Of a DNA stretch of 64,000 nucleotides, positions 1 through 64,000 are shown in pieces. Both the position numbers and the translations under genes were made by a program. Position 1 is the first letter of the stretch, and each line of letters begins with the position of its first letter. The notes below the pieces were generated by a model, which was not told where the DNA came from, did not search any database, and saw nothing but the letters and a program-made list of their open reading frames with translations. The DNA comes from Sulfurospirillum diekertiae (GTDB lineage Bacteria; Campylobacterota; Campylobacteria; Campylobacterales; Sulfurospirillaceae), in NCBI RefSeq assembly GCF_011769985.2, contig NZ_CP039734.2, positions 248,001 through 312,000 of the forward strand, read 5' to 3'.

Positions 1-1856
1 ACATGTAAAGGAACAATTTCTTGGAAGAAAATAGTAAAGCGATTTTCTTTAAGGGCACTCATCAGTGTTTCATTCCATTGGATATCTTTTTGAAGGCGCT
101 CTTCGAAGCCTTTGTTGTCATCGTAAATAACGAAAGCTTTATGCGATATTCGTGCTTCTTTCATCGCAATTTCAGCGCGATTGTAGAGATAGCTCGCTCC
201 ATTTGCAATACCACAACGAAGGGAAAGAGGATAAAATGTATTTTGGATCAAAAGTCCCTCATGATTTAGAATCGTCAGGATGTGGTGGCACTCATCGTTA
301 AATGTATTATCGGGGATAGACGTGTCACAATAAAGGGCAAATTCATCACTATGTAGGTGAAAAAATTGCCATGACTTAGACATAAGTTGTTTGATAGTGA
401 TGGCTAAATGGCGCAAGTAAAGATCACCAAAGGCTTGTCCATGCAAGGTATTGATGTCACGAAAACCAGAAATATTTAGAATGGCTAAATGGGGGTTACT
501 AGCGTGTTCAATGGCTTCTAGGAGCACTTTACGGCTTGGTAATTCAATAAGTTTATCTTTGCGCAGATGATCCACTTGCTCAAAAAGTTCACTTACATCA
601 TAACGAATAGCAATGTACTCTTGAATATTTCCTTGATCGTCAAACAGAGGCATAATCACTGATTTAACATAGTAGGCGGTTCCATCTTTGCGTCTATTTT
701 TCACAACACCTTTCCATGTTTTCCCTTCTTTGAGTATTGTCCACATCTCTTTAAAAAAACTAGGAGGGTTATCGGGGTGACGCACAATATTGTGGGGCTT
801 ACCTAAAAGTTCCGACTCGTTATAGCCAGAAATAGCGATAAATTGTTTGTTAGCATAGGTAATAATACCTTTGGTATTGGTTTTTGAAACGATGGTATTT
901 TCATCTACGGCCTCTTTGTAGTGTTCTAGAAGGTTCGTCTGTTTCTCATGATCATAAATGAGATGTGCAATTTCGCCCAATTCATCTTTTTGGCGTGAGA
1001 GAGCTGCAATATAATTAAGGTTATGGCTTTTAAGTGCCATAGAGATACGCTTAATCGGTATAAAAATAATGTGTTGGGTGAGGAAATAAAACAGCACTAT
1101 TGCACAGAGAATAATAATGAACCCTATCAATGCCGTAGTGTTTTGAAATTCATTCATAAAAAGCAAAAGTGAAGGGGAATAGTTAAAATCGAGATAGCCA
1201 ATCACTTCATTTTGTAAGGAGAAAAGTGGAAGTTCAAAATGCTGATCACCAAAAGGGTGATTTTCTTTTTGAAACAGCGTGGCGTATCCAAGCGTCATAT
1301 GTTCCATATTTGTGAGGAATGCTTGATCAAAAAGACGTCCTAAAAGCAAAAATCCTATGGGATTGCCTGCTTGTACTAAATAGGATGAAGCATAAATGGG
1401 AGTTAAAAAAAATTGAACAAATGTTCCATTTTCAAAGTGATAAAACTCTCTTAATGAAGAAGATGAGGCATTAAATGAAGATAAATCAAGATTTATGTTT
1501 TGTACTTCATCACTTTTATGGGTATAAACCTGTTTTTTTGAAGCATCCAATATAAAAATATAATGGAGTCCAAATGTAGAGAGTAGAGGTTCTAAATGAT
1601 CCTTGCTTTTGGCCAAATCTGGGGTATTGATAAATGCCTTTATTTCATCCAAACGTGAATAGTTAAGACTTATTTGCCTTAACACACTCTTTTCAAGATT
1701 TAAGACAGCTTTGTAGCGCTCAAATACGCTACTTTGCTCTTGTACAATCTGACTTTCTTCTTGCGTTTTTTTGACAAACCAGACACTCGTAATGAAGATG
1801 AGTGTGAATGAAAGGATGATTGTGCTGTAAAGTGCGTATGTTTTTGCTATTTTCAT
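1..1856 (-). CDS. Membrane sensor with PAS, GGDEF and EAL domains (3' end outside window)
   Basis: The reverse frame is open from an ATG at 1856 to the window edge, so only the C-terminus is missing. It begins with a membrane segment (about residues 7-28), then a roughly 180-residue extracytoplasmic CHASE4-like region, a second membrane segment, and a HAMP-like linker. A PAS domain follows (motifs IVSKTNTKGIITYAN and YIAIRYDVSEL), then a GGDEF domain whose signature is degenerate (HSDEF). The last visible residues (FTIFFQEIVPLHV) look like the start of an EAL domain. This is a cyclic-di-GMP signalling protein. The degenerate GGDEF suggests it is not an active cyclase; phosphodiesterase activity cannot be judged because the EAL catalytic residues lie outside. 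Its PAS resembles that of the FIST protein at 13302. Confidence 0.8.
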   Translation of the reverse strand, partial: MKIAKTYALYSTIILSFTLIFITSVWFVKKTQEESQIVQEQSSVFERYKAVLNLEKSVLRQISLNYSRLDEIKAFINTPDLAKSKDHLEPLLSTFGLHYIFILDASKKQVYTHKSDEVQNINLDLSSFNASSSSLREFYHFENGTFVQFFLTPIYASSYLVQAGNPIGFLLLGRLFDQAFLTNMEHMTLGYATLFQKENHPFGDQHFELPLFSLQNEVIGYLDFNYSPSLLLFMNEFQNTTALIGFIIILCAIVLFYFLTQHIIFIPIKRISMALKSHNLNYIAALSRQKDELGEIAHLIYDHEKQTNLLEHYKEAVDENTIVSKTNTKGIITYANKQFIAISGYNESELLGKPHNIVRHPDNPPSFFKEMWTILKEGKTWKGVVKNRRKDGTAYYVKSVIMPLFDDQGNIQEYIAIRYDVSELFEQVDHLRKDKLIELPSRKVLLEAIEHASNPHLAILNISGFRDINTLHGQAFGDLYLRHLAITIKQLMSKSWQFFHLHSDEFALYCDTSIPDNTFNDECHHILTILNHEGLLIQNTFYPLSLRCGIANGASYLYNRAEIAMKEARISHKAFVIYDDNKGFEERLQKDIQWNETLMSALKENRFTIFFQEIVPLH

Positions 1857-2044
1857 GCTCTAGTATAGTTAAATGAGATTTAAATTTGCTTTATTTTAAA
1901 AAATAAGATAAACTATTTTCCTAGAAAGATGAGGTTCGAGTTCATCTTTGGTAGTTTTTTGATACGTGACCTTTAGTTAGCATCCTAAAATACTCCAAAA
2001 ATACTCAATTTTCTACTTTTCGATACTTATTACAGGAGCATACG

Positions 2045-2260
2045 ATGGCTTTATTAGAGGGAACCGTTAAATGGTTTAACAATGAAAAAGGTTTTGGTTT
2101 TATCCAACCAAATGATGGCGGAAAAGATGTATTCGTACATTTTCGTCAAGTTAATAGATCAGGTTATGGTCGTGTTTCTTTGGCAGAAGGCCAAAAAGTT
2201 ACTTATGAACTAGGCGAAGGTCCAAAAGGCCCACAAGCTGAGAACGTAACAGCACTATAA
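2045..2260 (+). CDS. cspA: Cold-shock domain protein (CspA family)
   Basis: This 71-residue protein is one cold-shock domain, a nucleic-acid-binding beta barrel. It carries RNP1 (KGFGFI) and RNP2 (DVFVHF), and begins [15 protein letters not shown], the family hallmark. It probably acts as an RNA chaperone. The ATG follows an AGGAG ribosome site. The gene ends six bases inside the convergent kinase fragment. A GC-rich hairpin followed by T residues just downstream (about 2267-2297) may terminate it. The leader of nearly 190 bases upstream is consistent with the long untranslated leaders of csp genes, but I could not model its fold. Confidence 0.95.
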
Positions 2261-3181
2261 TTCTTCGGGGGAGATTTTCTCCTCCACCTCTTTTTTAAAC
2301 CAATAGCTAAAAACACTTCCTTTTGCTTCTTCTGATTTCACTTCGATCACAATATTATATTTATCACAAATACTTTTGACAATACTTAGACCAATTCCAA
2401 AGCCACCTTTATAGATATCGCCTCGGTAATGACGCTCAAAAACTTTTCCAATCTCTTTAATTCCTACTCCTTGATCTTTGACTTGAAAGAAAAGCTGTTG
2501 ATTTTCTTCTTTGAGTAGGACATGAATAGTGGTTTTAGGTGGAGAATATTTAATCGCATTGGTTACATTGTTATCAATAATGCGTTGAAGTTCAATACGG
2601 TTGATACAGACATACTGGTCAGGATCAATATGTGCGACAATGCTAATCTCTTTTGAAAAGCTCAATGCTTCAAAGTATGCAATACGATCTTCTAAAAATG
2701 TCGAAAAATTGAGCACTTCGGTTGTGTAGGTAATGGTTTTGTTTTTGATGAGGTATTCAAGATCATCATAGAGTGTTGAAAGTGTCGAGAGTGCCGCAAG
2801 GGTTCGACTGAGGCGTTTATCTTTGTATTTTTGTACCAAGCCTTCTATGTTGAGCTGCATAATGCCTAGAGGCGTTTTAAGCTCATGCATCACATCGGTA
2901 AAAAAGAGGTTCATCCGCGTGGACGTTTCGATGTAGGGTTTGAGAAGTAGTTTTAAAAGAAGGTACGAAAAGAGTAACATTCCGACTAAAACAATACCTA
3001 TAATCACTAAAATATCAAAAATAACTTGCGAATGGGAGATCTCTTTTTGCACGATTAAAAACTTTACATGTAAAGCATTGGGTGCAAGAGGCTGTTTATA
3101 AAAAAGAGAAGAATTATTTTTAAAAAACTCATCGTTAAAACTAGGGATAGGCTCTTCGATCAGTGAAAAAACAATAGACAT
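2255..3181 (-). pseudogene. Sensor histidine kinase, 3' fragment (gene split by IS)
   Basis: This is the C-terminal part of a membrane histidine kinase. It holds the second membrane segment, the phosphoacceptor box MHELKTPLG, an N box (IDNNVTNAIKYS) and G boxes (DQGVGIKE and GGFGIGLSIV). The N-terminal part lies beyond an insertion sequence, at 4092-4349. Removing the IS (3176-4091) and one copy of its AAT target duplication rejoins the two parts in frame, so the parent gene was intact before insertion. The first codons of the visible frame come from the IS end. The fragment keeps all catalytic motifs but lost its N-terminal sensor. It is a close paralogue of the kinase at 20743. Confidence 0.85.
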
Positions 3182-3215
3182 CTTGCAAAACTCAAATAAA
3201 AGGCACTAAAAATGC

Positions 3216-3689
3216 TTGGCAAGAGGCATGAAAAAATATGAACAAATGCAAAAGCATAAACCCAAAGATTTTAAGCGCCATATTGGCGTTAATGAAGAGA
3301 CATTTAACGCAATGATAGAGGTGTTTAGGCAATACGATGAGAATCGTAAAAAAGGATTAGGTGTAGGAGGGAGGAGATCTCTTTCACCAGAAAATAAAGT
3401 ACTTTTGATGCTTGGCTATTATCGTGAGTATCGCACCCTTGAACATATTGGATTTGATTATGGTGTGAGTGAATCAACGGCTTCAAGGATTGTATGTGAA
3501 GTAGAAGAAGTGTTGATTAAGTCTGGTAGATTTTCATTGCCAAGCAAGAGAGAACTCTATAAAAGTGATGTTGCCCTCTCTTTTGTTGTCATTGATGCGA
3601 CAGAAACGCCTTGTCAAAGACCCAAAAAAAGCAAAGAGAGTACTACTCAGGTAAGCAAAAGCGTCATACCCTTAAAGGACAGATTGTGA
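3216..3689 (+). CDS. IS transposase, upstream frame (orfA)
   Basis: This is the N-terminal half of the IS5-type transposase, with a helix-turn-helix region (HIGFDYGVSESTASRIV) and the first catalytic aspartate region (VVIDATETPCQRPKK). It opens with TTG at 3216 or, equally plausible, ATG at 3228. The downstream frame is in -1 relative to this one and overlaps it around an A7 run at 3624-3630. That layout suggests a full DDE transposase of about 285 residues made by -1 frameshifting. A plain frameshift mutation cannot be excluded from one copy. Confidence 0.75.
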   Translation: MARGMKKYEQMQKHKPKDFKRHIGVNEETFNAMIEVFRQYDENRKKGLGVGGRRSLSPENKVLLMLGYYREYRTLEHIGFDYGVSESTASRIVCEVEEVLIKSGRFSLPSKRELYKSDVALSFVVIDATETPCQRPKKSKESTTQVSKSVIPLKDRL

Positions 3690-4075
3690 TTGATAAAGAG
3701 GAGAGGATTATGTGTGTGCATACCGCTAAAGGTACGACACATGATTTTAGACTGTTTCAAGAATCTAATCTCCCCTTGATGCCCAAGACCTGTGTTTATG
3801 TTGATTTGGGATATCTGGGTATTGCCAAAGAACATAGCCATTGTCAAATTCCCCATAAAGCCTCCAAACTTCATCCTTTGAGTGAGGAGCAAAAAGAGGA
3901 AAACAGACAAAAAGCAAGTGCTAGAATATGTGTTGAACATGTGAATGCTAAAATCAAAACATTTCAGATACTCACCCAAAAATACAGAAACAGAAGAAAA
4001 CGATTCAATCTACGCTTTAATTTGATATGTGGATTAATCAACTTTGACCGTGGTTTTGCTGTGGAATACAAATGA
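3611..4075 (+). CDS. IS transposase, downstream frame (orfB, DDE domain)
   Basis: This frame continues the transposase: QREYYSGKQKRHTLKGQIV directly follows the DATETPCQRPKK motif of the other frame. It then gives VYVDLGYLGI (second catalytic aspartate) and the C-terminal region with RICVEHVNAKIK (catalytic glutamate). It probably has no start of its own and is expressed as a fusion across the A7 run. It ends 16 bp before the right inverted repeat closes. Confidence 0.75.
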   Translation: MSKTQKKQREYYSGKQKRHTLKGQIVIDKEERIMCVHTAKGTTHDFRLFQESNLPLMPKTCVYVDLGYLGIAKEHSHCQIPHKASKLHPLSEEQKEENRQKASARICVEHVNAKIKTFQILTQKYRNRRKRFNLRFNLICGLINFDRGFAVEYK

Positions 4076-4349
4076 GTTTTGCAAGATGTCTAATGTGGTT
4101 GTTGGCATCTAAAAGAGCGCTTTTAAAGATGATGGAGCGTGGAAACAGAAAGGTTTTTTGCAAAGGAAGAATACTCTGAATGGTTGATTCAATCTCTTTG
4201 GCGTAAGAGCGCAACTGGACTTCTTGGTTGACTTGACTCAGGCGCAACGAAACGGAGAGGTAGTTTAAAATCGGAAAAGAGACCAGTAAAAGGGTAAGAA
4301 GGGTGAGAATAATGGCAAAGATAAACGCATTTTTGGTTTCACTTTGCAA
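4038..4349 (-). pseudogene. Sensor histidine kinase, 5' fragment (gene split by IS)
   Basis: This is the N-terminal fragment of the kinase whose remainder is at 2255-3175. It starts at ATG 4349, overlapping the 3' end of the response-regulator gene, has one membrane segment (about residues 9-30) and the beginning of a short extracytoplasmic region. True kinase sequence stops at 4092; the last codons are IS sequence. With one AAT repeat removed the frame reads NNHI-VFSL straight into the 3' fragment. On its own this fragment has no catalytic domain. Confidence 0.8.
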
Positions 4350-4998
4350 TTTTATATCCTATCCCTTTAGCCGTAATAATAAAATCTTTATCGGTCTTGT
4401 CACGTAGTTTTTTAATGAGCATGCGTATATCGTTTTCGCCCACCTCTTTGCCTTCCCAGACGTATTCATGAATGAGCTCGATGGAGATAAAATTCCCTCT
4501 ATTCTTGACTAAAACAAAAAGAAGTTTTCGTTCATAATTACTCAAATTAACCTGCATCTCTTCAAACCAAAGAGTCTGGTCATTACTGTGGTAAGAAAAG
4601 CCATGTGTGAGTGGTATGACATCAAGTGTGCTATGAAGGTGGTAACTTTTAAGCGTTTGCGAAACACGGTATTGAAGCTCTTTGAGTGAAAAAGGTTTGC
4701 GTAAATAGTCATTGCACCCCAGCTCATAACCTAAAGAGAGGTTGTTAATGTCGGTGAGTGAGGTAATAAAAATGATGGGTAGATCAAGTTTGGCTTTACG
4801 AATCTCTTTTAAAATTTCATACCCATCCATATGAGGAACACGTATGTCTAAAAGGGCCAGATGGTACTGTTTTTCAAAAAGTGCATCAAGGGCGAGAAGT
4901 CCATCTTCAAAGGCATCCACATCGTAGCCCATCTCCTCTAGAGAATCTTTAATACTCTCATTATAAGTGTGGTCGTCTTCAAGAAGTAAAATCTTCAT
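4339..4998 (-). CDS. OmpR-family response regulator
   Basis: The 219-residue protein has an N-terminal receiver domain (acidic pocket LLLEDD, phosphoacceptor Asp51 in LLDIRVP, Lys in LRKPFSLKEL) and a C-terminal winged-helix DNA-binding domain (ELIHEYVWEGKEV to ITAKGIGYKI). It lies between the Cache-type sensor gene (4-bp overlap upstream) and the split kinase gene (overlap downstream), so the three were one operon. A close paralogue is at 20088. It may bind the 11-bp-period repeats before tsdA and psrA. With its kinase disrupted it is probably orphaned or depends on the kinase of the second cassette. Confidence 0.93.
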   Translation of the reverse strand: MKILLLEDDHTYNESIKDSLEEMGYDVDAFEDGLLALDALFEKQYHLALLDIRVPHMDGYEILKEIRKAKLDLPIIFITSLTDINNLSLGYELGCNDYLRKPFSLKELQYRVSQTLKSYHLHSTLDVIPLTHGFSYHSNDQTLWFEEMQVNLSNYERKLLFVLVKNRGNFISIELIHEYVWEGKEVGENDIRMLIKKLRDKTDKDFIITAKGIGYKIAK

Positions 4999-5942
4999 CG
5001 AATGAGTACCTCACGTTTTTCGGAGTTTTGAATCGCAGGCTCTAGCGTTTTTACATGTAAAGGTGTTGTATAGGGTGTCAGAGAAGCACGAAGGAGCAAA
5101 GACTCCTTCAGTAAAGCTTCCCCAAACCAGATACCAATATAGCCAACCTGTTTGGCTTCGATGTCAAAGAGGGGTGTAAAGCCAAAGAGTACACCATTTT
5201 GTCTTGCAAAGCCTTTCTCTAAAGTTGAGGTAGAGATGATGGTACTTAAGGCATTGATGCATCCGCTAGGGCAGCTATTGCTCACAATGACATAGTTATC
5301 AATTTGATCCAGTTCTTTCATCCATTCACCAACTTCTAAAAGTTCTTTATCCATCAAAACAACGAAATTAATCTTTTTTGCATTGAGCTTTTGGGCAACT
5401 TCATCAAAACTAATGATAATCTCTAATGAACCTATAAACGTCTCTTTCGCATAAATAGGGCACAGTGCTTTAATGTTCAAACGTTTACCAAGTTCAATGG
5501 CAACGAGAGGCATTTTGGTTTGTTGAAGTAGTGCTATCCCTTTGCGAAACGTTGAAAGGTCATCTCCATAATCATCAAAATCCCAACTTCGCACATAGGC
5601 TTTTGCATCTTTAGTATGAAGTTGTACTTCAAGATTTTCAATTTGGAGATACTGTTTTATTTTAGCAATTTCGCTCTGTAATGTTTCAAAAAGTAACGCC
5701 CTGTCGTTGCTGAGGTAACCCTCTTTAAGTGTTTCATTTTGAGAGAGCATCAGTGCTATACTTAAAGCAAGTTGTTTTTCATTTGAAATGAGCTCTTGAG
5801 TGAGTCCTAGAACACTCTCCACACTGTTTTTAGCATCTTCGATATAGAGGTTATGGTTAGCGCGATAGATCAAAAAGCCAAGGCTGAGTACTAACGCGAA
5901 AAAGAGTCCAAAAAAGAGTGCAAAGATGCGAAAATTTTTGAT
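4995..5942 (-). CDS. Membrane-anchored Cache-type sensor protein, apparent ATC start
   Basis: It is a single extracytoplasmic sensor domain on one N-terminal membrane anchor, with no kinase or methyl-accepting part. The motif RSWDFDDYGDDLSTFRKG and the PIYAKETFIGSLEI strand resemble double-Cache (dCache_3-like) domains. The gene has no ATG, GTG or TTG before the anchor: the first TTG (5873) would delete it. An ATC codon at 5942 sits 7 bases after AAAGGA and aligns with the ATG of the paralogue at 21921, so I place the start there. Either a rare start codon is used or the ATG was mutated. It is first in the operon with the regulator and kinase, divergent from tsdA, and probably passes a periplasmic signal to the kinase (inference). 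Confidence 0.75.
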   Translation of the reverse strand: MKNFRIFALFFGLFFALVLSLGFLIYRANHNLYIEDAKNSVESVLGLTQELISNEKQLALSIALMLSQNETLKEGYLSNDRALLFETLQSEIAKIKQYLQIENLEVQLHTKDAKAYVRSWDFDDYGDDLSTFRKGIALLQQTKMPLVAIELGKRLNIKALCPIYAKETFIGSLEIIISFDEVAQKLNAKKINFVVLMDKELLEVGEWMKELDQIDNYVIVSNSCPSGCINALSTIISTSTLEKGFARQNGVLFGFTPLFDIEAKQVGYIGIWFGEALLKESLLLRASLTPYTTPLHVKTLEPAIQNSEKREVLIR

Positions 5943-5999
5943 GACAGATCCTTTTTAATAGAAACCATTGCCAAATTATACCTTAAAAGTACAATGGAG

Positions 6000-6037
6000 A
6001 AATTGACGATAAATTGACATGAGAAGCGTATGATAAT
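6000..6037 (+). promoter_or_regulatory. tsdA promoter with 11-bp-period direct repeat
   Basis: Two copies of AAATTGAC (6000-6007 and 6011-6018) lie 11 bp apart, the spacing of OmpR-family operators. They are followed by a TATGATAAT -10-like segment (6029-6037), placing the repeats over the -35 region. The psrA upstream region carries a similar pair, AATTTACATA (9242-9262). The site lies in the divergent space between the sensor cassette and tsdA. Confidence 0.5.
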
Positions 6038-6065
6038 CCCATGAATTATTCTAAAGGAGGCTTTT

Positions 6066-7070
6066 ATGAAGGTAGATTTGATGCTAAAATTGGCATTGGT
6101 CGCATCCTGTGCAAGCGGGCTTTTTGCATTTGATGTCGGTGAACTTGCGAAACGAGGTGACCAAGGTTTTAAGCCAGTGGTGGTCAAGGATTGGCAAGCG
6201 CCTGATGAAAAAACGATTCCCAACAATCAATTTGGCAATGATGTGCGCTATGGTAAAGCATTAGTGCAAGAGACCTATAAGTACATAGGTCCTGAAGTTG
6301 CCGATAAAAAAATGCGATATGCTGGTAATAACCTTGCGTGTAATAGCTGTCACTTGGATGCAGGAACTAAAAAATACTCTGCAGGATTTATGGGTGTATT
6401 TGCTTCCTTTCCTCAATACAGTGCACGTGAAAATGCTGTCGGTACGATCGAAGAGCGCATCAACGGCTGTATGCAACGCAGTATGAATGGTAAACCATTG
6501 CCTGAAAGCTCTAAAGAAATGAAAGCAATAGTAACCTATATGTACTGGCTTGGGCAAGGTATTTCTGTAGGTGCGAAAGTGGAAGGAAGCTCTTTAACCA
6601 AAGTCGATCGTAAAATGATTATGAGTCGTGCAGCCGATCCAATTGCGGGTGAAAAAGTGTACAAAGAGATGTGTGCATCCTGTCATGGGGACAATGGGCA
6701 AGGTGTTAAACGTGAAGGCAAAGCGATGGGCTATGAGTTTCCACCACTGTGGGGCAAAGATACCTACAACACGGGTGCTGGTATGTTTAGACTGATTAAA
6801 GCAGCGGACTGGATTGTGGCAAATATGCCTTTAGGTGCAACCAGCGATGCTAAAATTTTGAGCGACGCTCAAGCCTATGATGTCGCAGCGTATATCAACA
6901 ATTACGACAAAGAACGCCCAATCAAAGCCAATAAAGACAAAGACTTCCCTGATCTTAAAGTCAAAGCCGCCGATAGCGATATTGGACCTTATGATGATAA
7001 CAAAACACGTCTTCAACATAAAGTGGGCCCTTATCAAGGCATTATTATCCCTGCCAAAAAAGCAGAGTAA
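6066..7070 (+). CDS. tsdA: Dihaem cytochrome c, thiosulfate dehydrogenase / tetrathionate reductase (TsdA)
   Basis: The 334-residue protein starts with a Sec signal peptide ending about residue 21. It has two haem c sites: CNSCH (Cys92-His96) and CASCH (Cys203-His207). The stretch NNLACNSCHLDAGT and the RINGCMQRSMNGK motif are typical of TsdA; Cys135 in the latter matches the cysteine axial haem ligand of that family. TsdA interconverts thiosulfate and tetrathionate in the periplasm; in Campylobacter jejuni it is biased toward tetrathionate reduction. A strong AAAGGAGG precedes the ATG. It is probably transcribed alone and controlled by the repeats at 6000. Direction of reaction here is inference. 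Confidence 0.9.
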   Translation: MKVDLMLKLALVASCASGLFAFDVGELAKRGDQGFKPVVVKDWQAPDEKTIPNNQFGNDVRYGKALVQETYKYIGPEVADKKMRYAGNNLACNSCHLDAGTKKYSAGFMGVFASFPQYSARENAVGTIEERINGCMQRSMNGKPLPESSKEMKAIVTYMYWLGQGISVGAKVEGSSLTKVDRKMIMSRAADPIAGEKVYKEMCASCHGDNGQGVKREGKAMGYEFPPLWGKDTYNTGAGMFRLIKAADWIVANMPLGATSDAKILSDAQAYDVAAYINNYDKERPIKANKDKDFPDLKVKAADSDIGPYDDNKTRLQHKVGPYQGIIIPAKKAE

Positions 7071-7077
7071 GTACCCT

Positions 7078-7099
7078 GTGGCAAACTTCGGTTTGCCAC
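7078..7099 (+). terminator. Hairpin with TTCG loop after tsdA
   Basis: GTGGCAAAC and GTTTGCCAC form a perfect 9-bp stem around a TTCG tetraloop, eight bases after the tsdA stop. The T tract is weak (TACTTCATT), so it could terminate or simply protect the mRNA end. Confidence 0.6.
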
Positions 7100-7205
7100 T
7101 ACTTCATTAAAGATTCTCTCAAAAGCACCTCACCCTTTTACATGTAATGATTTTTTGTTTATACTATTACTTTATAATAAACCTATTCCATTTAAAAGAG
7201 ATCAC

Positions 7206-7553
7206 ATGACTAAAGAAAAACTGATTTCCGATACGAAAATCTTGCATCGCTTTATTCAGCTGCATTGCGATAAAAAGCATCAAGATGTTTCTAAAAAAAA
7301 AGGAGTCTTAGAAGTAAGTTTTAAAGAAGAGTCTTTATGTGAATTGCCATACCATATCTGTGAAGAGTGTGAAACATTGTTTGTTTATGGCTATGGAAAG
7401 CTTAAAAATTGTCCACATGAGCATAAACCAAGCTGTCGTAAGTGTCCTGATCCGTGTTATGAAAAACCGATGTGGAAAAAGATGGCACAAGTGATGAGTT
7501 ACAGCGGTATGCAATTAGGTCTTACAAAACTGCGTAAACTTTTTTCCAAATAA
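7206..7553 (+). CDS. YgbA_NO family protein (nitrous oxide-stimulated promoter)
   Basis: The 115-residue protein has a C-terminal cysteine cluster (CEECETLFVYGYGKLKNC, then CRKCPDPCYEKP) that matches the YgbA_NO family, named for a nitrosative-stress-induced gene. The cysteines probably bind a metal or an iron-sulfur cluster (inference). The start is the ATG at 7206 after AAGAG; an upstream in-frame start at 7155 lacks a ribosome site. The stop overlaps the ATG of the next gene (TAATG), so the two are translationally coupled. A TTTACATGTAA palindrome lies upstream at 7138. Confidence 0.8.
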   Translation: MTKEKLISDTKILHRFIQLHCDKKHQDVSKKKGVLEVSFKEESLCELPYHICEECETLFVYGYGKLKNCPHEHKPSCRKCPDPCYEKPMWKKMAQVMSYSGMQLGLTKLRKLFSK

Positions 7554-9223
7554 TGCTGCCATATCTTAGCCATAAAGCGCACATGCAACGCGTGTATGGC
7601 GAAGCGCTTTTTAGTGTCCCTGTCAATGTGGAGTTTGGCTGTCCTAACCGCGAACGCGATGGTAGTGGTGGCTGTTCCTTTTGTCCCGAACACGGTGCTC
7701 GCGCAGCTCAAATTGCGGATGCAAAGAGCGTGGAGGAGCAGATACAAAAAGCGCTCTCCTTTGCCAAAAGACGCTACAACGCTAAAGCGTTTGCACTTTA
7801 CATTCAAGCCTATACCGGAACATTTGCTTCCCTTATCAAACAAAAAGAGACATATGAAAAACTGCTTGCTCTTTACCCCTTTCGCGCCTTACATATAGGC
7901 ACCAGACCTGATTGTTTGAGCGAATCGACACTGGGCTACTTGGCAGAACTGAATCAAAAAATTGATGTCGTAGTGGAACTGGGCGTGCAAAGCTTACACG
8001 ATGCGAGTTTAAAACGCATGAACCGAGGGCATGATGCCGTCTGTTCACTGGCAGCCATCAAACGTTTACATGGTAAAGGTTTAAAAGTTTATGCGCATGT
8101 GATTATCGGATTGCCCAATGAAACACCACAGATGTGGAAAGAGAGCGTGCAAGGCTTGGTGAATGCGGGCATTGATGGGATTAAATTTCACAATCTGCAC
8201 ATCATTCAAAATACTGACTTGGCACGTGAGTTTTCACGCACTCCTTTTCCTCTTTTAAGTGAATACGAATACGCCGAAGCGCTGATTGAGCTGTTGCGTT
8301 ATGTGCCCTCGCACATTCCTATTTTACGTCTTGCCACCGATACGCCTGAGCGTGAGCTGATCGCTCCCAAATGGCATATGGCCAAAGGGCAATTTGGTGA
8401 GTATGTGGCACAAACAATGCGTTACCGTGGCATCAGACAGGGCAACTTAGTTGAAAAAGAGCTCGAAGAAAGTGATGCAATACCACAAAAAATAAGCCTC
8501 AAAGATGGAAGTACGACTTTATGGAATGAAATCTACCGTGATTACTACCATCCTAAAGCAGGAGCAATCCGTCAAGCCCAAGAGCTCTTTCTGGCACACT
8601 CCAACCTCAAAGAACGTCTTGAAAAAAGTGGTGTCACGCTTTTGGAGATCGGTTTTGGCATGGGGTACAACACATTTATGGCGACACAATTAGCACAAAC
8701 AGTGGCTCAAAACCGTTTACATGTAAAAGCGATTGACCAAGATCGTATGCTCTTACAAAAGGCTTCTGTTGTCATTTCAGATACTTTACATGTAAAGATG
8801 TTGGACGCTCTTTTTACATGTAAACGTTACGATGATGATTTTGCCAAAGTTGAGTTTCTAAACGCCGAAGCACGCTATGCATTGCGTCTTTTAGACGAGC
8901 AATTTGATGTCATCTTTCTCGATCCCTTTATCGAGAGCAATAACGCTTCGCTTGTCACGTTAGATTTTTTCCAACACTTGCGAAAATTTCTCAAACCTGA
9001 TGGCGTTTTAGTCGCCTCAACCGCTTTACAGGTAAGCCAAGTGGGGCTTAACCTTGCTGGCTTTGATGTGATGGTCATCAAAGATGCCACGAGCGACATT
9101 CAAGGTGTTGTCGCCACACTTTCATCGTCACACATTTTACATGTAAAAGAGCCCTACCGTGATATCTACGGCATATATAACGATAAGCAAATCGAAACAC
9201 TGCATCAAAAATCGTCTAACTAA
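7553..9223 (+). CDS. Radical SAM protein (YhcC/TIGR01212-like) fused to a class I methyltransferase
   Basis: Residues 1 to about 310 match YhcC-type radical SAM proteins: the cluster cysteines are Cys30, Cys41 and Cys44 in GCPNRERDGSGGCSFC, followed by YIQAYTGTF, VELGVQS and HVIIGLPNET. From about residue 325 a second domain begins, with the SAM-binding motif LEIGFGMGYNTF and FLDPF, as in MnmC-like methyltransferases (Methyltransf_30). The union in one 556-residue chain suggests two steps on one substrate, perhaps RNA (inference). The substrate is unknown. The methyltransferase half contains four TTTACATGTAAA palindromes, read as LHVK or FTCK. Confidence 0.8.
   Translation: MLPYLSHKAHMQRVYGEALFSVPVNVEFGCPNRERDGSGGCSFCPEHGARAAQIADAKSVEEQIQKALSFAKRRYNAKAFALYIQAYTGTFASLIKQKETYEKLLALYPFRALHIGTRPDCLSESTLGYLAELNQKIDVVVELGVQSLHDASLKRMNRGHDAVCSLAAIKRLHGKGLKVYAHVIIGLPNETPQMWKESVQGLVNAGIDGIKFHNLHIIQNTDLAREFSRTPFPLLSEYEYAEALIELLRYVPSHIPILRLATDTPERELIAPKWHMAKGQFGEYVAQTMRYRGIRQGNLVEKELEESDAIPQKISLKDGSTTLWNEIYRDYYHPKAGAIRQAQELFLAHSNLKERLEKSGVTLLEIGFGMGYNTFMATQLAQTVAQNRLHVKAIDQDRMLLQKASVVISDTLHVKMLDALFTCKRYDDDFAKVEFLNAEARYALRLLDEQFDVIFLDPFIESNNASLVTLDFFQHLRKFLKPDGVLVASTALQVSQVGLNLAGFDVMVIKDATSDIQGVVATLSSSHILHVKEPYRDIYGIYNDKQIETLHQKSSN
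8716..9147. repeat. Cluster of four TTTACATGTAAA palindromes inside a gene
   Basis: Perfect 12-bp palindromes lie at 8716-8727, 8785-8796, 8813-8824 and 9136-9147, all inside the methyltransferase half of the fusion gene. They are read in two different frames (LHVK, and FTCK for the third). This is the densest group of a motif found about 35 times in the window; see findings. Confidence 0.85.
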
Positions 9224-9241
9224 ATCCAAAATAAACTTCAT

Positions 9242-9262
9242 AATTTACATAAAATTTACATA
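9242..9262 (+). promoter_or_regulatory. psrA upstream direct repeat (possible OmpR-type operator)
   Basis: Two exact copies of AATTTACATA start at 9242 and 9253, an 11-bp period. They resemble the AAATTGACAT repeats before tsdA. They lie about 47 bases before the psrA ATG. A response regulator encoded in the window is the natural candidate binder (inference). Confidence 0.5.
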
Positions 9263-9308
9263 GGAGGACTAAGATAGTCATACTTAAATCTTAGATAAAG
9301 GATAAAAG

Positions 9309-11600
9309 ATGACTCAAATGCTTAGCCGAAGAGGATTTTTAAAACTCTCTTCTACCGCTGCTGCAGTTGCTAGTCTCTCAAGTATCCCAGGAACACTGGG
9401 TGCAATGGAAGAGAGTCAAAAGCACTACAAAGGCAATGCCAAATTTACACCCAGTATTTGTGAGATGTGTACAAGTTCGTGTACCATTGAAGCACGCGTG
9501 GAAGATGGTAAAGGTGTATTTATTCGTGGCAATCCAGCTGATAAAGGAAGAGGCGGAAAAGTCTGTGCTCGTGGTGGTTCAGGGTTCAATCAACTTTACG
9601 ATCCACAACGATTAGTCCATCCTATTATGCGTGTGGGTGAGCGAGGTGAAGGAAAGTGGAAAGTGGTCAGTTGGGACGAAGCTTACACTTTTATAGCCAA
9701 AAAATTGGATGAAATCAAACAAAAACATGGTGCGCATACCGTAGCGTTTACGGCACGTAGTGGTTGGAACAAAACATGGTTTCATAATTTAGCACAAGCG
9801 TACGGTTCTCCAAACCTTTTTGGACATGAAGCAACCTGTCCATTGGCGTACGATTTGGCGATGGATGATATTTTCGAAAACGGTGTTAGCCGTGATTTTG
9901 CCAAAGCAAAATACATCATTAACCCAAGCCATAACGTCTTTGAAGGTATTGTTATCTCCTATGCACGTCAATATATGGAAGCATTGGAACACGGTGCAAA
10001 AGTGATTTCACTCGATCCAAGACTTTCAACGATGGCTGCAAAAGCGAGCGAATGGCATCCGATTAGACCAGGCCATGACCTTCCGTTTGTCCTTGCTTTC
10101 ATTCATACGCTCATTAACGAAAACCTTTACAATAAAAAATTCGTTGAGAAATACTGCGAAGGGTTTGATGAACTTAAAGCGTCTGTAGCTGAGTATACCC
10201 CTGAGAAAATGGCGTTGGAGTGTGATATATCTGCTGATACGATCAAACGCATGGCACGCGAATTTGCCAAAGCAGCACCCAAAGCGATTTTTGATTTCTG
10301 TCACAGAGTCACCTTGACACCTCAAGAGTTAGAACTTCGTCGTGCGATTATGATGTGTAACGTTTTAGTCGGTGCCGTAGAGCAAGAGGGTGGTTACTAT
10401 CTGAACAAAGGTGCTGGTTTTTACAATAAATTTTTAGGCGAAGGCGATGCTAAAGCGCCGGTACTTAAAAAGCCAAAAATTCCTGCCTATCCAAAAGTAG
10501 AATTTCCAAGAATTGATCGTATTGGTGAAAAAGACAGTGAATTTTTCTTGGCCAAAAAAGGCAATGGCATCGTTACATTGATTCCTAAAGCGACGTTAGA
10601 AGATCTTCCAGGAGTTCCTTATCGACTTCATGGCTGGTTTATCGCACGTAACAATCCTGTCATGACACAGACCAATACCGAAACAGTCATTAAAGCCATT
10701 AAAGCGATGGATTTGGTTGTGGTTATGGATATTCAAGTCTCTGATACTGCTTGGTATGCGGACATTGTCCTTCCTGATACCACTTACTTAGAGAGAGATG
10801 AAGAGTTCAATGCAGGTGGAGGCAAAAATCCAAGTTATGATGTCGGTCGACAAAAAGTGGTTGAGCCTATCGGCGAATCACGTCCTGGTTGGCGAGTTGC
10901 CAAAGAGTTAGCGGAAAAAATGGGTTTAAGTGCTTATTTCCCTTACAAAGACATTGAAGATTATCGTTTACAACAAGTGGGTGATAATATCGATCTTTTG
11001 GCAAAACTTAAAGCAACAGGTATGGCAAGTTTTGGTGTGCCTCTTCTACTTCAAGATAAAAAAAGTGTTGCAGAGTTTGTGAAAAAGTATCCGAGTGCGG
11101 CCAGCAAAGTGAATGAAGAAGGTACGATTGATTTCCCACATAAGATCAAGCTGTTTAGCCCAGAACTCGAAACGGTTTCTAAAAAAGGTGCTTTGAGTTA
11201 CGAGCCTTACAAATACAAAGAAGCCGATGAGCTCTATTTTATCAATGGAAAATCAGCGGTTCGTACCAACGGACATAATGGTAACAACCTTTGGCTCAAT
11301 AATCTCTGTGATGATGCAGCGGTATGGATTCACCCCAAAACGGCGGAACGCCTTGGCATCAAAAATGGTGATAAAATCGAAGTCTCTAACAAATATGCGA
11401 CACAAAAAGGCAAAGCGCTTGTCACGAAAGGCGTACGTGAAGACACCGTATTTGCTTACTTTGGGTTTGGTCACATCAGTAAAGAGCTTAAACGAGCTTA
11501 TGGTAAAGGTGTTAACAGCAATACGCTTTATTCGCCTTTGGTATCGCCAAATTCAGGTATGAACCTGCATGTGGTTGGCGTCAAAGTCAAAAAAGCGTAA
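9309..11600 (+). CDS. psrA: Molybdopterin oxidoreductase, polysulfide/thiosulfate reductase catalytic subunit
   Basis: The 763-residue protein is a DMSO-reductase-family catalytic subunit with a twin-arginine signal ([10 protein letters not shown]). An N-terminal [4Fe-4S] site is given by CEMCTSSC and the later Cys in GKVCARG. The cysteine in [10 protein letters not shown] is the likely molybdenum ligand, as in PsrA and PhsA. It works outside the membrane with the next two gene products, reducing polysulfide or thiosulfate with electrons from menaquinol. Sequence alone does not separate Psr from Phs; tsdA nearby favours thiosulfate as a substrate (inference). Tetrathionate reductase is less likely. 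Confidence 0.9.
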
Positions 11601-11615
11601 GGGGAGGAAAGAACA

Positions 11616-12188
11616 ATGGCAAAAAAATATGGAATGATCCACGATAATAATCTTTGTATCGGTTGTCAAGCATGCAGTATTGCGTGCAGGTCTGAAAATG
11701 AAATACCCGAATCCGTGTACCGTTTACAGGTTTGGGTTAAAGAAGAAGAGTATCCAAATGGCACGATTGGCTATGAGTATCACCGCCAATCCTGTGTTCA
11801 ATGTGAAAATACTCCTTGTGTGGGTGTCTGCCCTACCAAAGCTTCACATATCACGGAAGAGGGCATTGTGTTAGTGGATGTTGATTTGTGTGTAGGTTGT
11901 TTGTACTGTGTTGCAGCATGCCCTTACCAAGCACGTTATGTTCATCCTGTCACCAAAGCACCTGATAAATGTACGTTCTGTCATGATACACGCTTGGCTC
12001 GTGGTGAAGAACCAGCCTGTGTAACTGTATGTCCAACAGACGCGCTTATTTTTGGTGACTTGAACGATCCGAAAAGTAAGATCAACCAAGCGCTATCATC
12101 TCGTGTCACGTACCGTGAAAAAGAAAAATTGGGAACGAACCCAAAAATGTTTATTGTACCTAACCATAAAGGAGGGATCAACTCATGA
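11616..12188 (+). CDS. psrB: Four-cluster ferredoxin subunit of Psr/Phs reductase
   Basis: The 190-residue protein has four cysteine groups of the 4Fe-4S type: CIGCQACSIAC, CVQCENTPCVGVCP, CVGCLYCVAACP and CTFCHDTRLARGEEPACVTVCP. It carries electrons between the quinol-oxidising membrane subunit and the molybdenum subunit. The gene starts 15 bases after psrA with AGGGGAGG before the ATG, and overlaps psrC by four bases. It has no signal peptide and is presumably exported with the Tat-dependent partner. Confidence 0.93.
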   Translation: MAKKYGMIHDNNLCIGCQACSIACRSENEIPESVYRLQVWVKEEEYPNGTIGYEYHRQSCVQCENTPCVGVCPTKASHITEEGIVLVDVDLCVGCLYCVAACPYQARYVHPVTKAPDKCTFCHDTRLARGEEPACVTVCPTDALIFGDLNDPKSKINQALSSRVTYREKEKLGTNPKMFIVPNHKGGINS

Positions 12189-13138
12189 ACCAAATCTGGG
12201 GCTCAATAGAGCAATATAACACAGTCGTATGGCATTGGCCGATTGCGGTCTATCTTTTCCTTGCAGGTCTCTCTGCGGGAGCGATTATTTCGGCAATCGT
12301 GATTAAATGGATGAAAGGCAATGATGTCTCTCCAAGCGATGGTATTATTAAAGCGGGTTCTATTTTAGCGCCGGTGACCATTGGTGCAGGTTTGCTCCTT
12401 TTGATTACCGATCTTACGCGTCCGCTTCATTTCTGGAAATTGTTAATTCACTATAACTTTGGCTCTGTGATGACACTTGGTGTTTTGGCACTGTTTGCGT
12501 ATTTCCCCGTTGTTATTCTCTTTTTCATGGGTGTCTTTAAAAAAGAGCTTTTTGAAACGGGACCACTTCAATTTTTAGCACCGCTTGCCAATCTTGCATT
12601 GGCATACGCTAAATTGATCGAAAGTGTGACACTCATTTTAGCTGTAGGTGTTGGTGCCTATACTGGTTTCTTGCTTTCAGCAATGAACAGTTATCCCTTG
12701 TTTAATACCCCTGTTTTACCAGCGCTTTTCTTGGTATCAGGTGTCTCAGCAGGTATTTCTGCCAACTTGGTTGTTGGACTTCTTTTCTTTAAGAGCAGTA
12801 CCAAAGATGGCAACGTCAGTTACCTTCATGGGTTAGATGTCAAAGTGAGTTTTGTCGAACTTTTCTTCTTATTCATTCTTTTTGTGGGAATGTTTTACCA
12901 AGGAGGATCTGCTGCGCATGTCGCACATGCAGCGCTTAGTACCGGTGGACTTTCAACATTGCTTTGGTTGGGTGTTATCGGTTTAGGGTTGGTGTTGCCT
13001 ATTGGACTTAATTTTGCATTACCTCATGGGGTGAAACACTCTCATGGTTTTGTAATCTTCAATTCACTGATCGTTCTTATTGGTGTTATGTCACTTCGTT
13101 ACTATATTCTCTACGCAGGTCAAGTCTTCGTAGGATAA
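12185..13138 (+). CDS. psrC: NrfD/PsrC-type membrane anchor and quinol-oxidising subunit
   Basis: The 317-residue, highly hydrophobic protein belongs to the NrfD/PsrC family, expected to have about eight membrane helices and a quinone site. It begins WGSIEQYNTVVWHWPIAVYLFLAGLSAGA, typical of PsrC. Its ATG overlaps the psrB stop (ATGA). It closes the psrABC operon, as a terminator follows at 13155. The paralogue at 19110 keeps the same order. Confidence 0.92.
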   Translation: MNQIWGSIEQYNTVVWHWPIAVYLFLAGLSAGAIISAIVIKWMKGNDVSPSDGIIKAGSILAPVTIGAGLLLLITDLTRPLHFWKLLIHYNFGSVMTLGVLALFAYFPVVILFFMGVFKKELFETGPLQFLAPLANLALAYAKLIESVTLILAVGVGAYTGFLLSAMNSYPLFNTPVLPALFLVSGVSAGISANLVVGLLFFKSSTKDGNVSYLHGLDVKVSFVELFFLFILFVGMFYQGGSAAHVAHAALSTGGLSTLLWLGVIGLGLVLPIGLNFALPHGVKHSHGFVIFNSLIVLIGVMSLRYYILYAGQVFVG

Positions 13139-13154
13139 ATCTTCGTTACCCAAT

Positions 13155-13186
13155 AACTCCCTCCCAGCGAGGGGGTTTTTCTTTTT
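13155..13186 (+). terminator. Rho-independent terminator of psrABC
   Basis: AACTCCCTC pairs with GAGGGGGTT around CCAGC (one T-G wobble), followed by TTTTTCTTTTT. It starts 17 bases after the psrC stop. Confidence 0.88.
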
Positions 13187-13301
13187 AGATTAAATATGCA
13201 AAATTTGCATATTATGATAAAATAATCTTTTTATAAAAATTAGTACTATCAGGTAAATATTAGCTTACTTTACTAACAAGATTTAAAAAGAAGGCATTAA
13301 T

Positions 13302-16106
13302 GTGAAGTCTATTAATTATAATTACAAGACACTTGAGGAATTAGAAAAGTTTTCTAGAGCAAACTTTAGCCCTAATGATCATCTCTTTATTCAACTTTTT
13401 TGTGGTGACTTTAACAAAATAAAAATTGCCTCTATTCTTCATTTTTTAAAATTGACTTTTCCCAAAAGTGTTATTGTCGGTAGTAGTACTGCTGGTGAGA
13501 TTCAAGAAGGTCATATTCAAGATAATACTATTTTACTTGCATTTTGTTGGTTGGAAAAAAGTGTTGCTAAAGCCTATTATTTTGCCGATGTAAACTTTGA
13601 AAGTGGTCAAAAAGCGGCTACTTCTATTCTGGATAAAGAGACAAAAGTATGTATTGCACTAGCACATCCTTTTGGCGTGGATGACAGTGAAGATTTTCTG
13701 AAAGGATTTAATAGCTTAAGAGCTGATATGCCTCTGTCTGGTGGAAATGCTGCTGATAAATTTTTATTTCAAAGTGCTTTTATTATTTGTGAGGATCAAA
13801 TTTTAGATCAAGGTATTGTGCTTGCAACATTAAGCGGTAAATCTTTACATGTAAACAGTGCGTATTCCCTTGGTTGGACGCAAATTGGTCAAGAACTGAC
13901 GATTACTAAAGTCCATAAAGGGGCTCTTTATGAGGTTGATCATCAACCGATCCAAAAGATTTACCAACACTATTTAGGGAATGATATTTTGCACAATATC
14001 CCTAGCAGTGGTATGGAATTTCCTTTTATAAAAACGTGTGATGAAATAGAAGTATGTCGCTCATTGATTGGTTCTAATGAAGATGGTTCTTTGATCTTTT
14101 CAGGGCATTTAGATGAAGGGGAAAAGGTGCATTTTTCGATTGGAAATGTCGAAGAAATTATGGATAAAGCAGCGTACATACAAGAGCAGATTAATGAAAA
14201 ACCTGTTGAAACCATTTTTGTCTATTCTTGTGCAGTTCGCAAACGATTTTTGCAAAAACAGCTCAATTACGAATTTGGACTTTTACAGCAAATTGCTCCA
14301 ACATCTGGATTTTTTACGTATGGTGAATTTTATCATTCCAAACATAAAAACCAACTCCTTAATGTCACGACTACTGTGTTGACATTGAGTGAATCAGACT
14401 ATATTATCTCTCATCCTTTAGGTAAGAAACCAGATGTGAACGGCTCAACGCTTAAGTCCTTAACCCATCTTGTCAATACAACCCAACATGAACTTGATGT
14501 TAATATGAATTTTCTTAATCAGTATAAAATGATTTTAGATGAGTGTTGCATTGTCTCTAAATCCGATATTAATGGATGTATTACGTATGCAAGTGAGCCT
14601 TTCTGTAAGGTTGTAGGGTATACAGAAGAGGAGTTGTTAGGGAAAACACATCGTATGTTTAGGCCAAGTGATGCTGATCCCGCTCTTTATGCAAATCTTT
14701 GGGAAACACTCAAACGTAAAGAGATATGGAAAGGAATTGTTAGGGTTGTTATTAAATCGGGTAATGTACATTATCTTCAAAATACCATTATGCCTATTTT
14801 TGATGAGGCAGGCAATACGTTGGAGTATCTTTGTGCTCATTTTGATATTACAGATTTAATTGTTAAAGAGCAGTTGATTGAACAGCATTTCAAAGATGAA
14901 CTCACTGGTTTTGGAAACCGTGAAGCACTTTTTCATCGTCTTCGTTTAGATCACAACACAAAATTATTAATTTTACTCAATCTGATTGGTTTTTCGGAGA
15001 TTAATGATTATTTAGGGTATGACGTAGGTGATGAGCTTTTAAAACAAATAGCTCATTTTTTAATGAAGAGTTTTAACAGTCATGCTGATGTTGTTTTTCG
15101 TATTAATGGTGATGAGTTTGCGGTTTTACTGACAAGTCAAGATATTAAAATGATCTCAACGGCTCGCGATAATATTAAGCAAATGATTCATAGCCTTGAA
15201 AAAAAAGTCTTTATAATCAAAGGCTATGAAGTGGTTGTTCGGATTAATGTTGGTGTAGCCAAAGGAAGTTCCGATGAGATTTATATGCAGTCCCACGTGG
15301 CACTGAAAGAGGCCAAAACACACAATCAAGCGGTCGTCTTTTATGAAGCTAACGAAATATTGAAAAACAAAACAAAGCATAATATTCAAATTATTCAAAA
15401 AATAAAAACGGCCATTGATCATGATTGCATTGTGCCCTTTTTTCAAGGTATTTATGACAACAAGCAACATAAAATTACTAAGTATGAAGTACTGATGCGG
15501 CTTCAAGAAGAGGATGGACATTATCTCAGCCCGTACTCCTTTTTAGATCAAGCTAAAAAGACACGGTTGTATGGCAAACTTACGAAGATTATGATCAATA
15601 AATCTTTTGAATACCTCAAAGATTTTAAGGTAGATTTTTCAATTAACCTTACGAAAGGCGATATTCTCTCGACTTCAGTGAAAGAGTGTTTGTATGACAA
15701 TATCAAAAAATATCAGTGTGCCCATCGGGTCATTTTGGAGATCGTAGAGTCAGAAGGTATTGAAAATTTTAGCGAGATCACAGCATTTATTCGTGAAGTC
15801 AAACAGCTTGGGTGTCGCATTGCCATTGATGATTTTGGAACGGGTTACTCCAATTTTGCTTACTTGGTTAAATTGGAAGTGGATATAATTAAAATTGATG
15901 GTTCATTGATTAAAGACATTGATACGAATGAAATAAGTGCAATGACGGTAGAAACGATTATCTCTTTTGCACAAAAAATGGGTTATGAGATTGTGGCTGA
16001 ATTTGTGGATCGAGAATCAATTCAAGAAAAACTTTTGAGTTTACATGTAGACTTTTCGCAAGGCTATCTCTTTAGCAAACCAAGTCCTATTATCTCCTCT
16101 TTTTAA
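13302..16106 (+). CDS. FIST sensor - PAS - GGDEF - EAL cyclic-di-GMP protein
   Basis: The 934-residue protein has no clear membrane segment. Residues 1 to about 370 form FIST_N and FIST_C domains (SSTAGEIQEG, LSGGNAADKF, FVYSCAVRKRF, GFFTYGEFY), thought to bind small ligands. Then come a PAS domain (about 405-525), a GGDEF domain with the variant motif NGDEF, and a complete-looking EAL domain (EVLMRL, SINLT, EIVESEG, IDDFGTGYSN, IKIDG). It may act mainly as a phosphodiesterase with a regulatory GGDEF. The start is GTG 13302 after AGAAGG. Placed between two psr operons, it may link a sulfur or redox signal to motility (inference). Confidence 0.9.
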   Translation: MKSINYNYKTLEELEKFSRANFSPNDHLFIQLFCGDFNKIKIASILHFLKLTFPKSVIVGSSTAGEIQEGHIQDNTILLAFCWLEKSVAKAYYFADVNFESGQKAATSILDKETKVCIALAHPFGVDDSEDFLKGFNSLRADMPLSGGNAADKFLFQSAFIICEDQILDQGIVLATLSGKSLHVNSAYSLGWTQIGQELTITKVHKGALYEVDHQPIQKIYQHYLGNDILHNIPSSGMEFPFIKTCDEIEVCRSLIGSNEDGSLIFSGHLDEGEKVHFSIGNVEEIMDKAAYIQEQINEKPVETIFVYSCAVRKRFLQKQLNYEFGLLQQIAPTSGFFTYGEFYHSKHKNQLLNVTTTVLTLSESDYIISHPLGKKPDVNGSTLKSLTHLVNTTQHELDVNMNFLNQYKMILDECCIVSKSDINGCITYASEPFCKVVGYTEEELLGKTHRMFRPSDADPALYANLWETLKRKEIWKGIVRVVIKSGNVHYLQNTIMPIFDEAGNTLEYLCAHFDITDLIVKEQLIEQHFKDELTGFGNREALFHRLRLDHNTKLLILLNLIGFSEINDYLGYDVGDELLKQIAHFLMKSFNSHADVVFRINGDEFAVLLTSQDIKMISTARDNIKQMIHSLEKKVFIIKGYEVVVRINVGVAKGSSDEIYMQSHVALKEAKTHNQAVVFYEANEILKNKTKHNIQIIQKIKTAIDHDCIVPFFQGIYDNKQHKITKYEVLMRLQEEDGHYLSPYSFLDQAKKTRLYGKLTKIMINKSFEYLKDFKVDFSINLTKGDILSTSVKECLYDNIKKYQCAHRVILEIVESEGIENFSEITAFIREVKQLGCRIAIDDFGTGYSNFAYLVKLEVDIIKIDGSLIKDIDTNEISAMTVETIISFAQKMGYEIVAEFVDRESIQEKLLSLHVDFSQGYLFSKPSPIISSF

Positions 16107-16253
16107 CATCCTTTTTGTAAACTACAAAAGAGGCATGAGCCACTAGCCTACCGATGATTACCTTCTGTAAAAAGAACGTCTTACTTCTTTAAAAAAGTCT
16201 CATTTTAAAGTCAAATTATCTTACAATAAAGTAAAACAATAAGAGAGTAAAGC

Positions 16254-18537
16254 GTGGATTACATTCAAGCCAGAAGAGACTTTTTAAAAGTTGCAACAAC
16301 CAGCGCAACGGCGAGTATTTTCTTGCCTGGAAGCTTAGGTGCGCTTGGCGAAGTAGCCCTCAAAAGTGAAGATAAATTTATTCGTTCCATTTGTGAAATG
16401 TGCAGTAGCCGTTGCCCTATGGAAGCACGCGTGATTAATGGTAAAACCGTCTTGCTCCAAGGTAACGCTTTTGTAAAAGAGATGGGAACGAGTTTATGTG
16501 CCAAAGGCGTTGCAGGAGCCTCTCAGCTTTATGATCCCCAAAGACTTGTCACGCCATTGATTCGCGTAGGCAAACGGGGTGAAAACAAATGGAAAGAAGC
16601 CAGTTGGGAGGAGGCACTGAGCCTTATTGCCGGAAAGCTCAGTGCGCTTAAAGAGCGTTATGGTGCTCGTAGCGTAATCTTTTCTGCTAAAACAGGGGAG
16701 CAGTACGATCTTCTCTGCTCTTTTGCATCGGCATTTGGCTCGCCCAATATTTTTTCACATTGGAGTTCCTGTCCGATTGCGATTGAAAGTGCTTTTAAAC
16801 AGACGTTCGGTGAAAAACTGCATCGTGATTTTGAAAATGCTACCTATATTTTGAATTTTGGACATAATCTTTTTGAGGGACTCGATATTCCTCTCACCAA
16901 AGCAATGGCACAATTTTCTGCCAATCCTTCTAAAAAATTGGTTGTTTTAGATCCTCGTTTTTCCATTATTGCGTCAAAAGCCAACGAATGGTATCCCATT
17001 AAGCCAGGAAGTGATTTAGCGTTTGTCCTTTCTCTTTTACATGTATGGATTAGGGATGGCAAATACAATAAAAATTTTGTTGAGCAGTATACGATTGGTT
17101 TTGAATTGGTACTCTCTGTGAAAGAAACAACACCTCAGTGGCAGCAGCCACTTACGGGCATTGATGCCAAAGTCGTTGAACGTCTTGCGGCAGAAATTTA
17201 TGAAGCTTCTCCTAAATGCATTATTGATTGGGGACATAAAGCAAACCACTACTAAGGCAGAATATCAAAGAACCCGTGCTATTTTAATGGCCAATATTTT
17301 GATGGGTAATGTTGAAAAAGAGGGTGGAATTTACTTTGCAAAAATAGCTGAACGGGTTAATGCTCTTGCTAAAGAAGACATTGTCCCAGAACTGGATAAT
17401 CCTTATCCAAGACCTTTAGTGAATGAGCAACGCATTGATCAAGCAGGTGAAATGGGAGCTTTACGCTTTGTCTCAAAAAGGCATGGTTCTTTGACTGCCA
17501 TTCCTGAAGCGATTATAACTCAAACGCCTTATGAGATAAAAGGATGGTTTCTAACCCGACATAACCCTTTAATGACGGTAGCAAATCCTCAAAAAATGAA
17601 AGAGGCAATGGAGCAGTTAGAGTTTATTGTCGTGAATGACATTTATCTCTCCGATACAGCGATGATGGCAGATGTGGTTTTACCTGAAGTAACCTATTTA
17701 GAGAGGGATGAAGGTATTAGTAAAAATGCGTATAAAAGCCCTTATTATACAATGCGTAATCGTATCGTAGAGCCATTGCATCACAATAAAAGTGCTATAG
17801 AAATTATCCGTAATCTTGCAGAACGCATGGGGCTTGGAAGTTATTATCCATGGAAAAGTGTTCCTGAACTACGAGTCTATCAAGCCAAAGGAAATGACGT
17901 TTTACTCGAAACCTTGCTTAAAAGAGGGGCTGCAACATTTGATGTACCTCCTCTTTTGGCACTTGAGCCCACGTTTGTGGAGCATTTTTGTGAGAGGTAT
18001 CCTCAAAGTCGCATCTGGTTAGATAAGCAAGGCACGTTTAGTCATCTTCTCCAAAAGCTTAAAACACCTTCGGGTAAGATAGAAATTTATTGTGAAGAGG
18101 TTGAAAAATTATTTAAAGGATATGGCGTTCCAAGTAACGTAGATATGGATGTCAAACAAGGATTCCCCTATGTTTTAACCAGTGGGAAAAGTGCTGTTCA
18201 TACCAATGGACACACGCAGAATATTCCTTATTTGCACATGCTACTTTCAACAAATCCAATTTGGATGCATCCTTCCACAGCAAAAGTTCATGGACTTAAA
18301 ATGGGTGATACCTTTTATCTTGAAAACGGTATTTCCAAAGAGAAGGCAACGGTCTTTATTACAGAAGGTATTCGCCCTGATACACTGTTTACGTACATGG
18401 GCTTTGGGCACGATGCTCCTGCTCTTAAGCGTACACATGGAAAAGGGATCAACTCTTCAAAGCTTTTATCGTTAGAGAGTGCCACACTTTGTGGGGCAAT
18501 GATCACCAATGTTGGTGTCAACATTATCAAAATATAG
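16254..18537 (+). pseudogene. Second psrA-like molybdoenzyme gene, broken by a one-base frameshift
   Basis: The gene encodes a PsrA paralogue with a twin-arginine signal (RRDFLK), a 4Fe-4S site (CEMCSSRC and SLCAKG) and a likely Mo-ligand Cys in HWSSCPIA. The first frame runs from GTG 16254 and stops at 17255 after GHKANHY. The second continues to 18537. Removing one A from the AAA at 17243-17245 restores GHKATTTKAEYQRTRAI, which aligns with the intact paralogue. No slippery sequence is present, so this looks like a mutation or an assembly error, not programmed shifting. If real, the downstream subunits lack their catalytic partner. Outside the shift the gene is well preserved. Confidence 0.85.
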
Positions 18538-18546
18538 GGGCATGTA

Positions 18547-19113
18547 ATGGAAAAACAATACCGGCTTCTCTATGATGAAAACCTTTGTATTGGGTGTCAA
18601 GCGTGCAGTGTGGCTTGTCGCGTGGAACATAATGTTCCCGATGATTTTTACAGAGTGCAGGTACACATGCAAACGCTTGGGATATTCCCCAACCTTGGGA
18701 TGCGTTATGAGAGGTTATCGTGTGTGATGTGTGAAAATCCTCCATGTGTGAGTGTTTGTCCGACACATGCTTCCTTCCAGAGTAAAGATGGGTTAGTCCA
18801 TATTGATGAACGCGTTTGCATTACATGTAAATATTGCATCCTTGCATGCCCTTACCATGCACGGTTTGTTAATCCTTTAAAAAATGTAGTAGAAAAGTGT
18901 AATTTTTGTTATGATACACGTGTTTCTAAGGAGTTAAAGCCTGCATGCGTAACCACATGCCCTACAGAAGCTCTTAGTTTTGGGGACATGCGGCAAAAAA
19001 ATTCTCTTGTGCATCAAAAATCGCAAAAAGAGGTACTGTTATTTCCCAAAGAACATCTGGGGACAAAGCCTAAAGTAGCGTTTATTCCGAGTCGTAAAGG
19101 GGTGAAGTCATGA
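18547..19113 (+). CDS. Four-cluster ferredoxin subunit of the second Psr-like complex
   Basis: This 188-residue PsrB paralogue keeps all four cysteine groups (CIGCQACSVAC, CVMCENPPCVSVCP, CITCKYCILACP, CNFCYDTRVSKELKPACVTTCP). It starts ten bases after the psrA2 stop and overlaps the following membrane subunit by four bases. No decay is visible, so either the frameshift upstream is recent or the catalytic gene is intact in the living strain. An ATTACATGTAAA variant lies at 18820, read within CITCKYC. Confidence 0.92.
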   Translation: MEKQYRLLYDENLCIGCQACSVACRVEHNVPDDFYRVQVHMQTLGIFPNLGMRYERLSCVMCENPPCVSVCPTHASFQSKDGLVHIDERVCITCKYCILACPYHARFVNPLKNVVEKCNFCYDTRVSKELKPACVTTCPTEALSFGDMRQKNSLVHQKSQKEVLLFPKEHLGTKPKVAFIPSRKGVKS

Positions 19114-20078
19114 GTCCGATGTGGGGAAGTGTAGAACAGTACAGCACGATTCATTGGTCATGGGCGATTGCAATTTACCTTTTTTTAGCAGGACTCAGTT
19201 CAGGTTCTATTATCGTCGCTTTATTAGTGAAATGGAACCGACATGAACGCAGTAACTCCTCTATTTGGGATGCGATGATTAAGGCAGGCGCTGTTGTGGC
19301 TCCTACCGCAATTTTTTTAGGCTTGCTGCTTTTGGTGATCGATTTAGGTCGACCCCTTTCATTTTATTGGCTACTCCTTCGTTATAATGTGACGTCGGTT
19401 ATGAGCTTAGGGGTGCTTTTTTTGCTTATTTATACACCGATTGTCATTGTTTTTATGTTGCTTGTTTTTGAGCGAAGTGTTATTAGACATCCCATTTTAG
19501 CTCCTTTAGAAGGGCTGATTAATCTGGTTAAGAGTTTTCATTCATATGCCAAAGTCATTGAGTATTTTCTTTTTGTGGCCGCCCTTTGTGTGGGTTCATA
19601 TACGGGATTTTTACTATCAGCTCTGTATGCTATTCCTTTGTGGAATAGTCCACTTTTACCTGTTATATTTCTCACCTCTAGCCTCTCTTCGGGTGTTGCC
19701 GTCAATATTCTTGTTGGGTTGCTTTTTTTTAAAAGTGCTCTGAATACGGAGAGTATCAAGTATCTTCTTGTGCTTGATACCAGAGTTATTTTAACGGAAT
19801 TACCTCTTTTAGCACTCTTCTTTATCGGGTTGTTTTATGCAGGTGGCGATGCTCCAACTGCTGCAAAAGCGGCACTTACAGAGGGTTTTTGGGCAGGTAT
19901 CTTTTGGCTAGGTGTTATTGGTGTGGGGCTAGGACTTCCTTTGATAACGGTCATTATAGCGCTTAAGAGCCATGTTTATCGCGTCGGTTACATTGTGACA
20001 AATTCTATGGTGGTTGTTTTAGGTGTTTTAATGCTTCGATATTACATCATTTACGCTGGACAAATTTATTTTGGTTAA
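19110..20078 (+). CDS. NrfD/PsrC-type membrane subunit of the second Psr-like complex
   Basis: This 322-residue PsrC paralogue begins WGSVEQYSTIHWSWAIAIYLFLAGLSSGS and is hydrophobic throughout. The ATG overlaps the previous stop (ATGA). Nine bases after its stop the response-regulator gene begins, without a terminator, so the oxidoreductase and its sensory genes are probably one transcript. Confidence 0.9.
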   Translation: MSPMWGSVEQYSTIHWSWAIAIYLFLAGLSSGSIIVALLVKWNRHERSNSSIWDAMIKAGAVVAPTAIFLGLLLLVIDLGRPLSFYWLLLRYNVTSVMSLGVLFLLIYTPIVIVFMLLVFERSVIRHPILAPLEGLINLVKSFHSYAKVIEYFLFVAALCVGSYTGFLLSALYAIPLWNSPLLPVIFLTSSLSSGVAVNILVGLLFFKSALNTESIKYLLVLDTRVILTELPLLALFFIGLFYAGGDAPTAAKAALTEGFWAGIFWLGVIGVGLGLPLITVIIALKSHVYRVGYIVTNSMVVVLGVLMLRYYIIYAGQIYFG

Positions 20079-20087
20079 GGAAAAGGT

Positions 20088-20756
20088 ATGAAGATTTTAC
20101 TCTTAGAAGATGACTATAACTACAATGAGAGCATTAAAGAGTATTTAGAGCTCTTAGGGTATGAAGTCGATGCCTTTTTTGATGGGGAGAGTGCTTTAGA
20201 TGCGATTATGCAGAAGTGCTATTATCTCTTTTTACTGGATGTAAAAGTGCCGAAGCTGAATGGGCATGAGTTGATTAAATACATCAAAGAGGCAAATATT
20301 ACGACGCCTATTATCATCATGACGTCATTGGTAGATATTGATAACATGGAAATTGGGTATCAGCTTGGTTGTAATGACTATCTTAAAAAACCGTTTGAGC
20401 TGAAAGAGCTTGAACTGCGGGTGAAAGAGCTGATTAAAAAGCATTATCAAACAAGTACTGCAGGGGAATTTAGGCTGAGTTGTGGATGTGTTTTTAATTT
20501 TGAATCGGGTGAGCTTAAAAAAAAGGATACAACAGTTTCACTTACCTCAAAAGAGCTTGATTTGGTGCGCTTTTTAATTCGCCGTAAAAATACATTTTGT
20601 GACATTGAACTCATTCGTGAAAATGTGTGGGAAGGTAAAGAAATTAGTTATGCGGATATTCGTATGTATATTAGAAAAATAAGGCTCAAAGTCGATGAAG
20701 AAGAGTTTATCAAATCATCTCGTGGGTTAGGATATCGCATCGATGTTCTCTCTTAA
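20088..20756 (+). CDS. OmpR-family response regulator of the second Psr locus
   Basis: This 222-residue receiver plus winged-helix regulator closely parallels the one at 4339: LLLEDDYNYNESIKEYLE, Asp51 in LLDVKVPKLNG, LKKPFELKELE, and a DNA-binding part ending in SSRGLGYRI. AAGGAAAAGGT before the ATG gives a ribosome site. It overlaps the kinase gene by 14 bases. Its position after psrABC2 suggests that it autoregulates and controls this operon (inference). Confidence 0.93.
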   Translation: MKILLLEDDYNYNESIKEYLELLGYEVDAFFDGESALDAIMQKCYYLFLLDVKVPKLNGHELIKYIKEANITTPIIIMTSLVDIDNMEIGYQLGCNDYLKKPFELKELELRVKELIKKHYQTSTAGEFRLSCGCVFNFESGELKKKDTTVSLTSKELDLVRFLIRRKNTFCDIELIRENVWEGKEISYADIRMYIRKIRLKVDEEEFIKSSRGLGYRIDVLS

Positions 20757-21924
20757 TCCCTTTCGTTCGGTTTTAGTCTATACGCTTATTGTTATGGCGC
20801 TGTTTTGTGTGCCCAGTTACTTTGCAATTCAAAGTACCATCATGGAAGAGAAGTATAAAGCAACGCAAGAGATTTTAGAGTGGGTCGATGCCCATGAAAA
20901 GAGTATTTTTGAAAAAGAGCGCTTTGAAATTCCAAGAAGTGTGCGCTTTCATATTAATATTTATGATGAAACACAGCAACTCCTCTACAAAGGTATTCAA
21001 GCACATCTTACTCATAGCAATTTTAAAGTACATGTTGCTTATCCTTTTTTATATTATCAAAAAGAGATTCAAAAAGGGAGTGATGTTTTTTACCTTGTCG
21101 TAGAGCTTCAGCTTAACTATGCCAAAATTATTTTTATCGCAACGATGCTTTTTTTTATTGTACTTTTTTTAGTCTATCTGATGAGCAATATTTTTGTTCA
21201 TTCCAGTATTTATCCTTATAAAAAGATGCAACGTTATGTGAATGACTTTTTTAATGATTCAATGCATGAACTCAAAACACCTCTAGGGGTTATTAATATT
21301 AATGTGGAGTTACTTTCAAGTTATGTGACGTCTTCTAAACATTTGCAACGTATTAAAGCAGCTACAAAACAGATGCAAATGACGTATGAAGATGTGGAGT
21401 ATTATATTAAGCATAAAAAGGTAACGTACAATAAAGAACCTGTCAATCTTTCTGAGTATTTAAATGCGCGTATTGCTTTTTTTGAAGATATTTCTGTTGC
21501 GAAGTCGATCAGTTTGGAGCATGACGTTATGCCAAATCTGATGATCTATATCAGCAAAGTAGAACTTCAGCGCATCATTGACAATACTCTCTCTAATGCC
21601 ATTAAATACTCTTTTTTTCAAGGTAAAGTAGAGATCAAACTCTATCTAAAAGATGAAGAACAGTGTGTCCTCAGTTTTCAGGATTATGGTCAGGGCATTA
21701 AAGATCTTTACAAAGTCTTTCAGCGTTTTGAGCGCGAAGATTCTGTTCAAGGTGGCTTTGGGTTAGGGCTTAATATTGTACAAAATATTTGTAATAAAAA
21801 TGACATTGACATTAACATCGAATCGTATGAAAACAAGGGTTCATGTTTTACCTATATCTTTAAACTTGATAAAAAGAAGCTTTTAGATGGTGTGGATGAT
21901 GCAGAAATAAAGGGTGAACGATGA
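20743..21924 (+). CDS. Membrane sensor histidine kinase of the second Psr locus
   Basis: The 393-residue kinase has two membrane segments (about residues 9-29 and 126-148) enclosing a roughly 95-residue extracytoplasmic domain. The H box follows (MHELKTPLG, His175), then an N box (IDNTLSNAIKYS) and G boxes (DYGQGIKD, GGFGLGLNIV). It is the intact counterpart of the IS-split kinase at 2255-4349. Flanked by the regulator and a Cache-type sensor in overlapping frames, it probably receives its signal through that separate sensor. Confidence 0.93.
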   Translation: MFSLNPFRSVLVYTLIVMALFCVPSYFAIQSTIMEEKYKATQEILEWVDAHEKSIFEKERFEIPRSVRFHINIYDETQQLLYKGIQAHLTHSNFKVHVAYPFLYYQKEIQKGSDVFYLVVELQLNYAKIIFIATMLFFIVLFLVYLMSNIFVHSSIYPYKKMQRYVNDFFNDSMHELKTPLGVININVELLSSYVTSSKHLQRIKAATKQMQMTYEDVEYYIKHKKVTYNKEPVNLSEYLNARIAFFEDISVAKSISLEHDVMPNLMIYISKVELQRIIDNTLSNAIKYSFFQGKVEIKLYLKDEEQCVLSFQDYGQGIKDLYKVFQRFEREDSVQGGFGLGLNIVQNICNKNDIDINIESYENKGSCFTYIFKLDKKKLLDGVDDAEIKGER

Positions 21925-22769
21925 AAGAAAAACGGTTTTTTCTCAGTGCCGCACTGATGCTCTTTTTTGGGCTTATTATTCTCTTCTTATACAATAAATC
22001 AATTTCGTATGAAGAGGAAGAGACGCTTAAAAAACAGATGGATGCACTTTTGTTGACGTTGCATAATAAAATTGCGGAGACCACCAAGGTTTCACTGGCA
22101 AGTTCGGTGATTTTAGCGAAAAGTCCCAATGTTGTTGCCTGCCTAAGTGAACAAAATCGAGAGGACTGTTTGCAGTATCTGCTTGAAATTAGAGATAGTA
22201 TGGCACTGGCAGAGATTTTTGATAATGCAAGAATACACCTCCATACCAAAGATTTTAAAAGCTTTATTCGCCTTTGGGATTATAACAATCACAACAATGA
22301 TGACTTAAGTACGTTTCGCCATGCACTCGAAAAAATAAAGCTGAGCAAACACCCGATGCAAGGTGTTGAAATTGGGCGACATGGTATGTTTATGCGCGCC
22401 ATCGCTCCTGTTTTTAAAAAAGATGAGTATGTGGGAACCATTGAAACGGTTGTTGATTTTAAAGATTTAAATGCGTATTTTAAAAAAGATGGTGTGGAGT
22501 TTTATGTATTGATGAAAAATGAGTATTTATCGATTGCAAATGCGGCATCTTACGGGGAAAAGCTGATGCTCGATAACTATACGATTGTCAACCAAGAAGC
22601 CAATGGACTAAATTTTATCAAAGAGATTAATTTTCAAGGTACAGGTTATCTCAAAAAGGGAGATAATTATGTTCTTTATACACCCATTGTCGATATTAAC
22701 GGTGAACATATAGGCTTTTTCGTGTTGACATGGAGCGAGAGCTTATCTCTGGCATCTTTTAAAGGATAA
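21921..22769 (+). CDS. Membrane-anchored Cache-type sensor protein of the second Psr locus
   Basis: The 282-residue protein has one N-terminal membrane anchor (about residues 7-25) and one extracytoplasmic domain, with no output domain. The motif RLWDYNNHNNDDLSTFRHAL and the PVFKKDEYVGTIETVVDF strand match its paralogue at 4995 and dCache_3-like sensors. It overlaps the kinase gene (ATGA) and ends 11 bp inside the convergent radical SAM gene. Its order after the kinase differs from the first cassette, where the sensor comes first. Confidence 0.88.
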   Translation: MKEKRFFLSAALMLFFGLIILFLYNKSISYEEEETLKKQMDALLLTLHNKIAETTKVSLASSVILAKSPNVVACLSEQNREDCLQYLLEIRDSMALAEIFDNARIHLHTKDFKSFIRLWDYNNHNNDDLSTFRHALEKIKLSKHPMQGVEIGRHGMFMRAIAPVFKKDEYVGTIETVVDFKDLNAYFKKDGVEFYVLMKNEYLSIANAASYGEKLMLDNYTIVNQEANGLNFIKEINFQGTGYLKKGDNYVLYTPIVDINGEHIGFFVLTWSESLSLASFKG

Positions 22770-24024
22770 GGTTTTTACGGGCCTCATTGCGAATACGATC
22801 CATGCCCATGTAAAACTCTTTCATCATGACTAAAAAGAGGTAGTCACCATAATCTGTAGTGGTGATATTCTCTTTGTTCTCTTTGATTGCTTTGGCAAAT
22901 TTAAGGAGCATGAGCTCTTTACCCAGTGCAGTATTGATGGATTGACCAAACATAGCCGTAAATTTTTTCTTAGAGAGGGTACCATTGAAAAGATCAACCA
23001 TTAAACGATAATACATCTGTGAGTTGGCTGGAAATGTTCGCTCTTTCGTAATAGCCGAAGCTTTTTCTTGAATAAGCGTTGCATACTTATCCAAAGCAAA
23101 TTCGTTGAGGTAAAGGGTATCTTTTAGAAAACTAAAAGAGCCTGAGCCGACACCGACATACTCTTCATTGTCGATAATATATTCATCAATAATTAAATCG
23201 CTTTCTTTTGAAAACGACCAACCATGACGTGCAGGATAGAGCTCTTTGAGTGATTTTTTAATAGTGCTAAAAAAGGTAAATTCATTCTCAAGGCTGAATT
23301 CACCCAATGTTTTTTTCACGCTATTTTTCACCAATGAGGAGGTCATTAGTGGATAAACGCTGGTTTGCTCTGGAGAGAGCTTTTTAAGTGTCTCCAGGTC
23401 GTGAATGAGTCCTTCTTGTGTTTGCGTAGGGAAATTGAAAATGAGATCCACGCTGGTGATGGGCAAAATTCCCAGCATGGATGCAATCTTCGCGTACACC
23501 TCTTCTCCTGAACCAAACTTCTCATAACGCCCCAATTTCTTTAAAAGGGTATCATCAAAGGTTTGAACACCCACAGAGAGACGATCGACTAAGCCATCCA
23601 ACTGGAGTACGGTTTTTGGGTTGATATGGTTAGGATCACTCTCACATGAAACATGCTCAATGGAGAAGAGTTTTCGAACCAACTCAATCGTTGTAATCAA
23701 CTCTTCTTCATCAATCAACGGTGTACCTCCACCTATGACTAAATAGTTAAAATCATATCCCAACTCTTTTACATGTAAAATCTCTTCACGTAAATGGCGG
23801 TAGTATATGAGGGCAGCTTCTTTGGTATAGGTGAATTTATTAAAAGAGCAGTACGGACAAAACATTGTGCAAAAAGGAACATGAATATAAAGAAGATATT
23901 TTTTATTTTCAGGAGGAGGTGGTAATCCTAAAGAGGGTTTTTCGACATGTAAATAGTGCTTCGTATATTGGCTCATAAAATAGCTTGTTGCTGTGGTGAT
24001 CATTTTCGATTGACGGGATTGCAT
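22759..24024 (-). CDS. HemN/HemW-like radical SAM protein
   Basis: The 421-residue protein has the radical SAM triad in CTMFCPYC, followed by F two residues later as in HemN-type enzymes. It also has GGGTPL, SVGVQTFDD and DLIFNFPTQT. Such proteins are oxygen-independent coproporphyrinogen dehydrogenases, haem chaperones (HemW) or anaerobic haem-degrading enzymes (ChuW/HutW). TonB-ExbBD genes 3 kb away would fit haem use, but this is weak. The ATG follows AAGGA. A short possible gene lies just upstream on the same strand. Confidence 0.75.
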   Translation of the reverse strand: MQSRQSKMITTATSYFMSQYTKHYLHVEKPSLGLPPPPENKKYLLYIHVPFCTMFCPYCSFNKFTYTKEAALIYYRHLREEILHVKELGYDFNYLVIGGGTPLIDEEELITTIELVRKLFSIEHVSCESDPNHINPKTVLQLDGLVDRLSVGVQTFDDTLLKKLGRYEKFGSGEEVYAKIASMLGILPITSVDLIFNFPTQTQEGLIHDLETLKKLSPEQTSVYPLMTSSLVKNSVKKTLGEFSLENEFTFFSTIKKSLKELYPARHGWSFSKESDLIIDEYIIDNEEYVGVGSGSFSFLKDTLYLNEFALDKYATLIQEKASAITKERTFPANSQMYYRLMVDLFNGTLSKKKFTAMFGQSINTALGKELMLLKFAKAIKENKENITTTDYGDYLFLVMMKEFYMGMDRIRNEARKNLIL

Positions 24025-24032
24025 AATAATCC

Positions 24033-24167
24033 TTATTTATTTTTTCTTACTAAAATGTATAAAAAATTATAGTGGTTCTGCGTGACATTGAGCATGTGAT
24101 TTGTGTACGGTGTTGCAAAACAGATGGTTTGATCTGCAACTATTTGGTGATGATAGATTTTCATCAT
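24033..24167 (-). CDS. Small hypothetical protein upstream of the HemN-like gene
   Basis: The frame encodes 44 residues from ATG 24167, preceded by a good AAGGAG site, and stops eight bases before the radical SAM ATG. The peptide is rich in His, Tyr and Asn (MMKIYHHQIVADQ near the start) and has one Cys. I recognise no family. The strong ribosome site and close coupling favour a real small gene or leader peptide. Confidence 0.4.
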   Translation of the reverse strand: MMKIYHHQIVADQTICFATPYTNHMLNVTQNHYNFLYILVRKNK

Positions 24168-24370
24168 GCTACTCCTTAATAAATTAATAAAGATATTTAT
24201 AGGCTTATGAGCGTAATTTTTATGTAAACAAATGGTTACACAAAATAACAATATTCAAAACTATGTTGAAATATTACTGATAAAAAAGGAGAGAATCAGG
24301 GGGATTGTTTCACGATAAGTTCACTATTTAGACTATAATACGCTTTATTTACTATAGATGAAGAGTGACA

Positions 24371-24967
24371 ATGAAATTACAAAGGCTTTTTTTAATGGGA
24401 ATCGGTGTTTTGATAAGCGCATCTTCCCTCTTTGCCGCAGATTTTGATTGGATGGTAAGTCTTAATATGCGCTCCCACGAGGATCCTTATGGCTATCGCT
24501 ATAGCTTGGTAGATCGTTTTGGGGTTCGAGAGCCAGATGTTATGGTGATTTTATCAAGTGTTTATGATCCTGCTGATGCCTATATGATCTTTCGTCTTGC
24601 CGAATTGTCGGGACGACCACCAGAGTATATTTTACGAGTGTATCGTGAAAGAAGACATCGCGGTTGGGGTGATATTGCCTATTTTCTTGGCATTAGACCA
24701 GATGCTGTTGAATATATAGAACTTCGTGAGCGATATGATACGCGTTATATTTACCATCCAAGGGGACATTATGAAGATCGTCGTGACATGCCTGTTCGCA
24801 GAGTCTATGTAGAGCCAAGGCATTATGACCGTCAACCTGAGCCACAACATTATGAACACCAGCCAGAACATAGAGATTATGATAGAAATGAACGAAAAGA
24901 CCACAATTCACAACACCGAGATAAAGGCGATGACGATCGTAGAGATGATGGGCGAGATAGACGTTAA
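24371..24967 (+). CDS. Exported hypothetical protein with DFDW motif and charged tail
   Basis: The protein has about 198 residues and a clear Sec signal peptide (ending at ASSLFA-ADFDW). A conserved globular part of about 110 residues follows (DFDWMVSLNMRS, DPYGYR, ADAYMIFRLAELSGR, GWGDIAYFLGI). The tail is low-complexity and rich in Arg, Asp, His, Tyr and Pro. I chose ATG 24371 because GAAGAG lies five bases upstream; the GTG at 24365 is less likely. The next gene downstream is a paralogue, now split by an IS. I do not recognise a characterised family. The tail could bind metal or polyanions (inference). Confidence 0.75.
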   Translation: MKLQRLFLMGIGVLISASSLFAADFDWMVSLNMRSHEDPYGYRYSLVDRFGVREPDVMVILSSVYDPADAYMIFRLAELSGRPPEYILRVYRERRHRGWGDIAYFLGIRPDAVEYIELRERYDTRYIYHPRGHYEDRRDMPVRRVYVEPRHYDRQPEPQHYEHQPEHRDYDRNERKDHNSQHRDKGDDDRRDDGRDRR

Positions 24968-24990
24968 ACAATAGACCAAAGGAGTAAGCA

Positions 24991-25053
24991 ATGAAATTTA
25001 AAAGTATTTTATTAGCAACGGTCAGTTTTATACTTGTAAGTAGTCGAGCCTGA
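24991..25053 (+). pseudogene. 5' end of the second DFDW paralogue, cut by IS
   Basis: An ATG after AAAGGAG opens a signal peptide (MKFKSILLATVSFILVSS) and runs into an insertion sequence at 25043, stopping ten bases later. Joined without the IS, the frame continues SSTLIAADFDW and on to 26982, so this is the original start of the paralogue. Confidence 0.8.
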
Positions 25054-26566
25054 AAAACTCAAAAACATCACAAATTATAGCCTGCTTTCTCTTTGAGTCA
25101 ACCCAAGCCAAATCCACACAGACCAATAGAGTTTCATATACCCTATACTCACCATCATTTGCCTATAATCTTTTGCTAAAAAAAGAGCATGGATGAAGAG
25201 ATTCATCCATTTTTTCAGATTCCACGCACATGCAGCCATGAGTAGATTGATCTGATCTCCGATAAAGCCTTTAAGATAGTTTCGTGCCATTCTGTGGTCA
25301 TGTTTGAGATGTCCAATGGTAGGCTCTATGGCAGCTCTACGTCTAAACTGTTTTCTCTTGTGTTCTTTTTCTTCTTTCGTGTCACGTTTTAAATGAATAC
25401 CGGGGATGCAAATATGTGTGGTGTTGACCTCTTTAATGCCACGGTATCCTCTATCACACGTTGCCCTTTGGATAGGTGTGTGTCTGTGTGTGGACGCATG
25501 GGTCAGGACAGCCTTCAATGTTTTAGAATCGTGTTCATTGCTCTCATGGGCGACTGCTCCTACCACAATCCCATGCGTGTAGGTGGTGACAACAGAAGCC
25601 TTAACACCAAATTCATAGCTTTTATGATCTTTCCCTTTTGCCATGGCATAAATGTGAGGTTCATGCAAGGAGTAGATTTTATCCTTATCGCTTCTTTTTT
25701 GTAAAAGTACCTTTGTGTAAAGTGAAAATTGTTCAGCGTAGAATGCTATTTGTTCTAGTGTAAAACTTCTTTGCATATCACGCATCACTATTCCTGCAAT
25801 GGTGCGTAAACGTTTCATAGCACTGCGTGCTTTGTGCTTCTTCTTGGGATGTCTAAAGAAGCGTAAGGTGATACGATGCTCTTTTATCTCTTTGAGGTAG
25901 GTACGTCGTAGTGCAATACCTTCCCTCTTTGCAATCTTATGCAATGCGTGAATCATCTTAATGGCAAGTTTACCATCGGTGGGATAAGTGATATGCTTTC
26001 TCTTGGGCAGTGGAGTCAATAATGACATGCGATTCATTGGATGCTTCAGGGTGTAATGCCACACTGGCACCAAAGATGGCATCTATACCTCCTTGACCAA
26101 TACGATTACGAAACTTTACCAATTCTGTTGCATCACAAGGTAAGCCACATTGGTAATCACTGAGCCCACAGAAGTATATTGATAATAAGGATTTCGTTTC
26201 CATTGCACGACCACATTCTCATCAGAGAGATTCTCCAAATATTTGAGCATCAATAATCCTGCCATCAAACGCAAAGGTTTAGCCGGTCTTCCTTTGTCCA
26301 TACAGTAATATCCACGCAATGCCTCTTCTATTTTATTCCAATCAATCACATCAGCCAAAGCAATCAGTGGATCATTCCTATCTAACATATCCATTAAGGA
26401 ACCATAGAAAAGATTGGGTTGATTTGTAGGTGTCATTTTCGGCAGCAAAGAGATCCTTTTCGACCAGAAATAGAGGGGTAACCCCCTTGTTTATGGTCGA
26501 AATTATACTCTAAAATGACTATGAAAGCCCTGAATCTAGGGATTTTTGTGGTTTTTCAGGGGCGAC
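25043..26566 (-). mobile_element. Degenerate IS (IS5/IS4-superfamily type) in the DFDW paralogue
   Basis: The ends are imperfect inverted repeats (GTCGAGCCTGAAAAAC and GTCGCCCCTGAAAAAC), flanked by a direct repeat TAAGTA (25037-25042 and 26567-26572). Removing the element and one repeat restores the host reading frame exactly. The element is about 1.52 kb. Its transposase gene is broken, so it cannot move on its own. Confidence 0.8.
25075..26448 (-). pseudogene. DDE transposase, broken by two frameshifts
   Basis: Three frames together encode one transposase. Residues 1 to about 92 start at 26448 (QPNLFYGSLMDMLDRNDPLI to RNPYYQY). The middle part is in a second frame near 26165-25985 (FCGLSDYQCGLPCDATELVKF to STAQEK). 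The rest runs from about 25985 to 25075 (ITYPTDGKLAIK, RATCDRGYRG, RRAAIEPTIGHLK). A 2-base change near 26165 and a 1-base change near 25990 would each restore the frame. The C-terminal part keeps DDE-type motifs. Confidence 0.75.
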
Positions 26567-26982
26567 TAAGTAGCTCAACGTTGATAGCAGCTGATTTTGA
26601 TTGGATGGCAAGTTTAAATATGCGATCCAATTCAGATCCTTATGGCTATCAAGCAGGACTTGCTTCACGTTTTGGTATGCCAGAATCACAATTAAGCCTC
26701 ATTCTAAAAAGTGTTGGTGCACCTGCGGATGCGTATATGGTGCTTCGTCTCTCCGAATTATCAGGGAGAACCCATGAAGAGGTACTCAGATATTATCATG
26801 AGAACAAACATAAAGGCTGGGGTGTCATGGCAAAAGATCTTGGTATCAAACCAGGTTCAAGCGAGTTTAAAGCGCTCAAAGTGGGTCATGATATGCGTGA
26901 TTTTGATGATAGACGTGATGATCGTGACCGTGGTGACCAAGATCACGGTAAAGATAGAGATCATGGTAAAAAAGGTCACTAG
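26515..26982 (+). CDS. Second DFDW paralogue, 3' part with IS-supplied start
   Basis: From codon 18 on, this is the second DFDW protein (AADFDWMASLNMRS, DPYGYQ, ADAYMVLRLSELSGR, GWGVMAKDLGI) with an Asp/Arg/Lys/His tail. The original signal peptide lies across the IS at 24991. The IS end provides a new ATG (26515, or 26521) and a hydrophobic run (MKALNLGIFVVFQ) in frame. The result could act as a replacement signal peptide, though there is no obvious ribosome site. It may be expressed and exported, or may be a dead fragment. Confidence 0.6.
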   Translation: MTMKALNLGIFVVFQGRLSSSTLIAADFDWMASLNMRSNSDPYGYQAGLASRFGMPESQLSLILKSVGAPADAYMVLRLSELSGRTHEEVLRYYHENKHKGWGVMAKDLGIKPGSSEFKALKVGHDMRDFDDRRDDRDRGDQDHGKDRDHGKKGH

Positions 26983-26993
26983 TCTTTTCAGCT

Positions 26994-27668
26994 TTAAAGC
27001 AATGTATAGCTGAGTTCAATTTGAAATGTCATCATAGAGGTGAAGAGATCTTCGCTTAAAAGAAACGGGAAGCTTTTTTGAACAGCCTCTTCCGTAGCCT
27101 TATGAAAGACCTTTTTACCCTCTAATATTGTAAATGAAAGTAACTCTCCTCTGGGAGAGATTGTAAATTCTATCATGACTCTTCCCTCAATATGGCTATT
27201 TTGAGCAATCTTTGGATAGGTTTTATGTTCATTGATACGCTTTTTCAGGTTTTCCAAATACTCTTTTTGTTTTACATGTAAAGCCTCTTGATGGCTTATT
27301 TCTGAAGTCGTTGCTTCCGCTTTTATCTCTTCCTTGAGCGTTGGTTTTTCTAGAGTGGGTTGTTCACTTTCTTGCGAAACTATCATTTGCTCTTGAACAC
27401 TATGCTGACGTTCTAGAACTTTAGGCTCTTTTTTGAGGACACTTTTTTGAGGGGTTTTCAAAAGAGGCGTAGTCGGCACTGGAGGTATGGGCGTTGGAAG
27501 TACTTTAGACTCTTCTTTTTGTGCTTCATAAAGAGTAATTGCCATCACCTCTTTCGATACATCAGTAGATGAGGGCTTGTGTATCAAAAAAGCATGGTAC
27601 ATCAACACAAATCCGCCTAAGAGGTACACGATTAAGGTCAGTGTAAAAGCGTGAATGTAGCGTTTCAT
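26994..27668 (-). CDS. tonB: TonB energy-transducing protein
   Basis: The 224-residue protein has one N-terminal membrane anchor (about residues 7-27), a long Pro/Lys/Glu-rich spacer, and a C-terminal TonB domain (HKTYPKIAQNSHIEGRVMIEF, FHKATEEAVQKSFPF). It couples the proton-motive force to outer-membrane receptors for iron, haem or cobalamin. Its ATG overlaps the exbD stop (ATGA). No receptor gene is present in the window. Confidence 0.92.
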   Translation of the reverse strand: MKRYIHAFTLTLIVYLLGGFVLMYHAFLIHKPSSTDVSKEVMAITLYEAQKEESKVLPTPIPPVPTTPLLKTPQKSVLKKEPKVLERQHSVQEQMIVSQESEQPTLEKPTLKEEIKAEATTSEISHQEALHVKQKEYLENLKKRINEHKTYPKIAQNSHIEGRVMIEFTISPRGELLSFTILEGKKVFHKATEEAVQKSFPFLLSEDLFTSMMTFQIELSYTLL

Positions 27669-28042
27669 TGTTTGGTTAAAATCCCAATTTGCGTGTAATG
27701 ATGCTGCTTTAAAAGATCCATGAGTTGAACAAAAGGCTCAAAAGAAGCATGTTTGTCGCAATTAATCATAATGGGAGTTTGCTCATTAAACTCTAAAAGC
27801 TCGCTCTCAAGAGAGCCTTCCTCAACGGCTTTGTCATTGAAAAAGAATTTCTCTTCTTGCGTAATGGTAACGATAAGCTCTTTTTGCTCATTCAAAGGTT
27901 TGGCAGAACTTGCTTGTGTCAAATCCACAGGAATAATGCCCTTTGCCACAAACGTTGCTGTGGTGAGTACAATGACAAGCAAAACCAACATAATGTCGAT
28001 AAAGGGCACGACATTGATCGTTTCAAAGCGACGTATTTTCAT
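27665..28042 (-). CDS. exbD: ExbD biopolymer transport protein
   Basis: The protein starts MKIRRFETINVVPFIDIMLVLL, with the conserved Asp in the single membrane helix that takes part in proton flow. About 125 residues, as usual for ExbD. I prefer ATG 28042; the longer TTG frame from 28063 adds seven residues and lies further inside exbB. It is the middle gene of exbB-exbD-tonB. Confidence 0.9.
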   Translation of the reverse strand: MKIRRFETINVVPFIDIMLVLLVIVLTTATFVAKGIIPVDLTQASSAKPLNEQKELIVTITQEEKFFFNDKAVEEGSLESELLEFNEQTPIMINCDKHASFEPFVQLMDLLKQHHYTQIGILTKQ

Positions 28043-28490
28043 CGGTTCCACTTTGTTTTGCAATATCCCAGCACATCAGGATTTTCTCAATTTTACGCAC
28101 CAGATGGTTGTAAAAAAAGATCGCTGGAATAGCAACTACAAGACCCATCGCGGTTGCTTTAAGCGCCAATGCCAAGGATGACATAATGGTCTTAACATCA
28201 ATCTGCCCGCTTTGACCCATGGCATAAAACGTGATAATAATACCACACACCGTACCTAAAAGACCGATGTAGGGGGCATTTGAGCCAAAGGTTGAGAGAA
28301 TATGGACGTGATTGGTCACGTCCATCTCTAATTTTTCTTTGCACGTGTAGTGCGAGATTTTTAAAGCTCGGTAAAATAAAAGTCGCTCGACCCAAAAAAA
28401 GAGTGTGATAAAACTCATAAAACCTAGTAATCCAATGACACCATAGTCTACAATGTCCTGTAACAGTGCGATAGAGATTATTCCCATCAT
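28023..28490 (-). CDS. exbB: ExbB/TolQ-type proton channel protein
   Basis: The 155-residue protein has three membrane helices and the ExbB signature STFGSNAPYIGLLGTVCGII, then ALKATAMGLVVAIPAIFFYN. It forms the inner-membrane motor with ExbD and TonB. It is short, like the reduced ExbB of Campylobacterota. It overlaps exbD by about 20 bases and is the first gene of the operon. Confidence 0.92.
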   Translation of the reverse strand: MMGIISIALLQDIVDYGVIGLLGFMSFITLFFWVERLLFYRALKISHYTCKEKLEMDVTNHVHILSTFGSNAPYIGLLGTVCGIIITFYAMGQSGQIDVKTIMSSLALALKATAMGLVVAIPAIFFYNHLVRKIEKILMCWDIAKQSGTDENTSL

Positions 28491-28643
28491 ATAGGATCCT
28501 TATAAAATTTTGAAATAAAATTATTATAAGGAAGTATGAAATTAGTGTTAAATGAAAATAGAAACAAAATTTCAAGAGGGATTATTTCAAAATATGGGGA
28601 CAATCGGCTATAATTACATGTAAAAACACTAAAGGAAATTTTG

Positions 28644-29561
28644 ATGCAAACTTATGCATGTGGACATATTAATCCGGATTCTGATTCTGTCGTATCAGCG
28701 ATTGCTCTTTCATATCTCAAAACACAGCTCGGTGAGCCTTGTACACCTGCACGTCAAGGTGAAATCAGTCCTGAAACAGAGTTTATTTTAAAAACATTTG
28801 GATTTGAAAAGCCTCTTTTAAAAAATGATTTTTCAGGCGATAATCTTTACATCACCGATTATTCTGATCTTGCGCAAGCGCCACACAATCTGAAAGAGAC
28901 CAATATTTTAGGGATTGTCGATCACCATAAACTAGGAGATATTACTACATCGACACCGCTTGAGTGTTGGATTAGACCTGTTGGCTGTACCAATACGATT
29001 GTCAAAGAGATGTATGATCATTATAAAATTGATATTCCAAAAAACATTGCAGGCGCAATGATGTTGGCCATTTTAAGTGACACCGTTTTATTTAAATCCC
29101 CAACGTGTACCAAAGTGGATACCAAAGCTGTCAAAGAGTTAGCCAAAATTGCAGGAATAGAAGATTTTAAAGCGCTTGGTATGGAGATGTTTTTGGTCAA
29201 ATCTGCTGTGATTGGGGCAAGCCCACGTGCCCTTTTATTGCGTGATTATAAAGACTTTGAAATGGGTGGTCATAAAATCGGGATTGGTCAACTTGAAGTG
29301 GTAGATCTTAAAGTCTTTGATGGCATGAAAGAAGCCCTATTTGCCGATATGAAAGCCTACAAAGAAGAGGGCGGACGTCATACAGTAATGTTACTTTTAA
29401 CCGACATTATGATTGAAGGTTCTCAATTTTTAGTCGTGAGCGATGATGAAAGTGTGGTTGAAAAAGCGATGAATACAAAACTTGTGAATCATGAAATGTG
29501 GGTCGATGGTGTATTGAGTCGTAAAAAACAGGTTATTCCTGTCATGGAAAAGCAGTTCTAA
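28644..29561 (+). CDS. ppaC: Manganese-dependent inorganic pyrophosphatase (family II, DHH)
   Basis: The 305-residue protein has the N-terminal metal motif GHINPDSDS, ITDYSD, the DHH motif in GIVDHHKLG, and a C-terminal DHHA2 domain ending SRKKQVIP. It hydrolyses pyrophosphate to phosphate in the cytoplasm. The start is ATG 28644 after AAAGGA. An ATTACATGTAAA palindrome lies just upstream at 28613, in the promoter or leader. Confidence 0.94.
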   Translation: MQTYACGHINPDSDSVVSAIALSYLKTQLGEPCTPARQGEISPETEFILKTFGFEKPLLKNDFSGDNLYITDYSDLAQAPHNLKETNILGIVDHHKLGDITTSTPLECWIRPVGCTNTIVKEMYDHYKIDIPKNIAGAMMLAILSDTVLFKSPTCTKVDTKAVKELAKIAGIEDFKALGMEMFLVKSAVIGASPRALLLRDYKDFEMGGHKIGIGQLEVVDLKVFDGMKEALFADMKAYKEEGGRHTVMLLLTDIMIEGSQFLVVSDDESVVEKAMNTKLVNHEMWVDGVLSRKKQVIPVMEKQF

Positions 29562-29571
29562 AAGCTGTTGT

Positions 29572-30348
29572 GTGAAAAAAGGCACTCTTAAAAGACGTTA
29601 TCTCATTCAAAATCCTAAAGAAGTGATTGTACATCTTGCAACCACTTCTTCTTACAAACAAGCAATACATCAACTTTACCTTGAAAATCACCCTCGTCAC
29701 ACGGATCATTTTGGTGTTTTAACGTTTCAATTTAGCGCGCTAGATCAAATAAATGCTTTTGAAACAGATGCAAAGTTGCATATTATCAAAAATGTGAGTG
29801 ACGATAAACGCTATAAAAATCGTTACCTTTCACTGTTCGGATTACCACTTAATTACGATTTTTCGCTTCATGAGGTGTTTAAAAAGTGCGAGATGATTGG
29901 TCTAAAAGAGCTAGATTTTTCCTTTTCTCATGGTATGAGTACCCAAAAAGTGCTGAAAGTTCTTCTGTATAGAGAAGTACAGTTTTTGGAATATGAGGTC
30001 GTGTTGTTATTAGATGATGATGCAAAAGCACTTAAAAATCTTTCTAAAATTGCTGAAAATATACGCTATATTTTAGGAATTGGCAGTGTTGTTTTTGATA
30101 GTGCTCTAATTCAGTGCTTACAAAAAGCTTTTGAAGTATTTTTGCATCATGATAGAGAAAAACTACTTCAATTTGTACAAAGTCCACATTATAAGACGTT
30201 ACTATTAGATATACGCTTTTTCTTACACGAACAAAGCGGTTTTTATTTGCTTCCTAAAAGTGAAATGCCTCTTCTTTTCTTTATGAAAAAGCATCTTAAA
30301 AAAGAAGAATTTCGTATTGCAAAAAGGCTTAAGAGGGCACTTTATTAA
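29572..30348 (+). CDS. Hypothetical protein
   Basis: This is a 258-residue, probably cytosolic protein starting GTG ten bases after ppaC, so likely cotranscribed with it. It is rich in Leu, Lys and His, without signal peptide or membrane segments. The part after about residue 120 looks helical with repeated hydrophobic-basic patterns (VLLYREVQFLEYEVVLLL, REKLLQFVQSPHYKTLLLD). I noted a faint likeness to CHAD-like helical polyphosphate-binding domains, suggestive beside a pyrophosphatase, but I do not claim it. Confidence 0.65.
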   Translation: MKKGTLKRRYLIQNPKEVIVHLATTSSYKQAIHQLYLENHPRHTDHFGVLTFQFSALDQINAFETDAKLHIIKNVSDDKRYKNRYLSLFGLPLNYDFSLHEVFKKCEMIGLKELDFSFSHGMSTQKVLKVLLYREVQFLEYEVVLLLDDDAKALKNLSKIAENIRYILGIGSVVFDSALIQCLQKAFEVFLHHDREKLLQFVQSPHYKTLLLDIRFFLHEQSGFYLLPKSEMPLLFFMKKHLKKEEFRIAKRLKRALY

Positions 30349-30438
30349 CATTTCGTTTGAAGTGAAGAGGTACTATTTTAATAATAATTTGGGATATTGC
30401 GGTACAATAGCGCACCCATTTTCTACAAAGGATAAACA

Positions 30439-31212
30439 ATGAAAAAAACGACATTACATGTAGGTATCGCTCTTAGTGCAGCGTTAATTTTAATGAGTGG
30501 GTGTGCAACATCCGAGCTTCAGACGAGCGCACGAATGACACAGAGTGTTTTTATTAACCCTGTGGCCAAAGATAAACGAACCATTTTTGTTTCGACTAAA
30601 AATACCAGTGGTGCTCCCATTAATTTAGAAAATAGAATTATCCAAGCACTTTATGCTAAAGGATATACCATCGTAGATGATCCTGAGATGGCAACGTATG
30701 TTTTGATGACGAACATTTTGTTCTGTAATAAAAAGAGCGAAAATAATGTGGCAACAGGTGCTTTGATGGGTGGTGCTGCGGGTGCTATTGCTAATTCTGG
30801 CAGTAACGGTCGAAGTATGGCAGCTGCAGGTCTTGGTGGTGCCGTTGTAGGTGGACTGATTGGAAAAGCAACCGAAGATACGATCTTCCAAATGCAAGTG
30901 GACATTGTGATTCGTGAAAAAGCCAAAGGTAAAGTTATGGCGAGTACAGGTACTACGGGTGGACAAGCTGGCATTCGTGATGGACAAAAATCAGGTACTA
31001 TGAACAGCTTCGGCGGTCCAATTCGCGATGCAGATGCGAGTGGAAAAATGTACAGCAATACCTACTCATCTAGTTCACAATCATATGAGAGTGATTATAT
31101 AGAGCATAAAACAATGATGTTTGCGGAAGCCACTAAAATGAATCTCACCTTGTATGAAGCAACCCCAATCTTAGAAGATAAAATTGCACAACAAGTTGCA
31201 GGACTGTTTTAA
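30439..31212 (+). CDS. TraT-like outer-membrane lipoprotein
   Basis: The 257-residue protein has a lipoprotein signal (lipobox LMSGC, lipidated Cys22) and the TraT-family body: SELQTSARMTQSVFINP, a glycine/alanine-rich hydrophobic stretch (residues about 108-140), and the C-terminal KIAQQVAGLF. TraT is best known as a plasmid-encoded surface-exclusion and serum-resistance protein. Chromosomal copies are common in Campylobacterota and their role is unclear. It has its own upstream region, with a variant palindrome (ATTACATGTAGG) read inside the signal peptide. Confidence 0.85.
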   Translation: MKKTTLHVGIALSAALILMSGCATSELQTSARMTQSVFINPVAKDKRTIFVSTKNTSGAPINLENRIIQALYAKGYTIVDDPEMATYVLMTNILFCNKKSENNVATGALMGGAAGAIANSGSNGRSMAAAGLGGAVVGGLIGKATEDTIFQMQVDIVIREKAKGKVMASTGTTGGQAGIRDGQKSGTMNSFGGPIRDADASGKMYSNTYSSSSQSYESDYIEHKTMMFAEATKMNLTLYEATPILEDKIAQQVAGLF

Positions 31213-31229
31213 CATTTTAATTTGACACG

Positions 31230-31252
31230 CTTTCCAAGCAAAGCTTGGAAAG
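31230..31252. other. Perfect hairpin without T tract
   Basis: CTTTCCAAGC and GCTTGGAAAG form a 10-bp stem around AAA, 18 bases after the TraT-like gene. No T run follows on the plus strand. A smaller hairpin (GCCTC-TTGC-GAGGC) lies at 31279-31292. They probably shape the mRNA ends between the lipoprotein gene and ubiE. Confidence 0.5.
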
Positions 31253-31365
31253 TTACGTTACACTAGGTACTAAAGCTTGCCTCTTGCGAGGCAGAATAGT
31301 TTGGTACTATGAAATATTCAAACTCGCCAATGTTTTGGCAATATATTTTACATGTAGGAATTGTT

Positions 31366-32085
31366 TTGGAGAATAACGACAACAAGCAACAAAAAATTGT
31401 TCAGATGTTTAATGAGATCGCAGGAACGTATGATACTGCCAACCGCGTTTTAAGTATGGGCATAGATATTCAATGGCGTAAAACGGCATGTGATGAAACG
31501 TTTGCACGCTATACTAAGCCAATAGACCTTATCGTGGATGTTGCCTGTGGAACAGGCGATATGATGGGTTATTGGGCAAAGCAAGCCAAAAAAGCAGGGC
31601 GAAACATCGGCAAAATTTTAGGTGTTGATCCTTCCACCGGTATGACGGATGTGGGTAAGCAAAAGTTTCCAGAGTTTGAGTTTGTAATCTCTGAAGCGAC
31701 TGAAATTCCTCTGCCAAATGAAAGTGCCGACATCTTAAGCATTAGCTATGGTATTCGCAATGTTGTACGTCGTCAAGAAGCGTTTAGTGAGTTTGCGCGT
31801 GTTGTGAAACAAGGCGGGTATGTCGTTATTTTGGAATTTACTAAAGATGAGAAAAAAGGCATTTTCTTTGCTCTCAAGGATTTCTATCTCAACAAAGTGC
31901 TTCCTATTTTAGGAGGAATTATCTCTAAAAATAAAGCAGCGTATGAGTATCTCCCCAATTCGATTGAAGGCTTTTTAACCCCTTCCATGCTTCAAAAAGA
32001 ACTTGATATTGCAGGGTTTGAAACGGAATTTATCAAAAGCTTTTCGATGGATATTTCAACCTTGGTCATCGCTAAAAAACGCTAA
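31366..32085 (+). CDS. ubiE: Menaquinone/ubiquinone biosynthesis methyltransferase
   Basis: The protein is a class I methyltransferase with IVQMFNEIAGTYDTANRVLSMGID at its start, the SAM motif VDVACGTGDM, and SYGIRNVVRRQEAFSEFARVV. This is the UbiE family, which methylates demethylmenaquinone. I prefer TTG 31366, five bases after TAGGAA, because family members begin close to this point. The frame extends back to ATG 31309, which lacks a ribosome site. Its stop overlaps the xseA ATG (TAATG). Confidence 0.9.
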   Translation: MENNDNKQQKIVQMFNEIAGTYDTANRVLSMGIDIQWRKTACDETFARYTKPIDLIVDVACGTGDMMGYWAKQAKKAGRNIGKILGVDPSTGMTDVGKQKFPEFEFVISEATEIPLPNESADILSISYGIRNVVRRQEAFSEFARVVKQGGYVVILEFTKDEKKGIFFALKDFYLNKVLPILGGIISKNKAAYEYLPNSIEGFLTPSMLQKELDIAGFETEFIKSFSMDISTLVIAKKR

Positions 32086-33341
32086 TGAGCCAAACACTTA
32101 GTGTTTCAAGTTTAAACAATCAAATCAAGTCTCTGCTGGAAACTACCTTTTTACATGTAAGTGTGGAAGGTGAGGTTTCCAGACCCACCTATCACAGCTC
32201 AGGACATCTCTACTTTACCCTCAAAGATGCTGACTCTTCTATCTCTTGTGTGATGTTTAAAGGCAATACGAGAACCTTAAAATTCCAAGTGGAAGAGGGC
32301 ATGGCGGTGGTCGTTCATGGTTCCATTTCGGTTTTTTCACCACGTGGAACGTATCAGATTAACTGTACGATGATGGAGCCTGCAGGCAGTGGTGCTTTGG
32401 CAAAAGCCTATGAACAGCTTAAAGTTAAACTAGGAGCGAAAGGTTACTTTGAAGCAGAGCACAAAAAGTCCTTGCCTCGTTTCGTGAACCATATTGCATT
32501 GGTGACTTCAGGTACGGGGGCGGCACTTCAAGATATGCTTCGTGTGGCGACGAAGCGTTGGCCGTTGGTAAAAATCACCCTGCTTGATACCCTCGTTCAA
32601 GGTGAAAGTGCAAAGTTCTCCATTGCTAAAAATATTGCACGTGCTGACGCTCTTGTGGCTGATGTCATTATCGTGGGACGAGGCGGTGGAAGTGTGGAAG
32701 ATTTGTGGGCATTTAATGAAGAGATCGTAGCCGATACCATCTTTACATGTAAAACACCGGTGGTCTCAGCCGTTGGGCATGAGATAGACTATGTCATCAG
32801 TGATTTTGTAGCCGATTTAAGAGCACCAACCCCTTCTGCGGCTATGGAAATGGTATTGCCAGACAGTGTGGAAATGCTTCAACATATTGATGGTTTAATG
32901 GAACACTATAGTCTTGTTTTTGGGCGAATATTGCGTTCTAAAGAGGAGAATTTAACACAGCTCACACGCCTTTTTGCCAAACGCTCCATTGATGAAAAAC
33001 TTTCTTTGTGGAAAAATGAAATTGGGATTTTACAGAGTCAATATAACGATAAAATAGCACTGCTTTACCGTGAAAAATCACGGCAGGTTACTCTACTCCA
33101 AGAGCAAATTTATTTTCAAACCAGACAAAATTTGGCTAAAAAAGAGCAACTCCTCTCCTCCTATACGATTGCCCTAAATTCGAAAGAACCCACACGCGAA
33201 CAAAAAGAGTGTTATGCCCAGGTCGTTCAAAAAGGCAAAAAAATTGCCCTTGAAAAGATAGCTGAGGGTGAAATTTTTGAGCTTCAAACACCGCATACTA
33301 TTTTAAAAGCCAAAGCATTAGAAAAAAAAGCCCTCAATTAG
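32085..33341 (+). CDS. xseA: Exodeoxyribonuclease VII large subunit
   Basis: The 418-residue protein has an N-terminal OB-fold (TTFLHVSVEGEVSRPTYHSSGHLYF), a catalytic core (VTSGTGAALQDM, IIVGRGGGSVEDLWAFN, VSAVGHEIDYVISDFVADLRAPTPSAA) and a C-terminal coiled-coil. With XseB it degrades single-stranded DNA in repair; xseB is not next to it. Start overlaps the ubiE stop. Two TACATGTAA palindromes lie inside, read as LHVS and FTCK. Confidence 0.95.
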   Translation: MSQTLSVSSLNNQIKSLLETTFLHVSVEGEVSRPTYHSSGHLYFTLKDADSSISCVMFKGNTRTLKFQVEEGMAVVVHGSISVFSPRGTYQINCTMMEPAGSGALAKAYEQLKVKLGAKGYFEAEHKKSLPRFVNHIALVTSGTGAALQDMLRVATKRWPLVKITLLDTLVQGESAKFSIAKNIARADALVADVIIVGRGGGSVEDLWAFNEEIVADTIFTCKTPVVSAVGHEIDYVISDFVADLRAPTPSAAMEMVLPDSVEMLQHIDGLMEHYSLVFGRILRSKEENLTQLTRLFAKRSIDEKLSLWKNEIGILQSQYNDKIALLYREKSRQVTLLQEQIYFQTRQNLAKKEQLLSSYTIALNSKEPTREQKECYAQVVQKGKKIALEKIAEGEIFELQTPHTILKAKALEKKALN

Positions 33342-33350
33342 GAGTCAGCA

Positions 33351-34118
33351 ATGCGTTTTTTGACAGTATTAATCTTAGCGGTTTTCTCTTTGTTTGCAGA
33401 TGTTTCATCACGTGTTATTGATGTTCCAACCCGTGAGCGTGTTAGTGAGCGTCTTTTAATTTTAACTCCAGAAGTCCCAAAAGCCGTTGTTGTTTTATTC
33501 GCAGGTGGGCATGGTGGACTTCAACTTTCGGGTGATGGAAAATTTGGTTGGGGCGAGGGTAACTTTTTAATGCGTACGCGTGAGCTTTTTGCAAAAGCGG
33601 GATTGATGGTCGTGATTGTCGATGCGCCAAGTGATCATCAACGTGAGCCTTACCTGAATGGCTTTCGCCAAACCAAAGAGCATGTACACGATATAAGCAC
33701 TATTCTTACTTGGATAAAAACACAAACAACTGCACCCATTTGGCTTGTGGGGACAAGTCGAGGTACACAATCAGTTGCATACGTAGCGACGGAAAATCCA
33801 AGCGATATTAGCGGTATTGTGCTGACTTCATCTATTTTATACGATGCTAAAAGTGATGCCGTACCCGAAATGAAACTTGAAAAACTTCAAATGCCTGTAT
33901 TGGTGGTACACCATAAAGAGGATGGCTGTTCTCACTGCTCGTTTGATCTCATCCCTTCGTTAATGAATAAATTGACTTCGACCTCTGCCAAAGAGCTTTT
34001 AGCCATTGAAGGTGGACAAACCAAAGGCGATCCTTGCAATGCCTTTGGACATCATGGTTTTAATGGTGTGGAACAAGAAGTAGTAGCTCAAATTGCTCAT
34101 TGGGTCATAGCCCATTAG
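33351..34118 (+). CDS. Exported alpha/beta hydrolase
   Basis: The 255-residue protein has a signal peptide (MRFLTVLILAVFSLFA) and an alpha/beta-hydrolase fold with nucleophile elbow GTSRGTQS, an early FAGGHGGLQ loop and a C-terminal GHHGF histidine region. It probably cleaves an ester in the periplasm. The substrate is unknown. It starts nine bases after xseA and overlaps the convergent small gene at its 3' end. Confidence 0.8.
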   Translation: MRFLTVLILAVFSLFADVSSRVIDVPTRERVSERLLILTPEVPKAVVVLFAGGHGGLQLSGDGKFGWGEGNFLMRTRELFAKAGLMVVIVDAPSDHQREPYLNGFRQTKEHVHDISTILTWIKTQTTAPIWLVGTSRGTQSVAYVATENPSDISGIVLTSSILYDAKSDAVPEMKLEKLQMPVLVVHHKEDGCSHCSFDLIPSLMNKLTSTSAKELLAIEGGQTKGDPCNAFGHHGFNGVEQEVVAQIAHWVIAH

Positions 34119-34312
34119 AGGTGATGTTGTTCTTTGAACGTTTCTGCTTCATGAATTGCTTTGACAATTTTATCTGAAAGAATAGGAAGCTCATTGTATT
34201 TAACCCAAAGCGTATCTTCAACAATATCGTGAATTTCACCCGCAATTTCAACAGCCAGGCGTTTCAATCTTGCTAACTCTTTTTTGAGCTCTTTTTCATC
34301 CATAAGTTCCAT
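34115..34312 (-). CDS. Small coiled-coil protein (Rop-like/CCE_0567-type)
   Basis: The 65-residue helical protein begins MELMDEKELKKELARLKRLAV and has the pattern EIHDIVEDTLWVKYNELP. This recalls the Rop-like CCE_0567 family, small helical hairpins often near nitrogen-fixation genes. The resemblance is moderate, and no nif gene is visible. AGGAGAT precedes the ATG. Confidence 0.6.
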   Translation of the reverse strand: MELMDEKELKKELARLKRLAVEIAGEIHDIVEDTLWVKYNELPILSDKIVKAIHEAETFKEQHHL

Positions 34313-34509
34313 CTCCTTGTGTCATATTTTTGTTACAGTTGCAAGGAGTATTCCTTGTGGAGCAAGCGTCTATTGAAGCCAAATTTAAAAAGAGTAAAGA
34401 TTATCAAAGATAACGTATTAAAATTCAGGTTTATTGAATTATTTGACAAGTACAATTAAGACAACATGAACGAAAAATAAGCATATTAATTTTTAATAAG
34501 GAGCCTTTT

Positions 34510-35421
34510 ATTAAGACTCAAAAAACTCTAAAGTTTTATCTTCTCTATTTTTTTATTTTTTTAATTACCCCTATATTGCTTTTTTCAGAAACGACTTCTA
34601 TCTCTCCCACAATGGCTTCATTGCTTACCAGTAATGAAAAAGCATGGCTATTAGCGCATCCAACGATTAATGTTGGAATGGACTCCGAATATGCTCCCTA
34701 TGAATGGGTCAATCAAAATGGAGATTATGTCGGTATGGCGGTGGATTACTTGCACCTTTTGGAGCAAAAGCTAGGAATTCATTTTAAAGTTGCTAAAGGT
34801 AAGTCGTGGAGTGAAGTTGTTGAGCTGGCTAAAAAAGGGGAAATAGATATTTTGACTAGCATTGTTCAAACACCTGAGCGTTTACAATATTTTCTCTTTT
34901 CTGAACCTTATCGAGATACCCAAACGATGATTGTTGACAATGGTGAAGGTAAATTTATAGGTAATTTGGAGCATTTATCGGGGAAAAGGGTTACCGTTGA
35001 AAAAGGCTATTTTACGCAAGAGTTGCTAACAACAAAATATCCCAAAATAGAGTTAGTACTGGCTAATAATATCTTAGAAGCGTTAACCTTTGTGATGGAG
35101 GGGAAAGCAGATGCCTATGTCGGTGATATGAGTGCCATTAACTATGCGATTAAAAATAATGGGCTTGCAAAGCTTCGTATATCGGGACAAACAGAATTTT
35201 CAAGTCAGCACCGTTTTGCCTTTTCAAAAAATAATCCCATGCTTGCTGCCATTATAACAAAGGCTATGGCTTCTATTTCAGCCGAAGAATCCGATACAAT
35301 TTTTAATCGTTGGATTGGTATGCGGATAGAGCAAGGTATTCATACTAAAACACTTGTAAAATACAGTATAGGACTTGCTTGTTTGTTTATACTGTTCGGC
35401 TATTGTCAAACGAACTGCTAA
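34510..35421 (+). pseudogene. Periplasmic-binding domain part of an IS21-split GGDEF protein, apparent ATT start
   Basis: The frame encodes a signal/anchor segment (KFYLLYFFIFLITPILLFS), a complete SBP_bac_3 ligand-binding domain (INVGMDSEYAPYEWVN, GMAVDYLHLLEQKLGI, DILTSIVQTPERLQYFLFSEPY, ADAYVGDMSAINY), and most of a second membrane segment. It then enters IS21 DNA at 35404. No ATG, GTG or TTG precedes the signal segment. ATT 34510 lies six bases after AAGGAG and is the best start; TTG 34576 would lose the export signal. The PAS-GGDEF half lies beyond the IS, at 37513. Confidence 0.75.
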
Positions 35422-35528
35422 ACTGGTCAGTAGAAAATGTAATTTGAGAGTTGCATTTTGATTTAAAACCTTAAAGAACCAAGTTAAATTGGTTAAACTC
35501 CATTTTCAATTTTTTGGAAAGGAGTTGA

Positions 35529-36641
35529 ATGTTAAAAAAAGGTGAAATTAAAATGATAAAGAAGTTTTTAGCTGAAGGGTTTAGTAAAAGTGCCATTGCT
35601 AGAAAGTTAGGTATTTCAAGAGAAACTGTAAGGCGCTATGCCAATCTTCCAGATGATTATATTCCCCATATCAATAGACCTCCTGTGATTAACAGTGTTG
35701 ATCCTTATTTGCCACATATCGCCAAGATGTTAGAGACGGCAGAGCAGCAGAAAAGTGAAATACCCTTAACCGTCATTTATGAAGAGATTAAGAAGCTTGG
35801 ATATGATGGAAGTCTAAGGTGGCTTCAACAAGTCATACTAAGATATGAGCTTAGAGCTCGAGCCAAATTAGATGAGCCTATTATACGCTTTGAAACCAAA
35901 CCAGCCCAGCAGATGCAAGTTGACTGGGTAGAGTTTCCCAAGGATAATTTATCCGCCTTTGTAGCGACGATGGGTTACTCTAGAGCATCTTATGTGGAAT
36001 ACGTTAATAATGAGAAGATTGAGACCTTGATAGGGTGCCATATGAACGCTTTTGCCTACTTTGGTGGTGTTCCAAAAGAGTGTTTATATGACAATATGAA
36101 AACTGTCATATTGTCACGAAATGACTATGGTAAAGGTGATCATAGATTCAATCCCTTGTTTGCTGACTTTGCCAAACACTGTGGATTTAGTATCAAAGTA
36201 TGCAAACCCTATCGCGCTAAAACCAAAGGAAAAGTTGAGAGATTTAACCATTATCTGCGGTATAACTTTCATAATGGATTACGAGTGAGACTCTCTATGA
36301 AACATTACACATTAACGCTTGATAATGCAAATGCGGAAGTTCTAAAATGGTTGGACAATACCGCCAATAAACGCATCCACCAAACGACATTACAGATGCC
36401 ATTTGAGTTGTTAGCACAGGAGCAGTTACAGCTACTTCCTGTGCCTAAAGCCTATCAAGGAATCCACCCTAAAGCTTTGATTGAAAGTGTAGCTAAAAAA
36501 TATTCCCCAATCAATTCTCACAAAGACTTGGAAAAATTATATATCCCCAATAGAGACATTCAATGTTACGATGAGTTTATACCCATGGTTGCAAACATCA
36601 TCCTTCCTGTTGGATTTTATGGTGGTGCATTATGGAGTTAG
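35529..36641 (+). CDS. istA: IS21 transposase IstA
   Basis: The 370-residue protein has an N-terminal helix-turn-helix (SKSAIARKLGISRETVRRY) and a retroviral-type integrase core with MQVDWVEF, YDNMKT and KGKVERFN carrying the DDE residues. AAAGGAGT precedes the ATG. It overlaps istB by ten bases, the usual arrangement. It looks intact. Confidence 0.92.
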   Translation: MLKKGEIKMIKKFLAEGFSKSAIARKLGISRETVRRYANLPDDYIPHINRPPVINSVDPYLPHIAKMLETAEQQKSEIPLTVIYEEIKKLGYDGSLRWLQQVILRYELRARAKLDEPIIRFETKPAQQMQVDWVEFPKDNLSAFVATMGYSRASYVEYVNNEKIETLIGCHMNAFAYFGGVPKECLYDNMKTVILSRNDYGKGDHRFNPLFADFAKHCGFSIKVCKPYRAKTKGKVERFNHYLRYNFHNGLRVRLSMKHYTLTLDNANAEVLKWLDNTANKRIHQTTLQMPFELLAQEQLQLLPVPKAYQGIHPKALIESVAKKYSPINSHKDLEKLYIPNRDIQCYDEFIPMVANIILPVGFYGGALWS

Positions 36642-37450
36642 ATACCTCTATCGATGAGTTATGTAAAGAACTCAAGCTCTCTATCATAGGCGAAAAATAT
36701 CATGATATTGCCAGTATGGCAGCTAAAGAGAATTGGCAATATACACAGTTCTTGGAGGAGGTATTACGAGTGGAAGTAGATAATAGACTAGGAAGGTCTA
36801 AAAATATGTTGACCAAACTCGCAGGATTCCCAGTTATTAAGACATTAGAGCAGTTTGATTACACTTTCTCCGTTGGCGTGAACCGTAAACAGATTGAAGA
36901 ACTCTCAAGCCTAATATTTGTTAAAAAGTATGAGAACATCATCCTCTTAGGTGAAAGTGGTGTGGGTAAAACACATCTTGCTATTGCGCTAGCACTCAAA
37001 GCGGTGCAACATCGCTATAAAGTAAGATTTACCACCATAAGTGAGCTTTTAAGTAATGCAAATAGAGCCAAAAAAGAGAAAAAATATGATAGCTTCTTGA
37101 AATCTATCGCCTCTCCATCGGTACTTGTCATTGATGAGATTGGATATTTCAATATGAGCAAAGAAGAAGCCAATCACTTTTTTCAAATTATTTCTAAACG
37201 CTATGAAAAAAGCTCTACCATTTTTACTTCAAATCTTGTATTTAGTAAATGGGTTCAAGTCTTTGCAGGAGATAAAATCGTTACAACCGCTATATTAGAT
37301 CGAGTGTTACATCACTCACATATCATCAATATTCAAGGAGATAGCTACCGACTTAAAGAGAAGAAACAAACAGGAGTTTTACACTCAGAAATCTATAAGT
37401 TTGAAGCTAAATCTTCAAACATAGAAGGTCAAAATCAAGAGGTGGTTTAA
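36632..37450 (+). CDS. istB: IS21 helper ATPase IstB
   Basis: The 272-residue AAA+ protein has Walker A (GESGVGKTH), Walker B (VLVIDEIGY) and the C-terminal IstB signature (AILDRVLHHSHIINIQGDSYRLKEKK). It assists IstA in target choice and strand transfer. It appears complete, so the element may still be active. Confidence 0.93.
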   Translation: MELDTSIDELCKELKLSIIGEKYHDIASMAAKENWQYTQFLEEVLRVEVDNRLGRSKNMLTKLAGFPVIKTLEQFDYTFSVGVNRKQIEELSSLIFVKKYENIILLGESGVGKTHLAIALALKAVQHRYKVRFTTISELLSNANRAKKEKKYDSFLKSIASPSVLVIDEIGYFNMSKEEANHFFQIISKRYEKSSTIFTSNLVFSKWVQVFAGDKIVTTAILDRVLHHSHIINIQGDSYRLKEKKQTGVLHSEIYKFEAKSSNIEGQNQEVV

Positions 37451-37512
37451 GTTTCAATTCGCAACTTTTTTACACTATAAACTGACCAGTTCTGCGCTTC
37501 GCTTGACAACGC

Positions 37513-38436
37513 TTGACAGAAGAAGTAACTGATGTGATTTGGAAAGTAGATCGCGACTTAAAAATTACCTATATAAGTCCAGCTGATGAGAAATTTAGAG
37601 GCTATAAAGCTGATGAAGTGATCGGTCATCATGTTTTTGAAATGTTTACACCTGAGAGTATTAACATTATTTCTGAAAAAATAAAGCAGAGGCTCGAAGC
37701 GCAACAAAAAGGAATGAATACGGAAGAATTTGTTACCTATGAAATACAACATAGATGCAAAGATGGAAGATTGATTTGGGGTGAAATCATTTCAAAACCA
37801 GAATATAATGCAAGTGGTGAGATTATTGGCTTTCATGGTATTACGAGGGAAATTACAGAGCGAAAAGCAATGCAAGATCGTGTGCAACAATTAGCATTTT
37901 ATGATTCTCTTACGAAGTTACCCAATCGCATACTGTTAAGTGAGCGACTAAGTTATATGTTAGCTGAAATGAAACGGATTCAAAAGTACAGCGCACTGTT
38001 TTTTCTGGATTTAGATAACTTTAAATCGCTCAATGATACCTATGGTCATAGCATTGGGGATTTGTTATTGTGCCAAGTTGCACAAAGGCTTCAAAAGTGT
38101 GTCCGAGAAGTGGATACTGTAGCACGTTTTGGCGGAGATGAATTTGTGGTGATTTTAAATACACTTCATGAAGACAATCAGGTGTCCGTTGAACAAGCCC
38201 ATCGCATTGCCGAAAAAATTCTTCAAAGCGTGTCTGCTCTTTATGTACTGAATGTATCCCATAACAAGAGTGAAGAAAAATTGGTCGAACATAAATGCAC
38301 GGCAAGTATCGGCGTATTGGTATTTAAGAGTGCAGAGAAAACACCTGACGACCTTTTAAAACAAGCGGATGCTGCGATGTACAAAGCTAAAGAGGCTGGG
38401 AAAAATAAAATTTCTTTCTATGAAGCTCCATTTTAA
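37513..38436 (+). pseudogene. PAS-GGDEF part of the IS21-split sensor
   Basis: This fragment carries a PAS domain (DVIWKVDRDLKITYISPADEKF to GFHGITREITERKA) and a complete GGDEF domain with intact RFGGDEFVVIL. It is the output half of the gene begun at 34510, a transporter-type binding domain joined to a diguanylate cyclase. A TTG at 37513 could start translation, but the membrane and ligand-binding half is gone. If expressed, it would be a soluble, unregulated cyclase. Confidence 0.8.
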
Positions 38437-38441
38437 ATAGT

Positions 38442-39452
<1,011 letters not shown>

Positions 39453-39567
39453 TTATAGCAAAATTATCATATTGAAGAGAAATAGGCAAATATCAAAGCA
39501 TTCTATGCTAACGTTATTGTAGAGCTTTTGATAGAATTAACCCATAAAAATCTTATTAGGAGTTACC

Positions 39568-40320
39568 ATGAAAATAGCACTTATCACAGGCGGCAGTAGA
39601 GGTTTAGGCAAAAGTATGGCATTGCATTTGGCGCAAAAAGGGCATGATGTCATCATCACCTATCAACATTCAAAAACAGAGGCGCAAAGTGTGGTGGATG
39701 CAATACAACAGTTGGGTCAAAAAGCAGCCTTGTTGCAGCTAGACATTGCTCAAACAAAAACATTTCCCTTGTTTTTTGAAGCGTTTAAAGCGCTCCTTGC
39801 TTCACAGTGGAACACCACGCATTTTGATATTCTTATTAACAACGCAGGTATTGGGATTAACACATCTTTTATGGAAACAACAGAGGAGCAGTTTGATACG
39901 TTGATGAATATTCATCTCAAAGGAACGTTCTTTTTTATTCAAACCTTGTTACCAATCCTCAACGATGGGGGTACAATCATCAATATATCATCAGGATTAG
40001 CTCGCTTTAGTTTACCAGGCTTTGCAGCATATGCTATGATGAAAGGTGGTATTGAGGTTTTGACACGGTATTTAGCCCTTGAATTAGGAAAACGAAGCAT
40101 CACTGTGAATGTTTTAGCCCCTGGTGCAATCGCAACAGATTTTGGTGGGGGTGTAGTAAGAGACAACGAAAATGCTAATGCATTTATCGCGTCCCAAACA
40201 GCGCTGGGGCGTGTTGGACTCGCCGATGACATTGGTGCAGCCGTTTCACTGCTTGTTTCAGATGAAGCTCATTGGATCAATGGCGAACGCATCGAAGTTT
40301 CTGGCGGAATGCGTTTGTAG
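39568..40320 (+). CDS. Short-chain dehydrogenase/reductase
   Basis: The 250-residue SDR has the NAD(P) motif TGGSRGLGK, NNAG, and the catalytic set Ser (ISSGLARF), Tyr (YAMMKGG). The end WINGERIEVSGGMRL is the family pattern. The substrate is not evident. It is followed 35 bases later by an AraC-type regulator, a frequent pairing of an inducible oxidoreductase with its regulator. Confidence 0.88.
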   Translation: MKIALITGGSRGLGKSMALHLAQKGHDVIITYQHSKTEAQSVVDAIQQLGQKAALLQLDIAQTKTFPLFFEAFKALLASQWNTTHFDILINNAGIGINTSFMETTEEQFDTLMNIHLKGTFFFIQTLLPILNDGGTIINISSGLARFSLPGFAAYAMMKGGIEVLTRYLALELGKRSITVNVLAPGAIATDFGGGVVRDNENANAFIASQTALGRVGLADDIGAAVSLLVSDEAHWINGERIEVSGGMRL

Positions 40321-40355
40321 TACAATGACATTCAAAAAGAATTAAAGGGTATGGT

Positions 40356-41252
40356 GTGGAAGAAAAGCTAAATGCACTTACGATCTTACTTCAAGAAGAA
40401 GCTCGAAAAGATGGGCTTAATGAAACAAGTATCGCCAACGTCAAGGTTTTTAAAGCCTCAAGTGTCACCGAAGCGTTGCATACAGTGTATGAGCCTTCTC
40501 TTTTCATCATTGCACAAGGCGCAAAGAGAGTGATGTTAGGAGCCAATAAGTATTGTTATGATGCCTCTTCGTATTTAGTCTCTTCGATGAATTTGCCAAT
40601 ATCAGGGCAAATCATCGAGGCATCGTTGGAAAAGCCATTTCTATCGATGCAACTTTGTTTTACACCTGAATATATTTTTGATCTTGCGTCACAAATGGAT
40701 TCTGTGAAAAAAGGAACAATCCAAACGCCTTTAGCGATAAGCGTACATCGCGTGAGCGAAGAGTTGATTGACGCAATACTCAGATTGGCAAAACTCTTTC
40801 AAAAAACAGAAGATAGTTCCATTTTAGCACCACTCATTATCAAAGAGATTCTTTACCGACTATTGCAAGGAGAGTATGGTGGTATTTTGCGACAGTTTGC
40901 GTTGCATGGCTCGAATGCGAACCGCATTGCTCAGTCGATCGAGCTGATAACTTCCGATATTTCAGAACCTTTACATATTGGACTTCTGTCGCAAAAAATC
41001 GGAATGAGCGTCTCGGCTTTTCACAAACATTTTAAATACGTGACAGCGATGAGTCCTCTTCAATACCAAAAACAGTTACGTTTGCAAAAAGCACGTGAAC
41101 TGTTAGTTACCAAGATGAATGAAGTAGGAGAAGTAGCATTTAATGTAGGTTACGAAAGTCCTTCGCAGTTTAGCAGAGAGTATACACGATTTTTTGGTCT
41201 CTCTCCTCAAAAAGATTTGATGCAATTTAAACGAGAGATAAAAAGTGTGTGA
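40356..41252 (+). CDS. AraC-family transcriptional regulator (AraC_N type)
   Basis: The 298-residue protein has an N-terminal AraC_N cupin-like domain (YEPSLFIIAQGAKRVMLG, YLVSSMNLPISGQI) and a C-terminal pair of helix-turn-helix motifs (IGLLSQKIGMSVSAFHKHF and VAFNVGYESPSQFSREYTRFFG). The start is GTG 40356, seven bases after AAAGGG. It probably controls the upstream SDR gene (inference). Confidence 0.9.
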   Translation: MEEKLNALTILLQEEARKDGLNETSIANVKVFKASSVTEALHTVYEPSLFIIAQGAKRVMLGANKYCYDASSYLVSSMNLPISGQIIEASLEKPFLSMQLCFTPEYIFDLASQMDSVKKGTIQTPLAISVHRVSEELIDAILRLAKLFQKTEDSSILAPLIIKEILYRLLQGEYGGILRQFALHGSNANRIAQSIELITSDISEPLHIGLLSQKIGMSVSAFHKHFKYVTAMSPLQYQKQLRLQKARELLVTKMNEVGEVAFNVGYESPSQFSREYTRFFGLSPQKDLMQFKREIKSV

Positions 41253-41289
41253 CATTTTTTAAGAAGAGTGAAGTTATACTTTTAGCGAA

Positions 41290-41440
41290 ACTTATTTCTC
41301 AGGGCAGGGTGTAACTCCCTACTGGCGGTAATCTTGTAACAAAGAGAGTCCGCGAGCGCTTTTACATGTAAACGTAAAAGGTCAGCAGATTTGGTGTGAT
41401 TCCAAAACCAACGGTTAAAGTCCGGATGAGAGAGAATGTA
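41290..41440 (+). ncRNA. FMN riboswitch (RFN element)
   Basis: The conserved RFN core is clear: CAGGGCAGGGTG, CTGGCGGTAAT, GTCCGCGAGCGC, GGTCAGCAGATTTGGTGTGA, CCAACGGTTAAAGTCCGGATG and the closing GAGAGAATG. It stands upstream of ribB and represses it when FMN is plentiful. The variable arm after GAGCGC contains a perfect TTTACATGTAAA (41361-41372), unusual inside a structured RNA. I could not decide between termination and ribosome-site masking. Confidence 0.95.
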
Positions 41441-41533
41441 GTGCATTATTGCCATTGTTGATGACAAAATCGTGTGTCTATATTTAAAGATGCCCTGATT
41501 CTGGTAAGTTTACTCACCTTTTAGGAGTAGACC

Positions 41534-42169
41534 ATGAATCAAATCTGTAGGGACTCGTCCCTTCACTCTTCTGTTAAGCAAGCCATTGCTTCGCTTCAAA
41601 ACCAAAACGGCGTGATCGTTATGGACAACTTTAACCGCGAAAATGAAGCGGATATTATCTTCCATGCGGGCTCTCTCACGACAGAACAAACTGCACTGCT
41701 GATTCGTGAATGCAGTGGCATTGTTTGTCTCTGTTTACCACCACAAAAAGTCGATGAACTTGAACTTCCGATGATGGTTTCTCACAACGAGTCAAAATTT
41801 CAAACGGGTTTTACCATTACCATAGAAGCCAAAGAGGGTGTGACCACGGGTGTGAGTGCACAAGATCGTCTCACGACTATACAAGCCGCCATTCATCCTA
41901 AGGGCAAAGCAAAAATCGTCTCTCCTGGACATGTTTTTCCGCTTCGTGCCAAAGAGGGTGGCGTATTAGAGCGAGATGGTCATACCGAAGCTTCGGTCGA
42001 TTTGATGCGTCTTTCAGGACTTTCACCCTATGCCGTTTTGTGTGAACTGACCAATGTAGATGGGACAATGACCGTAGGCGATGACATTTATGACTTTGCT
42101 GCGAAACACGGGTTTCCCATTGTGAGCATTGATGAAATTATTGAATATCGCAAAAAGCACACACTTTAA
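41534..42169 (+). CDS. ribB: 3,4-dihydroxy-2-butanone 4-phosphate synthase
   Basis: The 211-residue protein matches stand-alone RibB: FNRENEADIIFHAG, IRECSGIVCLCL, TGVSAQDRLTT, GHVFPLRAKEGGVLERDGHTEASVDL and LCELTNVDGTM. It makes the four-carbon unit of riboflavin from ribulose 5-phosphate. No GTP cyclohydrolase II domain is fused, unlike many RibBA proteins. The FMN riboswitch sits upstream, and AGGAG precedes the ATG. Confidence 0.96.
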   Translation: MNQICRDSSLHSSVKQAIASLQNQNGVIVMDNFNRENEADIIFHAGSLTTEQTALLIRECSGIVCLCLPPQKVDELELPMMVSHNESKFQTGFTITIEAKEGVTTGVSAQDRLTTIQAAIHPKGKAKIVSPGHVFPLRAKEGGVLERDGHTEASVDLMRLSGLSPYAVLCELTNVDGTMTVGDDIYDFAAKHGFPIVSIDEIIEYRKKHTL

Positions 42170-42179
42170 GATGTACCCG

Positions 42180-43079
42180 TTATAGGCTTGTGAGCTTATG
42201 ACGGGCACTCATTTGTGCGTGAACAAACTGTTTAAATTCGTTAAAAAGTCTACTTTGGTATTTATTTTTATGGTAAATGAGGTAAAACGATCGACCAATT
42301 TTTAAGTTGACCAAGTTCACTTCAAAAAGTTCACCACGATTCAGTTCGTTGGTAACGGCAACTTTGGAAAGACAGGTGATGGTTTGAGGATTATTGAGCA
42401 AAATGGTTTTCGCCTCTTCAAATTCAGAAAACTCCATAAAAATATTTAAATCCAGAGCAATCTCGCCTAAAGCTTTTAAAAAAACCTCTCGTGTACCTGA
42501 GCCTTTTTCCCTTAAAATCCACTTTTTATGAAACAGCTCATCGATATAAAATGTTCCTTCCCCAAGACACGCATCACTGCTCACAACAATGAGTTGGTCA
42601 TCGCCAATGGCATTTTTGAGAATATCTGCATCCTCGCACGATGATTCGATAAAGCCTATATCGATGGTCGAATCTTTCACCATTTGAATAATCTGAGAAG
42701 AGTTTTGTATGTCTTTTTGAATTCTCACCTCTTCATGGCGTGCTAAAAAATCAAAAACAATTTGTGGGGTGATAAAATCCCCAATCGTTTTACTCGAAGC
42801 GATTTTTAAAATCCCCGAGATTTTACTGTTCTTAAAAAAATCCTCGGCATCGTTGAGTGCTCTAAAATGAGAGTAGGTTTTTTCTTTAAAAAGCCTGCCG
42901 ATTTCATTCAATACTAACTTTTTTCCGATGCGATCAAAAAGCTGTTCTCCTATTTGCGCTTCCAACGACTTGATAGAAAGCGAAATAGCTGATTGGCTGA
43001 TACCCATTTTTTGTGCTAAATTAGAGATATGTGAATCTTCGCAGAGAGAATAAAAAAATCTCAATTCTTGAAAGGTCAT
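42180..43079 (-). CDS. LysR-family transcriptional regulator
   Basis: The 299-residue protein has an N-terminal winged helix (LAQKMGISQSAISLSIKSLEAQIGEQLFDR) and a LysR substrate-binding domain. It is divergent from a YeiH-type transporter gene, the same arrangement as yeiE/yeiH and cbl-like pairs, and probably regulates it. A dyad lies between the two genes. Confidence 0.92.
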   Translation of the reverse strand: MTFQELRFFYSLCEDSHISNLAQKMGISQSAISLSIKSLEAQIGEQLFDRIGKKLVLNEIGRLFKEKTYSHFRALNDAEDFFKNSKISGILKIASSKTIGDFITPQIVFDFLARHEEVRIQKDIQNSSQIIQMVKDSTIDIGFIESSCEDADILKNAIGDDQLIVVSSDACLGEGTFYIDELFHKKWILREKGSGTREVFLKALGEIALDLNIFMEFSEFEEAKTILLNNPQTITCLSKVAVTNELNRGELFEVNLVNLKIGRSFYLIYHKNKYQSRLFNEFKQFVHAQMSARHKLTSL

Positions 43080-43097
43080 AATGGCTCTTTAATATAA

Positions 43098-43122
43098 TAT
43101 ATTTATGATTATATCAAATATA
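43098..43122. promoter_or_regulatory. AT-rich dyad in the LysR/YeiH divergent region
   Basis: TATATTT (43098-43104) and AAATATA (43116-43122) form 7-bp inverted arms 11 bp apart, placed between the divergent starts. LysR proteins often bind such T-N11-A dyads. The region is very AT-rich, so chance is not negligible. Confidence 0.4.
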
Positions 43123-43181
43123 ATTTATTTTACTTATCAAAGAAATGATTTTATAATGGCACAAAATTTTTAAGGATGCGT

Positions 43182-44210
43182 ATGTTTCAAAAGGAAAACC
43201 GAAATAATACCTTGAGTGGTATCTTGTTTGTAGCGCTCTTTTCGATGAGTGCAACGTATTTAGCTGATTTTGCCATTTTGAAACATCTTGGCATCAGCCC
43301 TTTAATTGTGGGCATCGTCTTGGGTATGATTTATGCCAATACTTTGCGTAACAGACTGCCGCATGAGTGGGTTCCAGGCATTCTCTTTTCAACCAAAACT
43401 ATTTTACGAACAGGCATTGTCCTTTATGGCTTTCGCATTACGTTTCAAAACATTGAAGCGGTGGGAACGGCGGGTATATTTACCAGTGTGGTTATCGTTG
43501 CTTCGACTTTCATCATCGGTTATATTGTTGGAACAAAAGTGTTGAAGCTCGACAAAGAGACGACGATTCTGACCAGCGCAGGCAGTTCCATCTGTGGGGC
43601 GGCGGCTGTGTTAGCCACCGAGCCTGTCATCAATGCTGAGCCTTATAAAAGCGCCATTGCGGTTTCTACGGTGGTAGTGTTTGGAAGCATTGCCATGTTC
43701 TTGTATCCGTTTTTATACACATTAGGTCTCATTCCACTCTCGCCTGAGGCAATGGGAATTTACATCGGCGGAACGATTCATGAGGTAGCGCATGTCGTGG
43801 CTGCTGGCAATGCCGTGGGGATTGAAGCTGCAAAAACTGCGGTCATCGTAAAGATGATACGGGTGATGCTCCTTGCTCCTTTTTTGGTGATTTTAGGATT
43901 TTGGTTGGTACGCACAACTCAGCACGTCGCTCAAAAACAAAAGAGCAAGATTACGATTCCTTGGTTTGCTGTCTTTTTTATCATTGTTGCAGGATTTAAC
44001 TCTTTTAATTTCTTGCCTCAAGGCTTGGTGGGTGACATCAATGCCATTGATACTTTTCTGCTGACCATGGCGATGACGGCACTGGGAATGGAAACGAGTG
44101 TAGACAAGTTTAAAAATGTGGGGATGAAACCCATCTATCTCGCAACGATTTTATTTGCATGGCTGATGGTGGGAGGCTTCTTTATCGTTCAATGCTCTTT
44201 GAGTTTATAG
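43182..44210 (+). CDS. YeiH-family putative sulfate exporter
   Basis: The membrane protein has about 342 residues and roughly ten helices. It carries the YeiH signatures GIVLGMIYANTLRNRLP, RTGIVLYGFRITFQ, AGSSICGAAAVLATEPVI and GTIHEVAHVVAAGNAVG. The family is annotated as sulfate exporters, though transport has rarely been tested. I prefer ATG 43182, five bases after AAGGA; ATG 43176 overlaps that site. In a sulfur-respiring organism it might export sulfate or sulfite (inference). It overlaps the convergent peroxidase gene by six bases. Confidence 0.88.
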   Translation: MFQKENRNNTLSGILFVALFSMSATYLADFAILKHLGISPLIVGIVLGMIYANTLRNRLPHEWVPGILFSTKTILRTGIVLYGFRITFQNIEAVGTAGIFTSVVIVASTFIIGYIVGTKVLKLDKETTILTSAGSSICGAAAVLATEPVINAEPYKSAIAVSTVVVFGSIAMFLYPFLYTLGLIPLSPEAMGIYIGGTIHEVAHVVAAGNAVGIEAAKTAVIVKMIRVMLLAPFLVILGFWLVRTTQHVAQKQKSKITIPWFAVFFIIVAGFNSFNFLPQGLVGDINAIDTFLLTMAMTALGMETSVDKFKNVGMKPIYLATILFAWLMVGGFFIVQCSLSL

Positions 44211-44681
44211 GTAAAGAAGAATATCAAGCTCCAACGATTCTGGTTTGGTGGCGGGGGCAAAACGATTGACAACAACCCCATTTTTATCGACTAAAAATTT
44301 GGTGAAATTCCATTTAATCGCTTCAATACCCAAAAGCCCTTTTTGCGCCTCTTTAAGGTAGGCGTAGAGCGGGTGGGTATGCTCTCCATTGACATCGATT
44401 TTGGCAAACATAGGGAAGGTAACACCATACGTAATTGAGCAAAAACTCTTGATGTCATCTTCGCTTAAGGGCTCTTGGTTCATAAATTGATTGCATGGAA
44501 AACCTAAGATGGTAAATCCCTTATCTTTGTACTTTTCGTATAAATTCTCTAGCCCTTCATATTGATTTGTAAAACCGCATTTACTCGCAACATTGACGAT
44601 GAGTAAAACTTTGTTTTGAAACATATTCATTGAGATAGTTTCACCGTTGATCGTTTTGACTTCAAAGTCGTAAATGCTCAT
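44205..44681 (-). CDS. Glutathione peroxidase family (thiol peroxidase)
   Basis: The 158-residue protein has the peroxidatic Cys in NVASKCGFTNQYEGLE, the GFPCNQF motif and the KWNFTKFLVDKNG active-site Trp/Asn segment. Bacterial members usually reduce peroxides with thioredoxin rather than glutathione. It is a cytosolic stress enzyme with no obvious operon partner. Confidence 0.94.
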   Translation of the reverse strand: MSIYDFEVKTINGETISMNMFQNKVLLIVNVASKCGFTNQYEGLENLYEKYKDKGFTILGFPCNQFMNQEPLSEDDIKSFCSITYGVTFPMFAKIDVNGEHTHPLYAYLKEAQKGLLGIEAIKWNFTKFLVDKNGVVVNRFAPATKPESLELDILLYL

Positions 44682-44738
44682 GAAAGCTCCTTGTTTTTAC
44701 AAAACATGAAAAGCAGAAAATTATAGCAAAGTTATCCG

Positions 44739-45590
44739 TTAGTTTCGTCCTAAAAATTCAGAAGCTTCAGAGATGATGAGAAATGCTTCAGGGTCATATT
44801 CTCGAATGATGTCTTTTAAGAGTTGAATCTTTGACATCTCAACAGTGACTAAAATCATTGTCTTGATTTGCTTTTGATGGTGCAAGCCAATGCCTGTAAA
44901 AATTGTACCATGCTCTTCAATACGCTCCCTAATCTGTTCGGTTAAGGCTTCCACATTGTTAGAGACAATCTTAACTACTTTTTTGGAAGGACGACCGGTC
45001 AGAATAACGTCGATGATTTTTGTGCTCATGTAAACGCTAAACATACTGTAGAGTGCTTTTTTGACATCGCCATACGCAAAAATATAGGCCATCATAATGG
45101 AAAGGTCGATGGCTAAAAGGACTTCTGCTGCTTTAAATTTACTTCTTTGCGCGGCAATTTCGCCCAGAATGGACGTACTTCCTGTCGAAGAACGTCCTTT
45201 GATAATCAATCCAACGCCAAGGCCAATGCAGATGCCACCAAAGACCGAAGCGAGTAAAATATCATCGGTAATGGGTTTGAGGTGCAAGACTTCGCGAAAA
45301 AGATCGGTGAAAAATGAGGTTGCAAAAAGTGCCATTAACGTTTTAAGGCAATAGAGTTTTCCAAAATAAAAATAACCGAGCACGACAAATGGAATGCTAA
45401 CAATCAAAATGAGTGTTCCTAGTGTTAGTTGTGTGATGAAAAAATGCAAAATCAGTGCAATACCAATGCCACCACCCGTTATGACGCCATTAGGAGAGAG
45501 AAAACAGACGACACCAAATGCCATCGACATGGTTCCTAACAGAACGTAAATTGTTTGCAACAGTTGTGTAGAAAGCATAGAATATTTCAT
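44739..45590 (-). CDS. YitT family membrane protein (DUF161/DUF2179)
   Basis: The 283-residue protein has five or six N-terminal membrane helices (SPNGVITGGGIGIAL, GRSSTGSTSILGEI) and a C-terminal soluble DUF2179 domain (GTIFTGIGLHHQKQIKTMILVTV). The function of this family is unknown. Its start overlaps the sppA stop by one base, so it is translated with sppA. Confidence 0.9.
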   Translation of the reverse strand: MKYSMLSTQLLQTIYVLLGTMSMAFGVVCFLSPNGVITGGGIGIALILHFFITQLTLGTLILIVSIPFVVLGYFYFGKLYCLKTLMALFATSFFTDLFREVLHLKPITDDILLASVFGGICIGLGVGLIIKGRSSTGSTSILGEIAAQRSKFKAAEVLLAIDLSIMMAYIFAYGDVKKALYSMFSVYMSTKIIDVILTGRPSKKVVKIVSNNVEALTEQIRERIEEHGTIFTGIGLHHQKQIKTMILVTVEMSKIQLLKDIIREYDPEAFLIISEASEFLGRN

Positions 45591-46450
45591 TATTTGAGAT
45601 ACCCCATCAAATTAAAAATAGGCAATTTGGAACTGCTCTCTAGTTTTTTCATCCATTTGTCCATTTTGTCTGGTTTTTCCCAAACGGGATGACTGACATT
45701 GGAAAGCTCTTCAACTTTGCTTTTAGCGGTTTGAATAGAGCCTACTTCATCAATAAGGTGAATGCCGAGTGCTTTATTGGCGATAAAGACTTGCGCATTG
45801 GCAAATTCGTTAGGTTTGGCAAGATTGAGTCCGCGTGCTGTGGCAACATCGGTGATGAAAAGCGTGTAGGCATCATCAATCAAATCTTTGAGTGCACCGC
45901 GCTCTTTGGGTGTCCACTCTCTGGTGAACGTTCCCATCTGTTTGTAATCGCCTGCGGTGATAATCTGCTCGGAAATGCCCAGTTTTTTAGCCAGTTCTGC
46001 GACATTAGGCGCTTGGAAAAGAACACCGATAGAGCCGATAAAAGCTCCTGGATTGGCGATGATGTAATTGGACCAAATCGAAGCATAATAACTTCCACTG
46101 GTCATACTGCCTGCGGCATACGCCACGACTGGTTTGTGTTCAGATAATCGTTTTACCGCCATCGAAAGCTCGATGGAAGGCGCTAATGCACCACCTGGGG
46201 AGTCTACTTGTAAAAGGACACCCTTGATCTTTTCGTCTTTGTCTGCTTTGTCAATCTCTTCTAAAATATCTTGGACATTTAAGATTTCGCCTTCGATTTT
46301 CACAACTGCAAGGTTTGGGGTTTTAAGCTCTTCTTGAGAACCATAAATGAACACCAAAAGCAGTACAAAAAGCATCGCTTTAAAGTGGTTTTGGATGTAG
46401 CTCAAAATAGCGCCGATCCAGATAAAAGGCTTTTTAATCAGTTCTAGCAT
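45590..46450 (-). CDS. sppA: Signal peptide peptidase SppA, short form
   Basis: The 286-residue membrane serine protease has an N-terminal anchor, KIKGVLLQVDSPGGA, the nucleophile Ser in GSMTSGSYYAS and the Lys base in ITAGDYKQMGTF. It degrades cleaved signal peptides. It is the single-domain type, not the double-length E. coli form. It overlaps the upstream amidohydrolase gene by seven bases. Confidence 0.94.
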   Translation of the reverse strand: MLELIKKPFIWIGAILSYIQNHFKAMLFVLLLVFIYGSQEELKTPNLAVVKIEGEILNVQDILEEIDKADKDEKIKGVLLQVDSPGGALAPSIELSMAVKRLSEHKPVVAYAAGSMTSGSYYASIWSNYIIANPGAFIGSIGVLFQAPNVAELAKKLGISEQIITAGDYKQMGTFTREWTPKERGALKDLIDDAYTLFITDVATARGLNLAKPNEFANAQVFIANKALGIHLIDEVGSIQTAKSKVEELSNVSHPVWEKPDKMDKWMKKLESSSKLPIFNLMGYLK

Positions 46451-47670
46451 AATTGTTCTCCGTCAATAAAAGTTAAATGGGTTTGATGTGTGTGTAAGAT
46501 AAGTTGCAAAGGCATATCTTCTTTTTCACACGCTTGGGGTAAGGTTACTACGATGAGGTCAGCATAACGTTCTTTTTCAAGCACGCCACACGGTAGTTGT
46601 AGCGCTTTTGCCGCATTACATGTAACGCTTTGTAAAAGCGTTTGCGCAAGGCTTGAAAGCTCTAATTTGGGGTGTAACATCAGAGCACTTCGCATCTCAT
46701 CCCAGAGGCTGAGTGAAATGTTGGAGCTAAGACCATCGGTTCCTAGGGTGAGGTTAATGTTCTCTTTTTGCACTGCTTCAAGATCAAGTTTTCCTACACC
46801 TAAAAGTCGGTTGGAAACAGGGCAATGGGTTAGAGTTGCTTGTTGTTTGGCAATCGTATCTAACTCGTGTTTTGTTGCTTGTACGGCGTGGGTGAAAAGC
46901 GTTGGATTGTGTGAAAAGAGCTCTAGGTATTCGACCGCTTCACACATCGGTTTGGCGTGTGGATTAAACGCACTAAAGAAGCTTTGAAAATCGCCACTCC
47001 CTGTATCAATCCATGCACGCTCCGCAGGGCTTTCCATAAAATGCGTCGAGACCACACATCCCTCTTCACGAGCAATTTGAAGCGCTTTTTTAGCCAAAAT
47101 CGGGTGTGTTGAATAGGGCGAATGCACTGAAACGGCAGGTATAAAACGTTTACATGTAAACTCTTGTGAGGCTTCAAGTCGTCCTCTGAAATCTCCATAC
47201 ATAGCATCCACCGCACTGGGGACTGAACCTAAAACCTCATTGAAATAAACGACACGTTGAGGTGCCTCAACACACGCTTCCAAGTCGGCTCCAAAACTGC
47301 TGATGGCACCTAAAGTTGTAGTGCCACTTTTGAGCATCTCTTGGAGTTTACATGTAATGAGTTCTGTTGTTGCAAGTGCACTGAGCTCTTCACGGTGTTT
47401 GATGACAGAGCGAAGCCATGCAATAAAATCGCCATAGCGAAGCATACTTTGGTTGGCACTAAATTCTAAATGCACATGGCTGTTGATAAGACCAGGTAAA
47501 ATCACACTATTTTGAGGTGTTTCGATCACGGTTACTGTGGGGTGTTTGGCTTTAAGTTCCGCACTTGTTCCCACTTCGAGGATGTGTGTGTCAAACAAAA
47601 CAGCACCCTCTTCAATGATCTCAAACGACTCGTTGCATGTTAGTACAAAATCGGCAGTTATGAGAGTCAC
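46444..47670 (-). CDS. mqnF: Aminofutalosine deaminase-like amidohydrolase
   Basis: The 408-residue amidohydrolase has HxH in INSHVHLEF, VSTHFMES, THCPVSNRLLG and GTDGLSSN. In Campylobacterota, proteins of this type (for example HP0267) deaminate 6-amino-6-deoxyfutalosine in the futalosine route to menaquinone. Neighbouring sppA and yitT follow in one operon. Other amidohydrolase substrates, such as chlorinated triazines or S-adenosylhomocysteine, are less likely here. It contains four palindrome sites or variants. Confidence 0.8.
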   Translation of the reverse strand: MTLITADFVLTCNESFEIIEEGAVLFDTHILEVGTSAELKAKHPTVTVIETPQNSVILPGLINSHVHLEFSANQSMLRYGDFIAWLRSVIKHREELSALATTELITCKLQEMLKSGTTTLGAISSFGADLEACVEAPQRVVYFNEVLGSVPSAVDAMYGDFRGRLEASQEFTCKRFIPAVSVHSPYSTHPILAKKALQIAREEGCVVSTHFMESPAERAWIDTGSGDFQSFFSAFNPHAKPMCEAVEYLELFSHNPTLFTHAVQATKHELDTIAKQQATLTHCPVSNRLLGVGKLDLEAVQKENINLTLGTDGLSSNISLSLWDEMRSALMLHPKLELSSLAQTLLQSVTCNAAKALQLPCGVLEKERYADLIVVTLPQACEKEDMPLQLILHTHQTHLTFIDGEQLC

Positions 47671-47748
47671 TTTTTTCCTTTAATTTACTTATGGCGTTCT
47701 TGCAGAACTTTGTATATATTTTTAAAGCGAAGCTTCAAAAACAACAGT

Positions 47749-47796
47749 AGCACTAGGTTTTTCTTGGCAGAATGCCACGTACCTATAGTGCTTTTT
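47749..47796 (+). terminator. Two-part hairpin followed by TTTTT in the mqnF-aroQ gap
   Basis: AGCACTA-GGT pairs with ACC-TATAGTGCT (2-base bulge), enclosing an inner TGGCA-GAA-TGCCA hairpin, and ends in TTTTT. It lies between divergent genes, about 120 bases before aroQ, where no plus-strand gene ends. It may therefore terminate a short RNA or act as an attenuator in the aroQ leader. A small hairpin (GTTC-TTGCA-GAAC) lies at 47697-47709. Confidence 0.45.
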
Positions 47797-47918
47797 GTTC
47801 AAAGTATCTCTTAAAAAAACTTCTTTTATTGAGTCTAAAAAAAGATAAATTGTGGCGTAATTGTATCCTAAACTAACCACTGATATAATAAGAGTAAATT
47901 TTAAACAAAAGGTAACTC

Positions 47919-48404
47919 ATGAAAATTGTCGTGATTCAAGGTCCAAATCTTAATATGCTAGGACACAGAGAGCAAACTATTTACGGTGGTATGAAACTCG
48001 AAGAGATTCACTCTCAAATGGAGACAGTCGCCAAACAAAACGGTTTTGAAATCGAATTTTTTCAATCCAATTTAGAGGGTGAAATTGTTGACCGTATCCA
48101 AGAGTGTTTGGGTGATGCCGATGGTATTATCATCAACCCAGCAGCCTACACACATACCTCTATCGCCATTCGTGATGCGATTAGTGACGTCTCTTTACCT
48201 GCGATTGAAGTGCACATCAGCAATATTTACCGACGTGAAGAGTTCCGTCAGAAAAGTATGACGGCAGCTGTTTGTACAGGACAAATCAGTGGTTTTGGAC
48301 CTTTTGGTTACCACCTTGCTATGATCTCGATGATGCAAATGCTCGGTGAACTTGATGCGCTTCGCAAAGCACAAGCAGCACAACAACAAGTCACAAAAGC
48401 GTAA
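47919..48404 (+). CDS. aroQ: 3-dehydroquinate dehydratase, type II
   Basis: The 161-residue protein has the type II signature [33 protein letters not shown], and [14 protein letters not shown]. It makes 3-dehydroshikimate in aromatic amino-acid synthesis and forms dodecamers. It leads a long plus-strand operon through pepQ and folK into the flagellar genes. AAAGGT precedes the ATG. Confidence 0.96.
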
Positions 48405-48405
48405 G

Positions 48406-49434
48406 ATGAACTACATTCTCCAAGATGAAAACGCACTCTACTTCGAGTGCGGTTTTTCATGCGACCATGCGGTTTTTTTAAAGCTGGGAAGTGAAGCCTT
48501 TTTTATCACCGATGCACGTTATACTACAGAAGCCTCTGAAGTGATTAAAAATGCTACCGTTTTGGAAGGTGACAGACGCGATCTTTTAAAAACAGCGCGT
48601 CTGTTAATTCGAAAAAGTGGTATCACGACGCTTGCGTATAATCCAGCCGAATGGAATGTGGAAGCGTATGCAAGGCTGAGTGAAAAACTGAACATCAACT
48701 TTCAAAAAAAACCGAATTTTTCGCAACAAAAACGCATCATCAAAAGTGATCGAGAGCTTGAAATCCTCAAAAGTGCGGCACTTTTTGGCAAAGAAGCCTT
48801 TACACGTTTTGGAGAATTTTTAAAACATCATGGGGAAGGTATGGATGAAAAACGTGCCTTCTTTGAAGCCGAAGCGATTTTAAAACGCCATGGTGAACTA
48901 GGACTTAGTTTTGAGCCGATTATCGCTCTTGGAGCCAATGCTGCCAAACCACATGCACTGCCTACATGTAAAACGCTTCAAAAGGGTGAACTCGTTCTTT
49001 TAGATGCGGGGGTGAAATACCAGCGTTACTGTTCCGATCGTACACGCACGAGCTTTTTTGGTGAAGCGTTTAACTTTGAAAAAGAGCAACATTTTAACGA
49101 GACCTTGAAACAGAAAGTTTATGATACCGTGTTGTGTGCTCAAGAAGCCGCTCTTAAAGCAGTGAAAATAGGTGTCAAAGCTAAAGAGATTGACAAAGCA
49201 GCACGCGATGTCATTGACAAAGCGGGATTTGGAGCGTATTTCATTCATTCCACTGGGCATGGTGTCGGTCTGGATATTCACGAATTGCCTGTGATTAGTG
49301 CGCGTTCTGAAACGATTATTGAAGAAAATATGGTCTTTACCATAGAGCCAGGCATTTATTTACCAGGGCAATTTGGCGTGAGAATTGAAGATACGATTAT
49401 CGCGCGAGATAACGGTGCTGAGGTTCTGGGGTGA
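48406..49434 (+). CDS. pepQ: Aminopeptidase P family M24 metallopeptidase
   Basis: The 342-residue protein has an N-terminal creatinase-like domain and a C-terminal pita-bread fold with metal ligands in LLDAGVKYQRYCSDRTRT, STGHGVGLDIHELP, FTIEPGIYLPG and VRIEDT. It removes residues next to proline in peptides. The start is ATG 48406 one base after the aroQ stop; the longer frame overlaps aroQ. It overlaps folK. Confidence 0.92.
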   Translation: MNYILQDENALYFECGFSCDHAVFLKLGSEAFFITDARYTTEASEVIKNATVLEGDRRDLLKTARLLIRKSGITTLAYNPAEWNVEAYARLSEKLNINFQKKPNFSQQKRIIKSDRELEILKSAALFGKEAFTRFGEFLKHHGEGMDEKRAFFEAEAILKRHGELGLSFEPIIALGANAAKPHALPTCKTLQKGELVLLDAGVKYQRYCSDRTRTSFFGEAFNFEKEQHFNETLKQKVYDTVLCAQEAALKAVKIGVKAKEIDKAARDVIDKAGFGAYFIHSTGHGVGLDIHELPVISARSETIIEENMVFTIEPGIYLPGQFGVRIEDTIIARDNGAEVLG

Positions 49435-49898
49435 AGTTAGAACGTATCCGATTTTTCCCTACATGTAAAAAAGCCAGAGCTCCTTTTTCACACCGTGTAG
49501 TCATAGGTCTTGGTGGCAATCAAGGCGATGTCAAAAAGCGTTTTGTGAAACTGTATCGCCTGTTTTTAAATGACCCACGTTTTTTTATTCAAGAGAGTTC
49601 CATGGTGTTCCAAAATCCACCGTTTGGCTACCTTGATCAACCCGATTTTTACAATGCGGTTATTGTGTTGCAAACATCTCTACGTGCAAAAGCATTGCTT
49701 AAAGTGCTTTTACATGTAGAGCATATTTTTGGACGCATCAGACTCTTTAAAAATGGACCAAGAACGCTGGATTTGGATATAATATTTTTCGATAATCAAA
49801 CGATCCATCAACCTAACTTAATTGTTCCCCACCCTAAATGGTCGGAACGTGCATCGGTTATCGTTCCACTCTTTACGCTAAAAAGTTTTAAAGGATAG
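49431..49898 (+). CDS. folK: 2-amino-4-hydroxy-6-hydroxymethyldihydropteridine pyrophosphokinase
   Basis: The 155-residue protein has the HPPK signatures IGLGGNQGD, NPPFGYLDQPDFYNAV, and GPRTLDLDIIFFDN. It transfers pyrophosphate to the pterin in folate synthesis. An N-terminal extension of about 20 residues precedes the domain. It starts GTG at 49431 inside the pepQ stop. The order pepQ-folK-flhF is typical of Campylobacterota. Confidence 0.94.
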   Translation: MKLERIRFFPTCKKARAPFSHRVVIGLGGNQGDVKKRFVKLYRLFLNDPRFFIQESSMVFQNPPFGYLDQPDFYNAVIVLQTSLRAKALLKVLLHVEHIFGRIRLFKNGPRTLDLDIIFFDNQTIHQPNLIVPHPKWSERASVIVPLFTLKSFKG

Positions 49899-49900
49899 AG

Positions 49901-51181
49901 GTGAAATTTCATACGTTTAGTGGTGAAACACCAGCAGAAGCACTTAAACAGGCTCAACAAGACTGCGGTGAAAATGCGCTTGTGATAAGCACCAAACAGA
50001 TTCGCAAAAAGACGATTAGCACTTCCGCACTCTATGAAGTGGTTGTTGCCATTGAAGACGATCAACCAACTCCTGCCCCCAAAAAACCAGAACCAAAAGT
50101 TGAGAACAAATATAAAAGTGGCGAAGATGTCCTCTTTAGCCTCTCTGAAGCGGCAAAACAAATCTCTCAAATTGCACAAGCTACGGGTGATATGGGGGGC
50201 TCAAATGCTTCAAGAGAAACAGAGCGAGCTCAAAATAACGAGGGCATCGGCGAGATTAAATGTGAAATCAATAAGCTTGCCGATAAAATCAAGCTGATTC
50301 AAGAGATGTTCTGGGAAGAGCGTGCCCCACACCGCAATCATTTAGCCATTCCTTCAGAATTTTCAGAGATCTATAAACTCGCAAAAACCAGTGGTATGGG
50401 CGAAGATCATTTAGAAAATATTATGAATCTTACGTTAGAGCATATGCCCGTTCGTATGAAAAATAGTTCTGAGACGATCAAACGTTATTTTCAAGTGTTG
50501 CTTCGTAAACTCATTCCTGTACGGATGGAAGCAGAACTTCCTAAAGGCAATAAGCGCGTGATGATGTTTGTGGGACCTACCGGTGTGGGAAAAACAACGA
50601 CGATTGCAAAGTTGGCAGCACGTTACTCGTACATTCAAGAAAAGCGCGCCAAAGTGGGTATTATCACCCTTGATACTTATAGAATTGGTGCAGTAGAACA
50701 ACTCTTTCAGTATGCTAAAATGATGCGCTTACCGATAGAGGATGTGGTTGATCCGAGTGATTTTAATAACGCTCTTTCATCGCTCAGCCATTGCGATGTG
50801 ATTTTGATTGATACCGTAGGAAGCTCACAGTACGATAAAGATAAACTGGTGAAACTGAATAAGTTTTTACAAAGCTCACAATTACAAATTGACGTTAACT
50901 TAGTGCTCTCCGCAGGTAGTAAGCTTGAAGATCTTAAAGAGATCTACAAAAATTTCTCTTTTTTAGATATTGATACCCTGATTTTTACAAAATTTGATGA
51001 AACAAAGGTTTTTGGAACGATATTTTCTTTGATTTACGATATTGACAAACCTGTAAGTTATTTTTCCATTGGTCAAGAGGTGCCTGACGACATAGTTCCT
51101 GCATCCAGTGATTTTTTGGTTGAATGTATTTTAGATGGCTTTGAGAAAAAAAGAGGTGAATATGGAAACGCAGGCGAATAA
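49901..51181 (+). CDS. flhF: Flagellar SRP-like GTPase FlhF
   Basis: The 426-residue protein has an N-terminal B domain (KFHTFSGETPAEALKQAQQDCG), an N domain and an SRP-type GTPase with G1 (VGPTGVGKTTT), G2 (LDTYRIGAVEQL), G3 (IDTVGSSQ) and TKFDE. FlhF sets the site of the polar flagellum and in this phylum affects sigma54 flagellar transcription. It starts GTG after AAGGATAGAG and overlaps flhG. Confidence 0.95.
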   Translation: MKFHTFSGETPAEALKQAQQDCGENALVISTKQIRKKTISTSALYEVVVAIEDDQPTPAPKKPEPKVENKYKSGEDVLFSLSEAAKQISQIAQATGDMGGSNASRETERAQNNEGIGEIKCEINKLADKIKLIQEMFWEERAPHRNHLAIPSEFSEIYKLAKTSGMGEDHLENIMNLTLEHMPVRMKNSSETIKRYFQVLLRKLIPVRMEAELPKGNKRVMMFVGPTGVGKTTTIAKLAARYSYIQEKRAKVGIITLDTYRIGAVEQLFQYAKMMRLPIEDVVDPSDFNNALSSLSHCDVILIDTVGSSQYDKDKLVKLNKFLQSSQLQIDVNLVLSAGSKLEDLKEIYKNFSFLDIDTLIFTKFDETKVFGTIFSLIYDIDKPVSYFSIGQEVPDDIVPASSDFLVECILDGFEKKRGEYGNAGE

Positions 51182-52034
51182 ACTCCAAGAACTAGTCGGC
51201 GCAGCTTCTGCTAACGAACATAGCCATACAAAATTTATTGCCATCACAAGCGGCAAGGGTGGCGTGGGTAAAAGTACAGTCAGTGCTAATATGGCAAATA
51301 TCTTAGCAAATAATGGTTATAAAGTAGGGCTCTTTGATGCCGACATTGGCTTAGCAAACCTCGATGTCATTCTCAATGTTCGTATCGATAAAAATATTTT
51401 ACATGTACTTAAAGGTGAGTGTACACTAGCAGATGTCATTGTCCCTATTAAAAAAAATCTTTTGCTGATTCCTGGTGAAAGTGGCGACGAGATCTTAAAA
51501 TATTCCGAACAGTTTTTGTTTGAGCGCTTTTTGGAAGAGACCAAAGTACTGGATGATCTTGACTTTATGATTATTGATACAGGTGCTGGTATTGGGGGAC
51601 ATATTCAACTCTTTTTAGAAGCAGCCGATGAGGTTATTGTAGTAACGGTTCCTGACCCTGCTGCCATTACCGATGCGTATGCAACCATTAAGATTACCAG
51701 CAAAACGCAGTCTAATATTCATGTGATTTTGAATATGACCAAAAGCGAAAAAGAGGCACAACTCATTTTTGATAAGATCAATAAAGTAGCTATGGCAAAT
51801 ATTGGTAATGGTTTAAAGCTTAATCTTATAGGTAAACTGCCTGAGGATAAACTCATCTCCAAGAGCATTAAACAGCGCACACTTTTTACCAATGATGCAC
51901 CCAATTCACTGGCTGCCCTTGATATGAAACGGATTGTCAACAATTTAGTTTATAAATTGGAACGAAAAGTGCTTAAAACTGATACAAATAAGAGCTTCGG
52001 AAGCTTTTTTAAGCGTATTATTGAGCAATTTTAG
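51162..52034 (+). CDS. flhG: Flagellar number regulator, MinD-like ATPase FlhG
   Basis: The 290-residue ParA/MinD-type ATPase has a deviant Walker A (SGKGGVGKST), FDADIGLANLDV and IIDTGAG. It partners FlhF to limit flagellar number. The start is ATG 51162 with AGAGG upstream; the longer TTG/ATG frame from 51135 lies inside flhF. It is also known as YlxH. Confidence 0.94.
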   Translation: METQANKLQELVGAASANEHSHTKFIAITSGKGGVGKSTVSANMANILANNGYKVGLFDADIGLANLDVILNVRIDKNILHVLKGECTLADVIVPIKKNLLLIPGESGDEILKYSEQFLFERFLEETKVLDDLDFMIIDTGAGIGGHIQLFLEAADEVIVVTVPDPAAITDAYATIKITSKTQSNIHVILNMTKSEKEAQLIFDKINKVAMANIGNGLKLNLIGKLPEDKLISKSIKQRTLFTNDAPNSLAALDMKRIVNNLVYKLERKVLKTDTNKSFGSFFKRIIEQF

Positions 52035-52056
52035 ATACATTTTGTAAAGGTATTGT

Positions 52057-52425
52057 ATGGTCAAATCAGAAAATTTCATCTACTTCTTCACCATATGTGG
52101 ATTTTTTATTGGGTTGATGTTTTCGGTGCTAAATTTTACAGAACCAGAAGAGATACTCTTTTACACATTAGAAATAACGTTAGTTTTCTATCTTATTATC
52201 CATGTGGCTGTCATGAATTTCTTTGATTTTGATCGTTTAAGTACTTTTATTTTTGATAAAAAAGATCATGAAAGTATTGGTGATTACTTTATTCAAGAGT
52301 TGGAAAATAGAGAGAAGGTCATGGATAGTCTTTTAGCGAGCATTGATAATATGAATCAGCATTACGACAAGATAATGAAAGGCTCAATGGAGAGTAATGA
52401 ATCCTACAGTAAAAAAGCAGCCTAA
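52057..52425 (+). CDS. Small membrane protein between flhG and fliA (HP1033/Cj0062c-like)
   Basis: The 122-residue protein has two membrane helices (about residues 7-26 and 34-55) and a helical cytoplasmic tail. Position between flhG and fliA is conserved in Helicobacter and Campylobacter, where it is uncharacterised. A role in flagellar assembly is likely only by location. It overlaps fliA. Confidence 0.8.
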   Translation: MVKSENFIYFFTICGFFIGLMFSVLNFTEPEEILFYTLEITLVFYLIIHVAVMNFFDFDRLSTFIFDKKDHESIGDYFIQELENREKVMDSLLASIDNMNQHYDKIMKGSMESNESYSKKAA

Positions 52426-53110
52426 TCCTTACAGTCAAAATCTTAAAAAAGAGCAAGACGAACTCGTTTTGCAATATCTCCCAGCAGTGCGCGCTATGGC
52501 GTATCGTCTTCGTGAGAGACTTCCTGCTTCGGTAGACGTCAACGATCTTATTTCGATTGGAACGGAAGAGATGATAAAACTCTCTCGCCGTTATGATAAA
52601 GACCAAAATGATTCTTTTTGGGGATATGGTAAAAAACGTGTTTATGGTTCGATGCTTGATTTTTTGCGCTCCTTAGATACAATGAGCAGAGCTAATAGAC
52701 GTTTAATAAAAATGGTTGATAACGAGATTACTGCTTACTTGAGTGAGCATGGAAATGAACCTGATGATGCTTACTTGGCAAAAGCTTTGAATGAAGATAT
52801 CGAAAAAATTGCTGAAGCACGCAATAGCTCAATGATCGTTTCAGTGATGTCTTTAAATGAGCAAATTACAATTTTATCAGGTGAAGATACTGCGCAGAAA
52901 GTCGAAAAAGATGAACTCATGGAGATGATTCAGAGTATTCTTTTAACCTTTGGTGAACGTGAGCAGATGATTATTCAGCTTTATTATTTCGAAGAGCTTA
53001 ACCTCAAAGAGATCAGTGAAGTTTTGGATATTAGTGAGTCGAGAATTTCTCAAATTCATAAAAAGCTTTTAGCAAAGATCAAAGAACAATTGGGAATTAA
53101 CCATGGCTGA
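52397..53110 (+). CDS. fliA: Flagellar sigma factor sigma28 (FliA)
   Basis: The 237-residue sigma70-family protein has region 2 (QYLPAVRAMAYRLRERLPASVDVNDLISIG, then FWGYGKKRVYGSMLDFLRSLD), region 3 and region 4 (EREQMIIQLYYFEELNLKEISEVLDISESRISQI). It directs late flagellar genes such as flagellin. The ATG overlaps the preceding gene, and the end overlaps fliM by eight bases. Confidence 0.95.
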   Translation: MNPTVKKQPNPYSQNLKKEQDELVLQYLPAVRAMAYRLRERLPASVDVNDLISIGTEEMIKLSRRYDKDQNDSFWGYGKKRVYGSMLDFLRSLDTMSRANRRLIKMVDNEITAYLSEHGNEPDDAYLAKALNEDIEKIAEARNSSMIVSVMSLNEQITILSGEDTAQKVEKDELMEMIQSILLTFGEREQMIIQLYYFEELNLKEISEVLDISESRISQIHKKLLAKIKEQLGINHG

Positions 53111-54164
53111 TATACTAAGTCAAGAAGAGATTGACGCACTTTTAGAAGTTGTTGAAGAGGATGGCGACACTCTCTCGACAGAAAATGAGAGTAGCGATAC
53201 CAGGCAAGTCATCCTTTATGATTTTAAAAGTCCTAATCGTGTTTCTAAAGAGCAGTTACGTGCGGTTAAAGGTATTCACGATAAAATGGCGCGAAATCTT
53301 GCTTCTCAAATCTCTTCTATTATGCGAAGTATTGTTGAAATTCAGCTTCATTCTGTCGATCAAATGACCTATGGCGAATTTTTGATGTCTCTACCTAGTC
53401 CAACAAGCTTCAACGTTTTTTCGATTAAGCCACTCGATGGTAATTGTATTATTGAAATTAACCCGTCCATTGCCTTTCCGATGATCGATAGACTTTTAGG
53501 CGGTCTTGGTGAGTCGTATGAATCGACACGTGAACTTACAGACATTGAATTAAATCTATTGGACGCCATTTTGCGTATTATTATGCAACGCCTTAAAGAA
53601 GGATGGGCGCCAATTACAGATATGTATCCAACGGTTGAGACCAAAGAATCCAGTCCAAACGTTGTTCAAATTGTTTCACAAAATGAAATCGTCATTATGG
53701 TGGTCATGGAGATTATTATAGGAAATTCCAGTGGGATGATTAACCTGTGTTATCCTGTTATTTATTTGGAGCCAATTCTCTCTCGTTTAGCAAATCGTGA
53801 TATTATGTTGGGTGAAACTAGCGCTAAAAAAAGTCGTAATAAAGAGCTTAATACGCTTATTTCGCGTGCCGAAGTTTTTAATGAAGCGATTATTGGGCAA
53901 GCAGAGTTGAGTGTGGGTGAACTTTTGGAACTTAAAAAAGGTGACATTGTCAGACTAGATCGCCCTGCTGATGATAAAGCTATTGTCATGATTGATAAAA
54001 AAGAGCTCTTTTTAGCGGAAATTGGTTTGCATCGTTTTCGTAAATCAATTAAAATAGAGAGTTTGGTTAAAACAGATAAAGATGAGGTTAAGAGTGCTTT
54101 AGAAGAATTAGAGCACATTCGAAAATCAAAAATTTCATCCTTTGATACAACGCAACAGGGGTAA
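53103..54164 (+). CDS. fliM: Flagellar motor switch protein FliM
   Basis: The 353-residue protein begins MADILSQEEIDALLEVVEE, the CheY-binding EIDALL motif, and has the CheC-like middle domain and C-terminal SpoA domain (GQAELSVGELLELKKGDIVRLDRP). It forms the rotor C-ring that reverses rotation. Standard length. Confidence 0.96.
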   Translation: MADILSQEEIDALLEVVEEDGDTLSTENESSDTRQVILYDFKSPNRVSKEQLRAVKGIHDKMARNLASQISSIMRSIVEIQLHSVDQMTYGEFLMSLPSPTSFNVFSIKPLDGNCIIEINPSIAFPMIDRLLGGLGESYESTRELTDIELNLLDAILRIIMQRLKEGWAPITDMYPTVETKESSPNVVQIVSQNEIVIMVVMEIIIGNSSGMINLCYPVIYLEPILSRLANRDIMLGETSAKKSRNKELNTLISRAEVFNEAIIGQAELSVGELLELKKGDIVRLDRPADDKAIVMIDKKELFLAEIGLHRFRKSIKIESLVKTDKDEVKSALEELEHIRKSKISSFDTTQQG

Positions 54165-54167
54165 GGT

Positions 54168-55031
54168 GTGAATACATTTGTACAATTATTACAGCAAGAG
54201 GTAGTCTCGACAATAGAGGGGTTAACGGGTATTGCACCTACCGTTGAACTTAACGCAGAAGAGAGTGGTGAGAGCAAACTCACACTCAGCCCTCCACTCG
54301 CCAAACTCGATATTACTGTGGGTGGTGAACTGCATGGTAAGATGCGTGTTACGATGGCAACATCTATTGCAACTGCCATTGGTGACATGATGCTAGGTGG
54401 TGAAGGTAATGAAAAGGAGGACATGGATGCTGAAGATCTTGATGCAACCAAAGAGATTATCTCTAACATCCTTAGCTCTTTTTCACGCTCACTTGGTAGC
54501 CAAAAAAATATGCCTAAACTTGAATTTGAAATTGAAAATGTTGAGTATATAGATCCGAACAGTACGATTGATTTTAAGGGCTTTGAGAAGCTTTTTATTT
54601 ATAATTTAGCTGTTCACAATTCGCATGATACCATTGCATTTGCTATTACGCATGAACTGACTCCTCTTATTGGTGAAGAGGTTTCCGCCCCATCTGCTTC
54701 ATCTGCGGCAGCACAAGAATTTATATTTGAAGAACCTAAAAAAGTTGTCACAAATATGAGTCCCGAAGAGCTTAGCAATATCGAACTTATTAAAGATGTT
54801 AGGCTTCCAATTCGTGTACGTATTGGCTCTAAAAAAATGCTTTTAAAAGATGTTTTGAGTATGGATATAGGTTCTGTGATTGAACTTGATCAATTAGCAA
54901 ATGATCCATTAGAAATCCTTGTTGGCGATAAAGTTATTGCCATGGGTGAAGTGGTGATTGTAGATGGTAACTTTGGTGTACAAATAGGTGAAATTGGTAC
55001 CAAACGTGAACGACTTGAAAAATTACGATAG
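54168..55031 (+). CDS. fliY: Flagellar motor switch protein FliY (FliN-type)
   Basis: The 287-residue protein has a CheC/FliM-like N-terminal part (residues about 1-170) and a C-terminal FliN/SpoA domain (IELIKDVRLPIRVRIGSKKMLLKDVL to VIVDGNFGVQIGEI). The N-terminal extension marks it as FliY. GTG start four bases after fliM. It completes the C-ring pair encoded here. Confidence 0.93.
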   Translation: MNTFVQLLQQEVVSTIEGLTGIAPTVELNAEESGESKLTLSPPLAKLDITVGGELHGKMRVTMATSIATAIGDMMLGGEGNEKEDMDAEDLDATKEIISNILSSFSRSLGSQKNMPKLEFEIENVEYIDPNSTIDFKGFEKLFIYNLAVHNSHDTIAFAITHELTPLIGEEVSAPSASSAAAQEFIFEEPKKVVTNMSPEELSNIELIKDVRLPIRVRIGSKKMLLKDVLSMDIGSVIELDQLANDPLEILVGDKVIAMGEVVIVDGNFGVQIGEIGTKRERLEKLR

Positions 55032-55039
55032 TAGAGATT

Positions 55040-55774
55040 ATGCAACAACAAAAACATATTAAAGATACGGAACGTAGTAATGAGTGGAGTGTTCTTCGGA
55101 TTATGTCAGATTTTGTCAAAGGATTTGATGAACTTCAAGATTTAGGACCTTCTGTTACTTTTTTTGGTAGTGCTAGATTTCACGCCAATAATCGTTATTA
55201 TCAAGATGCACATACACTTGCGTATAAGTTAGGGAAGAAAGGCTATTCCATTATTACCGGGGGCTCAAAAGGAATTATGGAAGCAGCCAATAAAGGTGGC
55301 TTTGATTCTGAAAAATGCCAATCTATAGGGCTGAATATTAATCTTCCACATGAACAATCAGGTAATCAATACACCACGAAACATCTTAATTTTGATTATT
55401 TTTTTGTACGTAAAGTAATGTTGGTTAAATACTCTCTTGCCTATGTTATCTTTCCAGGCGGTTTTGGAACACTTGACGAATTTTTTGAAGCGTTAACATT
55501 GACTCAAACAGGAAAAATTACTAAAATTAGTATTTTTTTGTATGGCAAAGATTATTGGGAAAAGCTACTTGATTTTATTAAAACAACCATGGTAGAACAT
55601 CATACCATTCGCCCTGAAGATGTTGAGCTCATTATTCTTACCGATGATCTGGATGAGATTGTTACGAAAATAGATGAGCGTTTGGTGCTTTATATTAATG
55701 AGCTTAAAAATGAAGGTTTGGAGCATAGTCATTACTATCAAAAAGCTGTAGAATTTTTATCAAATCAAGAGTAA
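55040..55774 (+). CDS. LOG family protein (TIGR00730)
   Basis: The 244-residue protein has the LOG motifs ITGGSKGIMEAANKG and PGGFGTLDEFFEALTLTQTGK. Family members are nucleoside 5'-monophosphate phosphoribohydrolases, some making cytokinin-like bases. The physiological role in bacteria is unsettled. It follows fliY by eight bases and precedes the glycan cluster by two. Confidence 0.92.
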   Translation: MQQQKHIKDTERSNEWSVLRIMSDFVKGFDELQDLGPSVTFFGSARFHANNRYYQDAHTLAYKLGKKGYSIITGGSKGIMEAANKGGFDSEKCQSIGLNINLPHEQSGNQYTTKHLNFDYFFVRKVMLVKYSLAYVIFPGGFGTLDEFFEALTLTQTGKITKISIFLYGKDYWEKLLDFIKTTMVEHHTIRPEDVELIILTDDLDEIVTKIDERLVLYINELKNEGLEHSHYYQKAVEFLSNQE

Positions 55775-55776
55775 AA

Positions 55777-57462
55777 ATGACAAAAAAATTATATTTCCAA
55801 TACCTGCTAAAAAAACATTTGCCTCTTTTAGGAGCTCTTTTATTATTGAGCTTTGTACTTTATGAAATTAGTTTTTATATCTTTAAAACGTATCGTGCTT
55901 TTTTTAATTCTGATGCTGCCATTGCTAATATTTTAGCAGAAGAAATGGTTCTTGCGGGGAGCTTTTTCCCAAGCCATTGGTGGTATGTCAACAATGATCT
56001 TTGGGTCTTTTATAAGCAATTACTCGTCATTCCATGGGTCCTTGCGGGCAAAAATGGTTATTTTGCACACGCCTTTACAGTTTTTGAAGTCAGTGTGTTT
56101 ATGATCGTATTTATTTATCTCTTCTTGCGTTCTTTAATGCTTTCTCGCGCTTCTGCCATTATGGGTGGTGTGGTTGTTTGTATTGCTTATTCACCAATGT
56201 ATTTACGAGAACTTTTTGGTGAAGCTGCCTATACGTGGTATTTTCTTTTTATGATCGGATTTATGTTTATTTTTCGCAAGCTTAGCCCCCATGTCATTAG
56301 CAAGAGTACGCAAATTAAGGCTTTTATCTTTTTTATGATGTTGCTTTATTTACTGGTACTTGCGAATCCTATACGTTTTTTTGTTTATTATGTTGTGCCT
56401 TTTTTTGGAGCACTTGCCTTAAGTATTTACTTTGCTAGAGACAGTATTAAAACATTTCAACATGCAGTGTATCGCCTTTTATCCGTCAAAAAAATGGTTA
56501 TTTTTGCTTTTGCATGTTTGGTAATGGGACTTGCGGGAATGGCGCATTACAATCTTTTGGAGAGTTTGCATTTAGCGGGTGGTGCCAATAATGCAGGACT
56601 TGTTTCACTTGAAATTCTCCCCGTACATGCGGCACATGCTTTTTTAGGATTGCTCAATTTTATAGGAGCTGAATGGAATGAAGGTGTTCGAGCATCGTCT
56701 ATTGAAGGTGCCATTTCACTTTTAAAATTTGCACTTTACCCGTGTGTTTTAATTATTCCAGCGTTACATGTAAAAAAAGCTTTTTATCAGATGAGCGCAA
56801 CGGAGCGCTTTTTTGTTCTTTTCTCCTATGTGGGGTTTGCCATTATTTATATTCTTTATTCGACAACGGCATTGCATGAAAGTGCATGGGCAGCGCGTAA
56901 CAATATTCGCTATATCTCCCCTTTTATTATGATGATTTTGGTTTGTAACGTTATTATGTGGCGCTTTTTTTCTTTGTTTTCCAAAGTTATTTTATCCGTC
57001 TGTTTAGCAATGGCATTGGGATTATCGTGGAACTATGTCTCCCCTAAAGAGTGGCGTGGAATTGTTGATGAGCGGATCGCTTTGGTAGAAGAGCTTAAAA
57101 GCAGAGGGTTACATTTTGGCTATGCGGAATATTGGGATTCACACCTTTATACGGTCTTTAGTGATGGCGACGTGGATATTCGTCCGATTGAGGTTGATGA
57201 AAAAGGTATTTCGCTTGTCAAATGGTTATCCAGTGATCGATGGTATCAGAAAGACTCAACCGATGGGAAGGTCTTCTTTATGCTTAAACATGAAGATATT
57301 GCTGATTTCAACGTAAGCCTTAAAAATCTTAATATGCCTGATCCCATTGATCAATTTGCAATGAATCAATACACTATATATGTTTTTGAAAAAAATCCGC
57401 TTTATGTGAAAAAAAGTAAAGCAGAAGCTAGGAAGAAAAAGCGTATAATGACAGCTCCGTAA
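55777..57462 (+). CDS. Polytopic membrane protein, probable GT-C-type glycosyltransferase
   Basis: The 561-residue protein has about ten membrane helices in its first 430 residues and a C-terminal soluble part. An acidic residue in the first extracytoplasmic loop (AFFNSDAAIANILAEEM) is where GT-C enzymes have their catalytic acid. With the following GT2 gene it resembles ArnT or Gtr(type) partners that move a sugar from a polyprenyl carrier to a surface glycan. I recognise no specific family. Confidence 0.65.
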   Translation: MTKKLYFQYLLKKHLPLLGALLLLSFVLYEISFYIFKTYRAFFNSDAAIANILAEEMVLAGSFFPSHWWYVNNDLWVFYKQLLVIPWVLAGKNGYFAHAFTVFEVSVFMIVFIYLFLRSLMLSRASAIMGGVVVCIAYSPMYLRELFGEAAYTWYFLFMIGFMFIFRKLSPHVISKSTQIKAFIFFMMLLYLLVLANPIRFFVYYVVPFFGALALSIYFARDSIKTFQHAVYRLLSVKKMVIFAFACLVMGLAGMAHYNLLESLHLAGGANNAGLVSLEILPVHAAHAFLGLLNFIGAEWNEGVRASSIEGAISLLKFALYPCVLIIPALHVKKAFYQMSATERFFVLFSYVGFAIIYILYSTTALHESAWAARNNIRYISPFIMMILVCNVIMWRFFSLFSKVILSVCLAMALGLSWNYVSPKEWRGIVDERIALVEELKSRGLHFGYAEYWDSHLYTVFSDGDVDIRPIEVDEKGISLVKWLSSDRWYQKDSTDGKVFFMLKHEDIADFNVSLKNLNMPDPIDQFAMNQYTIYVFEKNPLYVKKSKAEARKKKRIMTAP

Positions 57463-57482
57463 TTTACATGTAAAGGTGTCGC

Positions 57483-58412
57483 GTGGAGTCTGTCAAAATT
57501 AGTGTCGTTTCTCCCATTTATGGCTGTAAAGAGTGCTTGTTTGAACTGTATGACCGTTTGGTTAAAACACTCAGCCAAATCACAGATAATTTTGAAATTA
57601 TTTTGGTGAATGATGCCTGTCCTCAAGCTTCTTGGGAGCGTATAGTGATGTTGTGTGCTAAAGATGCACGTGTTAAAGGCATCAATCTTTCACGTAATTT
57701 TGGTCAACATTATGCCATTACCGCGGGACTTGATCATGCCAAAGGCGATTGGGTTGTTGTGATGGATTGTGATTTGCAGGATAGACCTGAAGAGATCATC
57801 AAGCTTTACAACAAAGCATTGGATGGCTATGATATTGTCTTTGGCAAACGTGTTGAACGTCAAGATACTTTCCTTAAACGCCTTGGTTCCCAAGTGTTTA
57901 ACAGAGTTTTAGAGTATTTTACTGAGACCAAACATGATAATAGCATTGCCAATTTTGGTATTTATGCTCAAAAGGTTGTGGAAACAATTAATCGTTACCG
58001 TGAACAAAGTAGGGACTTTTTGTTGTTTGCTCAAATGGTAGGATTTAAAAAGGCTGAGATTGAGATTGAGCATGCTGCACGTGCGTATGGATCATCTTCC
58101 TATAATCTTTCCAAATTGATCCGTTTAGCCATTGATTCCATTGTGTCACACTCTAACAAGCCATTAAGACTCTCTATTCAGTTAGGATTTTTTATTGCGT
58201 TAATTAGTCTTATCTATGCCTGTTGGCTCGTGATTCGTTACTTTTTCTATCATACGCCAGCGGAAGGTTGGACCAGCTTAATGGTATCCATGTTTTTCAT
58301 GTTTGGACTGCTGTTTGCCATTATTGGCATTGCAGGGCTTTACATTGGGAAGATTTTTGATGAGGTTAAAAGACGACCTCTTTATATTATTCAAGAGACA
58401 ATTAATTTATGA
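57483..58412 (+). CDS. GT2 glycosyltransferase with two membrane helices (ArnC/GtrB-like)
   Basis: The 309-residue protein has a GT-A domain (VVSPIYGCKECLFELYDRL, VVMDCDLQDRPEEI with DxD, FGKRVERQDTFLKR) and two C-terminal membrane helices. This is the dolichyl/undecaprenyl-phosphate sugar synthase layout. It loads a sugar onto a polyprenyl phosphate. It starts GTG after AAAGG; a TTTACATGTAAA lies in the short gap before it (57464). It overlaps the next gene by four bases. Confidence 0.9.
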   Translation: MESVKISVVSPIYGCKECLFELYDRLVKTLSQITDNFEIILVNDACPQASWERIVMLCAKDARVKGINLSRNFGQHYAITAGLDHAKGDWVVVMDCDLQDRPEEIIKLYNKALDGYDIVFGKRVERQDTFLKRLGSQVFNRVLEYFTETKHDNSIANFGIYAQKVVETINRYREQSRDFLLFAQMVGFKKAEIEIEHAARAYGSSSYNLSKLIRLAIDSIVSHSNKPLRLSIQLGFFIALISLIYACWLVIRYFFYHTPAEGWTSLMVSMFFMFGLLFAIIGIAGLYIGKIFDEVKRRPLYIIQETINL

Positions 58413-59101
58413 AAAAAATAGCAATTTTACAATCAAACTATATCCCATGGAAGGGATATTTTGACATTATTGGCAGTGTGGACGAATTTGTCCTCTATGA
58501 TGATATGCAGTACACCAAAAATGATTGGCGTAACCGCAATAAAATTAAAACGCAAAATGGGCTTCAGTGGTTGAGCATTCCTGTGCGCCAAGAGAGTTTG
58601 CACCAAAAAATCAATGAAACCAAGATTATTGATCCAAAATGGAACGTCAATCATTGGCGTAGTATTTCCCAAAGCTATGCCAAGGCTCCACATTTTAAAG
58701 CGTACAAAGAGCAAATGGAAGCGTTGTATATGAGCGCAACCATGGAGACGATTAGCGAGATCAATCGTCATTTTATTGATGCCATCTGCGCAATGCTTGA
58801 GATCAAAACGGTCATTCGAGACTCACGCGAGTTTGTTTTAGCCGATGGTAAGAGTGAGCGACTCTTAGCACTCTGTCAAGATTTGGGTGCGACAACGTAT
58901 CTGAGTGGTCCAGCGGCGCGTGATTATCTGGATGAATCTATTTTTAAAGAAGCGGGGATAGCAGTCGAGTGGATGGATTACAGTGGGTATGAAGAATACC
59001 ACCAACTTTTCCCTCCCTTTGAACATGGCGTTAGTGTGATCGATCTGATCTTAAATGAAGGCGAAAATGCCAAAAACTTTTTAAAGAGTACACCAAAATG
59101 A
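58409..59101 (+). CDS. WbqC-like family protein
   Basis: The 230-residue protein begins KIAILQSNYIPWKGYFDIIGSVDEFVLYDDMQYTKNDWRNRN, typical of WbqC-like proteins, and has TYLSGPAARDYLDE. These proteins occur in O-antigen clusters beside aminotransferases and probably act on amino-sugar intermediates; the reaction is not established. It overlaps both neighbours by four bases. Confidence 0.9.
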   Translation: MKKIAILQSNYIPWKGYFDIIGSVDEFVLYDDMQYTKNDWRNRNKIKTQNGLQWLSIPVRQESLHQKINETKIIDPKWNVNHWRSISQSYAKAPHFKAYKEQMEALYMSATMETISEINRHFIDAICAMLEIKTVIRDSREFVLADGKSERLLALCQDLGATTYLSGPAARDYLDESIFKEAGIAVEWMDYSGYEEYHQLFPPFEHGVSVIDLILNEGENAKNFLKSTPK

Positions 59102-60231
59102 TACATTTTAATAAACCTCCTTTAACCGGAAATGAAGAGAAATATCTTTTAGAAACACTGCACAGCCTTAAAATGTCAGGCGATGGTGTTTTTGGAAAGC
59201 GTTGTCAAAAATGGTTTGAAGAACGCTATCACTGTTCTAAAACCTTGCTTACCCCGTCATGTACCCATGCGCTTGAAATGGCTGCTTTGTTACTCGAAAT
59301 CAAAGAGGGTGATGAAGTCATTATGCCAAGTTACACGTTTGTGAGCACCGCTGATGCGTTTGCCTTGCGTGGTGCGAAGATCGTTTTTATTGATGTTCGA
59401 CCTGAAACGATGAATATTGACGAACGACTCATTGAAGCAGCGATTACCCCTAAAACCAAAGTGATTGTTCCAGTGCATTATGCTGGTGTAGGATGTAATA
59501 TGGATATTATTATGGATATTGCACGTCGCCATAATCTTTTTGTCGTGGAAGACGCTGCACAAGGGTTTGAGTCAACGTATAAAGGCAAGCCACTTGGAAC
59601 GATTGGGCACTTGGGTGCGTTTAGTTTCCATGAAACAAAGAATGTGACCAGTGGTGGTGAAGGTGGATTATTACTGATTAATGATGAGCGTTTTTTACAA
59701 CGTGCCGAAATTATCCGTGAAAAAGGAACCAATCGTAGCCAATTTTTTAGAGGAATGGTGGACAAATACAGTTGGGTAGATATTGGGAGTAGCTATTTGC
59801 CTTGTGAATTTCAATCTGCCTACTTGTGGGGGCAACTTGAAATGGTGGATACCATTCAAACACACCGACTCAACAGTTGGAAAGCGTACTATGAGAGACT
59901 TGAACCACTGGCAAAAAAAGGGTTGATCGAGCTTCCCTTTATTCCTGATGGATGCTCTCACAATGCACATATGTTTTATTTAAAAGTGAAAGATTTGGAA
60001 GAGAGAACCGCGCTTTTAGAAAAATTCAAAGAGCTTAATATTGGTGCTGTTTTTCATTATATCCCATTGCATAGTGCACCTGCTGGATTAAAATTTGGAC
60101 ATTTCTTTGGGAAAGATATTTATACTACAAAGGAGAGTGAGCGTTTGATTCGCCTTCCAATGTATTATGGCTTGACACTCGAAGAGATCGATTCTGTTTG
60201 TGAAGTTTTGATAAAATGGAGTGCACGTTAA
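59098..60231 (+). CDS. wecE: WecE/RffA-type sugar aminotransferase
   Basis: The 377-residue PLP enzyme of the DegT/DnrJ/EryC1/StrS class strongly resembles E. coli dTDP-4-amino-4,6-dideoxygalactose transaminase: LLTPSCTHALEMAALLL, EVIMPSYTFVSTADAFALRGAKI, VVEDAAQGFESTYKGK and the PLP lysine in FSFHETKN. It makes an amino sugar (Fuc4N-like) from a 4-keto-6-deoxy nucleotide sugar. The precursor genes (rmlA/B-like) are not in the window. Confidence 0.92.
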   Translation: MIHFNKPPLTGNEEKYLLETLHSLKMSGDGVFGKRCQKWFEERYHCSKTLLTPSCTHALEMAALLLEIKEGDEVIMPSYTFVSTADAFALRGAKIVFIDVRPETMNIDERLIEAAITPKTKVIVPVHYAGVGCNMDIIMDIARRHNLFVVEDAAQGFESTYKGKPLGTIGHLGAFSFHETKNVTSGGEGGLLLINDERFLQRAEIIREKGTNRSQFFRGMVDKYSWVDIGSSYLPCEFQSAYLWGQLEMVDTIQTHRLNSWKAYYERLEPLAKKGLIELPFIPDGCSHNAHMFYLKVKDLEERTALLEKFKELNIGAVFHYIPLHSAPAGLKFGHFFGKDIYTTKESERLIRLPMYYGLTLEEIDSVCEVLIKWSAR

Positions 60232-60593
60232 TGGCGCATTTATACATCTTTGGAACGATTTTTTTTACCGTCTATGGTCAGCTTGTGATCAAATGGCGTA
60301 TCCCTTTTCATGGGCATTTACCCGATGCATCAGCTGAAAAACTCTTCTTTTTACTCAAACTTTTTTTAGACCCATTTATTTTGAGTGGTTTTGTTTCTGC
60401 ATTTATCGCCTCTTTATGTTGGATGGCAGCTATGACAAAGTTTGAACTCAGCTACGCTTATCCGTTTATGGGACTTACCTTTGTGGTTGTTTTTGTCTCT
60501 TCGGTCTTTTTATTTAGTGAAAGCGTTACTCTTTATAAAATCCTTGGTCTTGCCTTGATCGTGCTGGGAATTTTTATCTCCAGTCGCGCCTAA
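60231..60593 (+). CDS. Small four-helix membrane protein (SMR/ArnE-like)
   Basis: The roughly 120-residue protein has four membrane helices and the end GLALIVLGIFISSRA, as in small multidrug-resistance/EamA half-size proteins such as ArnE and ArnF, which flip lipid-linked aminoarabinose. The start is ATG 60231 overlapping the wecE stop (TAATG); ATG 60216 inside wecE is an alternative. It probably flips the polyprenyl-linked amino sugar (inference). Confidence 0.8.
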   Translation: MAHLYIFGTIFFTVYGQLVIKWRIPFHGHLPDASAEKLFFLLKLFLDPFILSGFVSAFIASLCWMAAMTKFELSYAYPFMGLTFVVVFVSSVFLFSESVTLYKILGLALIVLGIFISSRA

Positions 60594-60629
60594 TTACTGC
60601 GATAATATCAGATAAAAACCATTGAAAGA

Positions 60630-60655
60630 GTGAAGAGAGAAAATTCTCTCTTCAC
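60630..60655. terminator. Bidirectional hairpin between convergent genes
   Basis: GTGAAGAGAG and CTCTCTTCAC form a perfect 10-bp stem (extendable to 12) between the convergent glycan cluster and EF-hand gene. No long T tract follows on either side. Confidence 0.6.
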
Positions 60656-60664
60656 ATGAGTATT

Positions 60665-60967
60665 TTAGCGAGAGCGCATACGTCTGAGCTGTCCATCTTG
60701 CAGCTCTTCTTTAGTAATTTTACCGTCTTTGTTGGTATCAAAGTAGGCAAAATCAGGTGAATTGGCAGCATTTCTCATAGGCATCCCCGCTTCCGCCCTT
60801 GCGCTCATACGCTCAGCTTTCACTGCATCAAACTCTTCTTTGGTAATGACCCCATCTTTGTTTTTATCATACGCTTCAAATGCAAGAGGTCCACGCGTTG
60901 TATCTGCGGCAAAAAGATTTAAACCTACAAAACTTACCATGGTTAAAAGCATGAGTGCTTTTTTCAT
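60665..60967 (-). CDS. Exported EF-hand protein
   Basis: The 100-residue protein has a signal peptide (MKKALMLLTMVSFVGLNLFA) and two EF-hand loops, DKNKDGVITKEE and DTNKDGKITKEE, with all calcium-binding positions present. It is a periplasmic calcium-binding protein. It overlaps the start side of the DUF4405 gene, so the two are coupled. Confidence 0.88.
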   Translation of the reverse strand: MKKALMLLTMVSFVGLNLFAADTTRGPLAFEAYDKNKDGVITKEEFDAVKAERMSARAEAGMPMRNAANSPDFAYFDTNKDGKITKEELQDGQLRRMRSR

Positions 60968-61788
60968 TTTGACTCCTTCGTTTGGATTGTTTTAAGTAAT
61001 TCTAAGAGCTCGATAGGCTTTACATGTAAAGCTTCTGCACACTCTTTCAGTGTTGAATTCTCTGTTGCATTAAAGCCTTTTTCGTGGATAATTTGTAGTG
61101 CTTTTTCAAGCTCAAATGCTTGTTGTATGCTTGCTTCTTTAAGGGTTAATTTACCATATCCTCCACCAGAAGAAGAACTTTGAGGTTGAGGTTTGGTGTT
61201 AATGATATCAAAAATTTGTGCGGGAGATTTGCCGTTTTCTTTTGCAATTTGTGCAATAGATTTTGTAAGCGTGGCACCTTGAATTTGATGAGCGTTCAGT
61301 TGTGACATGATGGTAATAACATTGCTATTAGTACGCTGTGAAAACTCTTCTAAACTTGAGAGTTCAGCATGTCCATAAGGTGCTTGATCGGCTTTTTTTT
61401 CCCAAGAGGCTTTTATCTCATCTTGAAAATCCAAAAATTGTTCGAATGGTACCCAATAATAAAGGGTTCCAAAAAGAAAAAGAAGATTCAATCCAAGGGC
61501 TAAAAGAAACTCTTTAGTAAACAGTGAAAACTCTCGTGATTTGTTCATCAAATAGTTGATAAGTGCATTCCAATTAAGATAAATATGAAAAAGCATACCT
61601 ACCAAAAAAAGCACCATAAAGGTTACATGTAAATGAGTATAGTGTGTTTTATCAAGCCCTAAAATCTCCCAGTTCGTCCAGTTGGCTACTCTGCCTTTGG
61701 GGGAAAGAAAAAGGATAATGCCTGTGTAACTCATTACAAGAAAAGAAAATCCGATACATAAAGAGATAAAGCGTCTGAGCGAGTACAT
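60964..61788 (-). CDS. DUF4405 membrane protein
   Basis: The 274-residue protein has an N-terminal bundle of four helices with conserved histidines (HYTHLHVTFMVLFLVGMLFHIYLNWNAL), as in DUF4405, a cytochrome b-like haem-binding fold. A long soluble region (about residues 125-270) with two short helical repeats (IAQIAKENGKSPAQIFDII and LKECAEALHVKPIELLELL) follows. Possibly a small electron-transfer or sensory cytochrome. Two palindrome sites are inside, one read as LHVK. Confidence 0.75.
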   Translation of the reverse strand: MYSLRRFISLCIGFSFLVMSYTGIILFLSPKGRVANWTNWEILGLDKTHYTHLHVTFMVLFLVGMLFHIYLNWNALINYLMNKSREFSLFTKEFLLALGLNLLFLFGTLYYWVPFEQFLDFQDEIKASWEKKADQAPYGHAELSSLEEFSQRTNSNVITIMSQLNAHQIQGATLTKSIAQIAKENGKSPAQIFDIINTKPQPQSSSSGGGYGKLTLKEASIQQAFELEKALQIIHEKGFNATENSTLKECAEALHVKPIELLELLKTIQTKESK

Positions 61789-61923
61789 GTGAGTCCTTTA
61801 TTTTCTTATAATATAAATAAACTTTGCTGATAGTATGACACTTTAATGTTAAAAGAGTGTTAACGCTATCTTAAGTCCCTATTGGATAAAATAGAGAACT
61901 TTTTGATGTAAAGGATATTTCAT

Positions 61924-62853
61924 ATGAGAGGCTACAAAGTCTTTGCAGGAACAGCAAATCCAGAGTTTGCTAAAAGGGTTGCCAAACATCTTTCATTACC
62001 ACTTTCAGCGGCTGAAATCAAACGCTTTAGCGATGGTGAGATCAGTGTTCAAGTGAGTGAGAGTGTACGTGGAAAAGATGTTTTTATTATTCAATCAACA
62101 TGTGCCCCTGCGAATATTAATTTAATGGAATTGCTTATTCTAACCGATGCTCTACGCAGAAGTTCAGCGAACAGCATTACTGCGGTTATGCCTTATTTTG
62201 GCTATGCACGACAAGATAGAAAAGCGGCTCCTCGTGTTCCTATTACGGCAAAACTTGTTGCCAATATGATTCAAACAGCAGGTATTGATCGTGTTGTAAC
62301 CATTGACCTTCATGCGGGTCAAATTCAAGGCTTCTTTGATATTCCTGTTGATAACCTTTACGGTTCTATCATATTTAACGATTACGTTAAAGCTAAAAAT
62401 CTTAAAAATCCTATCATTGCAAGCCCCGATATTGGTGGTGTTGCACGTGCTCGAAGTTTTGCAAAACTTTTGGGCGTTGATATGGTTATTGTCGATAAGC
62501 GTCGCGAAAAAGCCAATGTATCAGAAGTCATGAACATCATTGGTGATGTTGCGGGTAAAGATGTTATTTTGGTTGATGATATGATTGACACAGCAGGTAC
62601 CATTGTCAAAGCGGCTGAAGTGTTGAAGAAAAAAGGTGCAACCAGTGTTATGGCATGTTGCACACATGCGGTTTTAAGTGGTCCAGCGTATGAGCGTATT
62701 TCTAAAGGTGATTTGGATGAGCTTATCGTTACTGATACTATTCCCCTCAAAGAAGCCAATGATAAAATCAAAGTGCTTAGTGTTGCTCCTGTCTTTGCAG
62801 AAGTTATTCGTCGTGTCTATCACAATGAAAGTGTCAATGGATTGTTTGTTTAA
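61924..62853 (+). CDS. prs: Ribose-phosphate pyrophosphokinase
   Basis: The 309-residue protein has [22 protein letters not shown], the metal/PRPP motifs [18 protein letters not shown] and [14 protein letters not shown]. It makes PRPP for nucleotide, histidine and tryptophan synthesis. It overlaps lepA (TAATG). The preceding ATG has AAAGGAT. Confidence 0.96.
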
Positions 62854-64000
62854 TGCAGAAACATATTCGTAATTTTTGTATTATTGCTCATATCGACCAT
62901 GGTAAAAGTACCTTAGCCGATCGTCTTATTCAAGAGTGTGGTGCGGTCAGTGCGCGTGAAATGACGGCGCAGATGATGGATACTATGGACATCGAAAAAG
63001 AGCGTGGCATTACCATTAAAGCACAAAGTGTGCGACTGACGTATGTCAAAGATGGACAGCCGTATATTCTCAACCTTATCGACACTCCCGGTCACGTGGA
63101 CTTTTCCTATGAAGTGAGCCGTTCTTTAGCCTCCAGTGATGGCGCACTTTTGGTAGTCGATGCTTCTCAGGGTGTGGAAGCGCAAACCATTGCCAATGTC
63201 TACATTGCCTTGGAAAATAACTTAGAAATTATTCCGGTTCTGAACAAAATAGACCTTCCTGCCGCGGATCCTGAGCGTGTGAAAGATGAAATCGAACATA
63301 CCATCGGGCTTGATTGTTCGGAAGCTTTGAGTGTGAGTGCTAAAAGTGGTATTGGTATCAGAGAACTTCTCGATACATTGGTTGATAAAATCCCTCCTCC
63401 AAAAGGCGATGAAAACGCTCCGACGAAAGCGCTCATTTACGATAGCTGGTTTGACAACTATTTAGGTGCGCTTGCGTTGGTTCGCGTTTATGATGGCGCG
63501 ATCAAAAAAGGGCAAGAAGTCTATGTCATGGGTACGGGTAAAAAGCATGAAGTCTTAAACCTTATGTATCCGCATCCCCTTGTGTTAGAAAAAACACCGA
63601 TGATTAAAACGGGTGAAGTGGGCATTGTTGTACTGGGGCTTAAAAACGTGGGTGATGTTAAAGTCGGCGATACTATTACGGATTTTCGGAATAAAACGAA
63701 AGAGCCGATCGCTGGGTTTAAAGAGGTCAAACAGTTTGTTTTTGCGGGACTTTACCCGATTGAAACTGATAAATTTGAAGAGCTTCGAGACGCACTCGAT
63801 AAGCTGAAACTCAATGACTCAAGTATCTCCTATGAGCCTGAAACGTCTGCCGCACTGGGCTTTGGCTTTCGGGTTGGCTTTTTGGGGCTTTTGCATATGG
63901 AAGTCATTAAAGAGCGTTTGGAGCGAGAGTTTGACCTTGATCTTATCGCAACCGCCCCAACGGTAACCTATAAGGTGAAAACGACCAAAGGGACAGTTTT
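62853..64000 (+). CDS. lepA: Elongation factor 4 (LepA), 3' end outside window
   Basis: The visible 382 residues show translational GTPase motifs: G1 [10 protein letters not shown]2 RGITIKA, G3 DTPGHVDF, G4 NKIDLP and G5 SAKSG, then [16 protein letters not shown]-like LepA sequence ([18 protein letters not shown]). LepA acts on stalled or back-translocating ribosomes. The frame is open to the edge of the window. Confidence 0.96.

Follow-up and report, generated by a model that had tools for sequence, protein, structure and literature searches.

The sulfur genes in the window, a 64 kb stretch of the Sulfurospirillum diekertiae genome, raise the question of whether the direct repeats in front of two of them, tsdA and psrA, are operators and, if so, whether they answer to one regulator or two. 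A sequence-only reading had taken them for OmpR-type sites that unite tetrathionate/thiosulfate conversion and reduction in one regulon, under a response regulator encoded at either 4339 or 20088. Our analysis supports the operators and the link of both regulators to them, whereas the single regulon finds no support. Instead, the comparisons below probably reflect two paralogous OmpR-type circuits with a common operator-promoter geometry, in which one regulator (RR1) would act on tsdA and the other (RR2) on psrA and a chemoreceptor gene.

Direct inspection of the sequence bears out the exact pairs reported earlier: AAATTGAC occurs twice before tsdA (6000-6007 and 6011-6018) and AATTTACATA twice before psrA (9242-9251 and 9253-9262), each with a period of 11 bp. 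The putative operators contained in them are TTGACGATAAATTGACA for tsdA (6003..6019, plus strand) and TTTACATAAAATTTACA for psrA (9244..9260, plus strand), both made of two half-sites 11 bp apart, with G at position 3 of each half-site in the former and T in the latter. A feature absent from the earlier list is a -10-like hexamer that begins exactly 9 nt past the second half-site in both promoters, namely the candidate -10 elements TATGAT of tsdA (6029..6034, plus strand) and TAAGAT of psrA (9270..9275, plus strand). The pattern TTKACRNNNNNTTKACR matches the window at 6003 and 9244, the sole TTKACR-N5-TTKACR pairs there, compared with 0.28 on average over 100 shuffled versions of the window, three of which contained two. 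When TAWSAT 9 nt downstream was added, these two pairs were the only exact matches in the window, and up to two mismatches gave four matches against 0.25 expected. The genome search proposed by the earlier reading, carried out with this three-part pattern, recovered exactly two exact matches, again at tsdA and psrA, where about 0.02 were expected from base composition; the reversed pattern, used as a whole-genome control, gave none. Matches with three mismatches carry no weight, since there are 11 of them against 7 for the reversed control; one lies before an HlyD-like gene (G000:C1:2550961). As the patterns were written from the tsdA and psrA sites themselves, the weight falls on the scarcity of other matches and on conservation elsewhere.

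The tsdA gene (6066..7070, plus strand) encodes a di-haem cytochrome c of the thiosulfate dehydrogenase/tetrathionate reductase type, with a SoxA/TsdA cytochrome c domain and a second cytochrome c domain (Pfam SoxA-TsdA_cyt-c and Cytochrom_C), and its product scores below the SoxA equivalog cut-off (54 of 110 bits). Divergent from it lies a three-gene operon on the minus strand, whose candidate -10 (TATAAT, 5975..5980) is suggested by a conserved AATTATACC stretch in the alignment of tsdA upstream regions. Its genes encode sensor1 (4995..5951, start codon uncertain), a membrane protein that has a dCache_3 sensory domain and lacks a kinase domain; RR1 (4339..4998), an OmpR-family response regulator with Response_reg and Trans_reg_C domains that is the likely regulator of tsdA; and the histidine kinase HK1. 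The HK1 gene is split into an N-terminal part (4092..4349) and a C-terminal part with HisKA and HATPase_c domains (2255..3175) by an insertion sequence (3176..4091) that has an ATT target duplication, 19-bp terminal inverted repeats and an HTH_Tnp_4 transposase. The insertion site is empty in G004, a genome of this species without the interruption, and the HK1 reading frame is intact in 21 of the 22 genomes with RR1. Given the interrupted kinase gene, circuit 1 is probably disabled in this strain.

The psrA/phsA gene (9309..11600, plus strand) encodes a molybdopterin catalytic subunit, predicted to be a thiosulfate reductase PhsA by its score above the cut-off of that NCBIfam equivalog (NF012032, 1106 bits against 694). 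It is followed on the same strand by genes for a psrB-like Fe-S subunit (11616..12188) and a psrC-like NrfD-family membrane subunit (12185..13138). A second PsrA-like subunit, psr2A (16254..18537, plus strand), is frameshifted in this genome, and its upstream region has no 11-bp pair. The earlier statement that the second psr operon is not preceded by such a pair thus holds, both in the window search and in five related loci, where neither a conserved pair nor a conserved best 11-bp repeat was found. Further downstream on the plus strand lie the genes for RR2 (20088..20756), an OmpR-family response regulator likely to control psrA and the chemoreceptor gene, its partner histidine kinase HK2 (20743..21924) and sensor2 (21921..22769), again a dCache_3 membrane protein without a kinase domain.

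Both boxes are conserved in orthologous promoters of the genus, as the sequence-only reading had asked to be checked. The tsdA pair is kept in 22 of 24 genomes and missing only from G021 and G022, which have tsdA and lack RR1, and the psrA pair is kept in all 20 genomes with psrA. TAWSAT stands at the 9-nt spacing in every one of the 22 box-carrying tsdA promoters, and TAAGAT in all 18 aligned psrA promoters; this psrA alignment excludes one of the two G020 copies (L057, with a low-quality stretch and an insertion in the box) as well as G012 and G015, whose gene starts lie outside the psrA loci examined and whose boxes were seen by pattern search. In the promoter alignments the half-sites reach 1.71-2.00 bits per column, compared with 0.80-0.84 in the upstream flank. 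Position 3 of the half-site is G in 22/22 tsdA boxes (TTGAC) and T in the 18/18 psrA boxes read (TTTAC), counts that are not independent as the rows come from related members of one genus. Across the genus, exact three-part matches occur only at tsdA and psrA. Two extra pattern matches were set aside, one in G018:C7, located where another ORF ends, and one in G021/G022 that coincides in part with the start of a primase-like gene. The chemoreceptor gene promoters retain the pair and not the -10. TTGAC pairs are also seen upstream of Rieske/bc1 genes in five genomes; hence, circuit 1 may also act there, or this half-site may be shared with a different regulator.

This conservation bears on two simpler explanations. 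That the pairs resemble each other by chance could draw on the shuffles that reached two pairs and on the inflation of TTTACAT half-sites in the genus by a TTTACATGTAAA palindrome, but a footprint conserved in 22 and 20 genomes leaves chance a negligible probability, and we reject it. The sigma-70 -35 consensus is TTGACA, and the TTGACA/TTTACA of the repeats could accordingly be read as plain -35-like promoter elements rather than regulator sites. Their spacing is wrong for this: a -35 would lie about 17 nt from the -10, whereas the end of the second repeat is separated from it by 9 nt, which is too little, and that of the first by 20 nt. Moreover, the two genomes without RR1, G021 and G022, also have no pair before tsdA. 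We therefore reject this reading too, as very improbable. Direct repeats at 11 bp that lie over the -35 region, with the second half-site ending 9 nt before the candidate -10, are the arrangement of OmpR/PhoB-type operators and support the earlier assignment of the pairs to this class.

The two candidate regulators belong to one family and are distinct within it. The receiver and Trans_reg_C domains score 88.5 and 47.5 bits in RR1 and 79.9 and 44.8 bits in RR2, all above the gathering scores, and none of the 25 NCBIfam models listed for the two, which are named equivalogs such as PhoB, CpxR and TorR, reaches its cut-off (the best for RR1 is 126 bits against 279). They form separate clades with different recognition helices, which carry KK.RDK in 22/22 RR1 and RK.RLK in the 17/17 RR2 read, the tree and this count omitting the RR2 of G018 (start motif missed) and of G020 (partial). 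The boxes were assigned to the regulators by distribution. RR1 has an orthologue in 22 of the 24 genus genomes. G013 and G019 keep RR1 and the TTGAC box of tsdA, and neither RR2 nor psrA was found in them. RR2 was also not found in G015 despite the presence of psrA and its box, in an assembly that is 88% complete and in 480 contigs.

These data argue against the proposal that both boxes answer to a single regulator, either RR1 or RR2, with the G/T difference only tuning affinity. The proposal has in its favor the identical geometry, the nearly identical second repeat and the presence of RR1 in every psrA genome of the genus, so that co-occurrence within the genus, taken alone, would be compatible with RR1 acting at psrA. 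However, the tsdA box persists where RR2 was not found, a genome from another family (G105) has a psrA-type box without an RR1-grade match, the half-site base is fixed per gene, and the recognition helices are unlike; we therefore consider one regulon unlikely. An intermediate alternative is that each regulator prefers one box and overlaps on both. Tetrathionate is converted to thiosulfate and then to sulfide, and respiration of the first two could be co-induced along this sequential pathway; half-sites one base apart and the DIRM common to the RR1 and RR2 recognition helices in most rows would also fit such cross-regulation. The strict class-specific conservation of that base argues for insulation, and we consider overlap still less probable than the single regulon.

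Under the two-circuit model, each pair of repeats would serve as operator for a response regulator of the OmpR/PhoB type, which would activate the surrounding promoter. A head-to-tail pair of regulator molecules would occupy the two TTKACR half-sites, which are spaced by one helical turn (11 bp); it would overlie the -35 position and direct RNA polymerase to the -10 that begins 9 nt past the second half-site. Circuit 1 (sensor1, RR1 and HK1; 2255-5951) would act on the TTGAC box of tsdA, and circuit 2 (RR2, HK2 and sensor2; 20088-22769) on TTTAC boxes, that before psrABC and that of a chemoreceptor gene elsewhere in the genome; a single base of the half-site would be the main distinction between the two. 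In each, the dCache_3 membrane protein, encoded apart from the kinase, would detect a sulfur oxyanion and activate the kinase, with tetrathionate or thiosulfate as the possible signal of circuit 1 and thiosulfate or polysulfide as that of circuit 2. The sites, their geometry and conservation, the distribution and the regulator clades in this scheme are observed, and we infer from them the binding, activation, regulator-box pairing and signals.

Beyond the genus, a single locus of G105 contains psrABC, a regulator of the RR2 type and a TTTAC box, and its genome has no RR1-grade match. Its regulator and that of G250 group with RR2 in the tree (89/95), although long branches (G177, L208, L214 and G105) make the placement of G105 only moderately sure. 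Among the genomes outside the genus with an exact match, 10 of 11 carry a gene for a response regulator no more than 6 kb from a box, a limit chosen after the loci had been seen, where 0.68 would be expected. In another genus, the same operator geometry is found upstream of soxXYZAB, adjoining a sensor/regulator/kinase trio. No TTKAC-N6-TTKAC pair was found in the DNA examined for tsdA relatives outside the genus (L233, L235, L236, L237, L239 and L240). In a single case (G250), a TsdA-like cytochrome (35%) adjoins a sensor/regulator/kinase trio, and a different 11-bp repeat, GTTATTTT, lies upstream. We tentatively suggest, as a possibility held with less than even confidence, a Campylobacterota-wide family of three-gene sulfur-anion circuits (a detached dCache_3 sensor, an OmpR-type regulator and a kinase) with one common geometry of operator and promoter. 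Each circuit would serve a single sulfur enzyme system (tsdA, psr/phs, sox or, in some species, a chemoreceptor), and those in one cell would be kept separate largely by one base of the half-site, which a diverged recognition helix would read.

Several known systems are comparable in part. The pho box of PhoB consists of 11-bp direct repeats that replace the -35 and end about 10 nt before the -10, a geometry like that of our boxes, with a different half-site sequence, signal and partner proteins. The OmpR-family regulator of the Campylobacter jejuni DccRS system, also from Campylobacterota, uses TTCAC-type direct repeats, TTNAC-like half-sites of similar period with C as the central base, and controls another regulon. 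In organohalide-respiring Sulfurospirillum, the available text on PceP/PceS (TCS2) describes an OmpR-family regulator of the same genus with EMSA-proven binding to 11-bp-period direct repeats overlapping the -35 (CTATW-N17-CTATW, two periods), PCE as the signal, and naturally occurring mutants whose TCS2 genes carry transposase insertions (PMC7755780). Its motif differs from TTKACR-N5-TTKACR and its kinase has its own sensory domain, a separate dCache_3 gene not being described in that text. RsrS-RsrR of Acidithiobacillus caldus is a two-component system encoded with the tetrathionate-pathway genes that it activates, with tetrathionate sensing proposed; its site AACACCTGTTACACCTGTT is described there as an inverted repeat upstream of the promoter, and both organism and enzymes differ from those here (PMC5093147). 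The psr regulator given in a review is PsrR of Wolinella succinogenes, from the same phylum and with a PsrABC-type complex as its target, but an AraC-family protein rather than a response regulator (PMC6682613).

The passages retrieved from the literature searched name no Campylobacterota response regulator that controls tsdA, psr/phs or sox. If right, the two-circuit model would assign to three sulfur pathways a specific regulator, operator and likely signal, and the sites are small enough to be exchanged directly in an experiment. This strain would be a natural kinase mutant beside the intact genome of the same species, and the pair of circuits would offer a clean case in which paralogous regulators may stay insulated via one operator base.

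Two direct-repeat pairs lie exactly where the sequence-only reading had placed them, TTGACG-ATAAA-TTGACA before tsdA (6003-6019) and TTTACA-TAAAA-TTTACA before psrA (9244-9260), and no others of the form TTKACR-N5-TTKACR occur in the window. Each is followed by a -10-like hexamer beginning 9 nt past the second half-site: TATGAT (6029-6034) for tsdA and TAAGAT (9270-9275) for psrA. In the 2.78-Mb genome the three-part pattern TTKACR-N5-TTKACR-N9-TAWSAT is matched exactly at just these two promoters, against ~0.02 matches predicted by composition. The tsdA product contains a SoxA/TsdA domain, and that of psrA scores above the NCBIfam cut-off for the thiosulfate reductase PhsA. On the upstream side of tsdA, and oriented divergently, genes encode a dCache_3 membrane protein devoid of a kinase domain (sensor1), RR1, a response regulator of the OmpR family (4339), and the histidine kinase HK1. 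A comparable set, RR2 (20088), HK2 and another dCache_3 protein, sensor2, comes after the second psr operon. A small YgbA_NO-family protein (nitrous-oxide-stimulated promoter family) is encoded at 7155-7553, between tsdA and a radical-SAM gene.

The geometry suggests that a head-to-tail regulator dimer on the two half-sites would replace the -35 contact. These predicted dimers would resemble that of PhoB, which stands in for the -35 contact at the pho box. The closest tested case is PceP, an OmpR-family regulator of the same genus that binds CTATA repeats, also of 11-bp period, overlapping the -35 element (PMC7755780). The signals of both circuits we infer from the enzymes they would control.

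Conservation of both pairs is strong. All 24 genus genomes contain tsdA. In 22 of them it is preceded by the TTGAC box and its -10 (17 without mismatches to the pattern, five with one); the box was not found in G021 and G022 among the 24 searched. RR1 orthologues (at least 71% identity) are likewise seen in 22 of 24, with none found in the same two genomes, whose best matches reach 41 and 42%. Orthologues of psrA occur in 20 of 24 and are preceded by a TTTAC box in all 20, with one mismatch in G020; in G012 the box ends the tsdA-carrying contig and its position before psrA is inferred. RR2 orthologues are present in 19 of 24 genomes, the search finding none in G013, G015, G019, G021 and G022; G015, an 88% complete assembly in 480 contigs, has psrA and its box. 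In box-aligned promoters of tsdA (22 rows) and psrA (18 rows), the half-sites carry 1.71-2.00 bits per column, the upstream flank 0.80-0.84 and the spacer 0.85-1.26.

The earlier identification of the pairs as OmpR-type sites is well supported; the accompanying proposal of one regulon, under the regulator encoded at 4339 or 20088, gives way to a model of two similar circuits. All 22 tsdA boxes have G as the third base of both half-sites, and all 18 psrA boxes have T there. G013 and G019 possess RR1 and the tsdA box; neither psrA nor RR2 was found in either genome (completeness of G019, 77%). Conversely, in G105, a member of a different family of the order, a TTTAC box stands before psrABC, with genes for an RR2-type regulator (48%) and then a kinase directly after it; none of the four regulator matches in this genome is of RR1 grade. 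G092 shares this locus, but its regulator frame is broken. G250 belongs to a different genus of the same family; there, psrABC has an RR2 orthologue (75%) on its downstream side, and the box before psrA departs from the pattern at one base. A tree of 50 regulators, of moderate weight given several long branches, groups the psr-linked regulators of G105 and G250 with RR2 and places the 22 RR1 proteins in a separate clade. The recognition helix reads KK[LIV]RDK in 22/22 RR1 and RK.RLK in the 17/17 RR2 read. On half-site base, distribution, tree and helices together, we therefore favor two dedicated paralogous circuits. Within the genus RR1 may also act at psrA, since every psrA genome there carries RR1.

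The box-only pattern TTKACRNWWRATTKACR points to a further candidate member of the RR2 circuit. It matches the window's genome three times: at tsdA, at psrA and 36 bp ahead of the start of the gene for a methyl-accepting chemotaxis protein (G000:C1:1720930). This chemoreceptor has orthologues (at least 51%) in 16 of 24 genus genomes, all with RR2 (partial in G020) and all with a T-type pair upstream, the first half-site being weaker in three and the -10 variable. Across the genus TTKACRNWWRATTKACR has 56 matches (reversed control, five): 48 at these three promoters, five before Rieske/bc1 genes and three elsewhere. The bc1 pairs, from 5/24 genomes (G003, G008, G010, G014 and G016; loci L264, L276, L282, L283 and L284), are TTGAC-type with 11-bp period, lie ~106 bp upstream of the Rieske/cytochrome bc1 genes and differ in spacing to the -10.

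The exact three-part match recurs in 24 of 248 genomes of the order, of which 13 are genus members (14 were sampled) and 11 belong to the other 234. In 10 of these 11 (0.68 expected; 5/6 by genus) a box has a response-regulator gene (E of 1e-20 or better to RR2) no more than 6 kb away, a limit chosen after the loci were seen. Five genomes, all of one genus, have the box immediately between a sensor/regulator/kinase trio and soxXYZAB; in G216, the one scanned for families, the sensor exceeds the dCache_3 cut-off and SoxX, Y, Z, A and B their NCBIfam cut-offs. The sensor of the G165 trio scores slightly below the dCache_3 cut-off (24.0 vs 25.7 bits). Two of the five have additional boxes ~10 kb or more from the regulator, that of G216 preceding a DUF302 gene followed by genes for an Fe-S protein, a membrane protein and a twin-arginine enzyme. 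The G177 regulator probably belongs to another subfamily, given its 32% identity and Spy-like neighbor. Separately, G250 encodes a TsdA-like cytochrome (35%) directly before a sensor/regulator/kinase trio (L285:9371-11275), its promoter bearing a different 11-bp repeat, GTTATTTT; regulator and operator have possibly co-diverged. Two-component activators with direct-repeat operators are a known kind of system; the predicted assignment to tsdA, psr and sox, with a detached dCache sensor, is new within the literature searched.

A palindrome, TTTACATGTAAA, is vastly over-represented, with 26 matches in the window at up to one mismatch (0.38 expected), for instance at 5050-5061, 8716-8727, 8785-8796, 8813-8824 and 9136-9147. 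Of its 16 exact copies there, 14 are within coding sequence, 11 of those in one frame. The window's genome has 791 exact copies, the 24 genus genomes from 14 (G009) to 792, and 57 other genomes sampled from the order 0 to 2. It resembles a highly iterated palindrome or uptake sequence; a literature search for its letters found no paper on this genus.

The second PsrA-like gene, psr2A (16254-18537), is frameshifted in the window's genome and intact in G004, of the same species; the frameshift could be a sequencing error. An insertion sequence (3176-4091, ATT target duplication) splits HK1; among the 22 genomes with RR1 it is unique to this one, and the kinase frame is intact in the other 21, including G004. 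In this strain, therefore, the RR1 circuit probably does not respond to its signal, and the strain thereby offers a natural test of that circuit.
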